Assembly: GCF_000264995.1 (NCBI RefSeq)
Contig: NW_006767433.1
Location: 2,557,074 to 2,621,073, forward strand
Direction: 5' to 3'
DNA length: 64,000 nucleotides
Origin: Punctularia strigosozonata HHB-11173 SS5
Lineage: Eukaryota; Basidiomycota; Agaricomycetes; Corticiales; Punctulariaceae
Below the pieces are notes generated by a model that saw only the letters and a program-made list of their open reading frames with translations, was not told the origin of the DNA and did not search any database. A program made the position numbers and the translations under genes. Positions within the stretch are counted from its first letter, which is position 1. Each line of letters opens with the position of its first letter. Of this stretch, positions 1 to 64,000 are shown one piece after another.

Positions 1-1102
1 AGGTCCTTGTGTTTCAGGTGTTGCGGCGTTCGCGCGCAGCACCATCAGGGAACATCGCCAACGCATTGGTTTCCACGTTCCAGGCCCAGGCATGAACCCT
101 TACTTGCGGCACTTAGCTGGAAGAAATTGTCGGCAGCAGCAACTTCGAGTGTTGCAGTGAGTGATTTGTGTGCGAGCGGCGAGGACCGTGGCTCATGGTG
201 TTATTCATGTTTGTTCGGCGATGCGAGCGATAACGCGCAATTTTGCTCCCTCGCATCTTATCCGTTTGACTGCTCGACTGTAGAGTACCGTAGCAGACAA
301 ACGTTCTCATCCGGTGATCTTTCGGAGCGCAACCTTCTCGATCGATCACATCGAGTGCACTGGATGCGGGCATTTCGTCGAGACCGTAAGTTACTATTCA
401 GGACTTATGTCAGGTTACCCTTTGCCGAGCGCCGGTGCGCACGGACAAGTTACGTTCGCATGATGTTCCTGGGCGCCTAGCCAGGTGATGGCTTCCACTC
501 ATTATTTGCTCTAGTAGGCTTAGCCGACGTCTGTAGCCTACTTATCAATCGGCATGCGAGCGCCATGAGACCTACACGCTCGCACTCTCCCTCACCGCTC
601 CCTTACGGGGACCCTCGTATCAGCCATGCTGTCCACGGTGCAGGAAATCATCTCAATACTACCCATCAGCTAGCGAGTGGCAATGAACATGCAACTCGAC
701 AGTAACTAATCAAAGTCTCATGGCAGTTACCCCGTCACAAGACCATGGCGGCGTAAGAAGCTGACAATCAGCATTCTTGCAACGCTTTCAGTGAGCCCCG
801 CCATATTCGTACAGTATTCATAGCCAAACACACCAACTCGTCGATCTATAGATAGTGGTCTACGCCGCCTTGACAACATGGGTGGGATATAACCATCACA
901 GTCGAGGGTCGTTGATGAACGCAGCATTATTAGAATGTCTTGACGCAAGGACGAGAACCTTCTTACACCACCGTACTAAGGACGACCATGCCAAGTCAGC
1001 ATGATACGAAGACGAAGTGCCAAGTACGGACCCTCCAAGTGGTATGCCTAAGGCTCATCCATTCTGAATTTGCGCGGGGGTTCATTCTGGTAAAAGGGAG
1101 AC
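1..1102. other. Unassigned left end
   Basis: I could not assign a gene here with confidence. A 157-codon open frame at 7-480 has no recognisable domain. The stretch probably holds the 5' exons and promoter of the membrane-protein gene that follows, since that gene clearly starts before its first exon I can recognise near 1103. No tRNA-like or repeat structure was seen. Confidence 0.3.
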
Positions 1103-2737
1103 ATGATATATGCATCCCCCAGTGGCGCTTTCGCGTGGTCCATAACTGGCGTGGATTCGGGTGCCATGCAAGGCTCAGGTGGGTCGCCCGCACATGCGTC
1201 CAAGCCAGCCCTTGACCTGTTTCACAGATTTCGACGTTGGCGTAAATTACGCTGGTGCTGCAATGCAGGCAAACGTGACGAGTCTCGGCATGTTCTACTA
1301 CTGGTCCATACAAAGCTTCAAGTACGGTGTATGCGCCAACGCCACCGTCCCGCAGCTCTCGGGCAAAGGCAACAACGGCCACTCTGTCGCCAAAGCGACC
1401 GACGGTACAGTGTTGACGACAGTAATCACGATGTGCGCTCACTTCGATCTGGACTCGTCTGATGTGCCTGCTTGGGCTACCGCGGCGCAAACCCCTATAC
1501 AAAACGCTTTCTACGACTTGGCCATATATTTCCAAACGTAGGTCCTAATAGTACCTGAGACCAGGGCTTCATCCTGTTCCTAGGTTGGATTTCCCGAACG
1601 GGACTTTTCCCACCTGCAATTTTCCCCCTTACTGCGACCCGAACACGCACTTACCGCCCCCATTGGACACGACGATTAGTCCGTAAGTCTGTATAAAAGT
1701 GTGCTGTACTCGCCCTTGCGCTGAATACCCCCCAGATCCAATGCTTACGATCTTACAGCTTGGATGAGCGGTATTCGCTATCTGCCGGAAACCACTGGTA
1801 TCAATTTCACGACCACTGGAGGAATTCCCTTGGGTGAGGAACATGCAGTTATCGTCACTGCCGATGGGTCCAAGACGACCCTCGTCGATGCTTTCGAGAA
1901 GACGTACGTCAACGGTGGGGGAGCCTCGGGGAGCAACATCGGATTGACTGGCATTGGAGCCATGCACCTCCTCACCCAAGCTCAGAACTCGGCTCAAGGA
2001 TTCACTGAGCCAGACGCGATCACGACCATCCGTAGCGGTGCATTGGGCGTATTAAACATTCTCGGCGTATGCTGCCCATTCCCTTGCTTGATCATCGCTC
2101 AGAGTATTCGTGCAGGACACAGCTGTCAAGGACCTCCATGACCGCGTTATCGGTTCTTCGTACCTCTGCACAGTGACGGGCTCCACTTGGAGAAGTCCGC
2201 TCAGTCTCATAGCTATGATACTGGGTAACAATGCGTCGTTGTTTGGCCTCTGGATTGTCTTGAGCGTGGCGATTGCGCGAAGATGGGAGCACCGCATCTA
2301 TCGTCGAGGTCGGGCTGATATGTTACGTTGGCGACCAGCACTGACCATTACATAGAAATCATGGAGGAGGAGATGAACTATCCGGAGCCCATGACGCCTG
2401 TTGCACCTAGAGGATACCAGAGTGAGTGTAGTCGGAAACTCACTGCATGCTCTGCCACAGGATGATTGCTGAAATTGTTATTCCAGGCGATGATGAGAAA
2501 GATGAAGTTGGATTGAGCGTGCCGTATTCACCACCTACACCTTCCCATCATCAGCCAGGCTATCCGGAGGTCAGTCTCCACATCCTTGCATCGCCGTATC
2601 TTCCCGTAATGCTTATGTCGCATTCAGGGATTGAGCCGGCTTTTACGGGAGCGCTCAATGTAATGACCGCGCTTCGAGGTGTCCTCGCCAAAATCCTCGC
2701 GGATGCTCTGAATGATACTTACGATGTCCATGAGTGA
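1103..2737 (+). CDS. Membrane protein of unknown role, 5' end unresolved
   Basis: Several exons on the plus strand join in frame. They run from about 1103 (GAFAWSITGVDSGAMQ), through 1229-1540 (NYAGAAMQANVTSLGMFYYW), about 1584-1680 (Cys-rich, FPTCNFPPYCDPN), 1761-2065 (GIRYLPETTGINFTTTGGIP and GLTGIGAMHLLTQAQ) and 2111-2354, to a last exon ending at a TGA at 2735-2737. The exon at 2111-2354 carries a hydrophobic span (FGLWIVLSVAIA) followed by a basic stop-transfer stretch (RRWEHRIYRRGR). That fits a long extracytoplasmic domain with N-glycosylation sequons (NVT, NAT, NFT), one membrane segment and an acidic, Pro-rich cytosolic tail. I recognise the style from mushroom-forming fungi, where such proteins are numerous and unnamed, but I know no function. 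Exon borders other than the last stop are approximate. Confidence 0.6.
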
Positions 2738-2795
2738 TTACATTACAGATTGATACATGATGTAAGATATGTTGTAGGATGAATAGTATGGACGA

Positions 2796-4583
2796 CTACG
2801 CCGTTGGCTTGACCGAGTCTATCAATACCTCCATCTTCAACCTGGTCCCTGTCCTACTTCGCGCACGGGTCGTCCGTGGTGCGGGTGCGGTTAGATCGCT
2901 CTTTGCCTGTTGGCGCTGCTTGATAGCACCAGTGAGGCGCAGAGGCACGTCAGCATTGTCCTCCTCGTCCTCGTCTTCGGACGAACTGTATTCCACACCG
3001 TCGAGACCGTGCTTGGACTTGGAGTCGCCGTTGGCCAGATCTCCGAAGAGCATCCTCCTCTCTGGTATGTGCATGCTCTGGTCACCCTCCAGAGCGAGTT
3101 TCTTCACCCGCATGGTCATCGCAGTCGTCGGAGTCAGGATCTCCATGCCACGCTTCGCAGCTCGTTTTGAGGGACTGCACTCAATGTCCGCATCTCTTTC
3201 AGAGTTTGGGTAATGGGATGTATGCTGACGCCTTTTGCTGGGAGAGCAAGGAGTCGTTGGCCGGAGCGACACGGGAATATTTTCCGTGTTGTCGTCTCGC
3301 CTATCCCCAGGGGGCGGTACCTTCGGAGCCAAACCCTTCGGAACACCGGCGGCTGCAGCTTTAGTCTTCGTGGCAGCGAAACCTGAGGATCCGGCCAGCG
3401 TTTGTTGCACCTCCCAGTCTGAGGGTCGCATGCTCTTCCACTCCTCCTCCACGCGCGCAACCCATTGGTCACATTCAGCTTCAATCCAGTAGTCGATTAT
3501 ACCCTCCCAGTCGGCACCAGGAGGAGTACGGTTGACGAAGACGACCCGGCCAGCCAGCGAGTTGATCAGATTTTTCGCGTTCTTGGGTGACGCCTTGCAG
3601 GCTGCCTTGGAGGGTCCTGCCTTCGGTCTTCCATGGGCTTTGTTAATGTCCGCGGCAGTCAAAGAAGGGGCAGCGGGTTTAGGCGACGAAGCGTGGACAG
3701 CTTTGGCGAAGTCCTTGACCAGCTTTTTGAGCCCGTGAACCTTCAGCGACGTGCCTAGTATGATGAGCATGTCCGGTTTCTTATTTACGTCGGCAGCGTG
3801 GATCGCTCCTATGTCGTCACCCAATGGATGGGGCTCGTCGTACAGGACAATTGCGGGCCGAAGGTTTCCAATCTTCAAAGCGCGTGCAGATCGTGCGACA
3901 CGCGCCTCAGCTACCGATGACAAGACTAAGAAACACAGCAGAAAGACTGAAACAAACTGCTTACAGCGCGACGTGCATTCCGGGCAGTCAGGAGAATCCC
4001 CTTGTTCGAAAAGAGCGAGATGTTGGGCCGTGCAAGGGTATTCTTTCGAGCACATGGTACAGCGCACGCGATGTATATCGCCGTGAAGCTGAACATTGCG
4101 CACGTCCCGATTGCGAATTTTCGTCTTCCCTTTAGCGGTTATCCTGACAGTCTCGCTAGAGCTGCCAGGCAAGCCTACACGCTCTTCCAGGCCGTCTATG
4201 TTCTGCGTATAGCTCCTGAGCAGACGTTTCTTGGAGTCTAACGTCTTGATGAATTTGTGAGTCGGTGACGGTGCGGCATTGTCGATTGACCGCTTGAGCT
4301 GGGAGATGAAGGTATAGAAGACGGACGTGGAGAGGGGATCGCGGAAGAGGGAGGCGTCGAAGAGGTCGCGGCCCTTGAGGACGACGTCGGGGTATTGTTG
4401 TTTGACTAGGTTGTAGAGGCCGTCGGAGGAGCGGAAGTCGGGGATGCCGGAGGAGCAGGATATTCCTGCGCCGGTGACGACGACGATGCGCTTGGACTTG
4501 GCGACGGCGAGAGAGATGTTTCGTAGGGTGTGACGCGTGGTCGGGTCCCGGGCGGCGGCAGCGAGGTCGAGTTTGACGGGCAT
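2796..4583 (-). CDS. HST3/HST4-like: Sir2-family NAD-dependent deacetylase, HST3/HST4 type
   Basis: Two exons (4583-3965, 3910-2796) give 577 residues. Family motifs in order: GAGIS with PDFRS in the NAD-binding fold (about residues 40-55), TQNIDGLE, the catalytic His in VQLHGD, a zinc ribbon CxxC...CxxC (CTMC and CPEC, near residues 175-205), then RPAIVLYDEPHP and ILGTSLKVHG. The last two blocks are typical of fungal Hst3/Hst4, nuclear enzymes known to remove acetyl from histone H3 Lys56 after replication; that role is inferred. The last 200 residues are charged and low in complexity. The intron (3911-3964, 54 nt) has GT..AG ends but is a multiple of three and has no stop, so unspliced RNA would also be translated. 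The start at 4583 (MPVKLDL) is preferred over an in-frame ATG at 4649 because it lies close to the conserved fold. Confidence 0.93.
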   Translation of the reverse strand: MPVKLDLAAAARDPTTRHTLRNISLAVAKSKRIVVVTGAGISCSSGIPDFRSSDGLYNLVKQQYPDVVLKGRDLFDASLFRDPLSTSVFYTFISQLKRSIDNAAPSPTHKFIKTLDSKKRLLRSYTQNIDGLEERVGLPGSSSETVRITAKGKTKIRNRDVRNVQLHGDIHRVRCTMCSKEYPCTAQHLALFEQGDSPDCPECTSRCKQFVSVFLLCFLVLSSVAEARVARSARALKIGNLRPAIVLYDEPHPLGDDIGAIHAADVNKKPDMLIILGTSLKVHGLKKLVKDFAKAVHASSPKPAAPSLTAADINKAHGRPKAGPSKAACKASPKNAKNLINSLAGRVVFVNRTPPGADWEGIIDYWIEAECDQWVARVEEEWKSMRPSDWEVQQTLAGSSGFAATKTKAAAAGVPKGLAPKVPPPGDRRDDNTENIPVSLRPTTPCSPSKRRQHTSHYPNSERDADIECSPSKRAAKRGMEILTPTTAMTMRVKKLALEGDQSMHIPERRMLFGDLANGDSKSKHGLDGVEYSSSEDEDEEDNADVPLRLTGAIKQRQQAKSDLTAPAPRTTRARSRTGTRLKMEVLIDSVKPTA

Positions 4584-5089
4584 CGCGTCAGGCCAGGGTG
4601 GGGACCGTGTCGAGCTGCATATACCGCATCCGGCTCCTGCGCGAACCAACTTCCCTGTTTGGCCTTGCTTGCTTCACCATGTGATCTCACGCGCCTTTCG
4701 CGTCGCGTCTGTCACGTGATCCGCACTCTTTAGGGCAGGTCCCGCGAACACCCACTACGAAATAAGATGACATGGAATCACCATCATCGCCCCTCTTTTA
4801 CGTAGGTTCTACATAGCCCCGTACCCTGCCAGTCCAAGCATCGAAGGCTCTCGAAGGGCAGGCACCGTGTTGCGATGCTGCATTACGATGAATGCGACCA
4901 ACGTCACTATTTGTTCTGAAGAGTTCGGCAATCCCCATAAACCTGGTAGCGATAGCCTGTAGGCATTAGGCAGCATATGTCTGACCGAAGAGACGCTGAT
5001 ATATGGGTCCGATTCGATGAGTGTTTGATGTCAGCAGGCTGAAGCGAGCGTCGGAACTGACATGACAGAGGATAACATGACCATCCCTA
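4584..5089. other. Intergenic: sirtuin promoter and RPB6 3' region
   Basis: About 500 bp between the sirtuin start and the RPB6 stop, both genes on the minus strand. It must hold the sirtuin promoter and the RPB6 terminator. I saw no open frame with family features, no repeat and no RNA gene. Confidence 0.5.
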
Positions 5090-5775
5090 TCACTCGGTGA
5101 TGAGTTCAGAGACGCTCCAATCCTCGAAGCTGCCATCCGGTAGAAATCGTCGGATGATCAGCGGAATTTTCCGCTGTGACAACTCCTTGATGGCAATCTG
5201 GAGAGCATCCGTCTCCCCATCCAAGGGAACCAGAACAGGGGCATTCATACTAACATCCCCTTTCGTGAGCGCAGCGCAAGCCGACTTCTATATAGGCATA
5301 CCTTATCTGTAGGGCACGAGTGCCAAGGATGCGAGCGCGTTCATATTTGGTGAGATACGGCGTCGTGACTCGGACTTTGTTGGGCTGTCGCTCGCCCTGG
5401 ATGCCAGCAGGAGCATGGGGGCCGGATTCCTGCTGTGTTCCGTCTCCATTCATCCCATCTTGCTCATGGTCCATGCCATTCACGCCGTTTGCGTCTGCAT
5501 CTTGTCCAGCCTCGTCTTCGCCGGTTTTCCCTTCACCATCCGCGTTTTCATTGGCCAGAAGATCGTACCCCTCGTCCTATGAGTAGCAGGAGAAGACTGG
5601 TAGTAAGCGTCGATAGCTCCTTTCGATATAAAGCGAGCGCACAAAAGTATCTTCGCCAAAGCTAAGGAGGATTGTACTTTCAGCTTCATGCGAGATTCCA
5701 AATGTTCGGAGCATACCCGCCGCCGCCGTAGTCGTAGTCATCACCCATCCCGCCATCATAACCATCGTCAGACAT
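5090..5775 (-). CDS. RPB6: RNA polymerase I, II and III shared subunit RPB6 (RPABC2)
   Basis: The C-terminal two thirds is unmistakable: [20 protein letters not shown], then [33 protein letters not shown] and [15 protein letters not shown]. This is the conserved core that clamps the largest subunits together in all three nuclear polymerases. Exons: 5775-5717, a 19-nt microexon 5661-5643, 5576-5302 and 5249-5090, giving 170 residues. The first exon encodes an acidic, Gly/Tyr-rich head (MSDDGYDGG). It cannot be spliced directly to the third exon in frame. Inserting the microexon, which has TTAG before it and GTGCGC after it, restores the frame and adds GFGEDTF, in keeping with the acidic head of the family. 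The surrounding introns then measure 55 and 66 nt, normal for this window. RPB6 is essential and usually single-copy. Confidence 0.93.
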
Positions 5776-5986
5776 TTTGCAGCAGCGTCAGCACCGAGCT
5801 TGTGACTAGTTACAGTGGCTGGGGGGATATAGCCGACGAGGTCCTAATCGAAGCTGTCCGGGAAGGATAGTTGGTCAATGTCTTCTCTCTTGCACGTGAC
5901 TTGTATGTACTGGTACTTAAGATTCAGAATTTACGTACTCAGATCCTGGAGACTTGTTACCACTAAGTAATCATAGCAGCTCATCC

Positions 5987-7261
5987 ATGATACAAGACAG
6001 ACTACCCCCTGAAATCTGGGCGTGCATATTCGAGGCCGGTCCTCGCCAATCCTTGGCAAAGTTGAACCTCCCTTTCGCGATTCTTGTTTCGCATGTATGC
6101 AGGCATTGGAGAGACTTGGCGATCGCTCTCCCCACTATATGGGACGACATCATCATCCGGACGCATGGAAGCCTAGCCATCTCGTCCTTATACCTTATTC
6201 GCTCTCTCGACTATCCGATATCACTCACGATCATCCCATCGCACGAGGGCGATGATCATGAAACACTCGGGGAAGACCAAGCACTTGTCGTATCTTGCAA
6301 TATCCATCGCTGTCGTCGACTCACAATCTACGGCGCATCCGATGCGACTCTTCAACACTTGAGCGTGCTTTTGGACCGAGGTTCGATGTCAACCCTTGAA
6401 ACGATGGAGATCACTGCTTCGCGTTTTTCCACCTTTCATACAACACCATGGCCTTCGTCGTTACGCCAGCTTCGCCTCCGCAGTATCGGTCTTACGTCCA
6501 TGGCGTATCCCATTCTTGGTTTAACATACCTCGAGCTCTGCCCTTCTTCGAAATCCGTCGCACTATCTGAGACGTATACGTATGATACCTTGAAACATGC
6601 GATTTTGGCGAGCGCTTCCACTCTGGAAAGCCTATGTCTCTGCTTTATAGACGTCACATCTGCGCCCTCCCCTGCCTTATCCTTCCAGTCCATCGAGCTA
6701 CCCAAACTGCGTACTCTCGTTGCGGCCGGGAGCTGCGGCTTTGATGACGAGGAAAATATGCATTTATGCGCATTGCTCAAGGCACCGAGGTTGGAGTCTT
6801 TGGAACTCCGAGAACACCATCTGAACCATTGCACTCTCTTACGACGGCCGAAGACCGCATTGTACCCCTACGTGCGGGTGCTGAGACTCTCGCACTATGA
6901 TACCTATCCAGAAGCCATCCAAGAATCGCTGGTATTCGCCCTTCCAAACATCATTGCATTAGAGATTCGAGATGTTGGTGGCGATTTGACTCCACTGTGG
7001 CTACTGCTCTCCACGAAGCAGAGATGGCTTGGATTGGAGCCTTTTTGGCCGCGCCTACAACGCATATCGCTGGATAGCAGAGGATCATTTCCTTTCGCAG
7101 ACATGATGACATACCGTGCGGCGTTGGGACATCCCATCCGACATATCCAACTGCTTGGGGAGGACATTATGCCACATTCCGTCCTCAAGTCTATTGCAAA
7201 GGTTTCTTCTATAGAGGTTATGGAGGACATTGATGAAGTAAGCGATGGGTCCGCTGCGTAA
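5987..7261 (+). CDS. F-box protein, single exon
   Basis: An uninterrupted frame of 424 residues. Residues 1-45 match the F-box pattern of basidiomycetes: LPPEIWACIFEAG, then LPFAILVSHVCRHWRDLAIALPTIWDDI. F-box proteins dock substrates onto the SKP1-CUL1 ubiquitin ligase. The rest has loosely spaced Leu-rich segments (LRQLRLRSIGL, LTYLELCPSS, PRLESLELREH) like the degenerate LRR tails of the very large mushroom F-box families; the substrate cannot be guessed. The ATG at 5987 is chosen because the F-box begins four residues later. It is one of the few intronless genes in the window, which is common for this fast-duplicating family. Confidence 0.85.
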   Translation: MIQDRLPPEIWACIFEAGPRQSLAKLNLPFAILVSHVCRHWRDLAIALPTIWDDIIIRTHGSLAISSLYLIRSLDYPISLTIIPSHEGDDHETLGEDQALVVSCNIHRCRRLTIYGASDATLQHLSVLLDRGSMSTLETMEITASRFSTFHTTPWPSSLRQLRLRSIGLTSMAYPILGLTYLELCPSSKSVALSETYTYDTLKHAILASASTLESLCLCFIDVTSAPSPALSFQSIELPKLRTLVAAGSCGFDDEENMHLCALLKAPRLESLELREHHLNHCTLLRRPKTALYPYVRVLRLSHYDTYPEAIQESLVFALPNIIALEIRDVGGDLTPLWLLLSTKQRWLGLEPFWPRLQRISLDSRGSFPFADMMTYRAALGHPIRHIQLLGEDIMPHSVLKSIAKVSSIEVMEDIDEVSDGSAA

Positions 7262-7716
7262 GGTTTCCTTCTCCCTAAAGCAATGTCCCTCAGAGTTGTC
7301 AGTATAGATCACGTATCAAACATTCACCCTTTTGACCATGCCTTCTGAAGTGGGCGTCTTACCGTTGCGGCCTACTATGAGATTTTCTACAGCCGCGAGG
7401 TGAAGCGCAGCATATCAAAGACAGCTTCGTTTTAGGGATTGAATTCCCCCTGCCCTTGGGGGACGTCACCACATCGGGACCAATCGCTTCTCGGGTGATC
7501 GCGGCGCATATGCAATGCAACGGCACCTTAGCTTGTCCGAGGCCAAAGGATCCTTTGTTTTGTGCCCACTGCACGGTCGTGGATGAGTAAGCTAAATGAT
7601 GCGATTTCGCAATGATGCTGTTTCGCGCGGTGCTCACTGTTAGTATTGGCCAAATTCTATAAATCCCCGTAAACAAAGAGGTCCGCGAGCTGACGGAAGT
7701 CCGCTCTATCCTGCCA
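7262..7716. other. Intergenic between convergent F-box and lipase genes
   Basis: About 450 bp between the 3' ends of two convergent genes. A 128-codon minus-strand frame (7359-7745) overlaps the lipase end and has no family features, so it is not called. Nothing else was seen. Confidence 0.5.
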
Positions 7717-9313
7717 TTACTCATACTGAACAATAGAGCGCGCACGACGATCGTCGATGTCTACAAGCCAAGCTCCAACGTCCCGCCAGAACTGTTTTTG
7801 CTTCGCAGTCGCCATCCAAAGGGGTACTAGTGAGAAATGATCACAGTTATCGAGCGCATGCACGTCCCATATACCAGGTCCAACGAGATGTTTCCTATGA
7901 CCTTCGTTGGGACTGGCATAACCCGAGAGTGGGCAATGATGGCATCGGCTTTCTCGACAACCAAACGGGTGGAACTGAGAAAACGTAGGGACCACGCCGT
8001 CATTGGCCCAATGGTTTTCTCCGACCTCTTCTTGTGAAACGACCGTGGCCTCGAAAACACCTTGTGTCGAGTGGACAAGACCATTTGCGCTGTCCATGGT
8101 GCCAATGAGCGTCGCCAGGGTGGCCGTTGGGTGGGCGCGCATAAAAGCGGGTACCGGACGTAACACCGCGAAGTCGAAAGACCCCATCAGTCGAGAACAT
8201 ACATATAATGGTAGATTGAGCAGGTATTTCAGGGGTGGAGCGTGCTTGACATCAGTCTGTCGGATACGTCGGGTCTGAGGGATGTAAGCACGATATGCCC
8301 TTGGGGAAAGCAAGATTGTTCACCATGCATGCGACGTAACTACGGTAGAAGGTTCCATCGTGAGGGATGCCCTCACCAGCTGACTCTCTCTCCTCTGCAC
8401 CTTGAAATGTCATGTCGAAAGGGGTTGCATCCCGGCCTTCAGCCCAGTCGCTGCGGTACAGCTGGCGGAGTAGCGATATGAAGGTCGTCTCGCGGTACGA
8501 AAGAGCCCTCGACTCTGTGTGCATATCAAATATCCGCGGTAGGAGCGGGGAAAGGTATGATGCGACATGAACCATTTTTGCCACAGCTGCACCGACGGAG
8601 ATGGGGCATACCTGGAAATGTTCGTCAATACGAAACGATATCACAAGAGGGACATACTGCTGGTGCACCGTCCGTGCGTTCTCCAAGTGTGTATACCAGT
8701 TGTGTACCTCGGAACGGTGCAGACACTGATAAACATGTTGGTACGCGGGCGTCGAAGGGATTATAAACTTACCCGTCGTGACCGAGGACACCATACTCGG
8801 GTGCATGTTGGCACCGAAGAACCCTTGCGCAATCAGCCACTGCATTTTCACGATGGTAGGTCCTCCCTAATGGGAGTCATAGAGACCGAGTCCTATCCCC
8901 CCAAGATTTGAGATTGACACTCACGATGGAGTGTCCAAAGAAGTGAAGGGGATGCTCCTGCGACCACTCCGGACATAACCCTGCGGAATGAGTCCGTCCG
9001 AATCGTCTGTGTGAGTGACGTCGAGAATGATCCACTCCATAGTCTACTGTGCCTCCTTTCAATGCGTAGAAAAGCTCGCATGCTCTGTCATGCAGGGAGC
9101 TTACAGGCCCTATACTACAGTTCCGCACTGAGTTTCGCATGAACATATATGGCGGCATAGTACCCACCTGACAAAGATGGTACGCCTCTGAAGGTATCCC
9201 GGCCCTCCGTTGCTGCAGTTCAGATACGTCTCGAAGTTCCCCCATAGGACAGATCCGGTGCTAGACAGAAATCCCTCGACAATCACCAGCGGTACAGTTG
9301 CGAAATCAGCCAT
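7717..9313 (-). CDS. Alpha/beta-hydrolase lipase of bacterial family I.5 type
   Basis: Six exons (9313-9168, 9114-8925, 8866-8773, 8725-8645, 8586-8324, 8274-7717) join in frame to 443 residues. The nucleophile elbow is GHSIGG (Ser inferred). The general acid is the Asp in ANDGVVP, and the His lies in NCDHFSL. Between them are HDRACELFYAL, KGGTVDYG and DHSRRHSHRRFGRT, then PFDMTF. These align with the segments that carry the structural zinc in Geobacillus L1/T1 lipases (Asp61, His81, His87, Asp238), and all four ligands appear present. Staphylococcal and Geobacillus lipases are the best-known relatives. The substrate is therefore probably long-chain acylglycerol. Unlike those secreted enzymes, this one has no signal peptide (it starts MADFATVPLVIVEGFLSS), so it is likely intracellular. 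The ATG at 9313 opens directly onto the first beta strand. Confidence 0.88.
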
Positions 9314-9925
9314 GTCAAGACGATATGTTCAAAGCTGGTTGTAAGACGAACATGCATGGAGTGTCAGAGTGAAGTACATGGACCGTCACTGTTACAGCTA
9401 AGTTACAGTACATGGTTACGGTTCATCACGTTGCTGTGAGGAAAGCTCGACAGCTTCGAGTCGTTTATTTATGAGCACAGCCATTGCGAAGGTTCTTACT
9501 AAAGTAGTACATGCATATCAGACTACATTGATTGATGACATTGGTCACAGCAGTATAATAGACGTAAATAACGCCAGGAGCAACAGACTTCAAGCAAATG
9601 GCATGCAGTGAAAACGGATGAAAGCGGACATCTGATGTGTGGGGATGAGGCAAGTACAAGTGCGTCGGGTTCCGGTCATAACATTCGTAACAATCGGCGA
9701 TTGTAAGCAAATATGTGACAAAACCTAGCGGAGGAGGGTCAAGACAGCGCCTCCCACGAATGCAAGGACACTTACAGCATGCATGGGGCGAGACAGTGGA
9801 CATGAGGGCATAACTGGACATAAGGGTGAGACAAGGATTAGGCCAATCGGAGGCACTAATGATGATATACAGTAAGAGCGTTGTTTACAGCCCGGTCAGT
9901 GACTCACTAGCGTGCAGGTGGCTCG
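9314..9925. other. Intergenic: lipase promoter side
   Basis: About 600 bp upstream of the lipase and downstream of the next minus-strand gene. An open frame of 118 codons (9465-9821, minus) has no recognisable family features or typical composition and is left out. No repeat or RNA gene was seen. Confidence 0.4.
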
Positions 9926-11660
9926 TCACGTCCTTTTACTAGTGTACCATGATAGACCGACGCTGCCGACGCCATTGATACATACACGAGCGTGCAAGCG
10001 GCAGACCTAGGCCACGATCGTGAGATATCCACTAAAGACCGGGATGCTGGTCTCACTGTGTCTGCGACTTCATTATCTCTGAAGTGTACTTCGAGATCGC
10101 CATTCGGCATTCGGATGAATTGGCTCAGTTCTCCGAAAGACTGAGGATCGCGCATCAGTTTGGACGGAGAATAGAGATAATCGACATCCTTACTTCGCAC
10201 CACTGTTTGACACCTTCGATGCGTTTCAAGTCATCCTTCTTGATGCCGCTGATGACAAGCTTGCGCTTGTACTTGCTCTTGCTCTTCGACGTACCAACCC
10301 TCGGTAGACAGAACGTAAGCTCCTTTCGTTCCGTGTCATCCGCCATATTGTTGGTCAGTGTCTTCAATGATAGCGGTACGCGTACAGTCTTCACTGGGGT
10401 CTCGTCCGCCAGGGTTTTTGTAGAATTGGGAGGATCAAACATATGTGTAGCGTTGGTCGGGAGGGACCACAGAGAGGGCCCGGATGATCTGAACATCGAG
10501 CCAGATGATTGCCCAATAGATCCAAACGAATACTTTCTAGAAGAACTGAACGTGGAGGAAGATGTCACCGAAGTGGTCGAAGTCGAGTACGTCGTCGTTG
10601 AGGACATGCTTGGCCGCGAGGGTGGCAACGAGGTATCTTGCGGCCCAACTGCTTGTGGTACATATGGATCGGAGAAATGGCCCACTACACTTGGCCTTGG
10701 CCGTCGATAGGTCCATGTGCCCAAGGCTCGTGATGTGGGCGTCAGCCGAGGTTTCACTGTGCCATGTTCCACCGTGTCTGCATGGCGGAAGACGGATAGG
10801 CTGGAGCTTCTTCTGTGGCTACCCTGCGTATCGGAGTCGCTCATTTCAGGACAAGCCTTCGATGAGATGCCACCTTGCCTAACTGAAGGAGTGTTCGCGG
10901 ACGGTGAACGAAGAGATGCTGAAAGAACACGATGCCAATGTCGGAGTGGAGACGCAGGCTTGGAAGAGCTTCCATGCTGACCGGGAGTCGCCGTATGTTC
11001 TTGAAGTGACGATCCCGAGGGGCATTGCAGATCCGGCGTTCTTGGCTGCTCAGCATGTATGTCCTAGACGCGAGCTCAACGACCAACGCACAACACGCGC
11101 CTGTGCAGGGTCGAACGTACTTCATCAAGGTTGATAACGGATGGGTTTTCTGCCACATCTTCCTGACCAAGGATTATGTAGCTATGCAGAGTGTGCGTGT
11201 CGTCGTCCCGATCGGCTGCACTCCATCTACCCAGATGTGGGTACGCGAGATATGGATTGGGAGGTGTGCCAACGTGGGGCACCGCTGATCCATCGCTTTC
11301 GTACAATAGATCAAGGGTCGTCTGCTCCTCGATCCATCTCTGAATGCGACTCGCGCGTCGGGGACGAGGCACTGCAAGTTTCGAAGACCAATCGCTGTCT
11401 CCTCCAGCTGGAATCGCGTTCGAGCTTTGCGGCAGATAGCCAAATAGCAATGTCTCATCTATTACACTTTTCAGCTTTTGCTGTACACACAACGCGACCG
11501 GCACACACAAACCTCGAGGAGGCGCATGGATGGTGCTTCTCATGGCAGGAGGTGGTGCAGGACCGTGGCCAACTGTCCGTACCGGTGAGTTATACGGTGT
11601 GCTGGATAGGCCAATGAGGTATCGTGGGTTGGGGGTACAAACGGAAGAGCGTCTGGTCAA
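9926..11660 (-). CDS. Disordered protein with a conserved C-terminal domain
   Basis: Five exons (11660-11583, 11480-11121, 11063-10194, 10140-10057, 10006-9926), all in phase 0, give 490 residues. The middle is Ser/Thr/Pro-rich and probably unstructured. The C-terminus is compact and conserved-looking: KRKLVISGIKKDDLKRIEGV, KQWCESFGELSQFIRMPNGD, LEVHFRDNEVADTVCRLHAR, then GVGSVGLSWYTSKR. The spacing of hydrophobic residues (LVISGI...VKQWCESFGEL...DLEVHFRD) resembles an RRM-like fold, with ISGI as a possible RNP2-like strand, but this is inference. I have seen similar proteins only in mushroom-forming fungi and know no function. The start is tentative: the first exon (MTRRSSVCTPN) keeps the frame but has no conserved feature. 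Confidence 0.7.
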
Positions 11661-12273
11661 GGCCAGGTATGCATAGGCAAGGCAGTTGCGAGGCAGAGGC
11701 CATGTGCTGCGCGCAAGTCGAACATTGACGTGAATCTACACCTCGAGGCCGGGAAGAAGGCGGATGGTCCGGTGTACGCGCTACCCAATCTGGAACGCAT
11801 CAATTCACACGGATACTCGGGCAGTCAACGGACCCCATTCTACATCTTCGTTTGTACAGCAGCCGCGCAGCTTCAATCGGTGCAATAGGAAATAGCCACA
11901 GTGAAGTTACATACTTCCAACTTGCTGACTCCGATGTAGTGATTACGACCGGTAGACAAATGAATTTGGGACACGGCGCTCATGCCTGAATTGATATTGC
12001 CGATATGCGCGAATATGCCAACGCCGTTTACGTTGGACTCTACGTGAGCTGCGCAAGACCTGTGACCTTACCATGCTAGAGCAGGTCAATTGGCTGGAAC
12101 TTTTTTCTTGCCAGAGCTGGGGCCGGTGGCTCCACGCGGTTCTGTCGCAAGAGTCCCAACGCAACGCGATATAGTGTATACAGGATCAGACCTGCGGAGT
12201 GGGCTTGGATAAGCACCATCTGAGAAGCAAATATAACAGGAAGATGAAGACGTACTGCTCAGTGAGTAAGCAT
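11661..12273. other. Intergenic, nothing recognised
   Basis: About 600 bp between two minus-strand genes. A 73-codon minus-strand frame (11943-12164) shows no family features. The stretch should hold the promoter of the downstream gene and the 3' region of CFD1. No RNA gene or repeat was seen. Confidence 0.4.
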
Positions 12274-13209
12274 TCAGTTCTCGATTTTTGTCAACGTCTC
12301 GAGGATTGACGCGACGATGGATTTGAACAGTAAAGAGGACGTCGTCTTCTGATACTTCTTGAGTACATCGAACGAACCGTCCGTGTGACCATCCTCCCGA
12401 TCCGCGTCCGAGTTCTCGGCGGCATCCAGCAAGGTCACCAGTTCAGAGTCCACCGGCAAGCGGCCAAGGTATGGTAGCTGTTCCCGAGTTGCCATTTCCT
12501 CTCCTCCACCCGTGGAGAAGATGTTGCTAACCTCGCCGCAGCAGGGGCATACGTAGCCACTCATGTTTTCTATGATCCCTAGGACAGGCAAGGAGACGTT
12601 GCGCGTGAATGAAAGGCATTTCATGGCGTCCATAAGGGCAACGGCTTGTGGTGTGGTGACAATGACCGCAGACAGTTTATGATGCACGGGTGCAAGGTGT
12701 TCCAGCAAGGACAGATGTTCATCCGATGTACCTGATCAGGATTGAAATGCCGATCGTGTAGTCAGTGATTGGACTGTTAACATACCAGGGGGTGTATCGA
12801 TCACGAGGTAATCCAGCTCAGCCCATCGCACATCGCTGAGGAATTGCCTGATCATGGCATTCTTCTTTGGCCCTCTCCATACGACGGAATCTTCTTTGCG
12901 CTTCAAGAGGAAGCCCACGCTCATGCAGGCTAACCTTGCCTCCGATCCGTCCGCGTAGACGGGAACCCATCCATCGCTGCTCTGCACGACTCCCTTTCCA
13001 TCCAAGCCAAGCATTCGAGGTATTGAAGGTCCGGTGAGGTCGACATCAAGTATCCCTACGCGAGCAGAGGAAGAGGACGCATGCAAAGATAGCGCAAGTT
13101 GTGCTGTGACCGATGACTTGCCAACACCACCCTTGCCTGAGAGAACAACGATGATGTGTTTGACCGTGCTGAGTCGTCTGGATACTGGTGTTTCCTGCAA
13201 TGAGGCCAT
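12274..13209 (-). CDS. CFD1: Cytosolic Fe-S cluster assembly scaffold CFD1 (NUBP2)
   Basis: Two exons (13209-12786, 12731-12274) give 293 residues. It is a P-loop NTPase of the Mrp/NBP35 family: [13 protein letters not shown] (deviant Walker A) near residue 20, [18 protein letters not shown], a Walker B-type YLVIDTPPG, and the paired C-terminal cysteines CPCC in [14 protein letters not shown] that bind the bridging 4Fe-4S cluster. The N-terminal four-cysteine ferredoxin-like motif of NBP35 is absent, which separates CFD1 from its partner. In yeast the CFD1-NBP35 complex builds clusters for cytosolic and nuclear apoproteins. The start at 13209 (MASLQETP) is preferred; an upstream in-frame ATG at 13305 would add 32 residues unlike the family. 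Confidence 0.95.
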
Positions 13210-13478
13210 GGCACGAGCCAGAGATGTAATAGGGATCACCACAACATGCTCGAAGAGGCTTAAGCTTGACTCAGCAATGCGGCATTTTGCTAAGATCGTG
13301 GCCACGTGGTTATCGACTGGAGTCCGAAGGTAACGAATGTAGGACGTCGTTTTGTCACTTATGTAGGTGCTTAACAGGCCATGACATATAGAACATCAAG
13401 GACAGGACACTGCAATCATGATACGGGGCCCATAACTTAGGTTTGAAATAGTTGCGGCCTCATGTTCTACGGCAGGGT

Positions 13479-14833
13479 TCAGTTTACTCCAGACGCAATA
13501 CTCATGGGAGCTCGACGCACCATTTTGCTCAGACGAGCTATCAATCCACCAAGCTGGATAATTGTTCCCACCCCTTCGAGAATGCGCATATGCGTGAAGC
13601 CGATTTCCTATGGTGAAATGAACATTAGACCAGGTTATCGTGGTCATAATGAAGTGGATACCTTAATATACTCCAGCTCAGTATATTCCGGAAGATCGTC
13701 CATGGTCTTCACCACCCTGAAAATAGTCACGACAATATCCACAGCACTGTACCCCTGCTCCCATAGATCGTTCAGCTTTTCCATGGCCGTGTCAAGGTCA
13801 CTCTTTTGGCATGCCCGGATGATGGTTTGTACGGTGATCGGGTGAGGCTGGTCGCAGACCTTGAACACATTGTCGCCAGACACAAATCCAAATCCCGACC
13901 AAGTCGATTGTAGGTTGTTGATTGCTTGCCGCATGTCCCCTTCGGAGGTGAATATGAGTGCGGTGAGACCGTCATCGTTATATTTGACCTTTTCATATGT
14001 ATTAGCTGAGTAGGGGACACATATGCTTTATTACCTTCTCTAGTTCGCAGATTTCGAGTAGACGTTTGAGTAGTTCCGTGTCTCGCAGCTTTGAATACCT
14101 GAGAATCGCGCAACGACTCTGAATAGGTTCGATGATCTTGTTCGACATGTTACATGCCAAGCAGAAGCGTGTTGTGTTCGCGTATATCTCCATTGTACGT
14201 CGTAGCGCCTGCTGAGCACCAGCGGTCATGCTGAAACACTTTGATTTTATCATACACGACACGAGCGGATAATCTTCCCCACCTGTCTGCCTCGTCAAGT
14301 ATCACGATCTTGTGTCGACCAGGGGGTAATGTTACTTTCTTCTGGGCGAAAGTCTTGATCTTATTCCGCACAACCTCGATGCCTCTATAGGTCGCCTTTC
14401 AGCTAGATGACAACAGACCGAGAAGATAGCAGATACAGACCTTTCATCCGACGCATTGAGCTCCAACACCCCTTCCTTGTAAGCATTCCCCAGCAGTTGA
14501 TGTGCCAGACAGTGTATGCTGGTTGTTTTGCCTATGCCAGGCATGCCCTGTTTCGTTGTTGTGGCTTCAGCTCAGAGACAAAGCGTTAATATACAACACT
14601 CACAGAGATGATGATATGAGGGCAGTTTCCATCCCGTGCTATAACTTTCAACCGCTCTATAGTCTCGATGTTGCCGACGACGTCGTCCAAAACCTTAGGT
14701 CGATACTTCTCGACCCTGCGTCGTCGTAAACGAGATGACCAAGCAACAGTAGGTATTGTATGTACCAGGGAAGTTCGTATGCCACAGTGCCGTTCGTTGC
14801 GGGTCCTTTTCCTTTGCCAAGAGTAGAGGTCAT
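13479..14833 (-). CDS. RFC4: Replication factor C clamp-loader subunit (yeast Rfc4, human RFC2)
   Basis: Seven exons (14833-14766, 14715-14604, 14547-14441, 14384-14283, 14230-14035, 13988-13662, 13607-13479) give 346 residues. Diagnostic blocks: [41 protein letters not shown] (Walker A), [18 protein letters not shown] (Walker B), [38 protein letters not shown] (SRC motif with the arginine finger), [12 protein letters not shown] and [15 protein letters not shown]. The block set matches yeast Rfc4/human RFC2 better than the other small subunits. The product loads PCNA at primer-template junctions in the nucleus. The gene is divergent from the seryl-tRNA synthetase gene across only 88 bp. Confidence 0.95.
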
Positions 14834-14921
14834 CTCGAAAGCGCGTAGCGTGACGTTGTGACTTCACGCGTCTCGTATACTCACGGAAGTGGAACCTCGG
14901 CCACTGAGCGCATTGTGACAA
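14834..14921. promoter_or_regulatory. 88-bp bidirectional promoter with an ACGCGT element
   Basis: The start codons of RFC (minus) and seryl-tRNA synthetase (plus) are 88 bp apart, so both promoters share this stretch. It contains the palindrome ACGCGT at 14866-14871, the MluI cell-cycle box that drives G1/S expression of replication genes in ascomycete yeasts through MBF. Whether the site works here is inference; the position in front of an RFC gene is suggestive. Confidence 0.45.
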
Positions 14922-16466
14922 ATGCGACGTTCACTCGGACCCTTGACTTCAACGCGCGGTACGTGCGCCGTATAGTCCATTCCAATTGTCTCTCAGTGTG
15001 TATCCAGGGTATCAATGTCGCAGCTACGCCACGAAACGGCTCGCCGGAGCTGCATCGGAGGTTTCCAGCTTGCCTCCTCCACGATTACGCCTCAAGACGC
15101 TCTCCGAAAGCCCGGACGCTGCAGCTCATAATGCCGCAACCCGCAAGGCTCAACTGGAGCCGGATACGTTCATCAAGATCGCCTCTCTCTACACGGAGCA
15201 GAAGGAGCTGCAAAGCGCCTATAATACGAAGGTCCACGTGCAATCCACTGTAGGCGACCAGATACGTACTATCAGGGATCTGGACCAAAAGCAAGCTGCC
15301 ATAGAGAAAGCGAAGCGTCTCAAATCGGAACTGAGCTCAATTGATAGTAAACTGAGCGAGACTAAGAGTCAGTTGCTTCAACTCGCCTTGTCCGTCCCGA
15401 ATGACACCCACCCCTCCACACCTCTCGGACCCGAGTCTGCCGCAGTGACGCTCTGTACACATGGTCCAGAACCTATGCCGCAGGATTCTGCCAGAGACCA
15501 CGTAGCTGTTGCACGCAGCTTGGATCTCCTCGACTTGGAGGCTGGCTCCTCAACTACCGGCTCTTCGTGGTACTACCTCCGTAACGAAGGCGCCATGCTC
15601 GAACTCGCTCTCACTAACTACGCGCTATCAATCGCGCTCAAGCACGGATTCACTTTTGTTACAACGCCGGATGTTGTCCGCTCAGACATAGCAGCCCGAT
15701 GCGGCTTCCAGCCACGAGATCGGGATGCCTCACAAATATACCATCTGGAGCACACCAACCCACAATTGGTCCTCGCTGGCACCGCAGAAATTCCCTTAGC
15801 AGGGATGCTGGCCAACAAGATTTTTACGGAGGACGCACTTCCGATCAAAGTTGTTGGGCTCGGCAAAGCCTTTCGCGCTGAAGCGGGTGCTCGGGGTGCA
15901 GACACACGCGGATTATATCGAGTCCATCAGTTTCAGAAGCTGGAACTATTTGCTGCCACTACTGAAGATGAGAGCGAAGCGATGATGGAGGAGCTACGAT
16001 TGATCCAGACGGAGATCTTTGAGGGACTGGGCTTCCCTTTCAGGTATGTTGGCGGATGTTACTGATCCAGTGCGTCTCAACGCAATCTATGCTTCACAGG
16101 ATCCTCGACATGCCGACTGAAGAACTCGGCGCGAGCGCCTATCGCAAGTATGACATGGAGGCGTGGATGCCTGGGCGTGGTGCTTGGGGCGAAATATCCT
16201 CCACCTCGAACTGCACGGATTATCAAGCTCGCCGGTTACACATCCGGTATCGACGGACCGTCCAGTCCCAAGCAGATGCAAGCGGCTTACCCTTCGTGCA
16301 CACATTGAACGGGACGGCAGCCGCCATTCCTCGACTCATCGTGGCTCTTCTGGAAAATGGGGCGATCTTTGACGAAGCTGGTTCCATCTGCGGGATGGAT
16401 CTCCCTGAAGTACTCCGACCATTTTGGATAGGGACCTCCACCGAAAACAAAGTGAGATGGAGATAA
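14922..16466 (+). CDS. Seryl-tRNA synthetase, probably mitochondrial
   Basis: Three exons (14922-14958, 15008-16043, 16100-16466) give 479 residues. Class II features are present: an N-terminal coiled-coil arm rich in Lys/Glu (about residues 60-130), [28 protein letters not shown], motif 2 in [20 protein letters not shown] with FQKLELF, and motif 3 around [20 protein letters not shown]. The first exon encodes [12 protein letters not shown] and joins to [12 protein letters not shown], an Arg/Ser/Thr-rich stretch without acidic residues. This is a good mitochondrial presequence and the reason to call it the organellar enzyme. It charges tRNA-Ser with serine. An open frame starting at a TTG (14986) is not the real start; splicing 14958 to 15008 keeps the frame and supplies an ATG. 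Confidence 0.93.
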
Positions 16467-16560
16467 TACACCTGTCAAAAATCCTATTCCAGGTCGTGAT
16501 ATTACAGGATAAGCCCACGGGAAGGCGGCATCATCGATAATCAAGATTCAAGCGTTGATG

Positions 16561-18578
16561 TTACCATTTCATTCCATGCTGAACCTCCGTCCCTAGCGTA
16601 ACACCCTCGTCTTCGGGATCTACGAAAGGGTCTGCGAATGGGTCTTCCTCCAGTAACCCCTTGTTCGGCTGAGTCCCGGGTTCTTCGTCGTCGGACACGT
16701 GGACATAATTCCTCCCTGAGGAGCCAGACGCATATGCGTGCTTATCATGCGCCTCTTCATCCGATGACTGGTAGTCGCTGAAGTCGGAGAGTGACCCGCG
16801 ACGATAACCATCATAGCCGTAATCATCGCTGGACCGGGGCGCATTGGGCCTCATCGGAGGCGGGAGCTGACTGCAAAATAGAGCGCGATGAAGGCCTGAT
16901 GTGCTTCTAGACCAGTAATCGAAACTTACCTCTTCTCGTCTCCTATGGCGCCGAAGCTTAGATCCTGTAAGTCGGGGTGCGCCGGTGTGGCCCTCTGAGC
17001 TTCATACGAAGATTCCTCGCGTTGCTTTCCGCGCGTGCTCCCGGCCTTCACGGCCCGCTGGACCGCAGCACGTTGTTTCTCCTGCAGCTTGGACACTTCC
17101 GATTCGTGAATATTCGCCTTCACCAAACCGGCTTGTACGTCGTCGACGTCCTTCTCGGTGACCACAGGTTTGGAGAGCTGCCTGTGCTTGAGTCCTAGTT
17201 CGAAGTGTTGAGATGAGGTAGACTTACCGTGTCGTACATCTCTAGGGCCGCTATTATGCGCTCATTGACTTCGATCAACGTTCCGATGAGGTCTTCGTTC
17301 TCAACCAACTGGTCAATATCCAGCATGAGCTACGGGGTCCCTATCAAACGCGGCGAATGTTACCTGAATGTACCGAACGATAACCTTCCGAGATTGCTTC
17401 GCTTTCGCAAGACAATCTTGCACGCGCTCATTGGCTTGCAGGCTGTCATTGGCCGTGTTCACGAGCTAGTGGACATCAGATGGTATGTACTAGAGAAACG
17501 AAACTAGACGAACCGTGATCGCATTCACGAGATTGCTGGACGCTTGCGATGCGGTCGCAATCGATTCTAGGATCTTTGGCTTCTCCTGTGGTGGAATGAT
17601 CAAGTCAGCGAGAATCGTGAACTCCGTGCCCGGTGCTTGCCTGCTCAAACACGAATGGCTTCCTGTTCGCTCGTGCCCGTGCCCTCCGAGCCTCTTCCTC
17701 CCTCTTCCGTTTCTCCGCCTCTTTCTCTTCCTTGGCACGCCTCTTTGCTTCCTCCTTTGCTTCCTTCTCTTCCCGGCGTTTTCGCTCGTACTCTTCCTCC
17801 CGCTTCCTCCTTTCTGCATCCATCTGCGCAATCTGGTGGGGATCGACGCTCCGCGGGCGTTCAGGCTTGACCTGCTTGTATAGGCCGGCTACAAAAGACA
17901 TGCTCGGATCGTCTTTGAACTGTTGATTCCAGGAAGCCAGAACATGGAGCAACTTCTTCTTCACTTTAGGGTCCGTGGTGGGGTCCGTCGCGAGGTGTTT
18001 CAGAGCATCGGTAAGTTGGTGATCCGCGAACGATTCTGTCCATCGGTCAGTCAGATCGGTGTACCGGCACAGATCAAGATACACGTACTTTGGAACCGCG
18101 GCCCCCCATTCTCCACAAGTGCTTTCAGGATCTAACCTTGCTGTCGGCTGGAGCCTTACTCCGTAACGATGGCTGCACCTACCACTAGCGCCCGATACTG
18201 ATTGTGCACGGTTCCGTGCTTGATCTTCTTCCGTATTGCTCTGGAGGCTTCTGCAGGTCTGCAGAAAGTTGAACTCATCAGGGGGTAGATGTACGGAGAT
18301 CATATATACCCGGTCGGCTGCAAGTTGATTGAATCCACGATTTCGGGGATGCTGATGTCGATGCATTAGTAGCGCACTGATTGCGGTAGGACTATGCCGA
18401 ACCCGTCATATGCCTCGTCCTCATAACTGTTGGATGTGACAATATCTATCCACTGCGTGATAGACGACTGCGTCCTGCAGTTAGAGCAGGCGTTGTCCTT
18501 GGAGGAAGAAGTGCGCACATGGGGTTTATCGTTGCTGAATGCGGAGAACACTGTCTTTGCGGCGCTGATGGCGGCCAT
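16561..18578 (-). CDS. VHS and GAT-like domain protein (LSB5 type)
   Basis: About ten exons, start 18578 (MAAISAAKTVFSAF), stop 16561-16563. The N-terminal part reads as a VHS superhelix: SSITQWIDIVTSN, EAYDGIPEIVDSINLQPTG, AIRKKIKHGTVHNQYRALV, LKALVENGGPRFQ, DHQLTDALKHLATDPTTDPK. A long charged coiled coil follows (RRKREEEYERKRREEKEAKE), then GAT-like helices (KPKILESIATASQASSNLV, VENEDLIGTLIEVNERI) and an acidic disordered tail. In yeast, Lsb5 links ubiquitin, clathrin adaptors and actin at the cortex, so a role in endocytic or Golgi sorting is inferred. One intron (17586-17640, 55 nt) must use a GC donor: the sequence is CAG|GCAAGC..ACAG|GAG, and reading through hits a stop. Other exon borders are approximate. 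Confidence 0.85.
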
Positions 18579-18762
18579 GGTAGAAGCTTCACAGACCTCC
18601 TCGGGGTCGGACGGGCCAGGTGTTGAATGTAGCTGCTGTAGATAAGTCACTACGATAGTTATACTGAGCGACCCATGTGAGTCTGACGTCAAGAAGCGCC
18701 AAGCTCGCGTGTCACGACCTTGAGTGCCTGGCTGAATATTGATAATATTCTTGCCAGACGCG

Positions 18763-19286
18763 ATGGCAGCCGCCCCGCCAGATCTGCAGAGGCTCAGCGC
18801 AGACTATCAAGTCCTGCAGAACCAGCTCAGCTCTACAATCGACGCCCGCCAGCGCCTGGACGCACAGCTGACGGAAAATGAAGCCGTTTGGAAGGTCGCA
18901 GAATGACCACCTTAGCTGTCCTTTCCTCGACTGATCCCCGTGCCGCAGGAATTTGGCCAGCTCACCACTAGCAACACGGTATATAAACTCATCGGACCGG
19001 TATTGGTCCAGCAGGACCAGTCTGAGGCCAAGCAGAACGTTCAAAAACGTTTAGAGTTCATCAGGAGCGAAATGTGAGCATCTGTGATTTGCTGTGCAGG
19101 ACCGCGTCCATGCTCACATATGTGATAGAAAGCGCGTCGAGACTCAGATCAAGGACCTGGGCACCAAATCCGACATGAAACGAGATGAGGTAAGAATGTC
19201 ATCGAAAACTCGTATGGTATGGGCTGAGGATCCACTAGTTGATCGCTGCGCAAGCGCTTTTGCAACAAACGCAGCCCGCTGCATGA
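18763..19286 (+). CDS. PFD6: Prefoldin subunit 6
   Basis: Four exons (18763-18894, 18949-19073, 19129-19189, 19239-19286) give a protein of about 121 residues, the usual length for beta-type prefoldin. Visible features are two long coiled-coil helices (LQRLSADYQVLQNQLSSTID and IKRVETQIKDLGTKSDMKRD) around the beta-hairpin segment VYKLIGPVLVQQDQSEAKQN, the signature of Pfd6/Yke2. The hexameric prefoldin chaperone hands unfolded actin and tubulin to the CCT chaperonin in the cytosol. The gene is divergent from the VHS-domain gene (184 bp) and convergent with UTP11 (157 bp). Confidence 0.93.
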
Positions 19287-19443
19287 CAGCTCAGATCACA
19301 TTACGATGGACAGAGTCCCTTACCTCTAATGATTCAAGACTTAAGAGCCCGTTTGCGTTTCAGCCGCATGTTATCATGGTCGCATTCGCGGAAAGATCGT
19401 TGACAAAGGATATTCCGCATGAGCTAAACCGGATGAAACGTAC

Positions 19444-20637
19444 CTATCGCTTGCGCTCCGCCCGCCATTTGTAGACCCGCGGCTTGTACGTCTTCCCGTC
19501 TACCTTTCCTCGTTTCTTGCCCGAGGTATCTTCGTCTGCGTTTTCGTCCTCGCTCTCTCCCTCGACCTTCTCTACTCCAGCTATCTTTCGCCGAGCTCCC
19601 TTGCCCATGAGCATCTTCTGCATATCGAGCTCCCGCTCAGCGTACCGGAGCTGCTGTTCCCGCTTCAATCGAGCAGAAAGCTCCTTTAACAACCGACTCC
19701 GATGCTCCTGCGTTATGTTAACACGGGCCACGCTTATAATCAGGACACCACACATACGCGAGCCTGCCCCGATGGCTCCTCTGCCCCTACACTGGCGTTG
19801 CTCAGCTCATTACCAAGTCGACGGCGTTTCTTCTGCATCAGGCCCCGCTCTGGAGTTTTCCAGCCTAGGTCGACCGCGGTGTCCGTAACAACGTCGCTCT
19901 CATTCGTTGTTCTGGAGGGCAATGATACGGATCCTTGGGGTGCTACGGAGGTCCATGAGCGAAACCGGATGAGCGTGGAAGGCAACATACCTTCTTCGAC
20001 CGAGTCAGCAAATACCGTATGACCCGGGCCGCTCTTCCGGCGCCGCGATTTGGTCAAGCGACACGATAAGATGCCCGCGTCCTCGAGTATCCCTATTTCT
20101 TCTTCGTCCAGGCCATGCGCATCATTGTGGTCAACGGATGAGATGGGGCGTAAGAGGTCAGCCAAAGCACTCAGTTCAGCTTTTAGCTTATCAATTTTCT
20201 GTTCAAGACATGAAAGAGGCAAATTGTCTAACGTGGTGGCAATGTCATACCTTCAGCCCAACCAAACGCATCGTGCGGATATAATTGGCATCTTGCGTTT
20301 TGAGCACCTTCACGAGATCGATGGGCAAAGCAACGTTTCCTCTCTCTTGAACGTGCACCCCATTCTAACCATGGGTCAATCAGCATCATGCGTCGAGGGT
20401 GAATTGGTAGTGATGCACCTCCGTCCGCTGTCTAGTCATGCCGAAGTAGAATTCATCCTTGTTGCGGTCTGCCGCCTTTTGCTGCAGCCGTTTGAGCCTG
20501 TCTTGCTTCGAATGATAGTCGCGAGCGCGGAGAACATAATCCTTGTGTTTCTCGAGAATTCCAAAACGTGTACGATGTGCAAGCTGAGATCGCTCCTTGT
20601 GATTGCGACGGTGCAACGAATTTCTTAGCGACGACAT
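19444..20637 (-). CDS. UTP11: U3 snoRNP / SSU processome protein UTP11
   Basis: About five exons; start 20637, stop 19444-19446. Family blocks: [45 protein letters not shown], then [20 protein letters not shown] and [14 protein letters not shown] after splicing [18 protein letters not shown] and [10 protein letters not shown] follow, and the C-terminus [20 protein letters not shown] ends in a basic tail. UTP11 belongs to the nucleolar complex that processes 18S pre-rRNA. The region between about 20000 and 19750 is low in complexity, and its exon borders are uncertain. Confidence 0.92.
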
Positions 20638-20843
20638 AGTGGTCAATAGCGAAGTGTGTATATGGCACGTGACACAAGGAGGCCATTCTAATGTCTTCCC
20701 GCTTAATGAAATGCTGGTACGAGATAAACCGTATGATAGAGTACGATGGACGAGAACTATGCTAACTCGTCCGGGGCGTACAGGAGTAGGCCCGGAAACG
20801 TGGGTGAATTATAGACTACAGATACGATATCGCACGGCCCAAG

Positions 20844-21894
20844 CTAAGGGTCCTCACCGGGCCCAACTCCGCCATCGCTGGGATGTGGTGCGCTTGACGC
20901 AACCGGACTCTCCAGATACATGCGGATCAACACACTCTCTAGAGCATGAACAGATTCTGCTGGAAAGTTGAAATCACGAGCCCTCTCTCTAATGCTCTGG
21001 AAGAGCACGCCGATTCGGTCCCACCGTTCTTCAGTGCCGGCCAGTGCAGCTACAGGTGTGGTTGGAGGAGCGGGTGCGATGTGTGGAAGGGGAGCAATCA
21101 TGGATATGGCGGAGGAAGGCCCGGTCGACGGGCCAGAAGCGCTCGCTGGCGCACTTGCTGTATCCGCAAGAGCAACGATTCCTCGCTCGCCGACATTGCT
21201 CTTACTGCGGGCATTTATAATTTTCCGACCCTTTCTTGTGAATGGGAGGTTGGCTGGTCCGATTTCGTGCGAATGATCCGAGATGTCTACGCTCCATATG
21301 AGCTCAAGGCACATAGAGAAACAGCGACTCGCTTACACATTACTCGAACTTCCGGAGAGTCGTGATAGGTCTTGTAACTGATAGATGCAGGACAGCCTGT
21401 ACCTTCGATCTACGCCATGTCATTCCAGTTGCTTCGTAGGTGTTGAGAATGAGCGTCACCTTTCTGCTCGGGACTTTGCGTTTTCGCTCGGGAAATTTCT
21501 TGACGTACTTCTTGCGGCCACTGCGATTATGTCGCGCGCAAACCAGTTTCGTATGTTCCTTGAACCGCGGTGGGACGGCTTTCGATATATGGGTATCCCC
21601 TTTCACGAATTCGACCACCTTCACCTCCTCCTCTTGGGCGCGCCATGCTTGGAAGGCATCGATAGTCGGGAAGACGAGCGTATAGCCATCGTCCATATCT
21701 CCGGAACCATATGGGAGTTTTGGTCCGCCATTTTGTAACTGAACACGGAAAGAAACGCCTGGACGAGGTGACGGGTCGGAAAATGGTTGTTGATTCGCCG
21801 AATCGGTGTTGGGTGGCACCGAAAATGCTGCCAATCCTTGCGGTGGTAACTCCGAGGGAGTAAGACCTTGTATACGAAATCTTTGAAAGCTCAT
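20844..21894 (-). CDS. FAR1-like zinc-binding domain protein
   Basis: Three exons: 21894 to about 21463, then IEGTGCPASISYKTYHDSPE, then ISDHSHEIGPANLPFTRKGR onward to the stop at 20844. The frame holds only with the introns AAG|GTGACG..GTAG|ATC and ATGT|GTAAGC..GTAG|ACATC. After a Pro/Ser-rich head comes a segment GYTLVFPTIDAFQAWRAQEE, VCARHNRSGRKKYVKK, KRKVPSRK, GTGC and HSHE. The spacing Cys/His...Cys...His-x-His and the basic Lys/Arg patch resemble FAR1-type DNA-binding domains, which descend from Mutator-like transposases. There is no transposase core after it, only an Ala/Pro-rich linker and a short helical C-terminus (RWDRIGVLFQSIRERARDFN). It could be a host regulator built from a transposon domain; function is unknown. 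Confidence 0.72.
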
Positions 21895-22101
21895 AATATC
21901 CTTCGCGGACAGGGATGTCTTCCGACTCTTCGGGGTCAAAAGCGTGTTGAACACGTGATGGACTCATCATGTTTTGGTATCCACGAGCTACTATGCATTA
22001 CTGATGTATTCATCGTCCGTGTTGTTATGCTATGTTACACGTAGCAGGAGGAGATTATGCGGATCTTAGCATATGAAAAGAGGGTAGGCGGTCCGAAAAG
22101 C

Positions 22102-23612
22102 TCAGAGTATAGTCCATGCGCTGAAGAGCATCCCTCCCAAAATCGTGAAAGCGGACAAACCACCTAGCTTCCACGGTATTGTCGAAGTTGGGACGCCACC
22201 GCTACTGCTACTGCCGGATGAAGACGTCGATGAGGTCTGCGACTTGGGCGTTGCGATGGGAGTTGACGGCTCGTATGTTACGCCGTTTGCTGTAGCAGCC
22301 ACCTGGAAGACAGATCCGCCGCCGTACTCGTAGAACTGGAATATGTTGAGCACTGAGCAACGAGCGACCGAATAGTGTGGGCTCACATCAACCAGCATGA
22401 AGTTGGGATACCTGCCGTTCGTGGCTACGCAAGTATCCAATGCCTGTTCTCCTAGAGAACCCGTGCCAGAAACACCATTGGTAGTATTCGCGTTGTCAAC
22501 GTCAGGAGCCGGGCTACCAAGGACCTCCTTATCGAGGAAGTGGTTGATGAGGTACATCTCGGTGGAAGTGTCTCCTGAGGAGCGGTTGACGTTGCAATCA
22601 AAGGTCGTGTCGGTAACATCGAAAGCGGTTTCCCATATGTTTGTGAACTCTGTTGATCACGATCAGCACTGGGACTGGCGCCGCAGAGTGTGTTTTACCA
22701 TCAATCAAGTAGGTCACGCTGTTGAAGTCCGCGCCATGGTCCAGAAACGTGACTAGGCGTGTTCCGGAATCAATCATGTTACCGAGTGTCGGCCAGTCAC
22801 TTGCTGCGATGGCTGAGGAAGACGGGGAGTATGAGATGTTGGACAGCCCCGCAGCCTCAAAGACGGCAGCGAAGTCAGATGGGGAGAAACCATCCGAGTT
22901 TACGATGAGTAGCGACACCACTATGCTGAGTTAGGCGACGGTGACTCTCCTGGCATTGCATATGCACTTGCCATCGTTTGTGTTTGTGTCCATCCACGTT
23001 TTTACTGTCAAAACAGTATGAGTTAAATGTTCGGATGGTGCATACCATATCCACCTTTTCCAAGGTAGTCTTGCAGGGTGCCCCCATTGTAAAGCAGCTG
23101 TACGCGGCATCAGGAAGAGTCCGCGAATAACAAGGTAACTTGGCTATTTACACAACTTGTATGGCACAGTTGTATGATGCCACTGTCGTTGTGAGCTTGC
23201 ATTTGGAGCATACGGATGCCATCGTCAAGTTGCTGGGTAACTTTTGGGAGAGTCAATCGAGTAGCATTGGGCACAAAGCAGCTTCACCGACCATCATAGT
23301 CCTGGTTGACGGCAACTATATTACCGAGTAAGGGCAGCGTCCTGGCCGGATTACACGGACTCACGGTTGTTTGTGCCTACGGCGTAAGAATCATGGGCGC
23401 CAACGAATGTGACGTTTCCGAAGCTACGATCACATAGCTAGCCATTTTTGCGCATTAGAGCACGGCTTGCTGGCGGATAAGTGGTCTATCACCTCGGAGT
23501 GGCCATTACACGTGCTCGCGCGTTGGACGATGGAGACAGCGTGCGCAAGGGATGGCCCGAAAGCAAGCGAAGAAAGAGCGACCTGCGCGAGAATACTGAG
23601 GGCCGAATGCAT
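22102..23612 (-). CDS. Secreted, GPI-anchored PLC-like phosphodiesterase
   Basis: About six exons. The first (from 23612) encodes a signal peptide (LSILAQVALSSLAFGPSLAHA) and, after an intron, joins to LCDRSFGNVTFVGAHDSYAVG. The motif VGAHDS is the first catalytic-site block of the PLC-like TIM-barrel family. Later segments: LLIVNSDGFSPSDFAAVFEA, GTRLVTFLDHGADFNSVTYL, MYLINHFLDKEV and PNFMLVDFYEYGGGSVFQVA. The C-terminus is Ser-rich followed by a hydrophobic tail (LGGLSAFTILGGMLFSAWTI), typical of a GPI signal. The related mushroom proteins sit in the cell wall or plasma membrane; the substrate is not known. It may act on a phosphoinositide or glycosylphosphate lipid. Exon borders are approximate except the start and stop. 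Confidence 0.85.
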
Positions 23613-23884
23613 GTTGGCTCAATGCTGCAGAGCGCGAAATAGGAATTGCGTCGTGAGCTTGGCTGAACGGTGTTGGAGTAAGAAAGAGGACAAGCCGATG
23701 GGCGCCCTTCAACCCGTGTAGATGGAGAAGAGACAAAGCTGTGTCTGCCGGGGCGCAGCGGATGATCGGCCGCCCTGGCGTTTGTGCCCCTGTTCTATTG
23801 TCGACCACGGCTGCTGTTGCGGTCCGCGTTTGCTCTGGGCGACGTGTCGTCCTTTGCCGATACTACATAGAGACCTAGTGCATC

Positions 23885-24594
23885 ATGGCCGTGGTCGCAG
23901 CTAGCGCCTCGTCAAGACCCCCTGCTCCCTCGAGGAAACCGCGCTGGCTAGCCTTCCTGGATCGGGTTAGCATTCTCGCACACGCTTCCGCTTGCCGTTG
24001 CGCTCAATACTTTGGAAGACCAATGTGACGGTCACTAGTATCACAGCTTGCTTCCTTCTGTACTCTCGTTCAGCTGGCATCGCGTATTTTTGTATTGGTG
24101 CTGTCGCATGCTCTCTCTCTGTAAAGGTGGTCAAGAAAGCTCTCAGGCAGCCTCGACCGATGGGCGCGACTCACAAAATATCTTATGGGTACGTGGCGAG
24201 CTCACGAGTTGGATGGAATACTCACCCTAATGAGTAGGATGCCATCAACACATTCGGCCACAATATCCTATTATGCAACATTCATCCTTCTCGCTTGTGC
24301 TCATTCAGCGATCCATCCGACTCTTCCAGCGCACCCTCTTACCCGGATCATACCACCCTTGATTGTACTCCCGTGGGCATTGGCCATCGCAGCTTCTCGG
24401 GTATGGCTTGGTCATCATACCGGGGCGCAGGTTCGTTATCGAGGTCTGCTGATGGCGTTCGACTGATTTTGTCGCAGGTCGGCGTCGGTTGTGCTTACGG
24501 TGTAGCGTGGGCAGCTGCTTGGTATCACTGGTGGACTCACTACGGCATAGAGTACGGCCGCATACTCGAGCAATTTGTGAATTCTCACATTTAG
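23885..24594 (+). CDS. PAP2-type lipid or dolichyl phosphatase
   Basis: Four exons; exon 1 is 23885-23965, exon 2 starts at 24019, and the stop is at 24592-24594. The three PAP2 motifs are visible: KVVKKALRQPRP (motif 1), MPSTHSA (motif 2, PSxH) and SRVWLGHHTGAQ (motif 3). Four or so hydrophobic segments flank them. The last position of motif 3 is Gln rather than the Asp of classic SRx5Hx3D phosphatases. From memory this substitution is usual in the dolichyl-diphosphatase/LPP-gamma subgroup, so it need not mean loss of activity. The product is about 190 residues, short for the superfamily but normal for this subgroup. It probably dephosphorylates a lipid phosphate in the ER membrane; whether dolichyl-PP or phosphatidate cannot be told. 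Confidence 0.85.
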
Positions 24595-24831
24595 AATGAC
24601 GAACCTACAAGCTATGTAAACACCAACTGTGAGTACGTGAGCGACATAAGTATCTGCAACACGGTGCTGCTGCTATTGGGTCGAATCAATGTACAAAAAT
24701 GATTTGAGAGCTTAATCTGCGGTTCACGCATTGATTGGTGACAATCTCGAATATCGTTCTCGCCCGCGCCCAGTGCACGTCACGGCCCACCACCGTCACT
24801 CGCACCCACGCCTCTGTACTTGCCATATACC

Positions 24832-25861
24832 ATGAATGCACAACAACGCGTGGTGCTCGTCACCGGTTGCTCAGAGGGTGGTATAGGATTCCATTTGTAC
24901 GTACATCAAGGGGTGATTTTTATGCCTGGTCTGAACTTGGCACCTCGTTCCCATATATTGATATTGTATATGCGTTTCAGATGCGAAAAGTTCGCGGATG
25001 CAGGTTGCACAGTCTATGCCACGGCCCGAAAGATGGAGTCGATGGATTCCCTAACCCATCCCAACATTCACAGATGGACGTTGGACGTAACTAGCGACGA
25101 GGATATACAAAAAGTGACACAAACCATCCTTCGAGACGAGGGCCGCATTGATATCTTAGTCAATAATGCGGGATTGCTGGGATCCAGTACGTATCCGTGA
25201 AGTTGTGCCTATAAGGTTTCTGGAAGCATCTTTAGATCCGATTTTGGATGTGAAGCGGGACATGGCCCTGGATATCCTGAACACAAATGTTGTAGCACCT
25301 ATACAGCTTTCCAGAGCTGTTGCATCCTCTATGGCGGCTCGAGGACATGGCCGCATAATCAATATAGGATCCATTTCCGGAATCATGTACGCAACTTGAT
25401 CGTGATAGTCTTCGGTGACGCTGATAGTGAAGCCAACACGCAGTCCAACTCCATGGGAAGGCTTGTATTGTGCATCAAAAGCCGCCCTCAACTCGATCAC
25501 CGAAACGCTCTGGATGGAGTGCCATCCCTTGAACGTCGACGTCATGCTGGTTACACCTGGTGCCGTCAGGTCAAAATTATCCACCAACGCGTCAGGCCGT
25601 TTCGCGCTGGCCTCAGACAGTCTGTACAAACCGTACTTGGACCACATAATCGCTCGGATCAACTACAGCCAAGGAAGGGGGTCTATGCCCACACAGAAAA
25701 TGGCAGAACAAGTGGTAACGGCGGCGTTATCGAAGAAACTACCTCGTTACATCACTATGGGCGGAAATAGTACTATAGTGCATCTCCTGGCATGGTTTCC
25801 CCGTGGACTAGTACTCTGGCTTTTTTGGAAGAAATTTTCCGGTGAATGGAACTGGGCCTAA
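24832..25861 (+). CDS. Short-chain dehydrogenase, AYR1-like
   Basis: Exon 1 (from 24832) gives the nucleotide-binding start VVLVTGCSEGGIGFHL, then CEKFADAGCTVYATARKMES, DVTSDEDI, ILVNNAG, GRIINIGSISG, and the catalytic pair in YCASKAALNS (Tyr-x3-Lys) with Ser in the preceding GSISG strand. A hydrophobic C-terminus (VHLLAWFPRGLVLWLFW) suggests membrane association. The closest well-studied relative is yeast Ayr1, the NADPH-dependent 1-acyl-dihydroxyacetone-phosphate reductase of lipid droplets and ER; substrate assignment is by similarity only. Introns after CAT TT, TCC A and ATC AT restore the frame. The length of about 270 residues is normal for classical SDRs. Confidence 0.88.
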
Positions 25862-25934
25862 GCCCACCGCTTGCTCAATCAGATCATACTACTGACATGT
25901 CCGATGGACCCATGCAAGCGCTGGCTGATAGCGC

Positions 25935-26776
25935 CTAAAGACTCGATTTGATAAATTGTCCGACCGTCCACGTAGAGGCGACAAGAAGGCCTTTGAAGCG
26001 AATTAGTAATCGCCATGTTTCTTTCAGTTTAGTTATTTGCACATACCCAACAGGGAAACCGAGCCCAACGCCGCCAATCCGGAACCGCGCTGGTTATGAC
26101 TTGAGTGAAATGGGATAATTCTTCACCATAATGAATGAATTACCTTGGACGCGTCGCCCTTGGAGTAGTTGATAGTATAGAAAATACGACCGAACACCCA
26201 TGTAGCACAAAGGCCACTGGCGACTTCCGGATATTTGAGACCCGTGATCAAGGTCCTGGCAAGGTTGTACGCCGTTAATTCCCGGTAGCAAACCTTGAAC
26301 GCCAGCTCCTTACATAGTCAAGGCCAGGGGCAACGCCTCAAGAGTATTCTGATGAGCGCCTATTGAGCTGGTTAGCGTACGTGTAGCGCAACAGGGTCGA
26401 TACTGCGTACGCTGTGTGCAATTGAAAACTTGTGCGGCTTTCGAGGCTTGGGCCTTGTTTTATCACACCGTCAATTCCTCAAAAACGTACGGAGAAATTT
26501 GATATGCCTAACTTCAGCCTTCTCCGCATAGACTAGAGGTAATGTGAGGCAAGCTATCGCGGTCAATAGTTGCCAGGAACTCACCTTGAGGATACTGGAT
26601 TCCTGAAGCCTTCCGTGCGCGACCAACACGGAAAGTCTGCCAAACACACAGATATACGGTGGACAGGCCCGCCGCCGCCACGTACGAGAATCTACAGAAT
26701 CCCAGTGGTAAGAATACAGGTCAATCGGCCGATACGAGGACACATACTTCTCCGGAAGAACGATAGCGTTGGACAT
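25935..26776 (-). CDS. Microsomal glutathione S-transferase (MAPEG family)
   Basis: About six small exons joined in frame: MSNAIVLPEKFSYVAAAGLS, VWQTFRVGRARKASGIQYPQ, VYAEKAEV, KAAQVFNCTQRAHQNTLEAL, MTLITGLKYPEVASGLCATW, VFGRIFYTINYSKGDASK, RGSGLAALGSVSLLG and LLVASTWTVGQFIKSSL, with a stop at 25937-25935. Four membrane segments and the block FNCTQRAHQNTLE are typical of MGST3-like proteins in fungi. They conjugate glutathione to, or reduce, lipid hydroperoxides in ER or mitochondrial membranes. The coding sequence is hidden because no exon is longer than about 130 nt. It is divergent from RRB1 with 369 bp between start codons; nothing else was seen in that gap. Confidence 0.88.
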
Positions 26777-27145
26777 GACTGGCGTTACGATGGGGAGGAG
26801 ACGGTATCTGGCCGTGCCTTATATAGTTCCGTGGCAGTCAGGTGGCAACGCGAATTCGGAATTCATTCTAGGCTGGAACATGCAGGAACACAGACACGTC
26901 AACGCGCCGGCAGGACGCGTGTACATTTCAGAACTGTTGGAGCCGGCTGGATGCATAAGCATAATGAATGGCGGTTTGTGAGCAACGCTTAATGAAGCGG
27001 TTCTCTGCACAAGAGCATTTTCATCCGCCCTGGTGGGGGGTATGTGACGTAAAAGGAAATTCCCGACACACCCTCACGTGCCATGCGTCCATTCCATCCG
27101 CGAAATTTCTTGGCTCTGTCTCTATCTCTGCTAATCACAATTATC

Positions 27146-28846
27146 ATGTCAAAACGATCCATAACTGAGGTACAACCTACGTCACACCATGGTCAATCGT
27201 TCCCAAAAGTGTCTGTTGGTGCCGCCAAACGCGAAGATGTTACACTCGAAGAGATGGGCGAATTCGAGGATGCATGGGAAGACGAAGTAGATAGTGAGGA
27301 GGAACTCATCGAAGGGAACAATAATACCAATGATGGTACGTTTACCTTCTGCTGTATGAATCTGAATATTCATGACCTCCTGCTCAGGCATGGATGTTGA
27401 TGAAGTTCTGCCGGCGATCGAGGAGTCGGAAGAACAGCCTGCAGAGCCGGAAGTCTTCATACCTGGATCTCGCGCACTCGAACAAGATGAGGTCCTTGTC
27501 GCAGACGATTCTGTCTATGAAATGCGTCACTCCATGAACGTAAATTGGCCATGTCTTTCCTTTGACGTACTGCGCGATAACTTGGGCGATCAACGGCAAC
27601 AATTTCCCGCAACAATATATCTCGCCACGGGGACGCAAGCGAATATTGCCAGCAACAATGAGCTTCTGATATACAAGATGACTTCACTACACCGAACGCA
27701 GAAAGACGGTGAGCCTGTTTCTGACTGTAGGTGGGCATCACGTTTATCACTGCAGCTGTAGGTGACGATTCTGATGATGATGATGATGATGCGGATGATT
27801 TGGACGAAGATCCGATTCTCGAGTTCCGCTCTGTTCCTCACGTTGGCGGTGTTAATCGGCTGCGAGCTCAGCCTTTACCCCCTTCGCAACCCCTACCTCC
27901 CGTTTCTCGACCGTACTACGCGGCTACATGGGCTGATACCGGCAAAGTTCACGTGTGGGACGTGCGACCGCTCATCGAATCAATGGATGTTCCCGGCTAT
28001 GCTTTCGATAAAGCTCGGACCCACAAACCTGCATTCACCATCAACTCGCATGGAAGCGCCGAGGGCTTCGCGATGGACTGGGCATCGTCCGAGAGCAATC
28101 CTGGTTCGCTACGGTTACTGACTGGTGACGTCCACGCCAAGATATATCTGACAACCGCTGGGCCAAGTGGTTTCAACGCTCTATTGCAACCATTTCTATC
28201 CCATACTTCCAGCATTGAAGACATACAATGGAGCCCAAGCGAGCCAACAGTATTTGCGTCATGTTCCGCCGATCACAGCGTGCAGCTATGGGACGTTCGG
28301 AGCAAAGGTCGCAGAAGTGTAGCTGGAATAGATGAAGCTCATGAGACCGACGTGAATGTCATAAGCTGGAACAAAAACACGAGTTATATGCTCTTGAGTG
28401 GCGGGGACGAAGGCGGAATCAAAGTCTGGGATCTGCGCAACGTGCAAAAAAGAGGGTGAGCGGTATATCCACATACATCACCACGCAAGACGCTCAACAT
28501 ACGCTGCAGGTCATCCACGCCGTCAGCTGCGCCTGTTGCGTCATTCAACTGGCATACCGGCCCAATAACCTCCATCGAGTGGCATCCAACTGAGGACTCG
28601 ATATTTGCGGCTTCGGGCGCGGACGACCAGATTACCCTTTGGGATTTGGCGGTTGAACAGGACGACGAAGAGATGGGAGCAGCGAACCCGTCGTCTGAGA
28701 GTGGTCGCGCGGTGCCTCCTCAGCTCTTGTTCGTGCATCAAGGTCAAAAAGATATCAAAGAAGTGCACTGGCATCCACAGATTCCCGGCGCGGTGATTAG
28801 TACTGCTTTGGATGGATTCAATGTCTTCAAAACAATATCCGTATAA
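27146..28846 (+). CDS. RRB1: Ribosome assembly WD-repeat protein RRB1 (GRWD1)
   Basis: Four or five exons, start 27146, stop 28844-28846. After an acidic head ([20 protein letters not shown]) comes the CAF1C/HAT-binding block [18 protein letters not shown], then six or seven WD blades: [61 protein letters not shown]-like [53 protein letters not shown] and [20 protein letters not shown]. Acidic stretches between blades are typical. Yeast Rrb1 is an essential nucleolar chaperone of ribosomal protein L3. The start codon follows a pyrimidine-rich leader; the ORF upstream of it uses a non-conserved ATG at 27083. Confidence 0.94.
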
Positions 28847-28905
28847 CGTGTCCATGATGTACCCGCCGCATACGCTACGCTTGTCCCCGTTCTCGTGTTT
28901 GCACT

Positions 28906-29752
28906 TCAGTACATACCACCGCTGTTGTTGCCTTTGGGAGAACGAAGCTAAGAACGGGAACATCAGTTGATGACAAGCTCCAGTCTTCGTTGCGCGTACC
29001 TTCGCGATGTTTTTGTGAACGATGTCCGTTAACACGGCATAGATGTTGCGAAGATCGTGCAGGTGTTGGCGCGCGAGATACAGTTGCCTTTCATCCTGCT
29101 CCCTCACAGCACCCTGCCCATGTGGTTACAAGGTGGATGTATGAACATCGGCTGATCACGTACCACGTAGTCCTCGACATTGGGGTACTTGATGCGTTTC
29201 GAGCAGAGCTTGGCTCGATAAACGTGATGCTGACGAGCGAAGTCGCGTAGGTTGTACGCACTCTCCTGGGAGCGGTGTAGTTCGTTCAGAACCTCTGAAA
29301 GTTGTCGTCAATCTTGACTGACAAACACACAAATACGGTACCACTGGCCTTCTTGCACTTGGACGCCGAAATTATCGCCGTCTTCGATTCTGCAGGCCGT
29401 CCATCAACTGACGCAAGAGTAAGAGTGGCGCGTCGCACCTCGGCATATTAAGGTTCACCCATAGTTTGACTCGGTCGCAACAGTCCACAAGTTGTTCGCA
29501 TTCTCTCTTGATGAGATCTTGAACCTTTTCGAGTCGCTTATTGGATAACACTTGCTCCGCATACCGAGCACTGCTAGGATCCGTATTTGCGGGGGTGCCG
29601 TTGCTGGCAGAGATTTTGCGCTTTTTGGTCCCTGGTTCATCAGAGGTGTCCTTGGGTGCGGGTGGAGGGTGAACGGTAACATCTGTGAATTCGTTGACAT
29701 GGGAAATATGAAAGGGCGAGGTGGGTGAAGACGCCGCATCAATCATTTGCTG
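28906..29752 (-). pseudogene. PA28/REG proteasome activator, C-terminal part cut off from its N-terminus
   Basis: Exons 29746-29439 (open up to 29752), 29389-29349, 29294-29164, 29113-29000 and 28947-28906 encode the C-terminal 211 residues of a REG-gamma-like 11S activator: SPFHISHVNEFTDV, KKRKIS, VKLWVNLNMPRIEDGDNFGV, VQEEVLNELHRSQESAYNLR, RIKYPNVEDY, EQDERQLYLARQHLHDLRNI and KNIAK, ending GGMY. The activation loop and C-terminal helices are there. The first helix, needed for the heptamer, is not upstream on this strand. It lies 0.85-1.0 kb to the right on the other strand. One donor (29348-29347) is GC instead of GT (GAAG|GCCAGT), either a GC-AG intron or a decayed site. The remaining frame is open and could still be translated from 29746, but such a protein would lack helix 1. 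Confidence 0.88.
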
Positions 29753-29824
29753 ACGGGGTCTTCTTGTGGCGTGGCTACACTCACGTGACTATTTCTGTGC
29801 TCCGCAAGCCGGCACTGGCTCGGC

Positions 29825-29934
29825 TTGAGCGTGCCCCATTCGGTTACCATAATAACAGGCAATTAGGAGCGGGGTTCGATCCAAGATCCCTGAAATTGGA
29901 GCCCAGACGTGACAACCGCTAGGCTATGGGACAC
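29825..29934 (-). repeat. tRNA-derived SINE-like repeat, copy 1
   Basis: Read on the minus strand, the copy opens with a tRNA-like head. A perfect RNA polymerase III A box, TAGCCTAGCGG, lies at 29926-29916, and a near-perfect B box, GGATCGAACCC, at 29882-29872. The spacing between them is tRNA-like. The head cannot close an acceptor stem, so it is not a working tRNA. It is followed by a short unrelated body and a tail at 29848-29825 that is identical over 24 bp to copy 3 at 32055-32032. That is the classic layout of a SINE. Confidence 0.65.
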
Positions 29935-30357
29935 TGGTTGGGTATCCATCCAGAACATTATCTCCTGTTTGGCATGCGCAAATTCGAGTCCCCACTGCGC
30001 TACTTTTAGAGCTCGCCATGTCCCGAATTGCTTCCACCACCATTCTCTCCACCGATAGGCAGAATCAGGCAGGCTTCAAGTGCTTGGCGCACGTACAAGG
30101 ATCTTGTCCGCTGCATCCAGGACGTGCTAATAAAGAACCTGGAAGAATTTCTGAGAGCTCTGAAGTCCCCGAACAGGCAAACAATGGGAGCAAGCAATGA
30201 GAATGGCAGGAACATGGACAAACCGAGCACGGAGACGGAGACGGGGATGTGAACATAGTCGGGATCTGGACCCGATTGAGACGACAAGGAGTGCTCTGGT
30301 GCACAACTAGGTACACTGAAGTGTATTAGGCGACGGTGAGCTGTGAAGCGTCTCGGA

Positions 30358-30522
30358 GAGCTCCGATCCCATTTTTGCCCCGAAAATCGTCAATTCGGGG
30401 CCATGTCTGATGTCAAATCCCCGAAATTCGGCCTCTTGGGACCTTCACCGGAACCCCGAAAATGGCCGAAATCGCCTCTTTGAGGGATCGGAGCTCTGGT
30501 GGGGTTCGCACCGGTCCTATTA
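30358..30522 (-). repeat. SINE-like repeat, copy 2, with a 13-bp inverted repeat
   Basis: On the minus strand a tRNA 3'-half-like piece (GGTGCGAACCCC, a B-box variant at 30511-30500, followed by ACCAGAGCTCCGATCC) leads into a body with several CCCCGAAA/TTTCGGGG blocks. A stretch at 30485-30518 matches copy 3 (32176-32209) at 31 of 34 positions. GAGCTCCGATCCC at 30358-30370 and its exact reverse complement at 30484-30496 bound the body, so the RNA could fold into a long hairpin. The repeat ends about 75 bp upstream of the PA28 N-terminal start codon. Confidence 0.6.
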
Positions 30523-30594
30523 CGCGTCTGACGCGCCAGAAAGACCGTCGAGGAATTCATCTTCACCGCGGGGCCGCAAGCTCAACTTCCAACC

Positions 30595-30760
30595 ATGACG
30601 GCAAAACTAGACAAGGAATTGAGCTCTAAACTTGAGGTGGAAACTTATCTATACTTATGACCAACTGGATCATGCTAACAAGAATTCGCAGGAGTTCAAC
30701 AAATCAGTTGCCGCCACCGCGGACGAGGTCATCTTCCGCGTATTCCCTTCCAAGGTGCTG
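30595..30760 (+). pseudogene. PA28/REG N-terminal fragment on the opposite strand
   Basis: Exon 1 (30595-30636) reads MTAKLDKELSSKLE. After a 55-nt intron with GT..CAG ends, exon 2 (30692-30760) reads EFNKSVAATADEVIFRVFPS and KVL. This matches helix 1 of PA28/REG proteins, where a Lys/Glu-rich helix is followed by the pattern [FA]-FPxK[IVL]L. After codon 37 the match stops and the frame soon ends. These are the residues missing from the C-terminal part at 28906-29752. Splice sites are intact, so the fragment looks recent rather than decayed. It has its own upstream region in the inverted segment and might still be transcribed. Confidence 0.82.
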
Positions 30761-32031
30761 CCAGTTACTGCGTCAGTTTCCATGTATCTAACGCGTGTTA
30801 TGTAGATTTTGTACGATACATTGACGTTTGCACAGATGCTAAGTCTGACGCCGCCATAGAGAACTAATAGCCCGTTCAGTCTTGTGCATGAAGGCGTAGG
30901 CGTTGCAACCCATGAGCTGATACATCGCACATGCATGTAGAATTGCATTATATGCATAATATCAAGTGGTACAAACATATGATATGCAAGAACTGGGAGT
31001 ACAGAAGCTGTTCCGCGGCTCAAGTTGTATGTTTCCACGGTCGTATGTTTCCAAGGGCAACGGTAACGCCACCGTAGGTCGTTAGGGGTTGAGGTAACAC
31101 CGTAGAGTAGCCTAGTACTATGTACAATATCCCTGAGAGTACGAGAGACGAAACGAGCCCGAGTGTGTGCCAGGAAGACCGTGGGAAATCCAGAGTGACA
31201 GACTATTCGGGATGTCGAGCGAGAGCGGCTGGACGTAGCCCTTAACGAAGGCTTCTAAGAGTGTTCCGGTAGCTTAGTTTTTAAGGGGATAGCGATTTTG
31301 TAGTGCGTAGCAAACACTATGTTGAAAATGACTTGATTTCACTTAGTTGAACTTAAATAGCACACCAATTGCTTGGGGGACGATAAGACATTATTTTGAG
31401 ACCGTCAGGACATATGTTATGGGCTTACAAAGGTATTATATCGTCAGGAGGCCCGTATCTAGGTACACAGACGAGTCACAATAAAACTTCTAGGAGGGAA
31501 GGATAGGAAGAGGAAATTCGTTCTGGAGATAACTAGGGCGCCCAGGGTGGACTCTCGAGCGCTGGAGACTTGAAGAGGAACAGGAAGAACATTAAAAAGT
31601 GTATAGGATGTATAGGATGGTATTACTTAGAGTCGGATAGGAGGTGTCGAGCGAGGACGGGGCGCGGTGATTCCAGAAAGGAAAGATTCCCACACCCAAT
31701 TAGGCAGGTGGCGGGGCTTCGCTCGCGTGGCCGCGTCGGGCGTCGGGCGCGTCAGGAGGCCGAGGGTGCGTCGCTCACGGAGATCTCGAGACTGGATTGC
31801 TCGTGTGCTGTCGTATCTTGTGCAACAATTTGTTACGATCTGTTATCGCCATAACAATACTACCCTACGATATCGAGGGCGCGACACTCACTTCGTGTAA
31901 AGCAGCGGGTGCATATAGTAGTACTATTACTCTGCATCAGCGGGGTTCCAGAGGTCCACCGCAGCTTAGATTGTGCCCACATGGCAGTTGTTGAGCTCCG
32001 CCACCCGGCATCGGGTCCGAACTCCGCGATT
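30761..32031. other. Gene-free, repeat-rich stretch
   Basis: About 1.3 kb without a coding frame I can support. It changes from AT-rich (30761-31640) to strongly GC-rich (31640-31790). It contains a short tandem of GTATAGGAT units at about 31598-31620, a duplicated CCGTAG-containing piece (31065-31110) and two copies of TGTCGAGCGAG (near 31215 and 31645). I see no terminal repeats, protease, reverse transcriptase or transposase, so I do not assign an element family. Part of it must be the old flank of PA28 and the promoter side of TAF1. Confidence 0.4.
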
Positions 32032-32217
32032 TTGAGCGTGCCCCATTCGGTTACCGTATGTTATCGGAGCAGACCAGGATGTAACATTTTGCCCTCTACC
32101 CCCATGTTTTCGGGGTTTTGGTATCGGAGCTCGCGCCCGTAAACGGGCGTTTTTCGGGGATTTTGGTGGCTGTGTGGATCGGAGCTCTGGCGGTATTCGC
32201 ACCGGTCCTCGCGTAAT
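32032..32217 (-). repeat. SINE-like repeat, copy 3
   Basis: On the minus strand it starts with a tRNA 3'-half-like piece (B-box variant GGTGCGAATACC at 32203-32192, then GCCAGAGCTCCGATCC) matching copy 2. It has a body with CCCCGAAAA blocks and ends with the 24-bp tail identical to copy 1. Copies 1 and 2 share nothing long with each other, but copy 3 links them: head and body as in copy 2, tail as in copy 1. It lies 235 bp upstream of the TAF1 start codon. Confidence 0.6.
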
Positions 32218-32451
32218 GTCATTCTCCCGCGATCCACAGCCACAACGCCCAATGCCTGTGTCTCTGTACGCTTCGTTCATAGTGCTCGTCAGCAACAACC
32301 ACGACGTGCATATCTGCCCCTGTACATCGGCCAACGCGCTCTTTCTGGGGCTGACCGTTAGTGGCACTGCTACGCTTGGTTACTGCAGGATACTACAATC
32401 ACCGCCGAGGGCTAGCTGTTCGTGTCGCCGGCAGACTTCAACGCTACCAAG

Positions 32452-35400
32452 ATGTCTAACCACGAAGAGAACGATGTGATTGGGGCGCTTACGGGCTTCT
32501 CTCTCGATCATGTTCTTGCGGGAATGTCCCTGCCCTCATCCTCGGGCCTTTCCAACCAGCTCGGAATAGCTGGCTTATCCGCTCTGAATTCGTCTCAGAT
32601 TTACAAAGACGATTGGGAAGAAGATGGCGCTGTTGGTGCTGGGGAGGGTCAAGACTGGGAGGACGAAGTGGATCGGGAACTGCAGGATGAGGGCTCAGAG
32701 CTGGGCGGCATGGTGAAGATGGAAGCCGAGTCACCCAGCGCGCTGCCGCAGAGGCAAAAGAGAACACGGATCGTTCGACGCCTGGTGGAGCGGCCTAAGT
32801 CCGTGTATGAGCGGTTTCCCGCATTCGAAAAAGAAAGGGTCCTGGACTTCACCGAATTGTTCAAGGGTCGAACAGTCAAGAAGTCGCGGCTTTCTAAACG
32901 ACCGTTCCAGAGTCAGTGCATCCATGCTAGTCGTGTTCATGGCACTCACAGATTCCAGTCGAGACTGCCTACCCCCGTAAGAGGGACGTTCATAGGGGGT
33001 TCTTGGAGGCGGTGGTGGGTGATGCGCAACGTCAGGTAGAACACAAACGAGCAGAAGAGGTGGTTGCCGCAGGAAGCGTTGATGAGGACCTTCGTCGCGC
33101 TCTTGACGTACGTTCTTCCGGTCAAAATTCTTATCATTGTCTGACTCGTGGCTGGGCAGCAACGCGAGCGTGTAGGGACACCGTTGTCCTTACCGCTGAA
33201 CGATCGCTCCTTCGACTTGGTACTACTGTCCAACTGGGAAGAACAAATCATGTACGAATCCAAGATGGACATGGACGAAGACGCGCGATCCCATACTGCC
33301 GCGGATCTCGCCCCTACAACCCAGACAAGCCTGACGAATCCCGTCAACAAGACCTTGGAGTCGGGAGATTGGACGCAAAGTATCATCTGGGGCCCAAAGG
33401 TGCCTTTCCGCGATTTCACACAGCTGGAGTTCAACCACGAGGACGACGTTGTCCCCGAAGAACGACAACCAGGTGGGCAGTTCTCCTGCATCTCGGGTCC
33501 CTTTTTTGACGAGTCGCGGACGCAGAGTGGCATCGTCCAAGAAAGCGTTTCCGTACTGACGCTGCGCACCGAGACAAGTTCAACTTGTCGAACGACCAAT
33601 ACTACGAACTCGCTAAAGACGGAGGCCGGCATCGCGTCCGCCAAACCTTCGGTCAGCTCGTGGTGGAGCATGCGTACCCAGCACAGAAGTTACAACTGCC
33701 CTTTGTAAGCAAAGCCGATTACTCTCTGTATCCTTCACGTCTACAACTACAATTTCAGTACAAAACTCGTCTTTCCAAGCAAGAAGGACGATCCTGGCAT
33801 CGCCCAGCCATGCAATTCCCCGCCAACATCGAACTTCGGTTCAGCAAAGTGCGCACAGCCAAGAAGAAGAAGGACAAGGCAGGCCGCAAGCTCGGTAAAG
33901 GTGGAAATGTTGGTGAAGGCTTGCGCAAGACTGGGGATCTGAGTTTACAGGATACAAGCAACTTTGTGTTGTGGGAGTTTTCGGTAAGCTTTATCAATCT
34001 GCCAATGCTCGCCACGTCGTTGACTTGTCCTCAGGAGGAACACCCCCCGATCATGTCCAGTTTCGGCATGGGAAGTATCCTCGTCAATTACTACCGAAAG
34101 AAGGATGAAAAAGATGAACACATTCCAAAGGTACCGGATATGCCCTAGGAAGCTCCTTACAAAAACTCACTCGTTGCAGTATGACCTCGGCACGCCGTTC
34201 GTATTGGAGCCTCAAGATGAATCACCTTTCATGAAGTTTGGGTCTGTTGCTCCAGGACAGACAGTCCCTGCTCTATACAACAATCTTCTTCGTGCACCTT
34301 TGTTCAGACACAAGCCATACCCCACGGACTTCCTCGTCATCAGGTATGACTCGTATTCACGGCTTCCCACTCATATTCACGGCTTCCAGGAGCACGCACA
34401 AAGGCGAGGCGAGATACTTCATTCGCGAGATCAAGAACCTCTTCGTGGTTGGCCAGACATACCCTGTTACCGAAGTTCCCGGGCCTCATTCTCGCAAAAT
34501 AACCACGACAATCAAACACCGCCTTCAAATCATCGCCTTCAAGCTGTTGAAAAAGAGCCAAGGGGAGCGATTGAAAATTACTCGATTGATGAAGTATTTC
34601 CCAGACCAAAACGAGCTTCAAATGCGACAACGTCTGAAGGTACTATCACCCGCAGTTCTGTTTGGATTGTTCCCTTAACTCGTGCTGTTAGGGTTCGTTG
34701 AAGGAATTCATGGAGTATCATCGCCGCGGGCCGCATCAGGGATTTTGGAGGTTGAAGGAAACATGGTCGATTCCCTCAGACGCTGACATGCTCAAGATGG
34801 TCGGTCCGGAGCAAGCTGTGTTGAACGAAAGCATGCAGGTCGGGCAACGGCATCTGCAGGACCTGGGTTATAGCAACGAGACGGGCGAGGGAGATGAATC
34901 CAACCTTACGGTGGAACAGCAGCTTGCCCCTTGGATCACGACGAAGAACTTCTTACTCGCTACTCAGGCCAAGGCCATGCTTAGGCTGCATGGAGATGGT
35001 GATCCAACAGGGCGGGGAGAGGCCTTCAGCTTTCTACGTGTTTCCATGAAGGACATATTTGTTAAAGCGGGCGAGGATTACGAGCAGAAACTTGGTCAGT
35101 GTTATCTATGATTCGCGCTCTTCCGTCGAAGACTCATTCCGCGTAGCCGAGGCGGAGAATAGGCCGAAGTCGGCGCACCGGTACAATGTTGCGGAGCAAC
35201 AGCTGATCTACAAGTCGGAAATCGAACGCATTTGGAAGGCACAATTTGACTCTCTTAGTCGTAAGGACGAACCGCTGCTTACCCCCGAAGATGAAGAGAA
35301 AAACGCCCCGCCAAAGAACCCGTCTCAGCAGCGGCGTATGTCGACCGTCGGCCCGGATGGCTCGTACGCTGCAGCCATTTCACCCACTGCCGGCAGGTAT

Positions 35401-36336
35401 TCCGTGCCGCCCTCACCAGCTTTCAGCCGTGCATCTTCCATGGATCGCGACCGGGAGACAAGTCTGGGTCCCGAAGCTAGTCGCCGAGTACTGCGCATCA
35501 GACGGATGGTAAAGTTGGACAGTCTTGGTGATACAGTCCTGCTCACGATATGCTATAGGTTGACGGACATCCTGAGTACGAGATAGTTCGCGATCCGGCA
35601 GTTATCGCGGCATACGTGAGGAAACGGCAAATACTGGAAGAAGAGAACACGACAGCCAATGCATTGGCACCTACCGGCGACGCTGAAAAGGACGCCCGAG
35701 CCAAGAAACGGCAAGTCGAACGTCAGTTTGCCAGTATAGCCATCTAACACCCATGGATACAGGCTGGAGGAGGAAATCGCCAGGATGAAGAAGAACCAAG
35801 AACGCCGTCTGCACCGCAAGAATGCCAAGATTATCAAGGAGGGCGGCATGCCCTTGCAGTTGAACAGGCCTGTCAAGCCGGACACCACCGTAAGCCAAGA
35901 TAGTCTCCGTCTCGCCCCTTGAGAGCAGCATGGCTAACTATGGCACATAGCGACGCTGCGGACACTGCGGACAAATGGGTCATATGAGTGAGTTTCCGAT
36001 AATATCGACCCAAGCATCGCTGCGCATCTCACACATCGTCGCTCAGAAACCAACCGCAAGTGCCCACGCTGGGCTGAGTTCAATTCCGGTACGGCACCGC
36101 CGCCGCTCACCCCCAGCGTCAGCGGCGGTCCGTCGGTGTCCTCGCCTCTGGTGCCCAGTGCATCATCTCCGGCAGGGTTTGCCAAGCCGGCCGATGGCGT
36201 ATCGGTACTCCGGAACCCGAGCTTTGCTGCTGCGGTCCCGTCCCCCTTGGCGACCAGTCCGCCGATGTCTGCGATGGACGATGGCACCGAGGCGCCTTCT
36301 GCAGGCCCAAAATTGAAGCTCACTCTGAAACGATAG
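32452..36336 (+). CDS. TAF1: TFIID subunit TAF1
   Basis: At least ten exons; start 32452 (MSNHEENDVIGAL), stop 36334-36336. The acidic N-terminal region (DWEEDGAVGAGEGQDWEDEV) probably binds TBP. The central block of the TAF1 histone-fold-less core (DUF3591) is clear: DLGTPFVLEPQDESPFMKFG, GQTVPALYNNLLRAPLFRHK, GEARYFIREIKNLFVVGQTY, VTEVPGPHSRKITTTIKHRL and MKYFPDQNELQMRQRLKEFM. A zinc knuckle follows (CGHCGQMGHMKTNRKCPRW, restored by splicing ATGA|AAACC), then a Pro/Ser-rich end. Bromodomains are absent, as in other fungi where Bdf1 supplies them. The product scaffolds TFIID on core promoters. It is convergent with pacC, 105 bp between stops. An upstream GTG at 32422 is not the start. Confidence 0.95.
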
Positions 36337-36441
36337 ACAGCGACGCCGACTTTCTGGTAAAGTACATAGGATAGTGGAAGCATTGTAACAACACATGGTA
36401 CATTATGTACAGTCCATAATACGACATCATACACTACACGC

Positions 36442-38917
36442 TCAGGCAGCGACCATCTCAACGTCCGGGCTCCTTGCGGGTGATTCAGAGAGACGAGTCC
36501 GTTTGCTGTAACGCCGCCTGCTCGTGAAGTCGTCGTTGATGGCGACGAGGAGATCGCGAATGAGCTCGGCGTGCCGCTTTCTTTGCGACAGGCTCGCATC
36601 AGACCTCGCCAACCGGATGTTGTCGAGATTGCTGGCAAGGTTCTCGCCGTCGTCGCCATCTGCCGCCGCGGCGATGGTGCGGAAGCTGGGGAGCACCGTA
36701 GCCTGCATTGCAGGGGACTCGCCGCCGGAGCTCGGCGTAGGGGTCGTCTCGCGCGAGCCCTGCGATCGCGGTGAGGCGTCCGGCGACGGAGACCTGTACC
36801 GGCCCTTGATCGGGGCAAGCTTGAAGTCTTCGTCCTCGATCTCCGAGAGCGACGGGTACATGCCTCTGCTCGATATGCCGATGGAGCCGGCCTCGAGGTT
36901 GAGCTTGGCCGGGGGTCCACGATGAGCGTAGCGACGGATGCCGGGCTCCAGGGGCTCAGGTCGCTCGTCGGTGGTCCTCGCAGCAGGCACACGGGACGGA
37001 ACGGAGCCAAGCTGAGGGATCGCCCGTTGCGTGAGCTGGCTGTAGGTAGGAGCGGCGAGTCGCGGGGCTGGGGCAGGTCTATGCGTGGGGCGTAGGTGGT
37101 TGTAGGATGCCATGCCATCGTCCGTGCCAAAGTCTACGATCTGGATGCCTTGCTGTTGCATGACGGCGGGCTGCATGACGGCGGGACTGTGGTGGTGAGG
37201 CGGCGTCGCTACTGACGGCGTCGAGGCAGGTGAGGGACCTCCCATATAGTGCTGTGGAGAGTCTAAGGGGGGCGTCGGGTGCAGGTGAATCTGTTGGTGC
37301 TGGGGAGGAGACGGATACTGCGGTATAGCCCCAGCGTAAGCCTGGGTACTGGAGATCGAAGCAGATCGGCGTGCATGACTGTACTCGCGCGCAGGAGTGT
37401 ACATTTGTGACTCTTGAAGCGCGGGATACATCGAGCCGTACTGTCCAGACTGGACGGACGGATGGTTGGACCTGGGCAACGGCGCCGATGGCGCGTAGCC
37501 GTGCGACGCGTACTGCTGGGAACCGACGGAAGGGTTCGAGTAGCTGGAGCTGTCGGAGCTGAAGGACGACGAGAGGCCAGGCATGCCGGCGAGGCCGAGG
37601 TCTTCCAGTGCGGAGGCATTGAAGTAGTGTTCCGGGGAGTAACTGACCGCGCCGTGCTGCTGGGTCGCCGCGGCAGAGTTGGACGCAACGTCGCGTCCGA
37701 GGGCAACTAAAAACTGATTGACGGCGGCGAGCTCTTCTTCGGAGCGGATGTCCAGAGAAACTTGGCGTGGGTTGAAAGAACCGGCGTTCGGGGCCGATTG
37801 GTAGACAAGGTTGTTCAATCGTTCCACCATGTCTATAATTGATGCGCCATTAGCACGTCGCGAAGACCACGCTTGTTTGCACTCACGAGGGTCGTATGAA
37901 GGAGTCACCCGACGTTTTTTGACGTCGGTGATGAACTCGCCCAGGCCGTAGTCGTGCGAGCGTTTGGTGCCCGCCGTGGTGGTGGAGGTGCCGTCCGACT
38001 GCAATGCTTCCCAGGTGGGCATGCTGTTGTTTTCCAGGTAGATTTCCTGGGGTTCAGGCTGCCTAGGCGCACGCACGGTGCTGTGCCCCATTTCCGGCGA
38101 TGGGGTCGGAAGAAGGCCAAGGTGGGCTTGGCAGAGAGAAGCGTCAGAGAAACAGCCACGGCAATCGAAAGTATATGCCGGGATTTACCTGCATGGTCCG
38201 GAGACGGTTTGGTCCGGTTGGCGGGGGCCCTTGGGGCGTCCGCAGCCTCCTGACCCTCAGGTGCGCGTGTTCGAACGGTGTCCGTGACGGTGATCGCCTT
38301 TGAGTGCTTGTGTTGGGCATGGTGCTCTTCCGTGTGGATCTTCTCGTGCTTCTTCAGATCTTGGGGGCGCTTGAAGGACTTGGAGCAGATCTGCGAAAGG
38401 GGGGAGGGGGGTCAGCAGTCGTAGGAAAAAGGTGTTCAGCACCCCTCTGGCTCACGTCGCAGGTGTGGGGCTTGAGTGGGGTGTGCACTACGATATCGGA
38501 GTCAGAATGTCGGGATGGCGTCGTGAAATTGCACTGCATACCTCTCAGATGGCTGGTGATGTGATCGCGCTTGGCGCAGGTGGTGGAGCAGTCCTTCCAC
38601 TTGCAAGTGAGGCAGAGGTTGTTGGTGCTTTTGCGGCCGATGTGGTCGTTGCAGAGATGGCTGTAGAGTACCTCCGGGTCGGCGAACGACCTCTGGCAGT
38701 CCTGCCAGAGGCAGAGGTGGGAGGAGAGATCGGGGGCGCCGGGGGAGGCAGAGGAGGCGAGGCTGTCGCTGTCGGGCGGGGAGAGGGAGCGCTCGCCGTG
38801 TGGCGGGGTGTGGGGGAGGACGGTGAGGCCGGGCATGGGCTGCTGGCGGATGAGCTGCTGGAGAGTTTGCTCGAGATGCGCGAGCGGAACGAGAGTACGG
38901 GGCGGTTGCGGATCCAT
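36442..38917 (-). CDS. PACC: pH-response transcription factor PacC / RIM101
   Basis: Five exons (38917-38542, 38487-38456, 38390-38189, 38126-37887, 37832-36442) give 746 residues. Three C2H2 fingers in the PacC arrangement: [20 protein letters not shown] with [25 protein letters not shown] with TSHLRVH, and [20 protein letters not shown] with [10 protein letters not shown] follows directly, then [19 protein letters not shown] and [12 protein letters not shown], further PacC landmarks. The rest is long, Pro/Ser/Gln-rich and disordered, as expected for the region removed by proteolysis at alkaline pH. The factor controls pH- and ion-responsive genes in the nucleus. Six copies of its own target sequence lie just upstream. 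Confidence 0.94.
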
Positions 38918-39804
38918 GGCGTATATATACGCCGTGCTCTTGGCGCCGGTGCTGGCTCTTGGCAAGGCTTGGCGTCCCAGGCCCGGGCCCAGCCGGCGCC
39001 GCCAAGTCGCCCTGCGTCCCTGCGCGGAGTTGCATTTCAAGCGCCGCGACGCCGTCCCCGCCTTCGCCGCCAAGCCCGTCCGCCGACCCCAAGCGTGCTT
39101 GGCCCGGTTCCCAAGGACGTGCACCGCGTCGGCCCACCTCGCTCGTCTCCTCGTCCGGTCTATTTCCAGCCCGGGCTTATTCTCGTGCACTCGCATGTCC
39201 AGCAGCCAGACGCTGCGGCTCTCCTCGTCCCCGTCCTTGGCCGGCACCCGCGGCGAATGGCGTCGACGCCAGTGCCGGCCAACCAAGACGCAGACCGTTC
39301 CGAGAACCTGATATCGACCGTGGTGTGGCTGTGCCCGCGCAAGAATACCGACGGCGACTCTTCCAAGTTCTTCGACGGTTGCATCGCAGTTGGTTTACTT
39401 AGGTCAGTGCGCGATCCGGGCTGCCGTCGCTGCGACAAACGCTGCGCTCGGCATCTCCAGCTTTCGCCCCCAACTCTCACAGGTCGCACCGTCTGTCCGC
39501 CCGGGTGACCTACCCTTATCTTTCCCCAGCTTCGATATGCGAGCAGACGGCGATGTTTCGTTGTCCATCTGACCAACGCGCACCTACGTACTCCTACTAG
39601 CTCGAGAGCAGGCGGAAAAGACGCCGAATCCCCCCTCATCGATGCTTCATGATCCAATTGATGACAGCGCCCGGATAAGCCTGAGACTCCGGCGCGTATA
39701 CACAGTTGCAGCCGATCGTGATCACACCCTCTCTCCTACTACTCGCTAAGCGCCCGCCCTTTCAATTTCGTGAACCCGCCTCGCCCCGCCATCTTTCGCC
39801 GAAG
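38918..39804. promoter_or_regulatory. pacC upstream region with six PacC target hexamers
   Basis: GCCAAG, the core PacC/Rim101 site, occurs on one strand or the other at 38958-38963, 38968-38973, 39001-39006, 39069-39074, 39098-39103 and 39236-39241. The nearest starts 41 bp before the pacC ATG. By base chance about 0.1-0.3 copies are expected in 284 bp. The region is GC-rich and holds open frames on both strands (up to 358 codons), but none has family features. It lies between the divergent starts of pacC and the methyltransferase gene, so the sites could serve both. Confidence 0.6.
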
Positions 39805-40936
39805 ATGTCCAAAATGCCTGTCGCAGTTCCGTGGAAGCGGTATGAGCCGCCGCTCGAGAACGAGCGCTTAGAGCTCGACGAGGATCAGATCACCTTCTTC
39901 AAGACCCTGACAGGCATCTACGACGACCAGGCGCTGAGGCGGCACCTGTTCATAATCCAACGCAGGGCTTACGATGCGCGTTCCGTACCCTCGACGTGCA
40001 CAGATCGAGTCTGATCAGTATAATAGGTATACCCGCACGGATGCCTCCGTCGGCTGGAGTTCACCAGGTAAGCTTCTGTCCGCCTCCCCCTCCCGTTCGA
40101 CTTTCCGAGACCGCGATTCAGCCTCCAGATTGCGCGCCATCCGATATATCCTGACGTTCAAGCCCTACTGAGGCAACGGCCTGACGCCATCCTCCTGGAC
40201 ATGGGAGCGTGTCGTGCGTCGACGTGATCATCGACACCTTGACTCGCGTTTCTAACACAGATCGCGAACAAGTCGGCAGCGACCTGCGCAAGGTAGTGTT
40301 TGACGGATGGCCCATGCAGAACGTCGTCGCCACCGATGTACGCCCCGGTACGTAGCATCCAGCCCGCCCGACCTCGTCCTGCTGTCGTCCGCTTACTTCG
40401 TGCGCGCTCCAGCTTTCTGGATGGTCGGCCACGAGCTGTTCAATTCCACTCCGGATACCTGGCCCGTCCCGCGCATCGTCGGAGACGTCCTCAACCAGAA
40501 CTTCCTCTCCCCTGCCCCGCCCTTCTACTCTCCGCCCGGCACCCCTCGTCCGGACCTGCGCACCCTCCATAACCTGAACATGCTCCGCGGACACGTCTCG
40601 GTCATCCACGCCTCCAACTTTTTTCACCTCTTCGACGAGCCGCGCCAGAAGATGATCGGCCAGGGGCTCGCCGCGCTCCTGACGCCCGGACCCGGCGGGA
40701 TCATCTACGGCTCGCAGGGCGGCCGCTTCGAGAAGGGGTTCAGGATGGAAGTCGAGAATGCCGCGGGGACGTACATGTTCTGCCACGACCCGGAAACCTG
40801 GGTGAAGCTCTGGGACGGGGAGATCTTCCCGAAGGGGACCGTCGAGGTCAAGGCCGAGCTCGTATACCCCGAGAAGCCGGACTCGCTCGGATTCAAGTTT
40901 GCCAAACTCATCTGGTCGGTGAAGAGGCTGCAGTGA
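39805..40936 (+). CDS. SAM-dependent methyltransferase, basidiomycete type
   Basis: About five exons; start 39805 (MSKMPVAVPWKRYEPPLENE), stop 40934-40936. Segments: LELDEDQITFFKTLTGIYDD, VYPHGCLRRLEFTR, DAILLDMGACLGSDLRKVVF (motif I, the AdoMet loop), NVVATDVRPAFWMVGHELF (motif II, acidic end), VIHASNFFHLFDE (post-motif) and AALLTPGPGGIIYGSQGGR. I know this family from many mushroom genomes, often in secondary-metabolite regions, but its members also occur alone, as here. The acceptor substrate cannot be deduced. The first intron border (about 39990-40028) is uncertain; the others keep the frame. Confidence 0.82.
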
Positions 40937-41107
40937 TGCACGCCGACCTTTACCTGCAGGAATATGGCTTTATGGCTTCGTCGGATACCAGGGACCGTCC
41001 CCGGCATATACTTTGTACTTACTGTAGGATGCCATGTATGATGTCATAGGTCATCGTACCGAAGTGCATCGCTACCCAGCATGTCTTGAAGTGCAACTCT
41101 GTCGACC

Positions 41108-42436
41108 ATGCCTACGACCAGACGTCAAGCGAAAGCTGCTCTGGAGACCAAAGCTTCGAAGGAACAGGAAAAAGAAGAGGAGCTCGACGTTGGTGAGAAG
41201 CGACCCGCGGAAGAGACGGAAGCACCCGAGGAAGAAGAACCACCCGCAAAAAAGACCAAGAAAGAGGAGGAAGATGATGAACAAGAAAATGGCGCTGGAG
41301 ACATGGAGGTCGATGACAATGACGAGACTGCGAAACAGCACCCACAGACAGGTACGGCGCTCTCGAATCAACTAAACAACGTCAACAATGTCAAGGCTCA
41401 TTGTCGGACCTTTCTCAGGGGTGATTGAACGCGGTCATATCTACTTCTTCTACCGGCCCAAGGTCGACGTGGAGGAAGCAGGCTCCATCGACGACGTCCA
41501 ACGATTCCAGTTCATCCTCGTGCCCCGTCCGCCAGAATCTAACGCAAACGCCGCGGTACCGCAAGCGGAGACAAAAGACAGAACCAGGAAGCGCTTCCGC
41601 ATCGTGACCGTCGGCAAGAAACAACTGCCCCACCCAGAGGAGGGTGGCTCGGGTAAAGGCAAGAAGCGAGTATTGTGGGCTACGATCGGTACCGTCGGCG
41701 AAGACCTGCAGAAGCTCGAGGACGGACTGGATGAGCGAACGTACGAGACCAAGACGAAGGGTAGGTTCGATTGGATGTCGCATCTCATGTCCCTACAAGC
41801 TCAATGTATACCTCAATCCTCAAGGCGCGCGTCATTTGGAGCCAGCCAGACCTGCTGGGCGAGGCGCTTATGTCATCGTCAACAACGATCCCGAGGTACC
41901 TTCCAAGAGGGAGACTCACCTTGGGTACTATCTGTCGCACCCCGCCGAACCGGGAGATATCCAAAAGGAACTGGGTATCTATCAAGCATCGTCGTTCGTC
42001 TTGCAAGTGCGGAACCCAGAGGCGAATGTCAGTGGCCCGCCGGGGACCGGCTTGCCGAAGAATAAGAGAGCCAAGTATCCGGAGGAGATCATGCTGTCCG
42101 TCTTCGGGAAAGGGGGATCCAAGGGAAGAGAGCCGAGCGGCCTGCGCTTTACACCGATCGAACGGGTGGATCTTCTGGATTACGAGGGTGCAGAACTCTT
42201 GTTGATTGCAGCCCGCGGTGGTGAAGAGGGATTGGAAGCTTCGGTGGGTGAAGAGAACGCGAAAGGTGCGCCACGTATCGCAGATAACTATATGATTCGT
42301 GTCCTCACATCCGCGGATAGCGTTGGAGAAAACTGAAAAGAAGGACAGAAAGGAATCAATCGATGATGTGTTCAGAGAGTTGACCCTGGACATCGAGCGT
42401 TTCCCTGTGGACGCACTGAAAGGCCATTGGATTTAG
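41108..42436 (+). CDS. Acidic/basic N-terminus protein of unknown role
   Basis: About four exons; start 41108 (MPTTRRQAKAALETK), final stop 42434-42436. The first 80 residues are a Glu/Lys-rich, probably nuclear segment with the nuclear-signal-like PAKKTKK. A compact region follows: GVIERGHIYFFYRPKVDVEE, FQFILVPRPPES, KRFRIVTVGKKQLPHPEEG, KRVLWATIGTVGEDLQKLED, YETKTKG, RETHLGYYLSHPAEPGDIQK, ELGIYQASSFVLQVRNPEA and LLDYEGAELLLIAARGGEE. The last exon, reached through an intron at about 42270-42324, ends with FRELTLDIERFPVDALKGHW. Database entries for such proteins are often labelled BTB-domain transcription factor, but I see no BT/POZ fold here. Function is unknown. Confidence 0.75.
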
Positions 42437-42599
42437 ATTTCGGGTTGAAACTGGATAACGATGGGCAAACTCGCCTAATTTGTCAGATATGCATCAGCTT
42501 GTTAAACAGAGATAATATCAATACATGGCGGTATACAATGCGCAGGTCTGGGTATCGTTGCAATCACAAGCGTACAATGTCCATCGGACGACATGTCCA

Positions 42600-43310
42600 T
42601 CATAACGTCTCGCTGTCGTTATTGTCATCGTCTGCGTTGATTCGCAGTACCTTGACCCATTCTCGATAGTTGAAGTTCCCTTGGCGATCCGTATACGGCC
42701 CCTTGAGGAACCGGTCGATCTGGAAGGGGAGTCAGGAATGTCGATTGGTAGAAGACGTTGCTCATACCTCCTCCTGATCCATTCGTTCCCCAACTTCGCT
42801 CAACCATTTTCGTATTTCGTCGCACTTGACCATGCCGGTATCATGCTCGTCGAAGCACTCGAAAGCTTCTAGCAACTCCGCCTCGGTGTCAAACTCGAAA
42901 AGGTGTTCGCCCATCATAGTCAGAAACATGGTGAAGTTGATCCCTTTATCTCCACCAGCGTCGTCTGCACCGCTGACGGACTGGTTGCGGTTACCGGGTC
43001 GATCGCTGAGCAATGCGTCAAGCATCTGCTTGGTGGGGTTGATCCCTAGTACACTCATTTAGCCGAGCGGGGAACAAGCGTGTAAGAAATGCTCACCAAG
43101 ACTGGAGAAGATCTCCTTCAAATCCTGTTCGCTGACCACACCATCGCGATCTTGATCTATGAGCGAGAATGCCTCCTTGAACTGTTGGATCTGGGGTGGT
43201 TGAAACAGAGAGAACACGCCAGACGGTTCACGACGCGCTCGAGACTTCTGCGCCTTTGTCAGTTTGTTCGGACTCATGTCCGCAGAGAGATGGGCAGGAT
43301 AACGGGACAT
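42600..43310 (-). CDS. Myosin II regulatory light chain (EF-hand)
   Basis: Three exons, start 43310, stop 42602-42600. After a basic N-terminus (KLTKAQKSRARREPSGVFSL, with the phosphorylatable Ser of regulatory light chains before VF) come IQQFKEAFSLIDQDRDGVVS and EQDLKEIFSSLG. The first EF-hand loop is DQDRDGVVSEQD and looks able to bind a cation. The remaining hands (FDEHDTGMVKCDE, DRQGNFNY) are degenerate. Overall length is about 175 residues. Such chains (S. pombe Rlc1) bind myosin II in the cytokinetic ring. An ATG at 43277 (MSPNKLTK) is a second possible start. The gene is divergent from the next one over 146 bp. Confidence 0.9.
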
Positions 43311-43456
43311 GGTGAGAGGTGCAGAACGCGTGTTGACGACGAGCGAGACACGGTTGTGGGTGGCTTGAGCCGCGCTGTTCGCCGCATCCGGTATCTGGTC
43401 GCATGTATGCCAGTGCTTTCTTTCACCGTCTACCCTCATAAACTCCCAGTCTACTC

Positions 43457-44944
43457 ATGGCATCCACCAGACGCGAGCGGCTTCTAGCTTCGTTAGCCAG
43501 CCGACCGACCTTGGCGGCGACATCTTCCGATTTTGCTCTCAACGTGAGCAACTCGAATGCGAGCACGTCTACAGATGCAACGTCCCCGCTCATGCTTCGT
43601 TTCCGGCGTCCCTCCTTGTTGAGCACAAAGACTGGATACACTGCTGAACCGCTGATTCAAAGCCCCTTGGCTTCTGCATACAACCCACCAACTAGGGAGC
43701 CCAGCCTTCGCTCGGATTATGAAAGTGACAAGGATGCGCCTATGTGCACGGATAGTCCTTCAGGAAGCAGCTCTGAGAATGCCACGCCCCCGCTCGGTCC
43801 TCCCATAGACGTGGACTCCATCGCCGACGGCCCTTCTCGTCTAAAGTCAAAGAGACCTCGCAGCCCATCTACTCCGCCTCGATTATCTGCTGCAGATGGC
43901 TCTGCCCAGCATGCCCGACATCACCTCCGCCGGTTATCGCACCCAGTGAGAAACCATCTTTGACTTATGCCGCGGACAGGTCGTGATCTGACGTTGCAGC
44001 TCAAAGCACCTCGTTTATTGAGTGTACTTCAAGAGTCCCGTCCAGAGGAGAGCGAATATAAGATGGAGGCAGCGTTCCATAGGTTGGCCACCTCTTTATC
44101 CGACGTGCCGTCTCCCGCACGTACGCTCAGACCTCCTTCGGATCGCGGGAGGTACCCGGAAGAAGCCGTGGCGGATGAGCCCCAGCGAGACGATACCCCA
44201 AGCGACGACGGCGTGGACGACAACGACAGCCGTTACCCCGGCGGGGAGCCGATCTCCATTTCAAAGCCGGTCACCCCTGCCCACAGTGTGAATGGCGACG
44301 AGCAATACTTTGGAATATCTGAAAGTCCAAGCGCAGGCAGCGTCATGGACATCGATGTCGTACGTCCAGACTCGGATACGAACGTTGACGTCCCGGACTC
44401 ACCACGATGTTCAGTATGGCTCTCCATCTTTATCAGCCGCACAAGCTACTCAGTGGCGCTATACGCCACCTCCGACTGCCAATGGTCCCGTCCGTTCCAA
44501 TAAACGCAAATGTATGGTGGCTTACACGAGCTACATCCCATATATACTCATTATCTCTCAGTTACCGATGCCGATCGCTTCGAACCGTACCCGACCGCTA
44601 AACGGCGAGCAGTCTCACCTTCGTTATCGTCATTGCGAGATCCGCACTCGGCCTATCACAACCCACGTACTCCGGGATCGTCGCGAGGACCCATTCCGAT
44701 TTCAATCCCAACTGGAAACATCAACTCGGGATTGGCATCCCCGACCATGAGCCAAGCTGCCTTGTCTTTCTCTGTCATTAGTGGTTCAAGACCGGTGAGC
44801 GTTGCTTCCAGCCCAACGGTTCGCAACATGATGTTAGCGAGCCCGGTCCTGAGACCGTCGTCTCGGTACAGCAGACGTGGGGAGGAGGACGAGCGTTCCG
44901 TAGATGGCGCGGGAGAAGGTGTTAGTGGCTTGAACATCGCATAA
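43457..44944 (+). CDS. Ser/Pro-rich disordered protein of unknown role
   Basis: About four exons; start 43457 (MASTRRERLLASLASRPTLA), stop 44942-44944. The whole protein is low in complexity and rich in SP/TP sites, a typical substrate pattern of cyclin-dependent or MAP kinases. The only compact pieces are LKAPRLLSVLQESRPEESEY with KMEAAFHRLATSLSD, and DRFEPYPTAKRRAVSPSLSS. The latter motif (R-F-E-P-Y-P-x-x-K-R-R-A-V-S-P) recurs, as far as I recall, in related mushroom proteins. No enzyme or binding domain was seen. Internal exon borders are approximate. Confidence 0.65.
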
Positions 44945-45217
44945 AGCGTCTTTGCGGTTTGGTTGCGCGTTCCTCGACTTCCAGCGGACCTACACTGCGG
45001 TTTGCACCATTTATGTACTTCTAGCATTGTCAGGTTCATTCACATATTGCGCGGGCCTTGGAACTCCGACCATGGACACGTGATACATACACCACTTGTA
45101 ACTTTACCTTCAAGTTCCTGTCCAGCTCGGCCGTTACGCATTTACCTCGAGGCTCCTGCACGGCTTTCATACTCCCTGCTCCACCACTGCCCATATATCT
45201 GGGGTCCTTCTAACGAC

Positions 45218-46412
45218 ATGGATTCCACTACGAAACTCACGAAGAAGCAGCGGAAAGCCTTCGCGTTCAGAGAGCGAAAGACAAAGAATAAGAAGAAGGA
45301 ATCCGATGACCCAGAGGAGCAAGCCGTTCCTGTCATGGAAGACCAGGATATGGCTGAAGTGGAAACTTTGGCGCCTCAAGAGAGCTTGGAGGGGGAGCCT
45401 AGTCGGTCGGTTTCTGCGAGGTCCAGAGAAGGATCGCAGAAGAATTCCTCGAAGACGGTGGACAAGGGCACGAAAAGGAGTCATGACGCAGAAGCCGTCC
45501 AAACACCGAAGGAGGCAGGGAAGAGCGGAAAGAAACGCAAGCACGATGAACGTGGGGTGGTGGAAGAGACTAGTGCAGTCGTCCCCAATCAAGATCCTGC
45601 CGAAGCACCAAGAAGTGCGAAGAAACGAAGGAGGGAGCAGGAAACTACTTCGTCTGCTGATGGGGTAGAGGAGGCTTCAAACCCTTCAAAGCCGCGGAAA
45701 CAAAAGTATATCCTATTTGTCGGTACGCCCATCATCGACTCTACTCGCCTCGTTGCGCTCATGGGAAGAGGCAGGTAATCTCAAGTACACAACCACCAAG
45801 GAGGCAATTGCAGCGCATTTCTCTTGCTGTGGTACGTATATCTCCGTCGCTTCGATGATTATGTCGTTGACTCTTGTAAAGAACCGCAGCCTCGTATACG
45901 ATTACAAACACCCAAAACAGACAAACCTAATATTAGACAGAAGACGAAGGGCTTCGCATTCCTAGAGTTCGACGAGAAGAAACCGCTCCAGCAGGCGTTG
46001 AAAATGCATCTTTCTGTGCTCGACGGCCGAAAAATCAACGTTGAACTGACGGTCGGAGGAGGGGGCAAAAGCGAGGCGCGCATAACGAAGCTACGAGAGC
46101 GCAACAAAGAGCTACATGCCCAGCGAGTGGGTCCGAGTCATCGCATGTCCCATCGTAGATCCTAATGCACTCCAATAGCAAAAGCGCATTGAGAAGCGGA
46201 ATTCGGAAAGCAAGGAGGGCGAAGAGCATACTCGTCTAGAGGCCCCTCAACGTCATTCCAAAACATCTGGCGTTGAACACACGCCCGCAACCAAACGAAC
46301 TTGGTCCGTACTGGAGGTTGATGACGGCTTGACACACCGCGGCGGGAAAAAGCATGCAAGACGACCTCAGAAAAACTTAGGAACTGGGGTGAACTCGATA
46401 CCAGTGGGATGA
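45218..46412 (+). CDS. NOP6: Nucleolar RNA-binding protein NOP6-like
   Basis: Four exons; start 45218 (MDSTTKLTKKQRKAFAFRER), stop 46410-46412. A long Lys/Glu-rich, nucleolar-style head ends at PRKQKYILFVG, which opens an RRM domain. NLKYTTTKEAIAAHFS follows, then QKTKGFAFLEFDEKKPLQQA (RNP1 is KGFAFLEF) and LDGRKINVELTVGGGGKSEA. The basic helix RITKLRERNKELHAQR comes after. The arrangement matches yeast Nop6, a 90S pre-ribosome factor binding the 5' ETS. RNP2 is ILFVGNL. The short exon at about 45773-45833 is needed to join the RRM halves. Confidence 0.88.
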
Positions 46413-46494
46413 CCAGACTATTAGGATCCATACTATGCATACTCGTGCGATAATAAACAAAGAGAACGATGGTCCATGGTGAACTCAAGATACG

Positions 46495-47834
46495 AGAATA
46501 AATATGAGGAACTGGGATTATCAACGCCTTGTTAAGATGACCTGAACGGATTGACTCACAAAAACGATCAGTACGCCGAAAATCTTGAGCATCAGCCAGC
46601 GATTGCTTGATATACTGGCGTAGTATTTGAGAAGTTCTCGCTGTGCACCGCCAATATTCGCCGCAATATCTTGCGTATCGGCATCGATTCGCTGCACAGT
46701 TTCTCGCTGTTCCGCCACCATTTGTGCAAGCTGGGTGAATATTTGGCCGAGCTCGGCAATTGTGGACTCTATAGATTCTATAGCAGTGGATCGTGTTTGT
46801 ATGTAGCTTTCCTGAAGCGGAAGGGATGAGTGGCGCGGGCAAGGCGAAAACCGAAACATGCTCACTTGCTGTTCCACAAGCTGCATCTGCATGAAAGCGC
46901 TTCCGCCAGCACCTTCCGTCGCTGTACCCTCTTCCGCCGTGACGAGGTCCATGGCAAGAATATCGCCATTTTGGGGAGCGCGGCCTTTTCCTTTGGTACT
47001 CAGGGCAGTTGTTCCACTGCTACCGTCTCCCATGGGATCCGGCGTGCTGGGGCGAGGTCGATTTCCGAACAGCAACGAGTCTGCAAGCTACGTTACAACA
47101 AATTACCGATAAACTTGTGAGTTGAACACTCACTGGTCGGCGCCTGCGTAGCAGCCGTGCTGGTGGAATGCATGAATTGCTGTGTTCGATCCTGCGATTC
47201 TTTCATGTTCTAGAGGACAATTAGTCTGCTCGCCTGTGATGAGAAAGAGTGATATTGCGCGTACTTGTGTACGCAATTCCAGCACGTCTTTGAATGCCAT
47301 ACTCGTGTTTGCCAACTTGCTCTGCAGGAGCATGACGACATTATGGTGATGCTCGTCTATATGTTTGCTCTCGGCCGACTTGGAGCCTTGAGCATTGCGT
47401 TGCTTGATGACTGCCTGTAGTGTTGCTATCTGCTTGTTGAGGTTGGCAATGTCTTGTTTGATGATGTAGGTGAGTTCCTGCGAGCGCCCCGTTAGCAAGA
47501 GCCTGCAGTATGAATGCAAGGATCAGTACATACACTGATTTCCACAGGCCGATCATCAAACAAAGTCTTTCGTTTCGCCACTTGTCCCGTTCAGTATCGC
47601 CGTCACCAAATGGTTCCAATGATACTCACGTTGAGCCAGCTTCCCGAGTTTGATATTGGTGCTGTTGATGTCCTTGCCAATGGCCTGTGCCATCTGCGCT
47701 AATTCACTCTTGCCCGTCCCTCTACCATTCTGAAGCAGCCTTTGACGTGCCTCTGCACGTAAGGGTATAGAAGACCTGCTTCGTATGGAATCCATGCAGG
47801 CGAAGAATTCCTTGGTCCGGTCCTGCACAGGCAT
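46495..47834 (-). CDS. SED5: Golgi Qa-SNARE SED5 (syntaxin 5)
   Basis: About six exons; start 47834 (MPVQDRTKEFFACMDSIRSR, the Sly1-binding N-peptide pattern), stop 46497-46495. The Habc helices include ISELTYIIKQDIANLNKQIA and HHHNVVMLLQSKLANTSMAF with KDVLELRTQ. The SNARE motif runs RSTAIESIESTIAELGQIFT and QLAQMVAEQRETVQRIDADT, with the zero-layer Gln in VAEQ. A C-terminal membrane anchor (LMLKIFGVLIVFFLIFILVS) appears only after splicing an intron of about 40 nt (TTT|GTGAGT..CCCAG|TTC); the unspliced frame ends in polar residues. SED5 mediates ER-to-Golgi and intra-Golgi fusion. Confidence 0.92.
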
Positions 47835-48211
47835 CTTGGCAACTCGCGGAGCGCTTCCTGGGTATGTGTGACCAAGTGTGCGGAGATTCGCTTTCCCCAC
47901 GAGTATGTGCTTTGGAAATCGCAGCTACACCAGTACAGAGCAATGTCAGTCGCAGCTTTCGCCGCCGACAGACGTGGAGGGCGGAACGCAGCACGTGATA
48001 CTTTGACACGACAGGCGCCGCGGTACGGGTGCTCAAGTTACAGGTGACGTACATTGTCTGCACCTTTCGCTACCGCATGCTTGGTCGTAAATCGTGTATT
48101 TCAGCCTCCAAACGAGCCCTACACATCAGGCCCTCCGCTGTCCCCCCGTCGATCTTCTTTGCACGCTATCATCACTGTAATCCCCCTCGCAGCGACTTTC
48201 CTGGTCTAAAA

Positions 48212-49686
48212 ATGGCTATGCCTCCTGCGAAAGGTCTTCAGCACGAGAAGAACAAAGTCCTCGTCATGGGTGCCGGGAATTTCGGCTCATGTCTAGCGGA
48301 CCATCTCGCCGACTCTGAGCATGATGTCTTGCTTTGGTCCAGAGATGGCGCTCAAGTGGAATACTTCAACCAGCACCATAGGAATTCACAATACCTTCAG
48401 GACCATCAGTTCTCCATCCGCATCAATGCCATTGGGCCTGAACTTCCCGAAGCATCCGTTATATCGGGAGTGGACGTGATGCTCTTTGCGATTCCGACGG
48501 AGGGTGTAAGGTGAGCTTGTTTGTTCGTTATAACCGGAATGCGGCATAAGGACAAATTAGAGAAACGTTGAAGAACCTTCGGCCGCGGATCAACCCAGAA
48601 AAGTTGCCTCTGTTTATATTCGTCAACAAGGGTATCGAGACCAAAACGCGTGCCTTGACCCTAGAGATCATTGCGGATACTCTGGGGAGCGACGTCGCAT
48701 CCGTTGCCACATTTATCGTGAGTTTTCATAGGATAATCTTAAGCATATATCTTTCATCATTTTACAGTCTGGACCCTCATTTGCGAAGGAAAGTGAGACC
48801 CTGTTCCTCTATGGCACATAGAGTGAAACTGAACTTTCTTGATTAGTCGTCAAGCGCCAACCAACATCTGTTACCGTGGCGTCGCTCTCCATGACGCACG
48901 CTGAGAAAGCGTCCCAGGTGTTCCATCAACCGTGGTTCCGCTGGTAGGGAGCGCAATTCGCAGCTTCATACCTCGACTTCATTAAGTTCATCAGTTACAT
49001 CGGCGAGGATCCGATAGGCATCGAACTTGCAGGCGCTCTGAAGAACGTTTATGCCATTGCCACCGGAACTGCGGACGGCCTGGGTTTTGAGAACAATACC
49101 CGAGCAAGTCAGTATACACTTGAGAAAGCAGATCTGTAACCCGTGCTGATAGTGTTCCAGTGCTTATAACGAGGGGACTATCCGAGATGACTCGGATTGG
49201 GGCGGCATATGGGGCGTCCCCGCTGACCTTCTTATCTCTGGGTGCGACTGATGATCCGAGGAATAAGGCGCTGAGCTAATGACATTGCGGACCCAGCGGG
49301 GGTAGGCGATCTGTTTTTGACCTGTAGTTCTTCTGCAAGCCGGAATTACACGGTTGGATACCGCCTGGGCAAGGGCGAGAAGTTGGAGGACATTATCAGG
49401 ACACTTGGGAGTGTCGCCGAAGGCGTTACGACCACGAAGGGGCTCCACGAGATCGTGCAAGAGTTGGGGGTCAATGCACCCATTGCGACTGCTGTCAGTA
49501 ATCATGATTTCTAACCGCGTGCCGCCGGGATGTTCATGATGGATCTAGGTTTATGAATGCCTATACGAAGGTAAACCCGATCCCGCAATCTTGTTCCAGG
49601 ATGCTGAGCAGCACTTGCCCATGCCCTCAGGGAAAGACGTGCAAGACACAGCGCGCTCGCTGATGTCTCTACCTTTCATGAGGTAG
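48212..49686 (+). CDS. GPD1: NAD-dependent glycerol-3-phosphate dehydrogenase
   Basis: About seven exons; stop 49684-49686. The nucleotide-binding [15 protein letters not shown] is near the start. After it come [50 protein letters not shown], the catalytic-lysine segment [61 protein letters not shown] and [12 protein letters not shown]. The enzyme reduces DHAP to glycerol 3-phosphate for glycerol and lipid synthesis. The start is uncertain. The ATG at 48212 fits the cytosolic form, while an in-frame ATG at 48077 adds 45 residues (MLGRKSCISASKRALHIRPS...) that look like a mitochondrial presequence. Both could be used. The intron after SLG (about 49239-49296) is needed to keep the frame. Confidence 0.92.
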
Positions 49687-50329
49687 GGCTGACGATGCTG
49701 CCAACATTCGTTGACGATGGCTGAACAGCGTTGCAGAGAACTGGATTTGCCGCAGAAGGCTGAAGGCCCAGCCCTGAATTTAATGAAGAAGCTTGGGCGT
49801 GGGTAAAGCTGATGAGCATGTTCCGCCGTGTTTCGGGGTCTGTTCATTACGAGAAGATGGCGCAATGACATACGGCACAATGGGAGGATGACTGTTACTG
49901 CCTTGAGTCATCGTCCCGGCCATCCGCCCGAGTGCACCCGAGTTTCTCAAAGGACCTCCAATCCGTGCTAAGCGCGCGGGAGACTCGTCTTGAGTATCGT
50001 GTGGATGTTAGCACTGGCTCATGCCTGTGGCGGCGAGAATAGATGCATCAGATGCGCTGGGCCGTTGACCAAGCGGGAAACTCTAAAAGGCCCGGCGGCA
50101 GGGGAGCGATCCATTAGACCTGCCTAAACGGGAGCGATGCCGCCCAGGGCCGGGAATTACGTTAGATCGATGCGAGCACGTGCCCCATTTTTTTTGCTGG
50201 CGGCACAGCGAGTCCGGTCGTCCAAGCGCAGGCTTGCAATTTCTCTCGTCCGACGTACCTAACGCGTCTCTCCGTCCGCGGCACTCATATTCGTCTTTTT
50301 CTCCGCTCGTTCCATCGTCCACCGCCCAA
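49687..50329. other. Intergenic, nothing recognised
   Basis: About 640 bp between GPD and the ankyrin-CCCH gene. A 109-codon minus-strand frame (49551-49880) runs into GPD and has no family features. The T-rich and pyrimidine-rich stretch before 50330 suits the promoter of the next gene. Confidence 0.4.
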
Positions 50330-52470
50330 ATGGTGTCCGCTCTGTGGCAGGCAAGCGCCGAGGGCAACCTGGAGCTCGTCTCTGACCTCCTCAAGGATGC
50401 ATCCAGCGCGGATATCGAGATCAAAGGTATGTGCGCACATCCCCATCGGCATCGTGCTCTTCACTCGTGTCCGTCACGTATTCACCCTCTCCGTCTCTTT
50501 CCCATCGCCCCTCGTCAGATCACGATGGTGTTACGCCCCTCATCGAGGCAGTCAAAAACGGCCACGTCGAGGTGGTCCGCGCGCTCTTGGACAGAGGTCA
50601 GACGAACACGGCTCCTTCCGGAACATGCGTAACATTCCGACTCTTTGCTCGCAGGTGCCGACCCCAATAACGCCTCGAACCACGGCCCTCCTGAGCAATA
50701 CACTCAAGACCCCGCCATTCTGGAGCTCATACGTGCTGCACAGAGTAGGCTCGACCAAAATGGCGCCCACGCCCAGGGTTACGGCGAACCCCTAATGGAA
50801 CCGCCCAAAGACTACTACGCCCCTCCCCCGGGCGCGTACTACTACCCTGGATATGCTGGGGGCCCCCCGCCGCCTCTGCCCGAAGGAACTATGCCATACT
50901 ACCCGCCTCCTCCCAATGAACCACAGTATGGCAACGTGCCTCCGCCAAACGTCGCCCGCATGATACCATGCAGATTCTATCCCGCATGTCGCTACGGGTC
51001 CTCCTGCCTATTCGCCCATCCACAGGGACCTTATTATGGTCCCCCAGCGGGCCAATACCCTGTTCCGTATGACCCCATGGCCCCTCCACCATTCCCTCAG
51101 AGCTATTATCCCATCTCGCCGCCCTTCCAGTCTCCGAACGGCGTTCCACCTCAGATCGACGGTAACGGCCAGCACCCGACGCCCCCGCCGCCTCACGCGA
51201 GGTCTGGATCGGACATTGTCTCTCCGATTCAGACCCATTTCCCACCCATGCCTCCTCCTGGCCCATACAGTGCCGTTTCTCCTGTTGCCGCACCGTTCGC
51301 GGCGCCCATGCCGGTTCCGATGGGCGTGCCTCTCCCACATTCTCCTTCCGCTGGTCCCGTCCCAAATTCACAGTACCCCCACCCCCCTGGAGCCACCCCT
51401 TTCCCTGTCCAGACCTCTATTGGACATCCCCATGATGGTGCTCGTATAGAGGCCAACGGCATTCACTCGCCACCGCCGCATCAGCCTCAACTTGACGGAT
51501 ACGCTCCGACTCCTCATGGCCGTGACACTGTGTCACAGCATCGCCGAGGGAGCATGCGAAGACCGTCTTTGGTAGGCCGCAAACCACCTTGCGTGTTCTT
51601 CCCCTCCGGGCGATGCAGGAACGGGTAGGCCCTCTGTTCCTCTCAGATGATCGCCTCAATGATAACCGCTGTAGCGATGATTGCCGGTTCCCGCATGTCA
51701 TATCGGATGGCAACAACGCGCATGGCGCTCCGGCATACGGCCACCGAGGAGGTCACCGGCCACGATACTCTTCGCATGTCAATGGGCTTGCTACCATCGA
51801 CCAGAAAATGGCCAACATGTCGTTAGGAGATGTACGTGTGCTCTTTCGTTATAACACCACCTTGTTCCCTGATATCTGCATAGCACAACGGTCACGGACC
51901 TGCGGCTACGGACGGGATAAACCGCTCGATTTCCGCAGACAACGGCGCACGCGGCCGACAACAACCCAACTTTCGGCATCCCGGCCCTGCGGCGGGACCT
52001 AATCGTACGGACAAGCGCCCCTATGCGAAGCAGAGGGTGCCAGGTGCGGATGAATTCCCCACATTAGCGGGCACCGCACCCTCGCCCTCCCGTAGCCCCG
52101 GCATGCATGCACTGCCGGAGAGAACCGCCGCTCAGGTTTTGCAGGCTCCTGCGCCTGTTCGCAAAGATAGCTTCCGGGATGCCGCATCGAATGGTTCTGT
52201 AAACGGCTCCTCCGACACATCGTCAGTCAAGGTATGACGCTCATCACCCTGTTGAGATCTCCTTCTATAATGCTGATATTTTCGGTATAGGAGATTAAGT
52301 CCGCGGCACCCGAACCGCCTAGTTCTTCCACCCCATCCGTCCACTCTCCGGAGGCCCCTCCTGCTCAGAAACTTCCCGTCTCATTTGCTGCCGTAGCGAA
52401 CGGCACCGCCCCTCAGAGTGCCGCCCCCCAACTTCCTGATGCTGCGAAGGAGGTCTCGGTGACCGCCTGA
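50330..52470 (+). CDS. Ankyrin-repeat and CCCH zinc-finger protein
   Basis: About six exons; start 50330 (MVSALWQASAEGNLELVSDL), stop 52468-52470. Residues 1-65 form two ankyrin repeats (LWQASAEGNLELVSDLLKDA and DGVTPLIEAVKNGHVEVVRA). A Pro/Tyr-rich region then carries a CCCH finger CRFYPACRYGSSCLFAH (C-x5-C-x5-C-x3-H). A second finger, CVFFPSGRCRNG|DDCRFPH (C-x7-C-x5-C-x3-H), is split by an intron. The C-terminal third is Ser/Pro/Ala-rich. The pair of spaced CCCH fingers with an ankyrin N-terminus occurs in fungal RNA-binding proteins; a role in mRNA regulation is inferred. Exon 3 (50655-51627) is the longest. Confidence 0.85.
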
Positions 52471-52826
52471 GACATCTGCACTCCTTGCGTTCCTTTTTTC
52501 TCTGGCACCTCCTTGTCTTGGTCTATCAGCTGTATTTCTGTGGTCTGTCCTCTGGCCGATTCGCATTGCTACCACAATCACTGCCCCTCTTGCACTACCT
52601 AACATCTGACACCCCACGTTACACTGTATCACGCTATCCGGGACTACGTCCGTATACATGCCCCGCACTATCACTATCACTATCACTCCGCTGTGCTTTC
52701 TATTTAGAAGCTCGCCCTTGTTTCCCACTGCTCTATTGGCTGCTGTTGGGCCCCATTCGCCCGCAATACCGATATTTACACACGTCGTAATCATTAGTCA
52801 CCACTTAACATGCCTCTACGGGACGC

Positions 52827-55682
52827 TTACGGCTTCCATGTGTGAATGTTTTCTATGTGGACTCCGACCTCTGGCACGATCTCTCCTATCCGATACACGG
52901 CGGCATCGTCACTTTTACGCAGGGCAGCCAGCGCGCTGTCAACTTGGTCTGCTCCAACTATAACGATCATGCCGATGCCGTTGTTGAAGGTGCGGGCCAT
53001 CTCTGCGGGAGCGACTCCACCGTGCTTCGCAAGGAAGCGGAACGCGGCAGGATATTCCCATGCGGAGGCATCGAGACGGCATCCAAGGTGTTTGGGCAGC
53101 ACGCGGGGGATGTTTTCGGTAAAACCTCCGCCGGTGATATGGGACATGCCCTTGATGAGGCCCGCGTGGACGGCGGGAAGTAACTGCTTCACGTATATGC
53201 GGGTGGGCTCGAGGAGGGCGCGTCCGAGGGTGAGTTCAGGGTTCCACGGACAAGGATCGGCATAGCCGAGTCCGGTTCGGTCGATGATCTTGCGGATGAG
53301 GGAAAAGCCATTCGAGTGGAGACCTGAGGACGCGATGCCAAGCACGACGTCGCCGACGTCGATGTCGGGACGCGGAAGAATTTGCGATCGCTCAACGGCT
53401 CCTACAGCGAAGCCGGCGAGATCGTAGTCACCTGTAGGCGTGTTGATCAGAGCTGCGTCCGCGACGACTCGGGGCAAGGAAGTACGTACCGACTTGGTAC
53501 ATTCCGGGCATCTCAGCGGTCTCGCCACCAATGAGCGCGCATCCTGAGATCTGGCAACCCTTGGCGATGCCCTTGACCACTTCAGTTGCTACTTGCACGT
53601 CAAGCTTGCTGCACCCGAAATAGTCGAGAAAGTACAGCGGCTCAGCTCCCTGCACTATCAGATCGTTGACGGACATGGCCACGAGGTCGATCCCTGCAGC
53701 ATAGCAGGTCGTTTAACACCGGTTATGACCGGAGCGTGGCAGGAAACAGTCGCTTACCGACGGTGTCGTGTATGCCGCTCGAGATGGCGACGTGCAACTT
53801 TGTGCCGACGCCGTCCGTGCCGCTAACCAGCACCGGGTCCTTGTACCCGGTCGCCTTGAGGTCGAACACGCCACCGAAACCGCCGATTTCGGCGTCGGCT
53901 CCGGAACGACGCGTAGCGCGCACAAAAGGCTTGATCTGTTCGACGAGGGAGTTGCCGGCGTCCACCGAGACACCCGCTTCCGCGTACGTCAAGCCTTTCT
54001 GCGAGGCGCTTGATGCCGACAAAGCCCTGTTGTGCCGTCATATGGGATTGGGACAAGACAGCCGAGCACGACGCACGTACCGATGAGCGATGTCACGACG
54101 GTAGGTCTTGCCTTCGAAAACGACTTTGTCTACAGTCGCGTATGCGGAGTCCAGGGCATCCTGGAGGGTATCGGCGTACGCAGAGACAGCGATCACCCGG
54201 CCGCCCGAGGTAACTAGTCGACCGCTAGAGGATGTCGTTCCGGCATGGAAAACGACAACATCTAGAAACGGGTCAATTGACCGCTATCGCGATCCTCTTC
54301 GGCAGCTTACTTTTTGGAGTATCCGGGATGGTGATCTCCTTTCCCTTCGCGTAGCTGCCAGGATAGCCTGCCGATGCCAAGACGACGGAGACCGCGAACC
54401 CGGGTCGAATGTCGATCCTAACGGAGTCGAGGCAACGACCCGCTGACGCCTGGGACACGAGGAATTGAGAGGACGGAGAGCAGAGTGGTAAAGGGACACA
54501 CCAGAAGGATGGCAGCGAGATCTGTCTCTTCACCCAGCAAGAGCATCAACGCTTCTGTTTCCGGATCTCCGAAGCGCACGTTGTACTCGAGGACCTTCGG
54601 CCCGTTCGGAGTAAGCATGAACCCGGTAAAGAGAAGCCCGACGAACGGGTTTCCTGGTAGATGGGCGGCTGAGTATACACCACGTCTGCACAGGCATTGT
54701 AATGTTGCAAACCTTCTTTACGCATACCGTCGATGGTAGGTCGCAAGCAGTCCTTCATGATCTGGTTCATGATCTCCGGAGTGGCGACAGGGGCCGGTGC
54801 GTAGGCGCCCATGCCGCCGGTATTCGGACCAATATCGCCCTCGCCGATGCGCTTATGATCTTGCGCCGCGGGAAGGGGGACGACGGTGTAGCCGTCCGAA
54901 AACGCGAGGACAGATATCTCCGGACCGGTCAGCAACTCTTCGACGACGACCTCATCGCCTGCAAAACGACGTATAATGTATTCAACATCTACCACCCGGA
55001 GGGTATACAAGAGAGGTCGCGGACCTGCAGATCCGAACACACTGTCCACCATGATCTCCCGCAGGCCGGCAATGGCCTCCTCGGTCGTCTCCGGGAGGAG
55101 CACGCCTTTGCCCGCCGCGAGGCCACTCGCTTTGAGGACGACGCGGTGTCCGCACGACTGCACATATCCGACTGCCTCGTCCAATTCGTGCGACTTGAAG
55201 ACCTTGTACGCGGCGGTCGGAATGCGATGCCGGGCCATGAAGTCCTTCGCGAACGCCTTGGATCCTTCCATCCGAGCCGCAAGGGCTGATGGGCCGAAGA
55301 CGGGGATCCCGACTGTGGGACTTTGTTGGGACTGGTTCTTAAGAAGGTGGCACACGCGTCGCACCTTTGCGGAAATGGGTTTCTACGCCATCCACCAACG
55401 GCTGCTCGGGACCGGGCACGACGAGACCGATCTGGGGCACACCCTGAGGCGATATGCGAGACGAGGCACGCGAATCGCACGTACGTTCTTCTCCACGGCG
55501 AACCGGACCAACCCCGCAAAGTCCTTGTCGGATATGGCGACGTTGGTGGTCTTGGACAAGGCGGCCGTCCCGCCATTGCCTGGGGATACGAAGATGTGGT
55601 CTACCAGCGGCGATCGCGAGAGTTTCCAGCAGAGAGCATGTTCGCGGCCGCCCGCGCCGATGACCAGGACGTTGAGGGCCAT
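52827..55682 (-). CDS. ADE5,7: Bifunctional GAR synthetase / AIR synthetase (ADE5,7)
   Basis: About nine exons; start 55682 ([20 protein letters not shown]), stop 52829-52827. The N-terminal half is phosphoribosylamine-glycine ligase: [45 protein letters not shown] (ATP-grasp), [25 protein letters not shown] and [14 protein letters not shown]. The C-terminal half is the AIR cyclo-ligase: [92 protein letters not shown] and [16 protein letters not shown]. Together they carry out steps 2 and 5 of de novo purine synthesis in the cytosol. Bifunctional order and length are as in yeast. Introns near 54250-54600 and 55320-55500 were placed only roughly. Confidence 0.94.
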
Positions 55683-56319
55683 TGCGATTAGGAGCAAGCC
55701 AGGGCTGCTCCGATGTTTTTCGAAAATTAGGATCTCCAGGAGTCATGTGACTGTCATTGAGTCCGTCCGGCGTCGCGAACCGGAACCAACGGGACAACGA
55801 GGCGTCGTGGAGTAGATACCGATCGAAGACGGTTTAGCCAGGCCCGGTGACTGTGGCTTGCGACTGGTTCACCCTCCGCGCGTTGGGGCAAGGGGAGTTG
55901 TCGCGGAGGGTTTAGACTGCGGTGGTCGAGGACCGTTGACTCTGAGGTACTAGGCAGCTTGGCGCGTTCGGGCGCAGTAGCGTAGCACATCCAAGCCATG
56001 AACACAGCGAGACACGGTGAAAGCGAAGGGCCGGGTGAGCAGAGCGTGTCTGCGTCGGAGCCACTGGGGACGGGCTCGGGACACATGGGAGCGGCAAGGC
56101 GGTGTCGACGTTAAGGACGAGCTCAGCCAGGCGGAGCCACGTGCGCTCGCGGTCCTCTGCTCGTCTCCGCGCCTTTGCAACGCATCCTGCTTCCTTCATT
56201 CGCCCTGCGCGCGCCCCTTCACGCCAGCTACGCCCCCTGGTCCGCCTGCAGGTCCCTCGTTCCCGCACCGTCGCGCCAGAGTCCCCCAAGCCAATGCGCG
56301 CGAAGAGCGGCCACCACTG
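55683..56319. other. Divergent promoter region
   Basis: About 640 bp between the start of ADE5,7 (minus) and the disordered protein gene (plus). The plus-strand frame of the latter stays open back to 56017, but the added 101 residues are Arg/Pro-rich without conservation signs, so I treat them as leader. No known operator was recognised. Confidence 0.4.
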
Positions 56320-59300
56320 ATGGACGCCTCGCACCAGTCCCAGAAGCCCACTCGCACGCAGACGTCGCGATGGGGGCGTCGCAAGTCCGTCAGGGATGTC
56401 CCCGGAGACGGCGCTCGATCGTCCTCGTCTCTGCATCAAATCGACAAGGGGAAGGCGAGGGAGCACACCGAGCAACAAGACCCCCCACCCACCCAGCCAC
56501 TGCCCACCTGGGCCCCCGTCCCCTCCATCGTCCCCGACCCCCTCCTTGATCTCCCCGCATGGTACCACTCCGACGTGTTCGAATGGTCTGCCGCCACCGC
56601 CGTCCAGTTCCGGAGGAAGTATCCGTTGCACAACCCCGTCGGTCCGCGATGGTATAGGAACCACCACCTTATCCCGCCCTCAGTCATCCACGGCAATCGC
56701 GCCCCTTCTGTATTCTCCCCCCTCTTCCCTCCCATATCGGTCTCTGGCCACGATAGGCCGGAACACACCATGTCCCTGCCGGTTCCCGTCCGGACGCCCT
56801 CCAGCTCGCCGTCGCCCTCCCCCAATACTTCCCAAGTCCAAGTCAACGACTCGGCGCCGACCAGGACGCGCAAGGTGTCGCACACGGGTCCAGGCGCAGA
56901 TTCTCTCGATGCCTCCGATCCTTCCGGGATCAACTTCCACCATTCCTCGCCCTATGACATTGGCTTGAATCGAGAACGTCACGTCCATACCCAAGACCCT
57001 CCAGAGGTACGTGGCTTTACACACGCTGTATGTTCCAACCCTGATCGAGACGGCTCGCAGTCTACGTACGATCCTCGTTCTCGTCGTCCAAGCTCTGTCC
57101 AAGCGCAACGTCACAAAACCGTCACCCCTTCGCCACTATCTCAGTCCACGTCTGCCGTGCATCTACAAGCCGATAGCGAAGGCGTCGGTCTACCCCGCAA
57201 ACTGAGCAAGCGTAGGACCGGCATTCGAGGCGTCTTCAACGGCCACGCCATCAACGACGTCGCTCCCAAGTCTGTCTCGGCTCCTGCGACGCCCATGGAT
57301 GGGCCGGTGTCGAACCTGTTGACTCCTCCCCCGGCGGACGGCGCAGGCGTGCGCAGGAAGCTCTCTAAGCGAGAGAGCGTAAGGCCCTCCATCGCGGGCA
57401 GCTTGGTCACCGTGGAGAAGCGCGAGAAGCGGGGAAGCATTCTCGGCCGCCTCGCGAAAAAGTTTACGATCATGCGCAAACCCAACAGGGAATCACGCAT
57501 CGAGGCGACAGAGAAGAGAGAGGACGAATGGCAGGACACCAGCGGCGCGCCGACGGGCACGACGACACCGGCGGGGCGGGAGTCGTCTCCGGAGAAGGGC
57601 GCTGAGCCGCGGAAAAGCGGGGAGATGACGAGGCGTGTACCCCCGCCTGCGGTGAACACGACGAACGCCGCCCCGAGAGATCTCGACGCCTTGTATGCAG
57701 GTCTCCGGGATCAGAAAGCCGCGCAGGAGGCGGCGGTGGATCGTTCGTCCATGTCGGTGCTGGACGCTCCGTACTCCATTGGTCGGCTCACGATCGCCAA
57801 TCCGGACGCTCCAAGCTCGACCGAGAACTCCCCTGCGCCGCGAAACGTGCCGTTACCTGCGCTGTCGCAGCAGGTCGAGCAGGTCGCGCCGTCGTCGGCG
57901 GTGGCGCCTACTCCGGAGCAACCTCGCTCGTCGCCGCCGGCTGCTCCTACGCCGGTCGGCACAGCGAACTCGGATGCTGCACCTGCGCCCACTCCGGTAC
58001 CGAACGTGACCTCGCCGCGGCCGCCGTCGCCTATGCTCCCCGAAATCCCCCAAGCAACCTCCCCAATTTCGGAGGCTGCATCGCCGCCCATGATTCCTAG
58101 CGAAGCCGGCGCGATGTCCCCGGTCGAGCATGGCGCATTCACGATGATGAGCATCCCGTCGGAGGTGTCGGTGACGTCTCCTCTCCCGCCGGCGGCTGTG
58201 TTGTCGGCAGCTCCTTGGGCGAACGATTCGCCGAACGATTCGCCGTTATCGAGAGCGTCCATGCTGGCCAATCCCCCTACCCCGCACCCGCCTACAGTGC
58301 CTATCCCTCCCGCAACCGCGCCCGTACCCACGTCTTCCGCGCCCGTCGTGCCGCCGATCATGACCGATAACGTTCGGTCCGTGCGGACATCGTCTCCCAA
58401 GAAACCATCGCAGGAGGAGAGGCAGAGGAAACGGTCACCCAGCAACGGAGAAGACGCGCAATCGCTGCAATCTCCAAGGGAGGAATCGCCGACGAAGATG
58501 CCCAAGTCGTCCGGATCCACGAGGAGCATGCGGCAGACCGAGACGTTCCGCCTTGTGCGCAGCCCTTCGGGAGGTAACGTACCCACAGTGGACGCCATCA
58601 TGGCTAACGGCGAACAGTGGGCTGTCGTTGAGGGGGGTCATAAGCGGAGCAGGACCAAGGATCGCCCGAAGTCGAAGGAGGAGAGCGGGGGGCACAAGGA
58701 GAGCAGACGGGAGAAGCGGCGATCTGAACAGGAGGCCGAGGCGCGCGCGGCCAACGTTCATGCATCCGGATCGCGGTCGTCGATCCCTGCGGAGATGATG
58801 GTACGCGAAGATGTCCGCGAGCGGGAACACCATCAACGCTCGACGCACGACGTCTCGCGTCGTCGGTCGCGGGATATACCTCGTGGAGATAGCCGTGGCG
58901 CATCTCAAGGTGGGCATGATCCCTCCGCTTCGGGTTCTGGCGCCGGGCTCGAGCGGCGCACGTCGACATCTACACGTCCGACGTCTGAGCTTCCCTCTGC
59001 CGCAGACCTCAATGCCCTAAAGGCGCGCGAGGCGTGGGAGATGGAGCGTCTCTTCCGCGGGCGAAGCTTCTATCAACCGGAGCAGCCCGAGTCGATGCGC
59101 ATGCCGTCGCCTGAGCCTGCGCAGCCGAACGGTTACCACCACCAGCCGATGGCGTACCCCGCCCAGGTCGGCTCCGGGTATCCCGCCACGCTCGGCTCAA
59201 GCCACACGTCGTACGTGATGCAGGCGCCGTTCCAAACCGCACCGCAGTCCGCCACCGCGTACTACGCCGTGCCCCCGCCAGTAATCTACCACCAGCCGCC

Positions 59301-59568
59301 GTACAATCCGCAGGACTACGCGAGCCAGCGCCGGTCCGTCTCTCCTCGCGACGATGTCCTGTCGCACCACTCCTACCCGGACCCGAGTTCTCTCGACCTG
59401 ATACCCTCCGAGGCTGGATCGCCTCCGCCTCGCACGAATCCTCTGCCGGCACCGCCGCGGCAGTCGTCCTATAAGCCTCCGCCCATATCGCCGACGCACC
59501 CGGAGGGGACCTCTCCCGAGCTCAACCCGCAATACTGGAAGAGCTACGCGGGCCTCGCCGCCCACTGA
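56320..59568 (+). CDS. Large disordered protein of unknown role
   Basis: One long frame from 56320 (MDASHQSQKPTRTQTSRWGR) to a TGA at 59566-59568, about 1080 residues. Only the N-terminal piece looks folded and conserved: DLPAWYHSDVFEWSAATAVQ followed by FRRKYPLHNPVGPRWYRNHH. A basic segment (KREKRGSILGRLAKKFTIMR) may bind membrane or acidic partners. The rest is Pro/Ser-rich, with a charged stretch (RSKEESGGHKESRREKRRS-like) and a C-terminal block NPQYWKSYAGLAAH that may be a short binding motif. A candidate intron at 57007-57060 (GTACGTGG..CGCAG, 54 nt) is in frame and stop-free, so it may be spliced or retained. I recognise this protein type only from mushroom-forming fungi. Confidence 0.75.
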   Translation: MDASHQSQKPTRTQTSRWGRRKSVRDVPGDGARSSSSLHQIDKGKAREHTEQQDPPPTQPLPTWAPVPSIVPDPLLDLPAWYHSDVFEWSAATAVQFRRKYPLHNPVGPRWYRNHHLIPPSVIHGNRAPSVFSPLFPPISVSGHDRPEHTMSLPVPVRTPSSSPSPSPNTSQVQVNDSAPTRTRKVSHTGPGADSLDASDPSGINFHHSSPYDIGLNRERHVHTQDPPEVRGFTHAVCSNPDRDGSQSTYDPRSRRPSSVQAQRHKTVTPSPLSQSTSAVHLQADSEGVGLPRKLSKRRTGIRGVFNGHAINDVAPKSVSAPATPMDGPVSNLLTPPPADGAGVRRKLSKRESVRPSIAGSLVTVEKREKRGSILGRLAKKFTIMRKPNRESRIEATEKREDEWQDTSGAPTGTTTPAGRESSPEKGAEPRKSGEMTRRVPPPAVNTTNAAPRDLDALYAGLRDQKAAQEAAVDRSSMSVLDAPYSIGRLTIANPDAPSSTENSPAPRNVPLPALSQQVEQVAPSSAVAPTPEQPRSSPPAAPTPVGTANSDAAPAPTPVPNVTSPRPPSPMLPEIPQATSPISEAASPPMIPSEAGAMSPVEHGAFTMMSIPSEVSVTSPLPPAAVLSAAPWANDSPNDSPLSRASMLANPPTPHPPTVPIPPATAPVPTSSAPVVPPIMTDNVRSVRTSSPKKPSQEERQRKRSPSNGEDAQSLQSPREESPTKMPKSSGSTRSMRQTETFRLVRSPSGGNVPTVDAIMANGEQWAVVEGGHKRSRTKDRPKSKEESGGHKESRREKRRSEQEAEARAANVHASGSRSSIPAEMMVREDVREREHHQRSTHDVSRRRSRDIPRGDSRGASQGGHDPSASGSGAGLERRTSTSTRPTSELPSAADLNALKAREAWEMERLFRGRSFYQPEQPESMRMPSPEPAQPNGYHHQPMAYPAQVGSGYPATLGSSHTSYVMQAPFQTAPQSATAYYAVPPPVIYHQPPYNPQDYASQRRSVSPRDDVLSHHSYPDPSSLDLIPSEAGSPPPRTNPLPAPPRQSSYKPPPISPTHPEGTSPELNPQYWKSYAGLAAH

Positions 59569-60044
59569 TGGATGTCCTTGTCTTCATACCCGCGATCGAT
59601 TTCATCTTTGGTTTTATGCTACTAATAACGTTATATTCTGTTTGTTTTTCCTTCCCTTACCGGACCTAGAGGCATGTTTCACCATCACCATCATCCAACG
59701 ATAGCCACGTCCCCACGCATTCACATCTGCCTTGCTTTTGTTTCCTATCTCTGCGGCCTCGGCTGCTCGGAACTATGGCTGTTCATGATGCAATCCCTTC
59801 CACTTTTTGCTGCAATTGCGTTTGATTATTCATTCCAAGGGATCATTACAAAGACTATGCTACAGTACAGTGGGAGTCGCGCTTCCGCCTTTCATCCTGA
59901 ACCAACCGTTTTCATGATAGATGCGAGAATAAAACTGACCGATGCGAAAACAGTAATAGACAAGTATGGCTCCTTTCATACTACAGAGGCAGTGAGGATT
60001 GGAAAACCATGATGCGGACAAACACGGCATAGAAGCGTTTTTGG
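59569..60044. other. Convergent 3' region
   Basis: About 480 bp between the stops of two convergent genes. The stretch is more AT-rich than its surroundings and contains T-rich runs suitable for 3' ends (59600-59660). The 112-codon plus-strand frame at 59674-60012 has no family features. Confidence 0.4.
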
Positions 60045-61850
60045 TCATGGCCTCGTGTAATCAAGCTGGACATGGACGAATGATGAGCCCAGTCGTCTGG
60101 CAACCGAGGGTACTCACTCACGGGGAAATCTGGTTCTGGGTAGTCGTCGAATTGTCGTTCACCGTCGAGGAACCTACGGAGGCGCTGGACTTGGCTTGAC
60201 AGGTACATGATGATGATCTGCATCTTGACGTCGAGCTTGAGGGCAAGCAGCTCTTCGCACGTGCGGAGGGCCTGCGTGCGCGTGGAGACGAACATGTTGC
60301 CCTCAAAGCCGAGCGCCTTGAGGGCGTCGATCATCTCGCCAAATTCGGAACACCACGCGAGCACGCCGAGCTGTGCGGCGCCCGCTCGATCAGCCGTGGA
60401 CATATCGCTCGCGAAACACGAACGGTCTGCTTACCTGACCGTACTGCTTGAATCGCTGGTAGAGGACGTTGGGCGCTGATTTGAGCGCAAAGTCGAACAT
60501 CTCGTTCTGTTCGATCACGCTGGGAAGTGGAACGTATTGTTCCTGTACGGTCGACGGCGCGGACATGGGCGGTGGGGCCTTTTATTTTATTTTATACGTT
60601 GAGGACCAGAAGCCGGAAACGTATAGGTGGAGACTGGCACGTACCTCTCGTCGCGGTGGAGCGTCCTTGAACCATTCGTAGCCCGAATAGTCCATCTCCA
60701 TGCCGAAATCGACGGTCTCTTCGAGCTTGTTGTTGCCGTATGCGTTCATGATGGGCGGGAAATGGGGGCTGGGCGGAGCGGGCGATGCTAGAGGGGTCGG
60801 ATTCTTGGATGCGGTCTGGACCGGAGGAGTCGCGATTCCTTCCCTGGGCGAAGGCGGAACGGGAGATCGCGCCGCGGGGGTAGGGAAGGGCGATTTGTTC
60901 TTGATCGAGCGCTGCGTGGTGGATGGCGCGGGCGTGGCTTGGTGAGAGGTGGGGGACAGCGGTGCCGATGCGGGGAGCGGTACGGCAGCCGGGGACGGGG
61001 GAACTCGCAGGGGCAGCGAGGGGTGCTCGGAGCTGACTACGGTGCCCTGACGGCTACGAGTTGCGCGAGAGCGAGGCGGCGAAGGGGCGATCGGCCACGG
61101 GACGGTGTTGGCCGCGAGAGACGGGGGAAGGAGGAGGGGCGATGGAGAAGGGTGGCTTGACGGTGCTGTCCTGGAAGAGTGCGGGCTGGGGCGCTGTCGT
61201 ACGCTGCGGGGGCTGGCGCCTGGGGTGACGAGCTTTCGCTTGAGGTTGGTGTCGATGCGAGGCGGCGGGACGCGGAAGGGTTGCGGGCCAACAGACTGCG
61301 GAGGAGTGCGATAATGGAACTGAGAGGGCGGACCGGGGCCGTTGGTGGAAGCAAATAATGCGATATCGGCCTCGAGCTCAGGGCCACGAGGCGATGCGGG
61401 TCCGGAGTTCCGGGCGAGGCGTCGAAGGGTCGAGAAAAGTGTCTGGGGTCGGAAGCGGTGACGGAGGGATGGTGCGGCGACGAGGCTCGGGCGGGGGGGA
61501 TCCGAGCTCGACTTGGGTTTGCTCCCGCGAGCGCCTTGCTGCTGTCCGAGTGTTGTCTCAGTCGATCGCGGATCGTCTAGGACGATCGGCAGCTGCGCGT
61601 GGGTGATCTCCACAAACTCGTCGTCCGCGGGTGGTCCGCCTGCGCTGGTTGGCTCGCGCCGGGCCTGATACGGGCTGTGTCGAGCGACACGGTGGAACGG
61701 CGAGTTGGGATTGCGTGGTGGACCGTGGTGGTAGCCTGCAGATCTGGGTGGCTGAAGGCGAGCGGGCGGGTCGAGGCCGTTGACGGCGTGTGCAACGGGT
61801 CGGGCCGAGCTTCGCGTCGGGGCGCGGGGGCTCGGGAGATACGAGTCGCT
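60045..61850 (-). CDS. Pro/Ser-rich protein with a conserved C-terminal helical domain
   Basis: At least four exons; stop at 60047-60045, 5' end unresolved somewhere above 61613. The N-terminal 300 or more residues are Pro/Ser/Arg-rich. The C-terminal exons join in frame to NNKLEETVDFGMEMDYSGYE with WFKDAPPRRE, STVQEQYVPLPSVIEQNEMF, DFALKSAPNVLYQRFKQYGQ, LGVLAWCSEFGEMIDALKAL, GFEGNMFVSTRTQALRTCEE, LLALKLDVKMQIIIMYLSSQ, VQRLRRFLDGERQFDDYPEP and DFPLDYTRP. This about 130-residue all-helical domain looks strongly constrained. I know similar C-termini in other mushrooms but no function. An intron at about 60580-60648 contains an A/T-rich polypyrimidine-poor end (TAAAATAAAATAAAAG), unusual here. 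Confidence 0.7.
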
Positions 61851-62949
61851 CGGCGGAGACGTCGGGAAGGTTCAGTCCTCGATAGTGGACCGATGAGGGG
61901 ACGAAGGGGCCAAATGGAAGGGTAATTAGTTTGCAGGGCCTCGTGTCTACCGTGCGGCTCAGGCGTGCTCAGAGTGCTCTTACTCGGCCGGACGCAGTGA
62001 TACGTAAATATGGAAAGAAACCGTGGCTGAATCCTCCGGGTTTCTTGCCGTTGTCCCAGTCCGACTCGGTTGAACTGTTTCAGTGCTGCATGGCCACCAA
62101 CGCTAGCGGTCCGAAACTGCCTTCGGTGCTGGTTGGAACACCTGCCTTGCAAGATAGTGCGTATCTCGATCCAGATAGCCGTCGCGCTACTGCACATGTG
62201 AACGTCGTCCATCTCATATCACGCTGCAGTACAGACCACGCAGGAACAACTCAATCCGGGGTTGGCGCGCAACTCGACGCCTGCAGAGTAAGCACGGATC
62301 TCTGAGAGACTCGCCGCCGACGACTCAACGCGTGTTTGGGACGACAGCACGCCGATATACATATGCGCACTGGACGGTAAGCACTCGTCGCACAGACTCT
62401 AGCGGATGCCAACAGTACGTTGAGGGATGCACAGCCTGTCATCGTCTGTTCCCCTCCCGGGATCGCCTTATGGCCCACCGAAAGCGTGACCACGATTCAG
62501 AGGAGACCGGGCATATCATCACCTGGAACGATCAGTAGTAACATTGTAACAAATGCCAGGGCACCGGCAGAGATCTTCGCTTTCCCGCCGCGCCACCGCG
62601 ACAATGGCAGGACGGTGCGGGCAACAGCGCCCTGGCTTGATTGATGATCGCTGTGCCCTGGACTGATGCCGGCGTGGGCCACGTAGAACATGTAACAGCG
62701 ATCAACCAACTGAAATTGAGCGCGAGTTGCTGGATGTGAGCAGGATGGAGAGCGTGAAGCTGGGTGCGAAGAGCAAACAAAGCCAAAGCTCGAGCCGAGA
62801 GCGCCATCAGCGAATTCGCTGTTGGCGACCAAGTCGACTTGCGACCAGGCTGGCCTCCTGCGGGACTCCTCCTCCTTCCACCGCTATTCCCCGTTGACCG
62901 TCCGACCATAGCCAGTCTGCCGTCGCTATTTGGTTCCAGGACACGCAGA
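61851..62949. other. Unassigned stretch between two divergent genes
   Basis: About 1.1 kb. It may hold 5' exons of the minus-strand Pro/Ser-rich gene, since that frame is open back to about 61870. It also holds the promoter of the kelch gene. The short frames at 62332-62538 and 62251-62493 show no family features. No repeat or RNA gene was seen. Confidence 0.35.
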
Positions 62950-64000
62950 ATGTCCTTCTTCAGGAAGAAGAACCCACAGCCGCCCCCGCCCCAGCAACAG
63001 GCCCCCCTCGTCGGTCCCAGCGCGAGCGCCGCCCTCGCCCAGATCAGCAAGGACGCCCAGAGCCAGCAGGGCCCCCGCCCGCCCCAGAACGGCGTTCCGC
63101 CCGAACAGTGCGTCCCGCTCTTTCTGCTCCTGCCTTGCCGCAATCCTTGACGACGATGCGCCCCGCATCTGCGCGTTCGTTTCAGACGCGCCGCCGCCTC
63201 CTCCTCCGCAAATGGGCCCCAGTACAACTCCCAACAGCGCTCCGACGCTCGCGCGGGTGGCAGCAGCCCGAGCATGGCCGTCGTCGGCTCCCCTCCCCAG
63301 GGCAGCGCCCTCCAACAGCAGCAGCAGCCGCCCCAGCAGACGAACAACCCCCAGCAGCAGCAGCAGCAGCGGCCGACCTTCCCCTGGTCGACGAAGCGAC
63401 TCACCTTCCCTCCGCCCGTGACGCTCCCCAAGCCAGGCGTAGCGCCGCCCACCTCGCCCTCCCCCTCGCCGTTCCCCCGCTATGGCCACGCCATGCCCAT
63501 GGCCGCGACCGGGAACGGAGAACTGTTCCTTTTCGGAGGCCTCGTCGGCTCGCAAGTGCGAAACGACCTTTACATATTCTCGACTCGCGACCTGTCCGCG
63601 ACGTTGGTTCAGACGGCTGGAGAGACTCCGTCGCCCCGAGTGGGCCACAAAGCTGCCATCGTCAGCAGCGTTTTGATCGTTTGGGGAGGGGAAACCAAGT
63701 CGGAGAGGGGCGTCAAGCCCGAGAAGGAGGACGACGGCCTATATTTGCTCAACCTCGGTACGTCCGGCGCCGTATCCGCAGGCTCGACGCTGACGGGGGG
63801 CACGCGCAGTGTCGAGAGAATGGACGAACGTCAACACTTCGGGTCCGAGTCCGAAGGGACGGTATGGACACGCCGTCACCATGGTCGGCTCCAAGTTTTT
63901 CGTTTACGGAGGCCAAGTCGACGGCGAATTTCTCGGTGACCTCTGGGCTTTCGACCTTAATTCATGTGAGTATAGTCTCCTCCGCAGACAGAGCCTGCTT
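62950..64000 (+). CDS. Kelch-repeat protein, truncated by the window end
   Basis: Start 62950 ([20 protein letters not shown]). A 57-nt intron (about 63107-63163) joins Gln to [12 protein letters not shown], and the Gln-rich linker continues to [12 protein letters not shown]. Kelch blades follow: [58 protein letters not shown], and after another intron (63759-63811) [40 protein letters not shown] and LWAFDLNS. The Gly-Gly pairs and the later Trp define the repeats. Long fungal kelch proteins with this start (Tea1, Kel1) mark growth tips and interact with formins and microtubule ends; that role is inferred. The last donor is at about 63967, and the rest lies beyond the window. Confidence 0.88.

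What the first reader, a model, noticed from the sequence alone, without database searches (positions are those of the whole stretch)
28906..30775. A PA28/REG proteasome activator gene split by a simple 1-kb inversion
The C-terminal 211 residues lie on the minus strand (29746-28906) and the missing N-terminal 37 residues on the plus strand (30595-30760). Each half ends where the family match ends, and reversing 29753-30760 restores gene order and strand. Both fragments keep good splice sites, so the event looks recent. A 6-bp inverted match sits at or near the breakpoints. The result should remove helix 1 of the heptameric 11S ring. Alternatives are a duplicated N-terminus left by another event, or an assembly error.
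Basis: partly seen in the sequence, partly recalled or inferred. Interest (0 to 1): 0.85.

Follow-up and report, generated by a model that had tools for sequence, protein, structure and literature searches.

The report
Proteasome-activator gene broken by small inversion
In this fungus the only gene found for the PA28 proteasome cap is cut in two because a 1.1-kb stretch, running from the gene into a jumping element beside it, was flipped; it is probably a recent natural loss of the gene by an ordinary mechanism.

Summary
The window holds the only PA28/REG gene found in the 33.6-Mb genome. Its C-terminal part is on the minus strand (29749-28906, 5 exons, open frame); its N-terminal 38 residues are on the plus strand (30595-30763, 2 exons).

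The inversion is supported independently of PA28. Two nested DNA transposons lie beside the gene, and the same event cut them. Reversing 29754-30865 (1,112 bp) makes TE-A, an IS3EU-like element, contiguous as in its copies on contigs 12 and 3, and turns its 6-bp target-site duplication back into a direct repeat. TE-A sits inside TE-B, an 8-bp-duplication element.

The joints share no base, which suggests end joining.

Order: TE-B and TE-A first, inversion last. TE-B is young (7 private changes in 665 positions). Most likely outcome: loss of PA28, while PA200 remains. No reads, transcripts or fungal relatives were available, so assembly error, expression and function of the remainder are untested.

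The parts
28906..29749 (-). C-terminal part of PA28: five exons, 212 residues to the stop (211 from the first ATG at 29746)
   Evidence: spliced translation; PA28_C E=1.1e-55; PDB matches
30595..30763 (+). N-terminal part of PA28: exons 30595-30636 and 30692-30763, 38 residues
   Evidence: weak on its own; single copy
29754..30865 (.). inverted segment, 1,112 bp; joints 29753|29754 and 30865|30866
   Evidence: TE-A continuity and duplication; best of 16,000 breakpoint pairs
29754..29851 (-). 98-bp left end of TE-A (IS3EU-like), carried along by the inversion
30866..32058 (+). rest of TE-A up to its right end
29852..29857 (-). one copy of TE-A's 6-bp target-site duplication, now reverse-complemented
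32059..32064 (+). other copy of TE-A's 6-bp target-site duplication
29852..30518 (+). larger piece of TE-B, ending at its right terminus
32059..32209 (-). smaller piece of TE-B, ending at its left terminus
30519..30526 (+). 8-bp target-site duplication of TE-B
32210..32217 (-). partner 8-bp target-site duplication of TE-B

Best explanation
A two-break inversion of 29754-30865 split the only PA28 gene found. Shown from sequence: one break lies in PA28 after exon 2 (in intron 2 or the first bases of the next exon); the other lies 98 bp inside an IS3EU-like transposon (TE-A) that sits in another transposon (TE-B) beside the gene. The joints share no base and the transposon side lost none. Inferred: two double-strand breaks were repaired by end joining, not by recombination between repeats or by transposase acting on the element's ends. 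The N part keeps 68 bp of single-copy DNA before its start codon but now runs into TE-A; the C part now has transposon DNA upstream. No single transcript can encode the whole protein, so the strain is most likely a natural PA28 null. A fragment started at 29746 would lack the residues that match PSME3 5-39, most of helix 1.
For: TE-A stretches 29754-29851 and 30866-32058 are adjacent to the base in the C12 copy, and C3 reads the same across that point. TE-A's 6-bp duplication is present as a direct repeat in C12, C3 and C2, and inverted in the window. 6 of 6 TE-B copies printed have no TE-A at that site. 29754/30865 is the best of 16,000 breakpoint pairs. PA28 order and strand are restored by the same reversal. 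One PA28 gene in the genome. No N in the window.
Against: The N part is a weak match by itself (E=0.28 in the PDB, below the Pfam cut-off). No reads, transcripts or relatives. The stretch between exon 2 and the C part would make an intron of about 106 nt, longer than the gene's others (49-55 nt), so the exon boundary there is unsettled. The C-part frame is fully open, as it would be in a working gene, although at this age that is also expected without selection.
Confidence: 0.85

Rival explanations
1. Assembly error: a piece of about 1.1 kb was placed in the wrong orientation and PA28 is whole in the organism.
For: The region is repeat-rich; other stretches fetched from this genome contain runs of N, which may be gaps or withheld letters.
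Against: No N in the window. Both joints are gapless and lie at no repeat boundary: the gene side is single-copy and the TE-A break is 98 bp inside the element. The two TE-A pieces are exactly reciprocal, with nothing lost. The segment is not flanked by an inverted-repeat pair: the only inverted pairs of 16 nt or more found in 28900-32500 have both arms outside the joints' positions.
Confidence: 0.08
2. Aberrant transposition by IS3EU or TE-B transposase made the inversion.
For: TE-A is at one breakpoint, and TE-B copies are up to 98-99% alike in their left 150 bp.
Against: The break is 98 bp inside TE-A, not at an end. No base is shared at either joint, and the gene side has no transposon match.
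Confidence: 0.05
3. The truncated C part is still a working gene, transcribed from transposon DNA, starting at 29746 or from a new 5' exon.
For: Open frame with family-like C-terminal tail; [quoted passage not shown]
Against: No in-frame ATG between 29749 and the stop at 29789. With 7-12 changes in 665 positions since TE-B arrived, only about 0.3-0.5 stops would be expected in the C part anyway, so the open frame is no evidence. Helix 1 forms an outer belt of the ring.
Confidence: 0.06

Closest known systems
PA28gamma/REGgamma (PSME3), 11S proteasome activator
   Same: C part matches over nearly the whole PA28_C profile; N part aligns without gaps to PSME3 residues 5-39.
   Different: Gene is in two pieces on opposite strands.
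IS3EU DNA transposons of fungi (PMC12730594, passages)
   Same: 6-bp duplications, TAYGG..CCRTA termini; the C2 relative has integrase-core and alpha-kinase matches on opposite strands.
   Different: Inverted repeats are 26-27 bp here, while the paper gives over 30 bp for its TET+ rust families; the window copy has lost any coding capacity seen in the C2 relative.
Gene disruption by a small inversion with one breakpoint in a neighbouring transposon (recalled general class)
   Same: One break in the gene, one in adjacent transposon DNA.
   Different: Here two nested transposons with target-site duplications give base-exact breakpoints from one genome.

Membership tests
PA28/REG (11S activator) | PA28_C domain (helices 2-4) | tested here: met
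   E=1.1e-55, profile 2-143 of 145
PA28/REG (11S activator) | PA28_N domain (helix 1) on the same chain | tested here: not met
   N part is on the other strand, 30595-30763; 19.1 bits against a cut-off of 21.2
PA28/REG (11S activator) | Heptameric ring that activates the 20S proteasome | not testable with these tools
   needs protein
Simple inversion | One reversal restores interrupted neighbouring features | tested here: met
   TE-A continuity, TE-A duplication, PA28 order
Simple inversion | Present in reads and in other isolates or absent from relatives | not testable with these tools
   no reads or fungal relatives held
IS3EU transposon (TE-A) | 6-bp target-site duplication | tested here: met
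   4 of 4 copies: C12, C3, C2 and, inverted, the window
IS3EU transposon (TE-A) | Termini TAYGG..CCRTA | tested here: met
IS3EU transposon (TE-A) | Inverted repeats over 30 bp (as given for the paper's rust families) | tested here: not met
   ends match for 26-27 bp with at most one mismatch, then diverge; hence 'IS3EU-like'
IS3EU transposon (TE-A) | IS3EU transposase and alpha-kinase in opposite orientation in a long relative | tested here: inconclusive
   rva_4 integrase core 17.4 bits (cut-off 26) and Alpha_kinase 14.3 bits (cut-off 21.3), opposite strands, C2 copy

The most novel reading that the evidence does not exclude
The flip turned PA28 into a working 11S protein without most of helix 1, transcribed from transposon DNA: a ring activator that dispenses with the outer helix-1 belt, or an altered proteasome regulator.
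Probability: 0.05. Interest if true: 0.7.

Novelty: new member of a known kind. Interest (0 to 1): 0.36.

Why it matters
[quoted passage not shown] How such losses begin is seldom seen. This locus looks like a loss caught early: both halves are still readable and the breakpoints are known to the base. If the inversion is polymorphic, strains with and without it would be a ready comparison for what PA28 does in a fungus.

Tried and rejected
Rejected: (1) The segment as plain intergenic DNA; most of it is transposon. (2) My first guess that the break fell at about 30758/29756 within a codon (note); the start of TE-A homology puts the right break at 30865. (3) A tRNA-derived element, suspected by eye; ARAGORN in its bacterial setting and Rfam at gathering cut-offs found nothing in the window; the permissive Rfam mode was not run. 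(4) The 6-bp inverted match as a cause. (5) The genome-wide PF02251 search as a test for a second N-terminus; it found nothing, including the exon known to be here, so it is uninformative.

Led nowhere: relatives in viral contigs and genome contigs; 9 and 27 stretches matched a pattern and none was a relative, as expected for viral and prokaryotic collections. Paper searches on PA28 with basidiomycetes and with Cryptococcus each listed one and the same paper, seen only in the listing. The searches were seen as listings, except PMC7915322. The first 100 bases of L069 were looked at and not used.

Papers: PMC4453063, passages and section 13; PMC7915322, passages; PMC12730594, passages; all others, listings only.

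TE-A is therefore called IS3EU-like. The age is now given as a range of 7-12 changes in 665. The probabilities of the main reading were not changed by this.

Full report
Setting. Window G+C is 55.1% and the gene's introns are 49-55 nt. PA28 is reported present in Basidiomycota and absent from over 100 ascomycete genomes (PMC4453063, section 13). I therefore take the organism to be a basidiomycete; that is inference. The ATG at 32452 is taken as the start of that gene by eye; its first open stretch matched no Pfam family.

The observation. Five minus-strand exons between 29749 and 28906 give 212 residues and a stop, 211 from the first ATG. PA28_C matches at E=1.1e-55; in the PDB, Plasmodium PA28 matches at 1e-33 and human PSME3 at 1.5e-32. 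Plus-strand exons 30595-30636 and 30692-30763 give 38 residues. These align without gaps to PSME3 residues 5-39, but at E=0.28, and match PA28_N at E=0.0013, below that family's cut-off. The genome has no other PA28_C match, and neither part has a second copy. The genome-wide PA28_N search misses even this exon and is uninformative.

The surroundings are transposons. TE-A has copies at C12:959311-961485 and C3:75633-74287 and a 14.5-kb relative on C2. In the window it matches as the reverse complement of 29754-29851 and, separately, as 30866-32058. In C12 these stretches are adjacent to the base, and C3 reads the same across that point. TE-B matches in the window as 29854-30534 and as the reverse complement of 32059-32210.

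Proof of the inversion. TE-A has 6-bp duplications as direct repeats in C12, C3 and C2. In the window the same kind of duplication is at 32059-32064 and, reverse-complemented, at 29852-29857, as an inversion between the two ends must leave it. All 6 TE-B copies printed lack TE-A at that site. TE-B's own 8-bp duplication is at 30519-30526 and 32210-32217. Of 6 loci with both TE-B ends, 5 share a duplication, the window included; L050, which contains N, does not. As a control, 16,000 breakpoint pairs were scored by the match of the transposon flanks to C12 and C3. The pairs share flanks and so are not independent; the six best all have the left breakpoint 29754.

Breakpoints and mechanism. The joints are 29753|29754 and 30865|30866. 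No base is shared between the joined partners, and the transposon side lost nothing. The gene side is single-copy. The TE-A break is 98 bp inside the element. Two breaks repaired by end joining fit this; recombination between inverted repeats and transposase action at the ends do not. This is inference from sequence. CTGACG/CGTCAG is irrelevant: 22 of each in the window, right member about 90 bp from the break.

What was broken. The gene-side break lies after exon 2. Whether it is wholly in an intron is unsettled, since the implied intron of about 106 nt is longer than the others. One C-part intron starts GC, either a tolerated variant or an early sign of decay. A review describes the N-terminal portions of helix 1 as a belt round the ring and helix 2-helix 4 contacts between subunits (PMC7915322, passages). 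A C-terminal product would lack most of helix 1 and keep the activation loop and tail. No in-frame ATG lies between 29749 and the stop codon at 29789-29791.

Age. TE-B and TE-A were in place before the inversion, whether TE-A entered TE-B here or they arrived together. The window's TE-B has 7 private substitutions in 665 positions among 8 aligned copies and differs from its nearest copies by 12 of 665, so the inversion is at most about 1-2% old in neutral divergence. TE-A has 29 private of 824 positions among three copies. That is more than TE-B, and I read the excess as history before insertion in a lineage not sampled. At 7-12 changes per 665, about 7-12 substitutions and 0.3-0.5 stops are expected in the 639-base C-part coding sequence without selection (3.9% of substitutions make a stop). 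The open frame is therefore no evidence for function.

What the transposons are. TE-A fits IS3EU in its 6-bp duplications, TAYGG..CCRTA termini and, in the C2 relative, integrase-core and alpha-kinase matches on opposite strands (PMC12730594, passages). Both domain matches are below Pfam cut-offs. Its inverted repeats are 26-27 bp, against over 30 bp in the paper's rust families. TE-B is classed only as an inverted-repeat element with 8-bp duplications.

Other activators. PSME4_C (PA200) matches at C1:1563259-1563519 without a stop, and at C1:1596797-1597166 in three pieces, one of them with an in-frame TGA.

Assessment. The inversion is very likely real in the sequence as given; loss of PA28 function is likely but untested; the event is a well-documented instance of a known kind.

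Noticed in passing
G000 C1:1563259-1563519 (L067) and C1:1596797-1597166 (L068-L070): Two places match the PA200/Blm10 C-terminal domain, 33 kb apart; the second is in three pieces and one piece has an in-frame TGA. It may be a decaying or intron-split second PA200.
   Followed up: no
G000 C2:1249199-1263666 (L064, L065): A 14.5-kb IS3EU-like element with 26-bp inverted repeats and a 6-bp duplication, with weak integrase-core and alpha-kinase matches on opposite strands.
   Followed up: partly
L050 and L051 (G000 C1:4627740 and C1:3803990): Two TE-B copies 0.8 Mb apart differ at 2 of 679 positions and share one 8-bp flank but not the other; L050 holds 16 N, so this may be a duplication, a rearrangement or an assembly matter.
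   Followed up: no
window 29348-29295: The second intron of the C part starts GC instead of GT.
   Followed up: no
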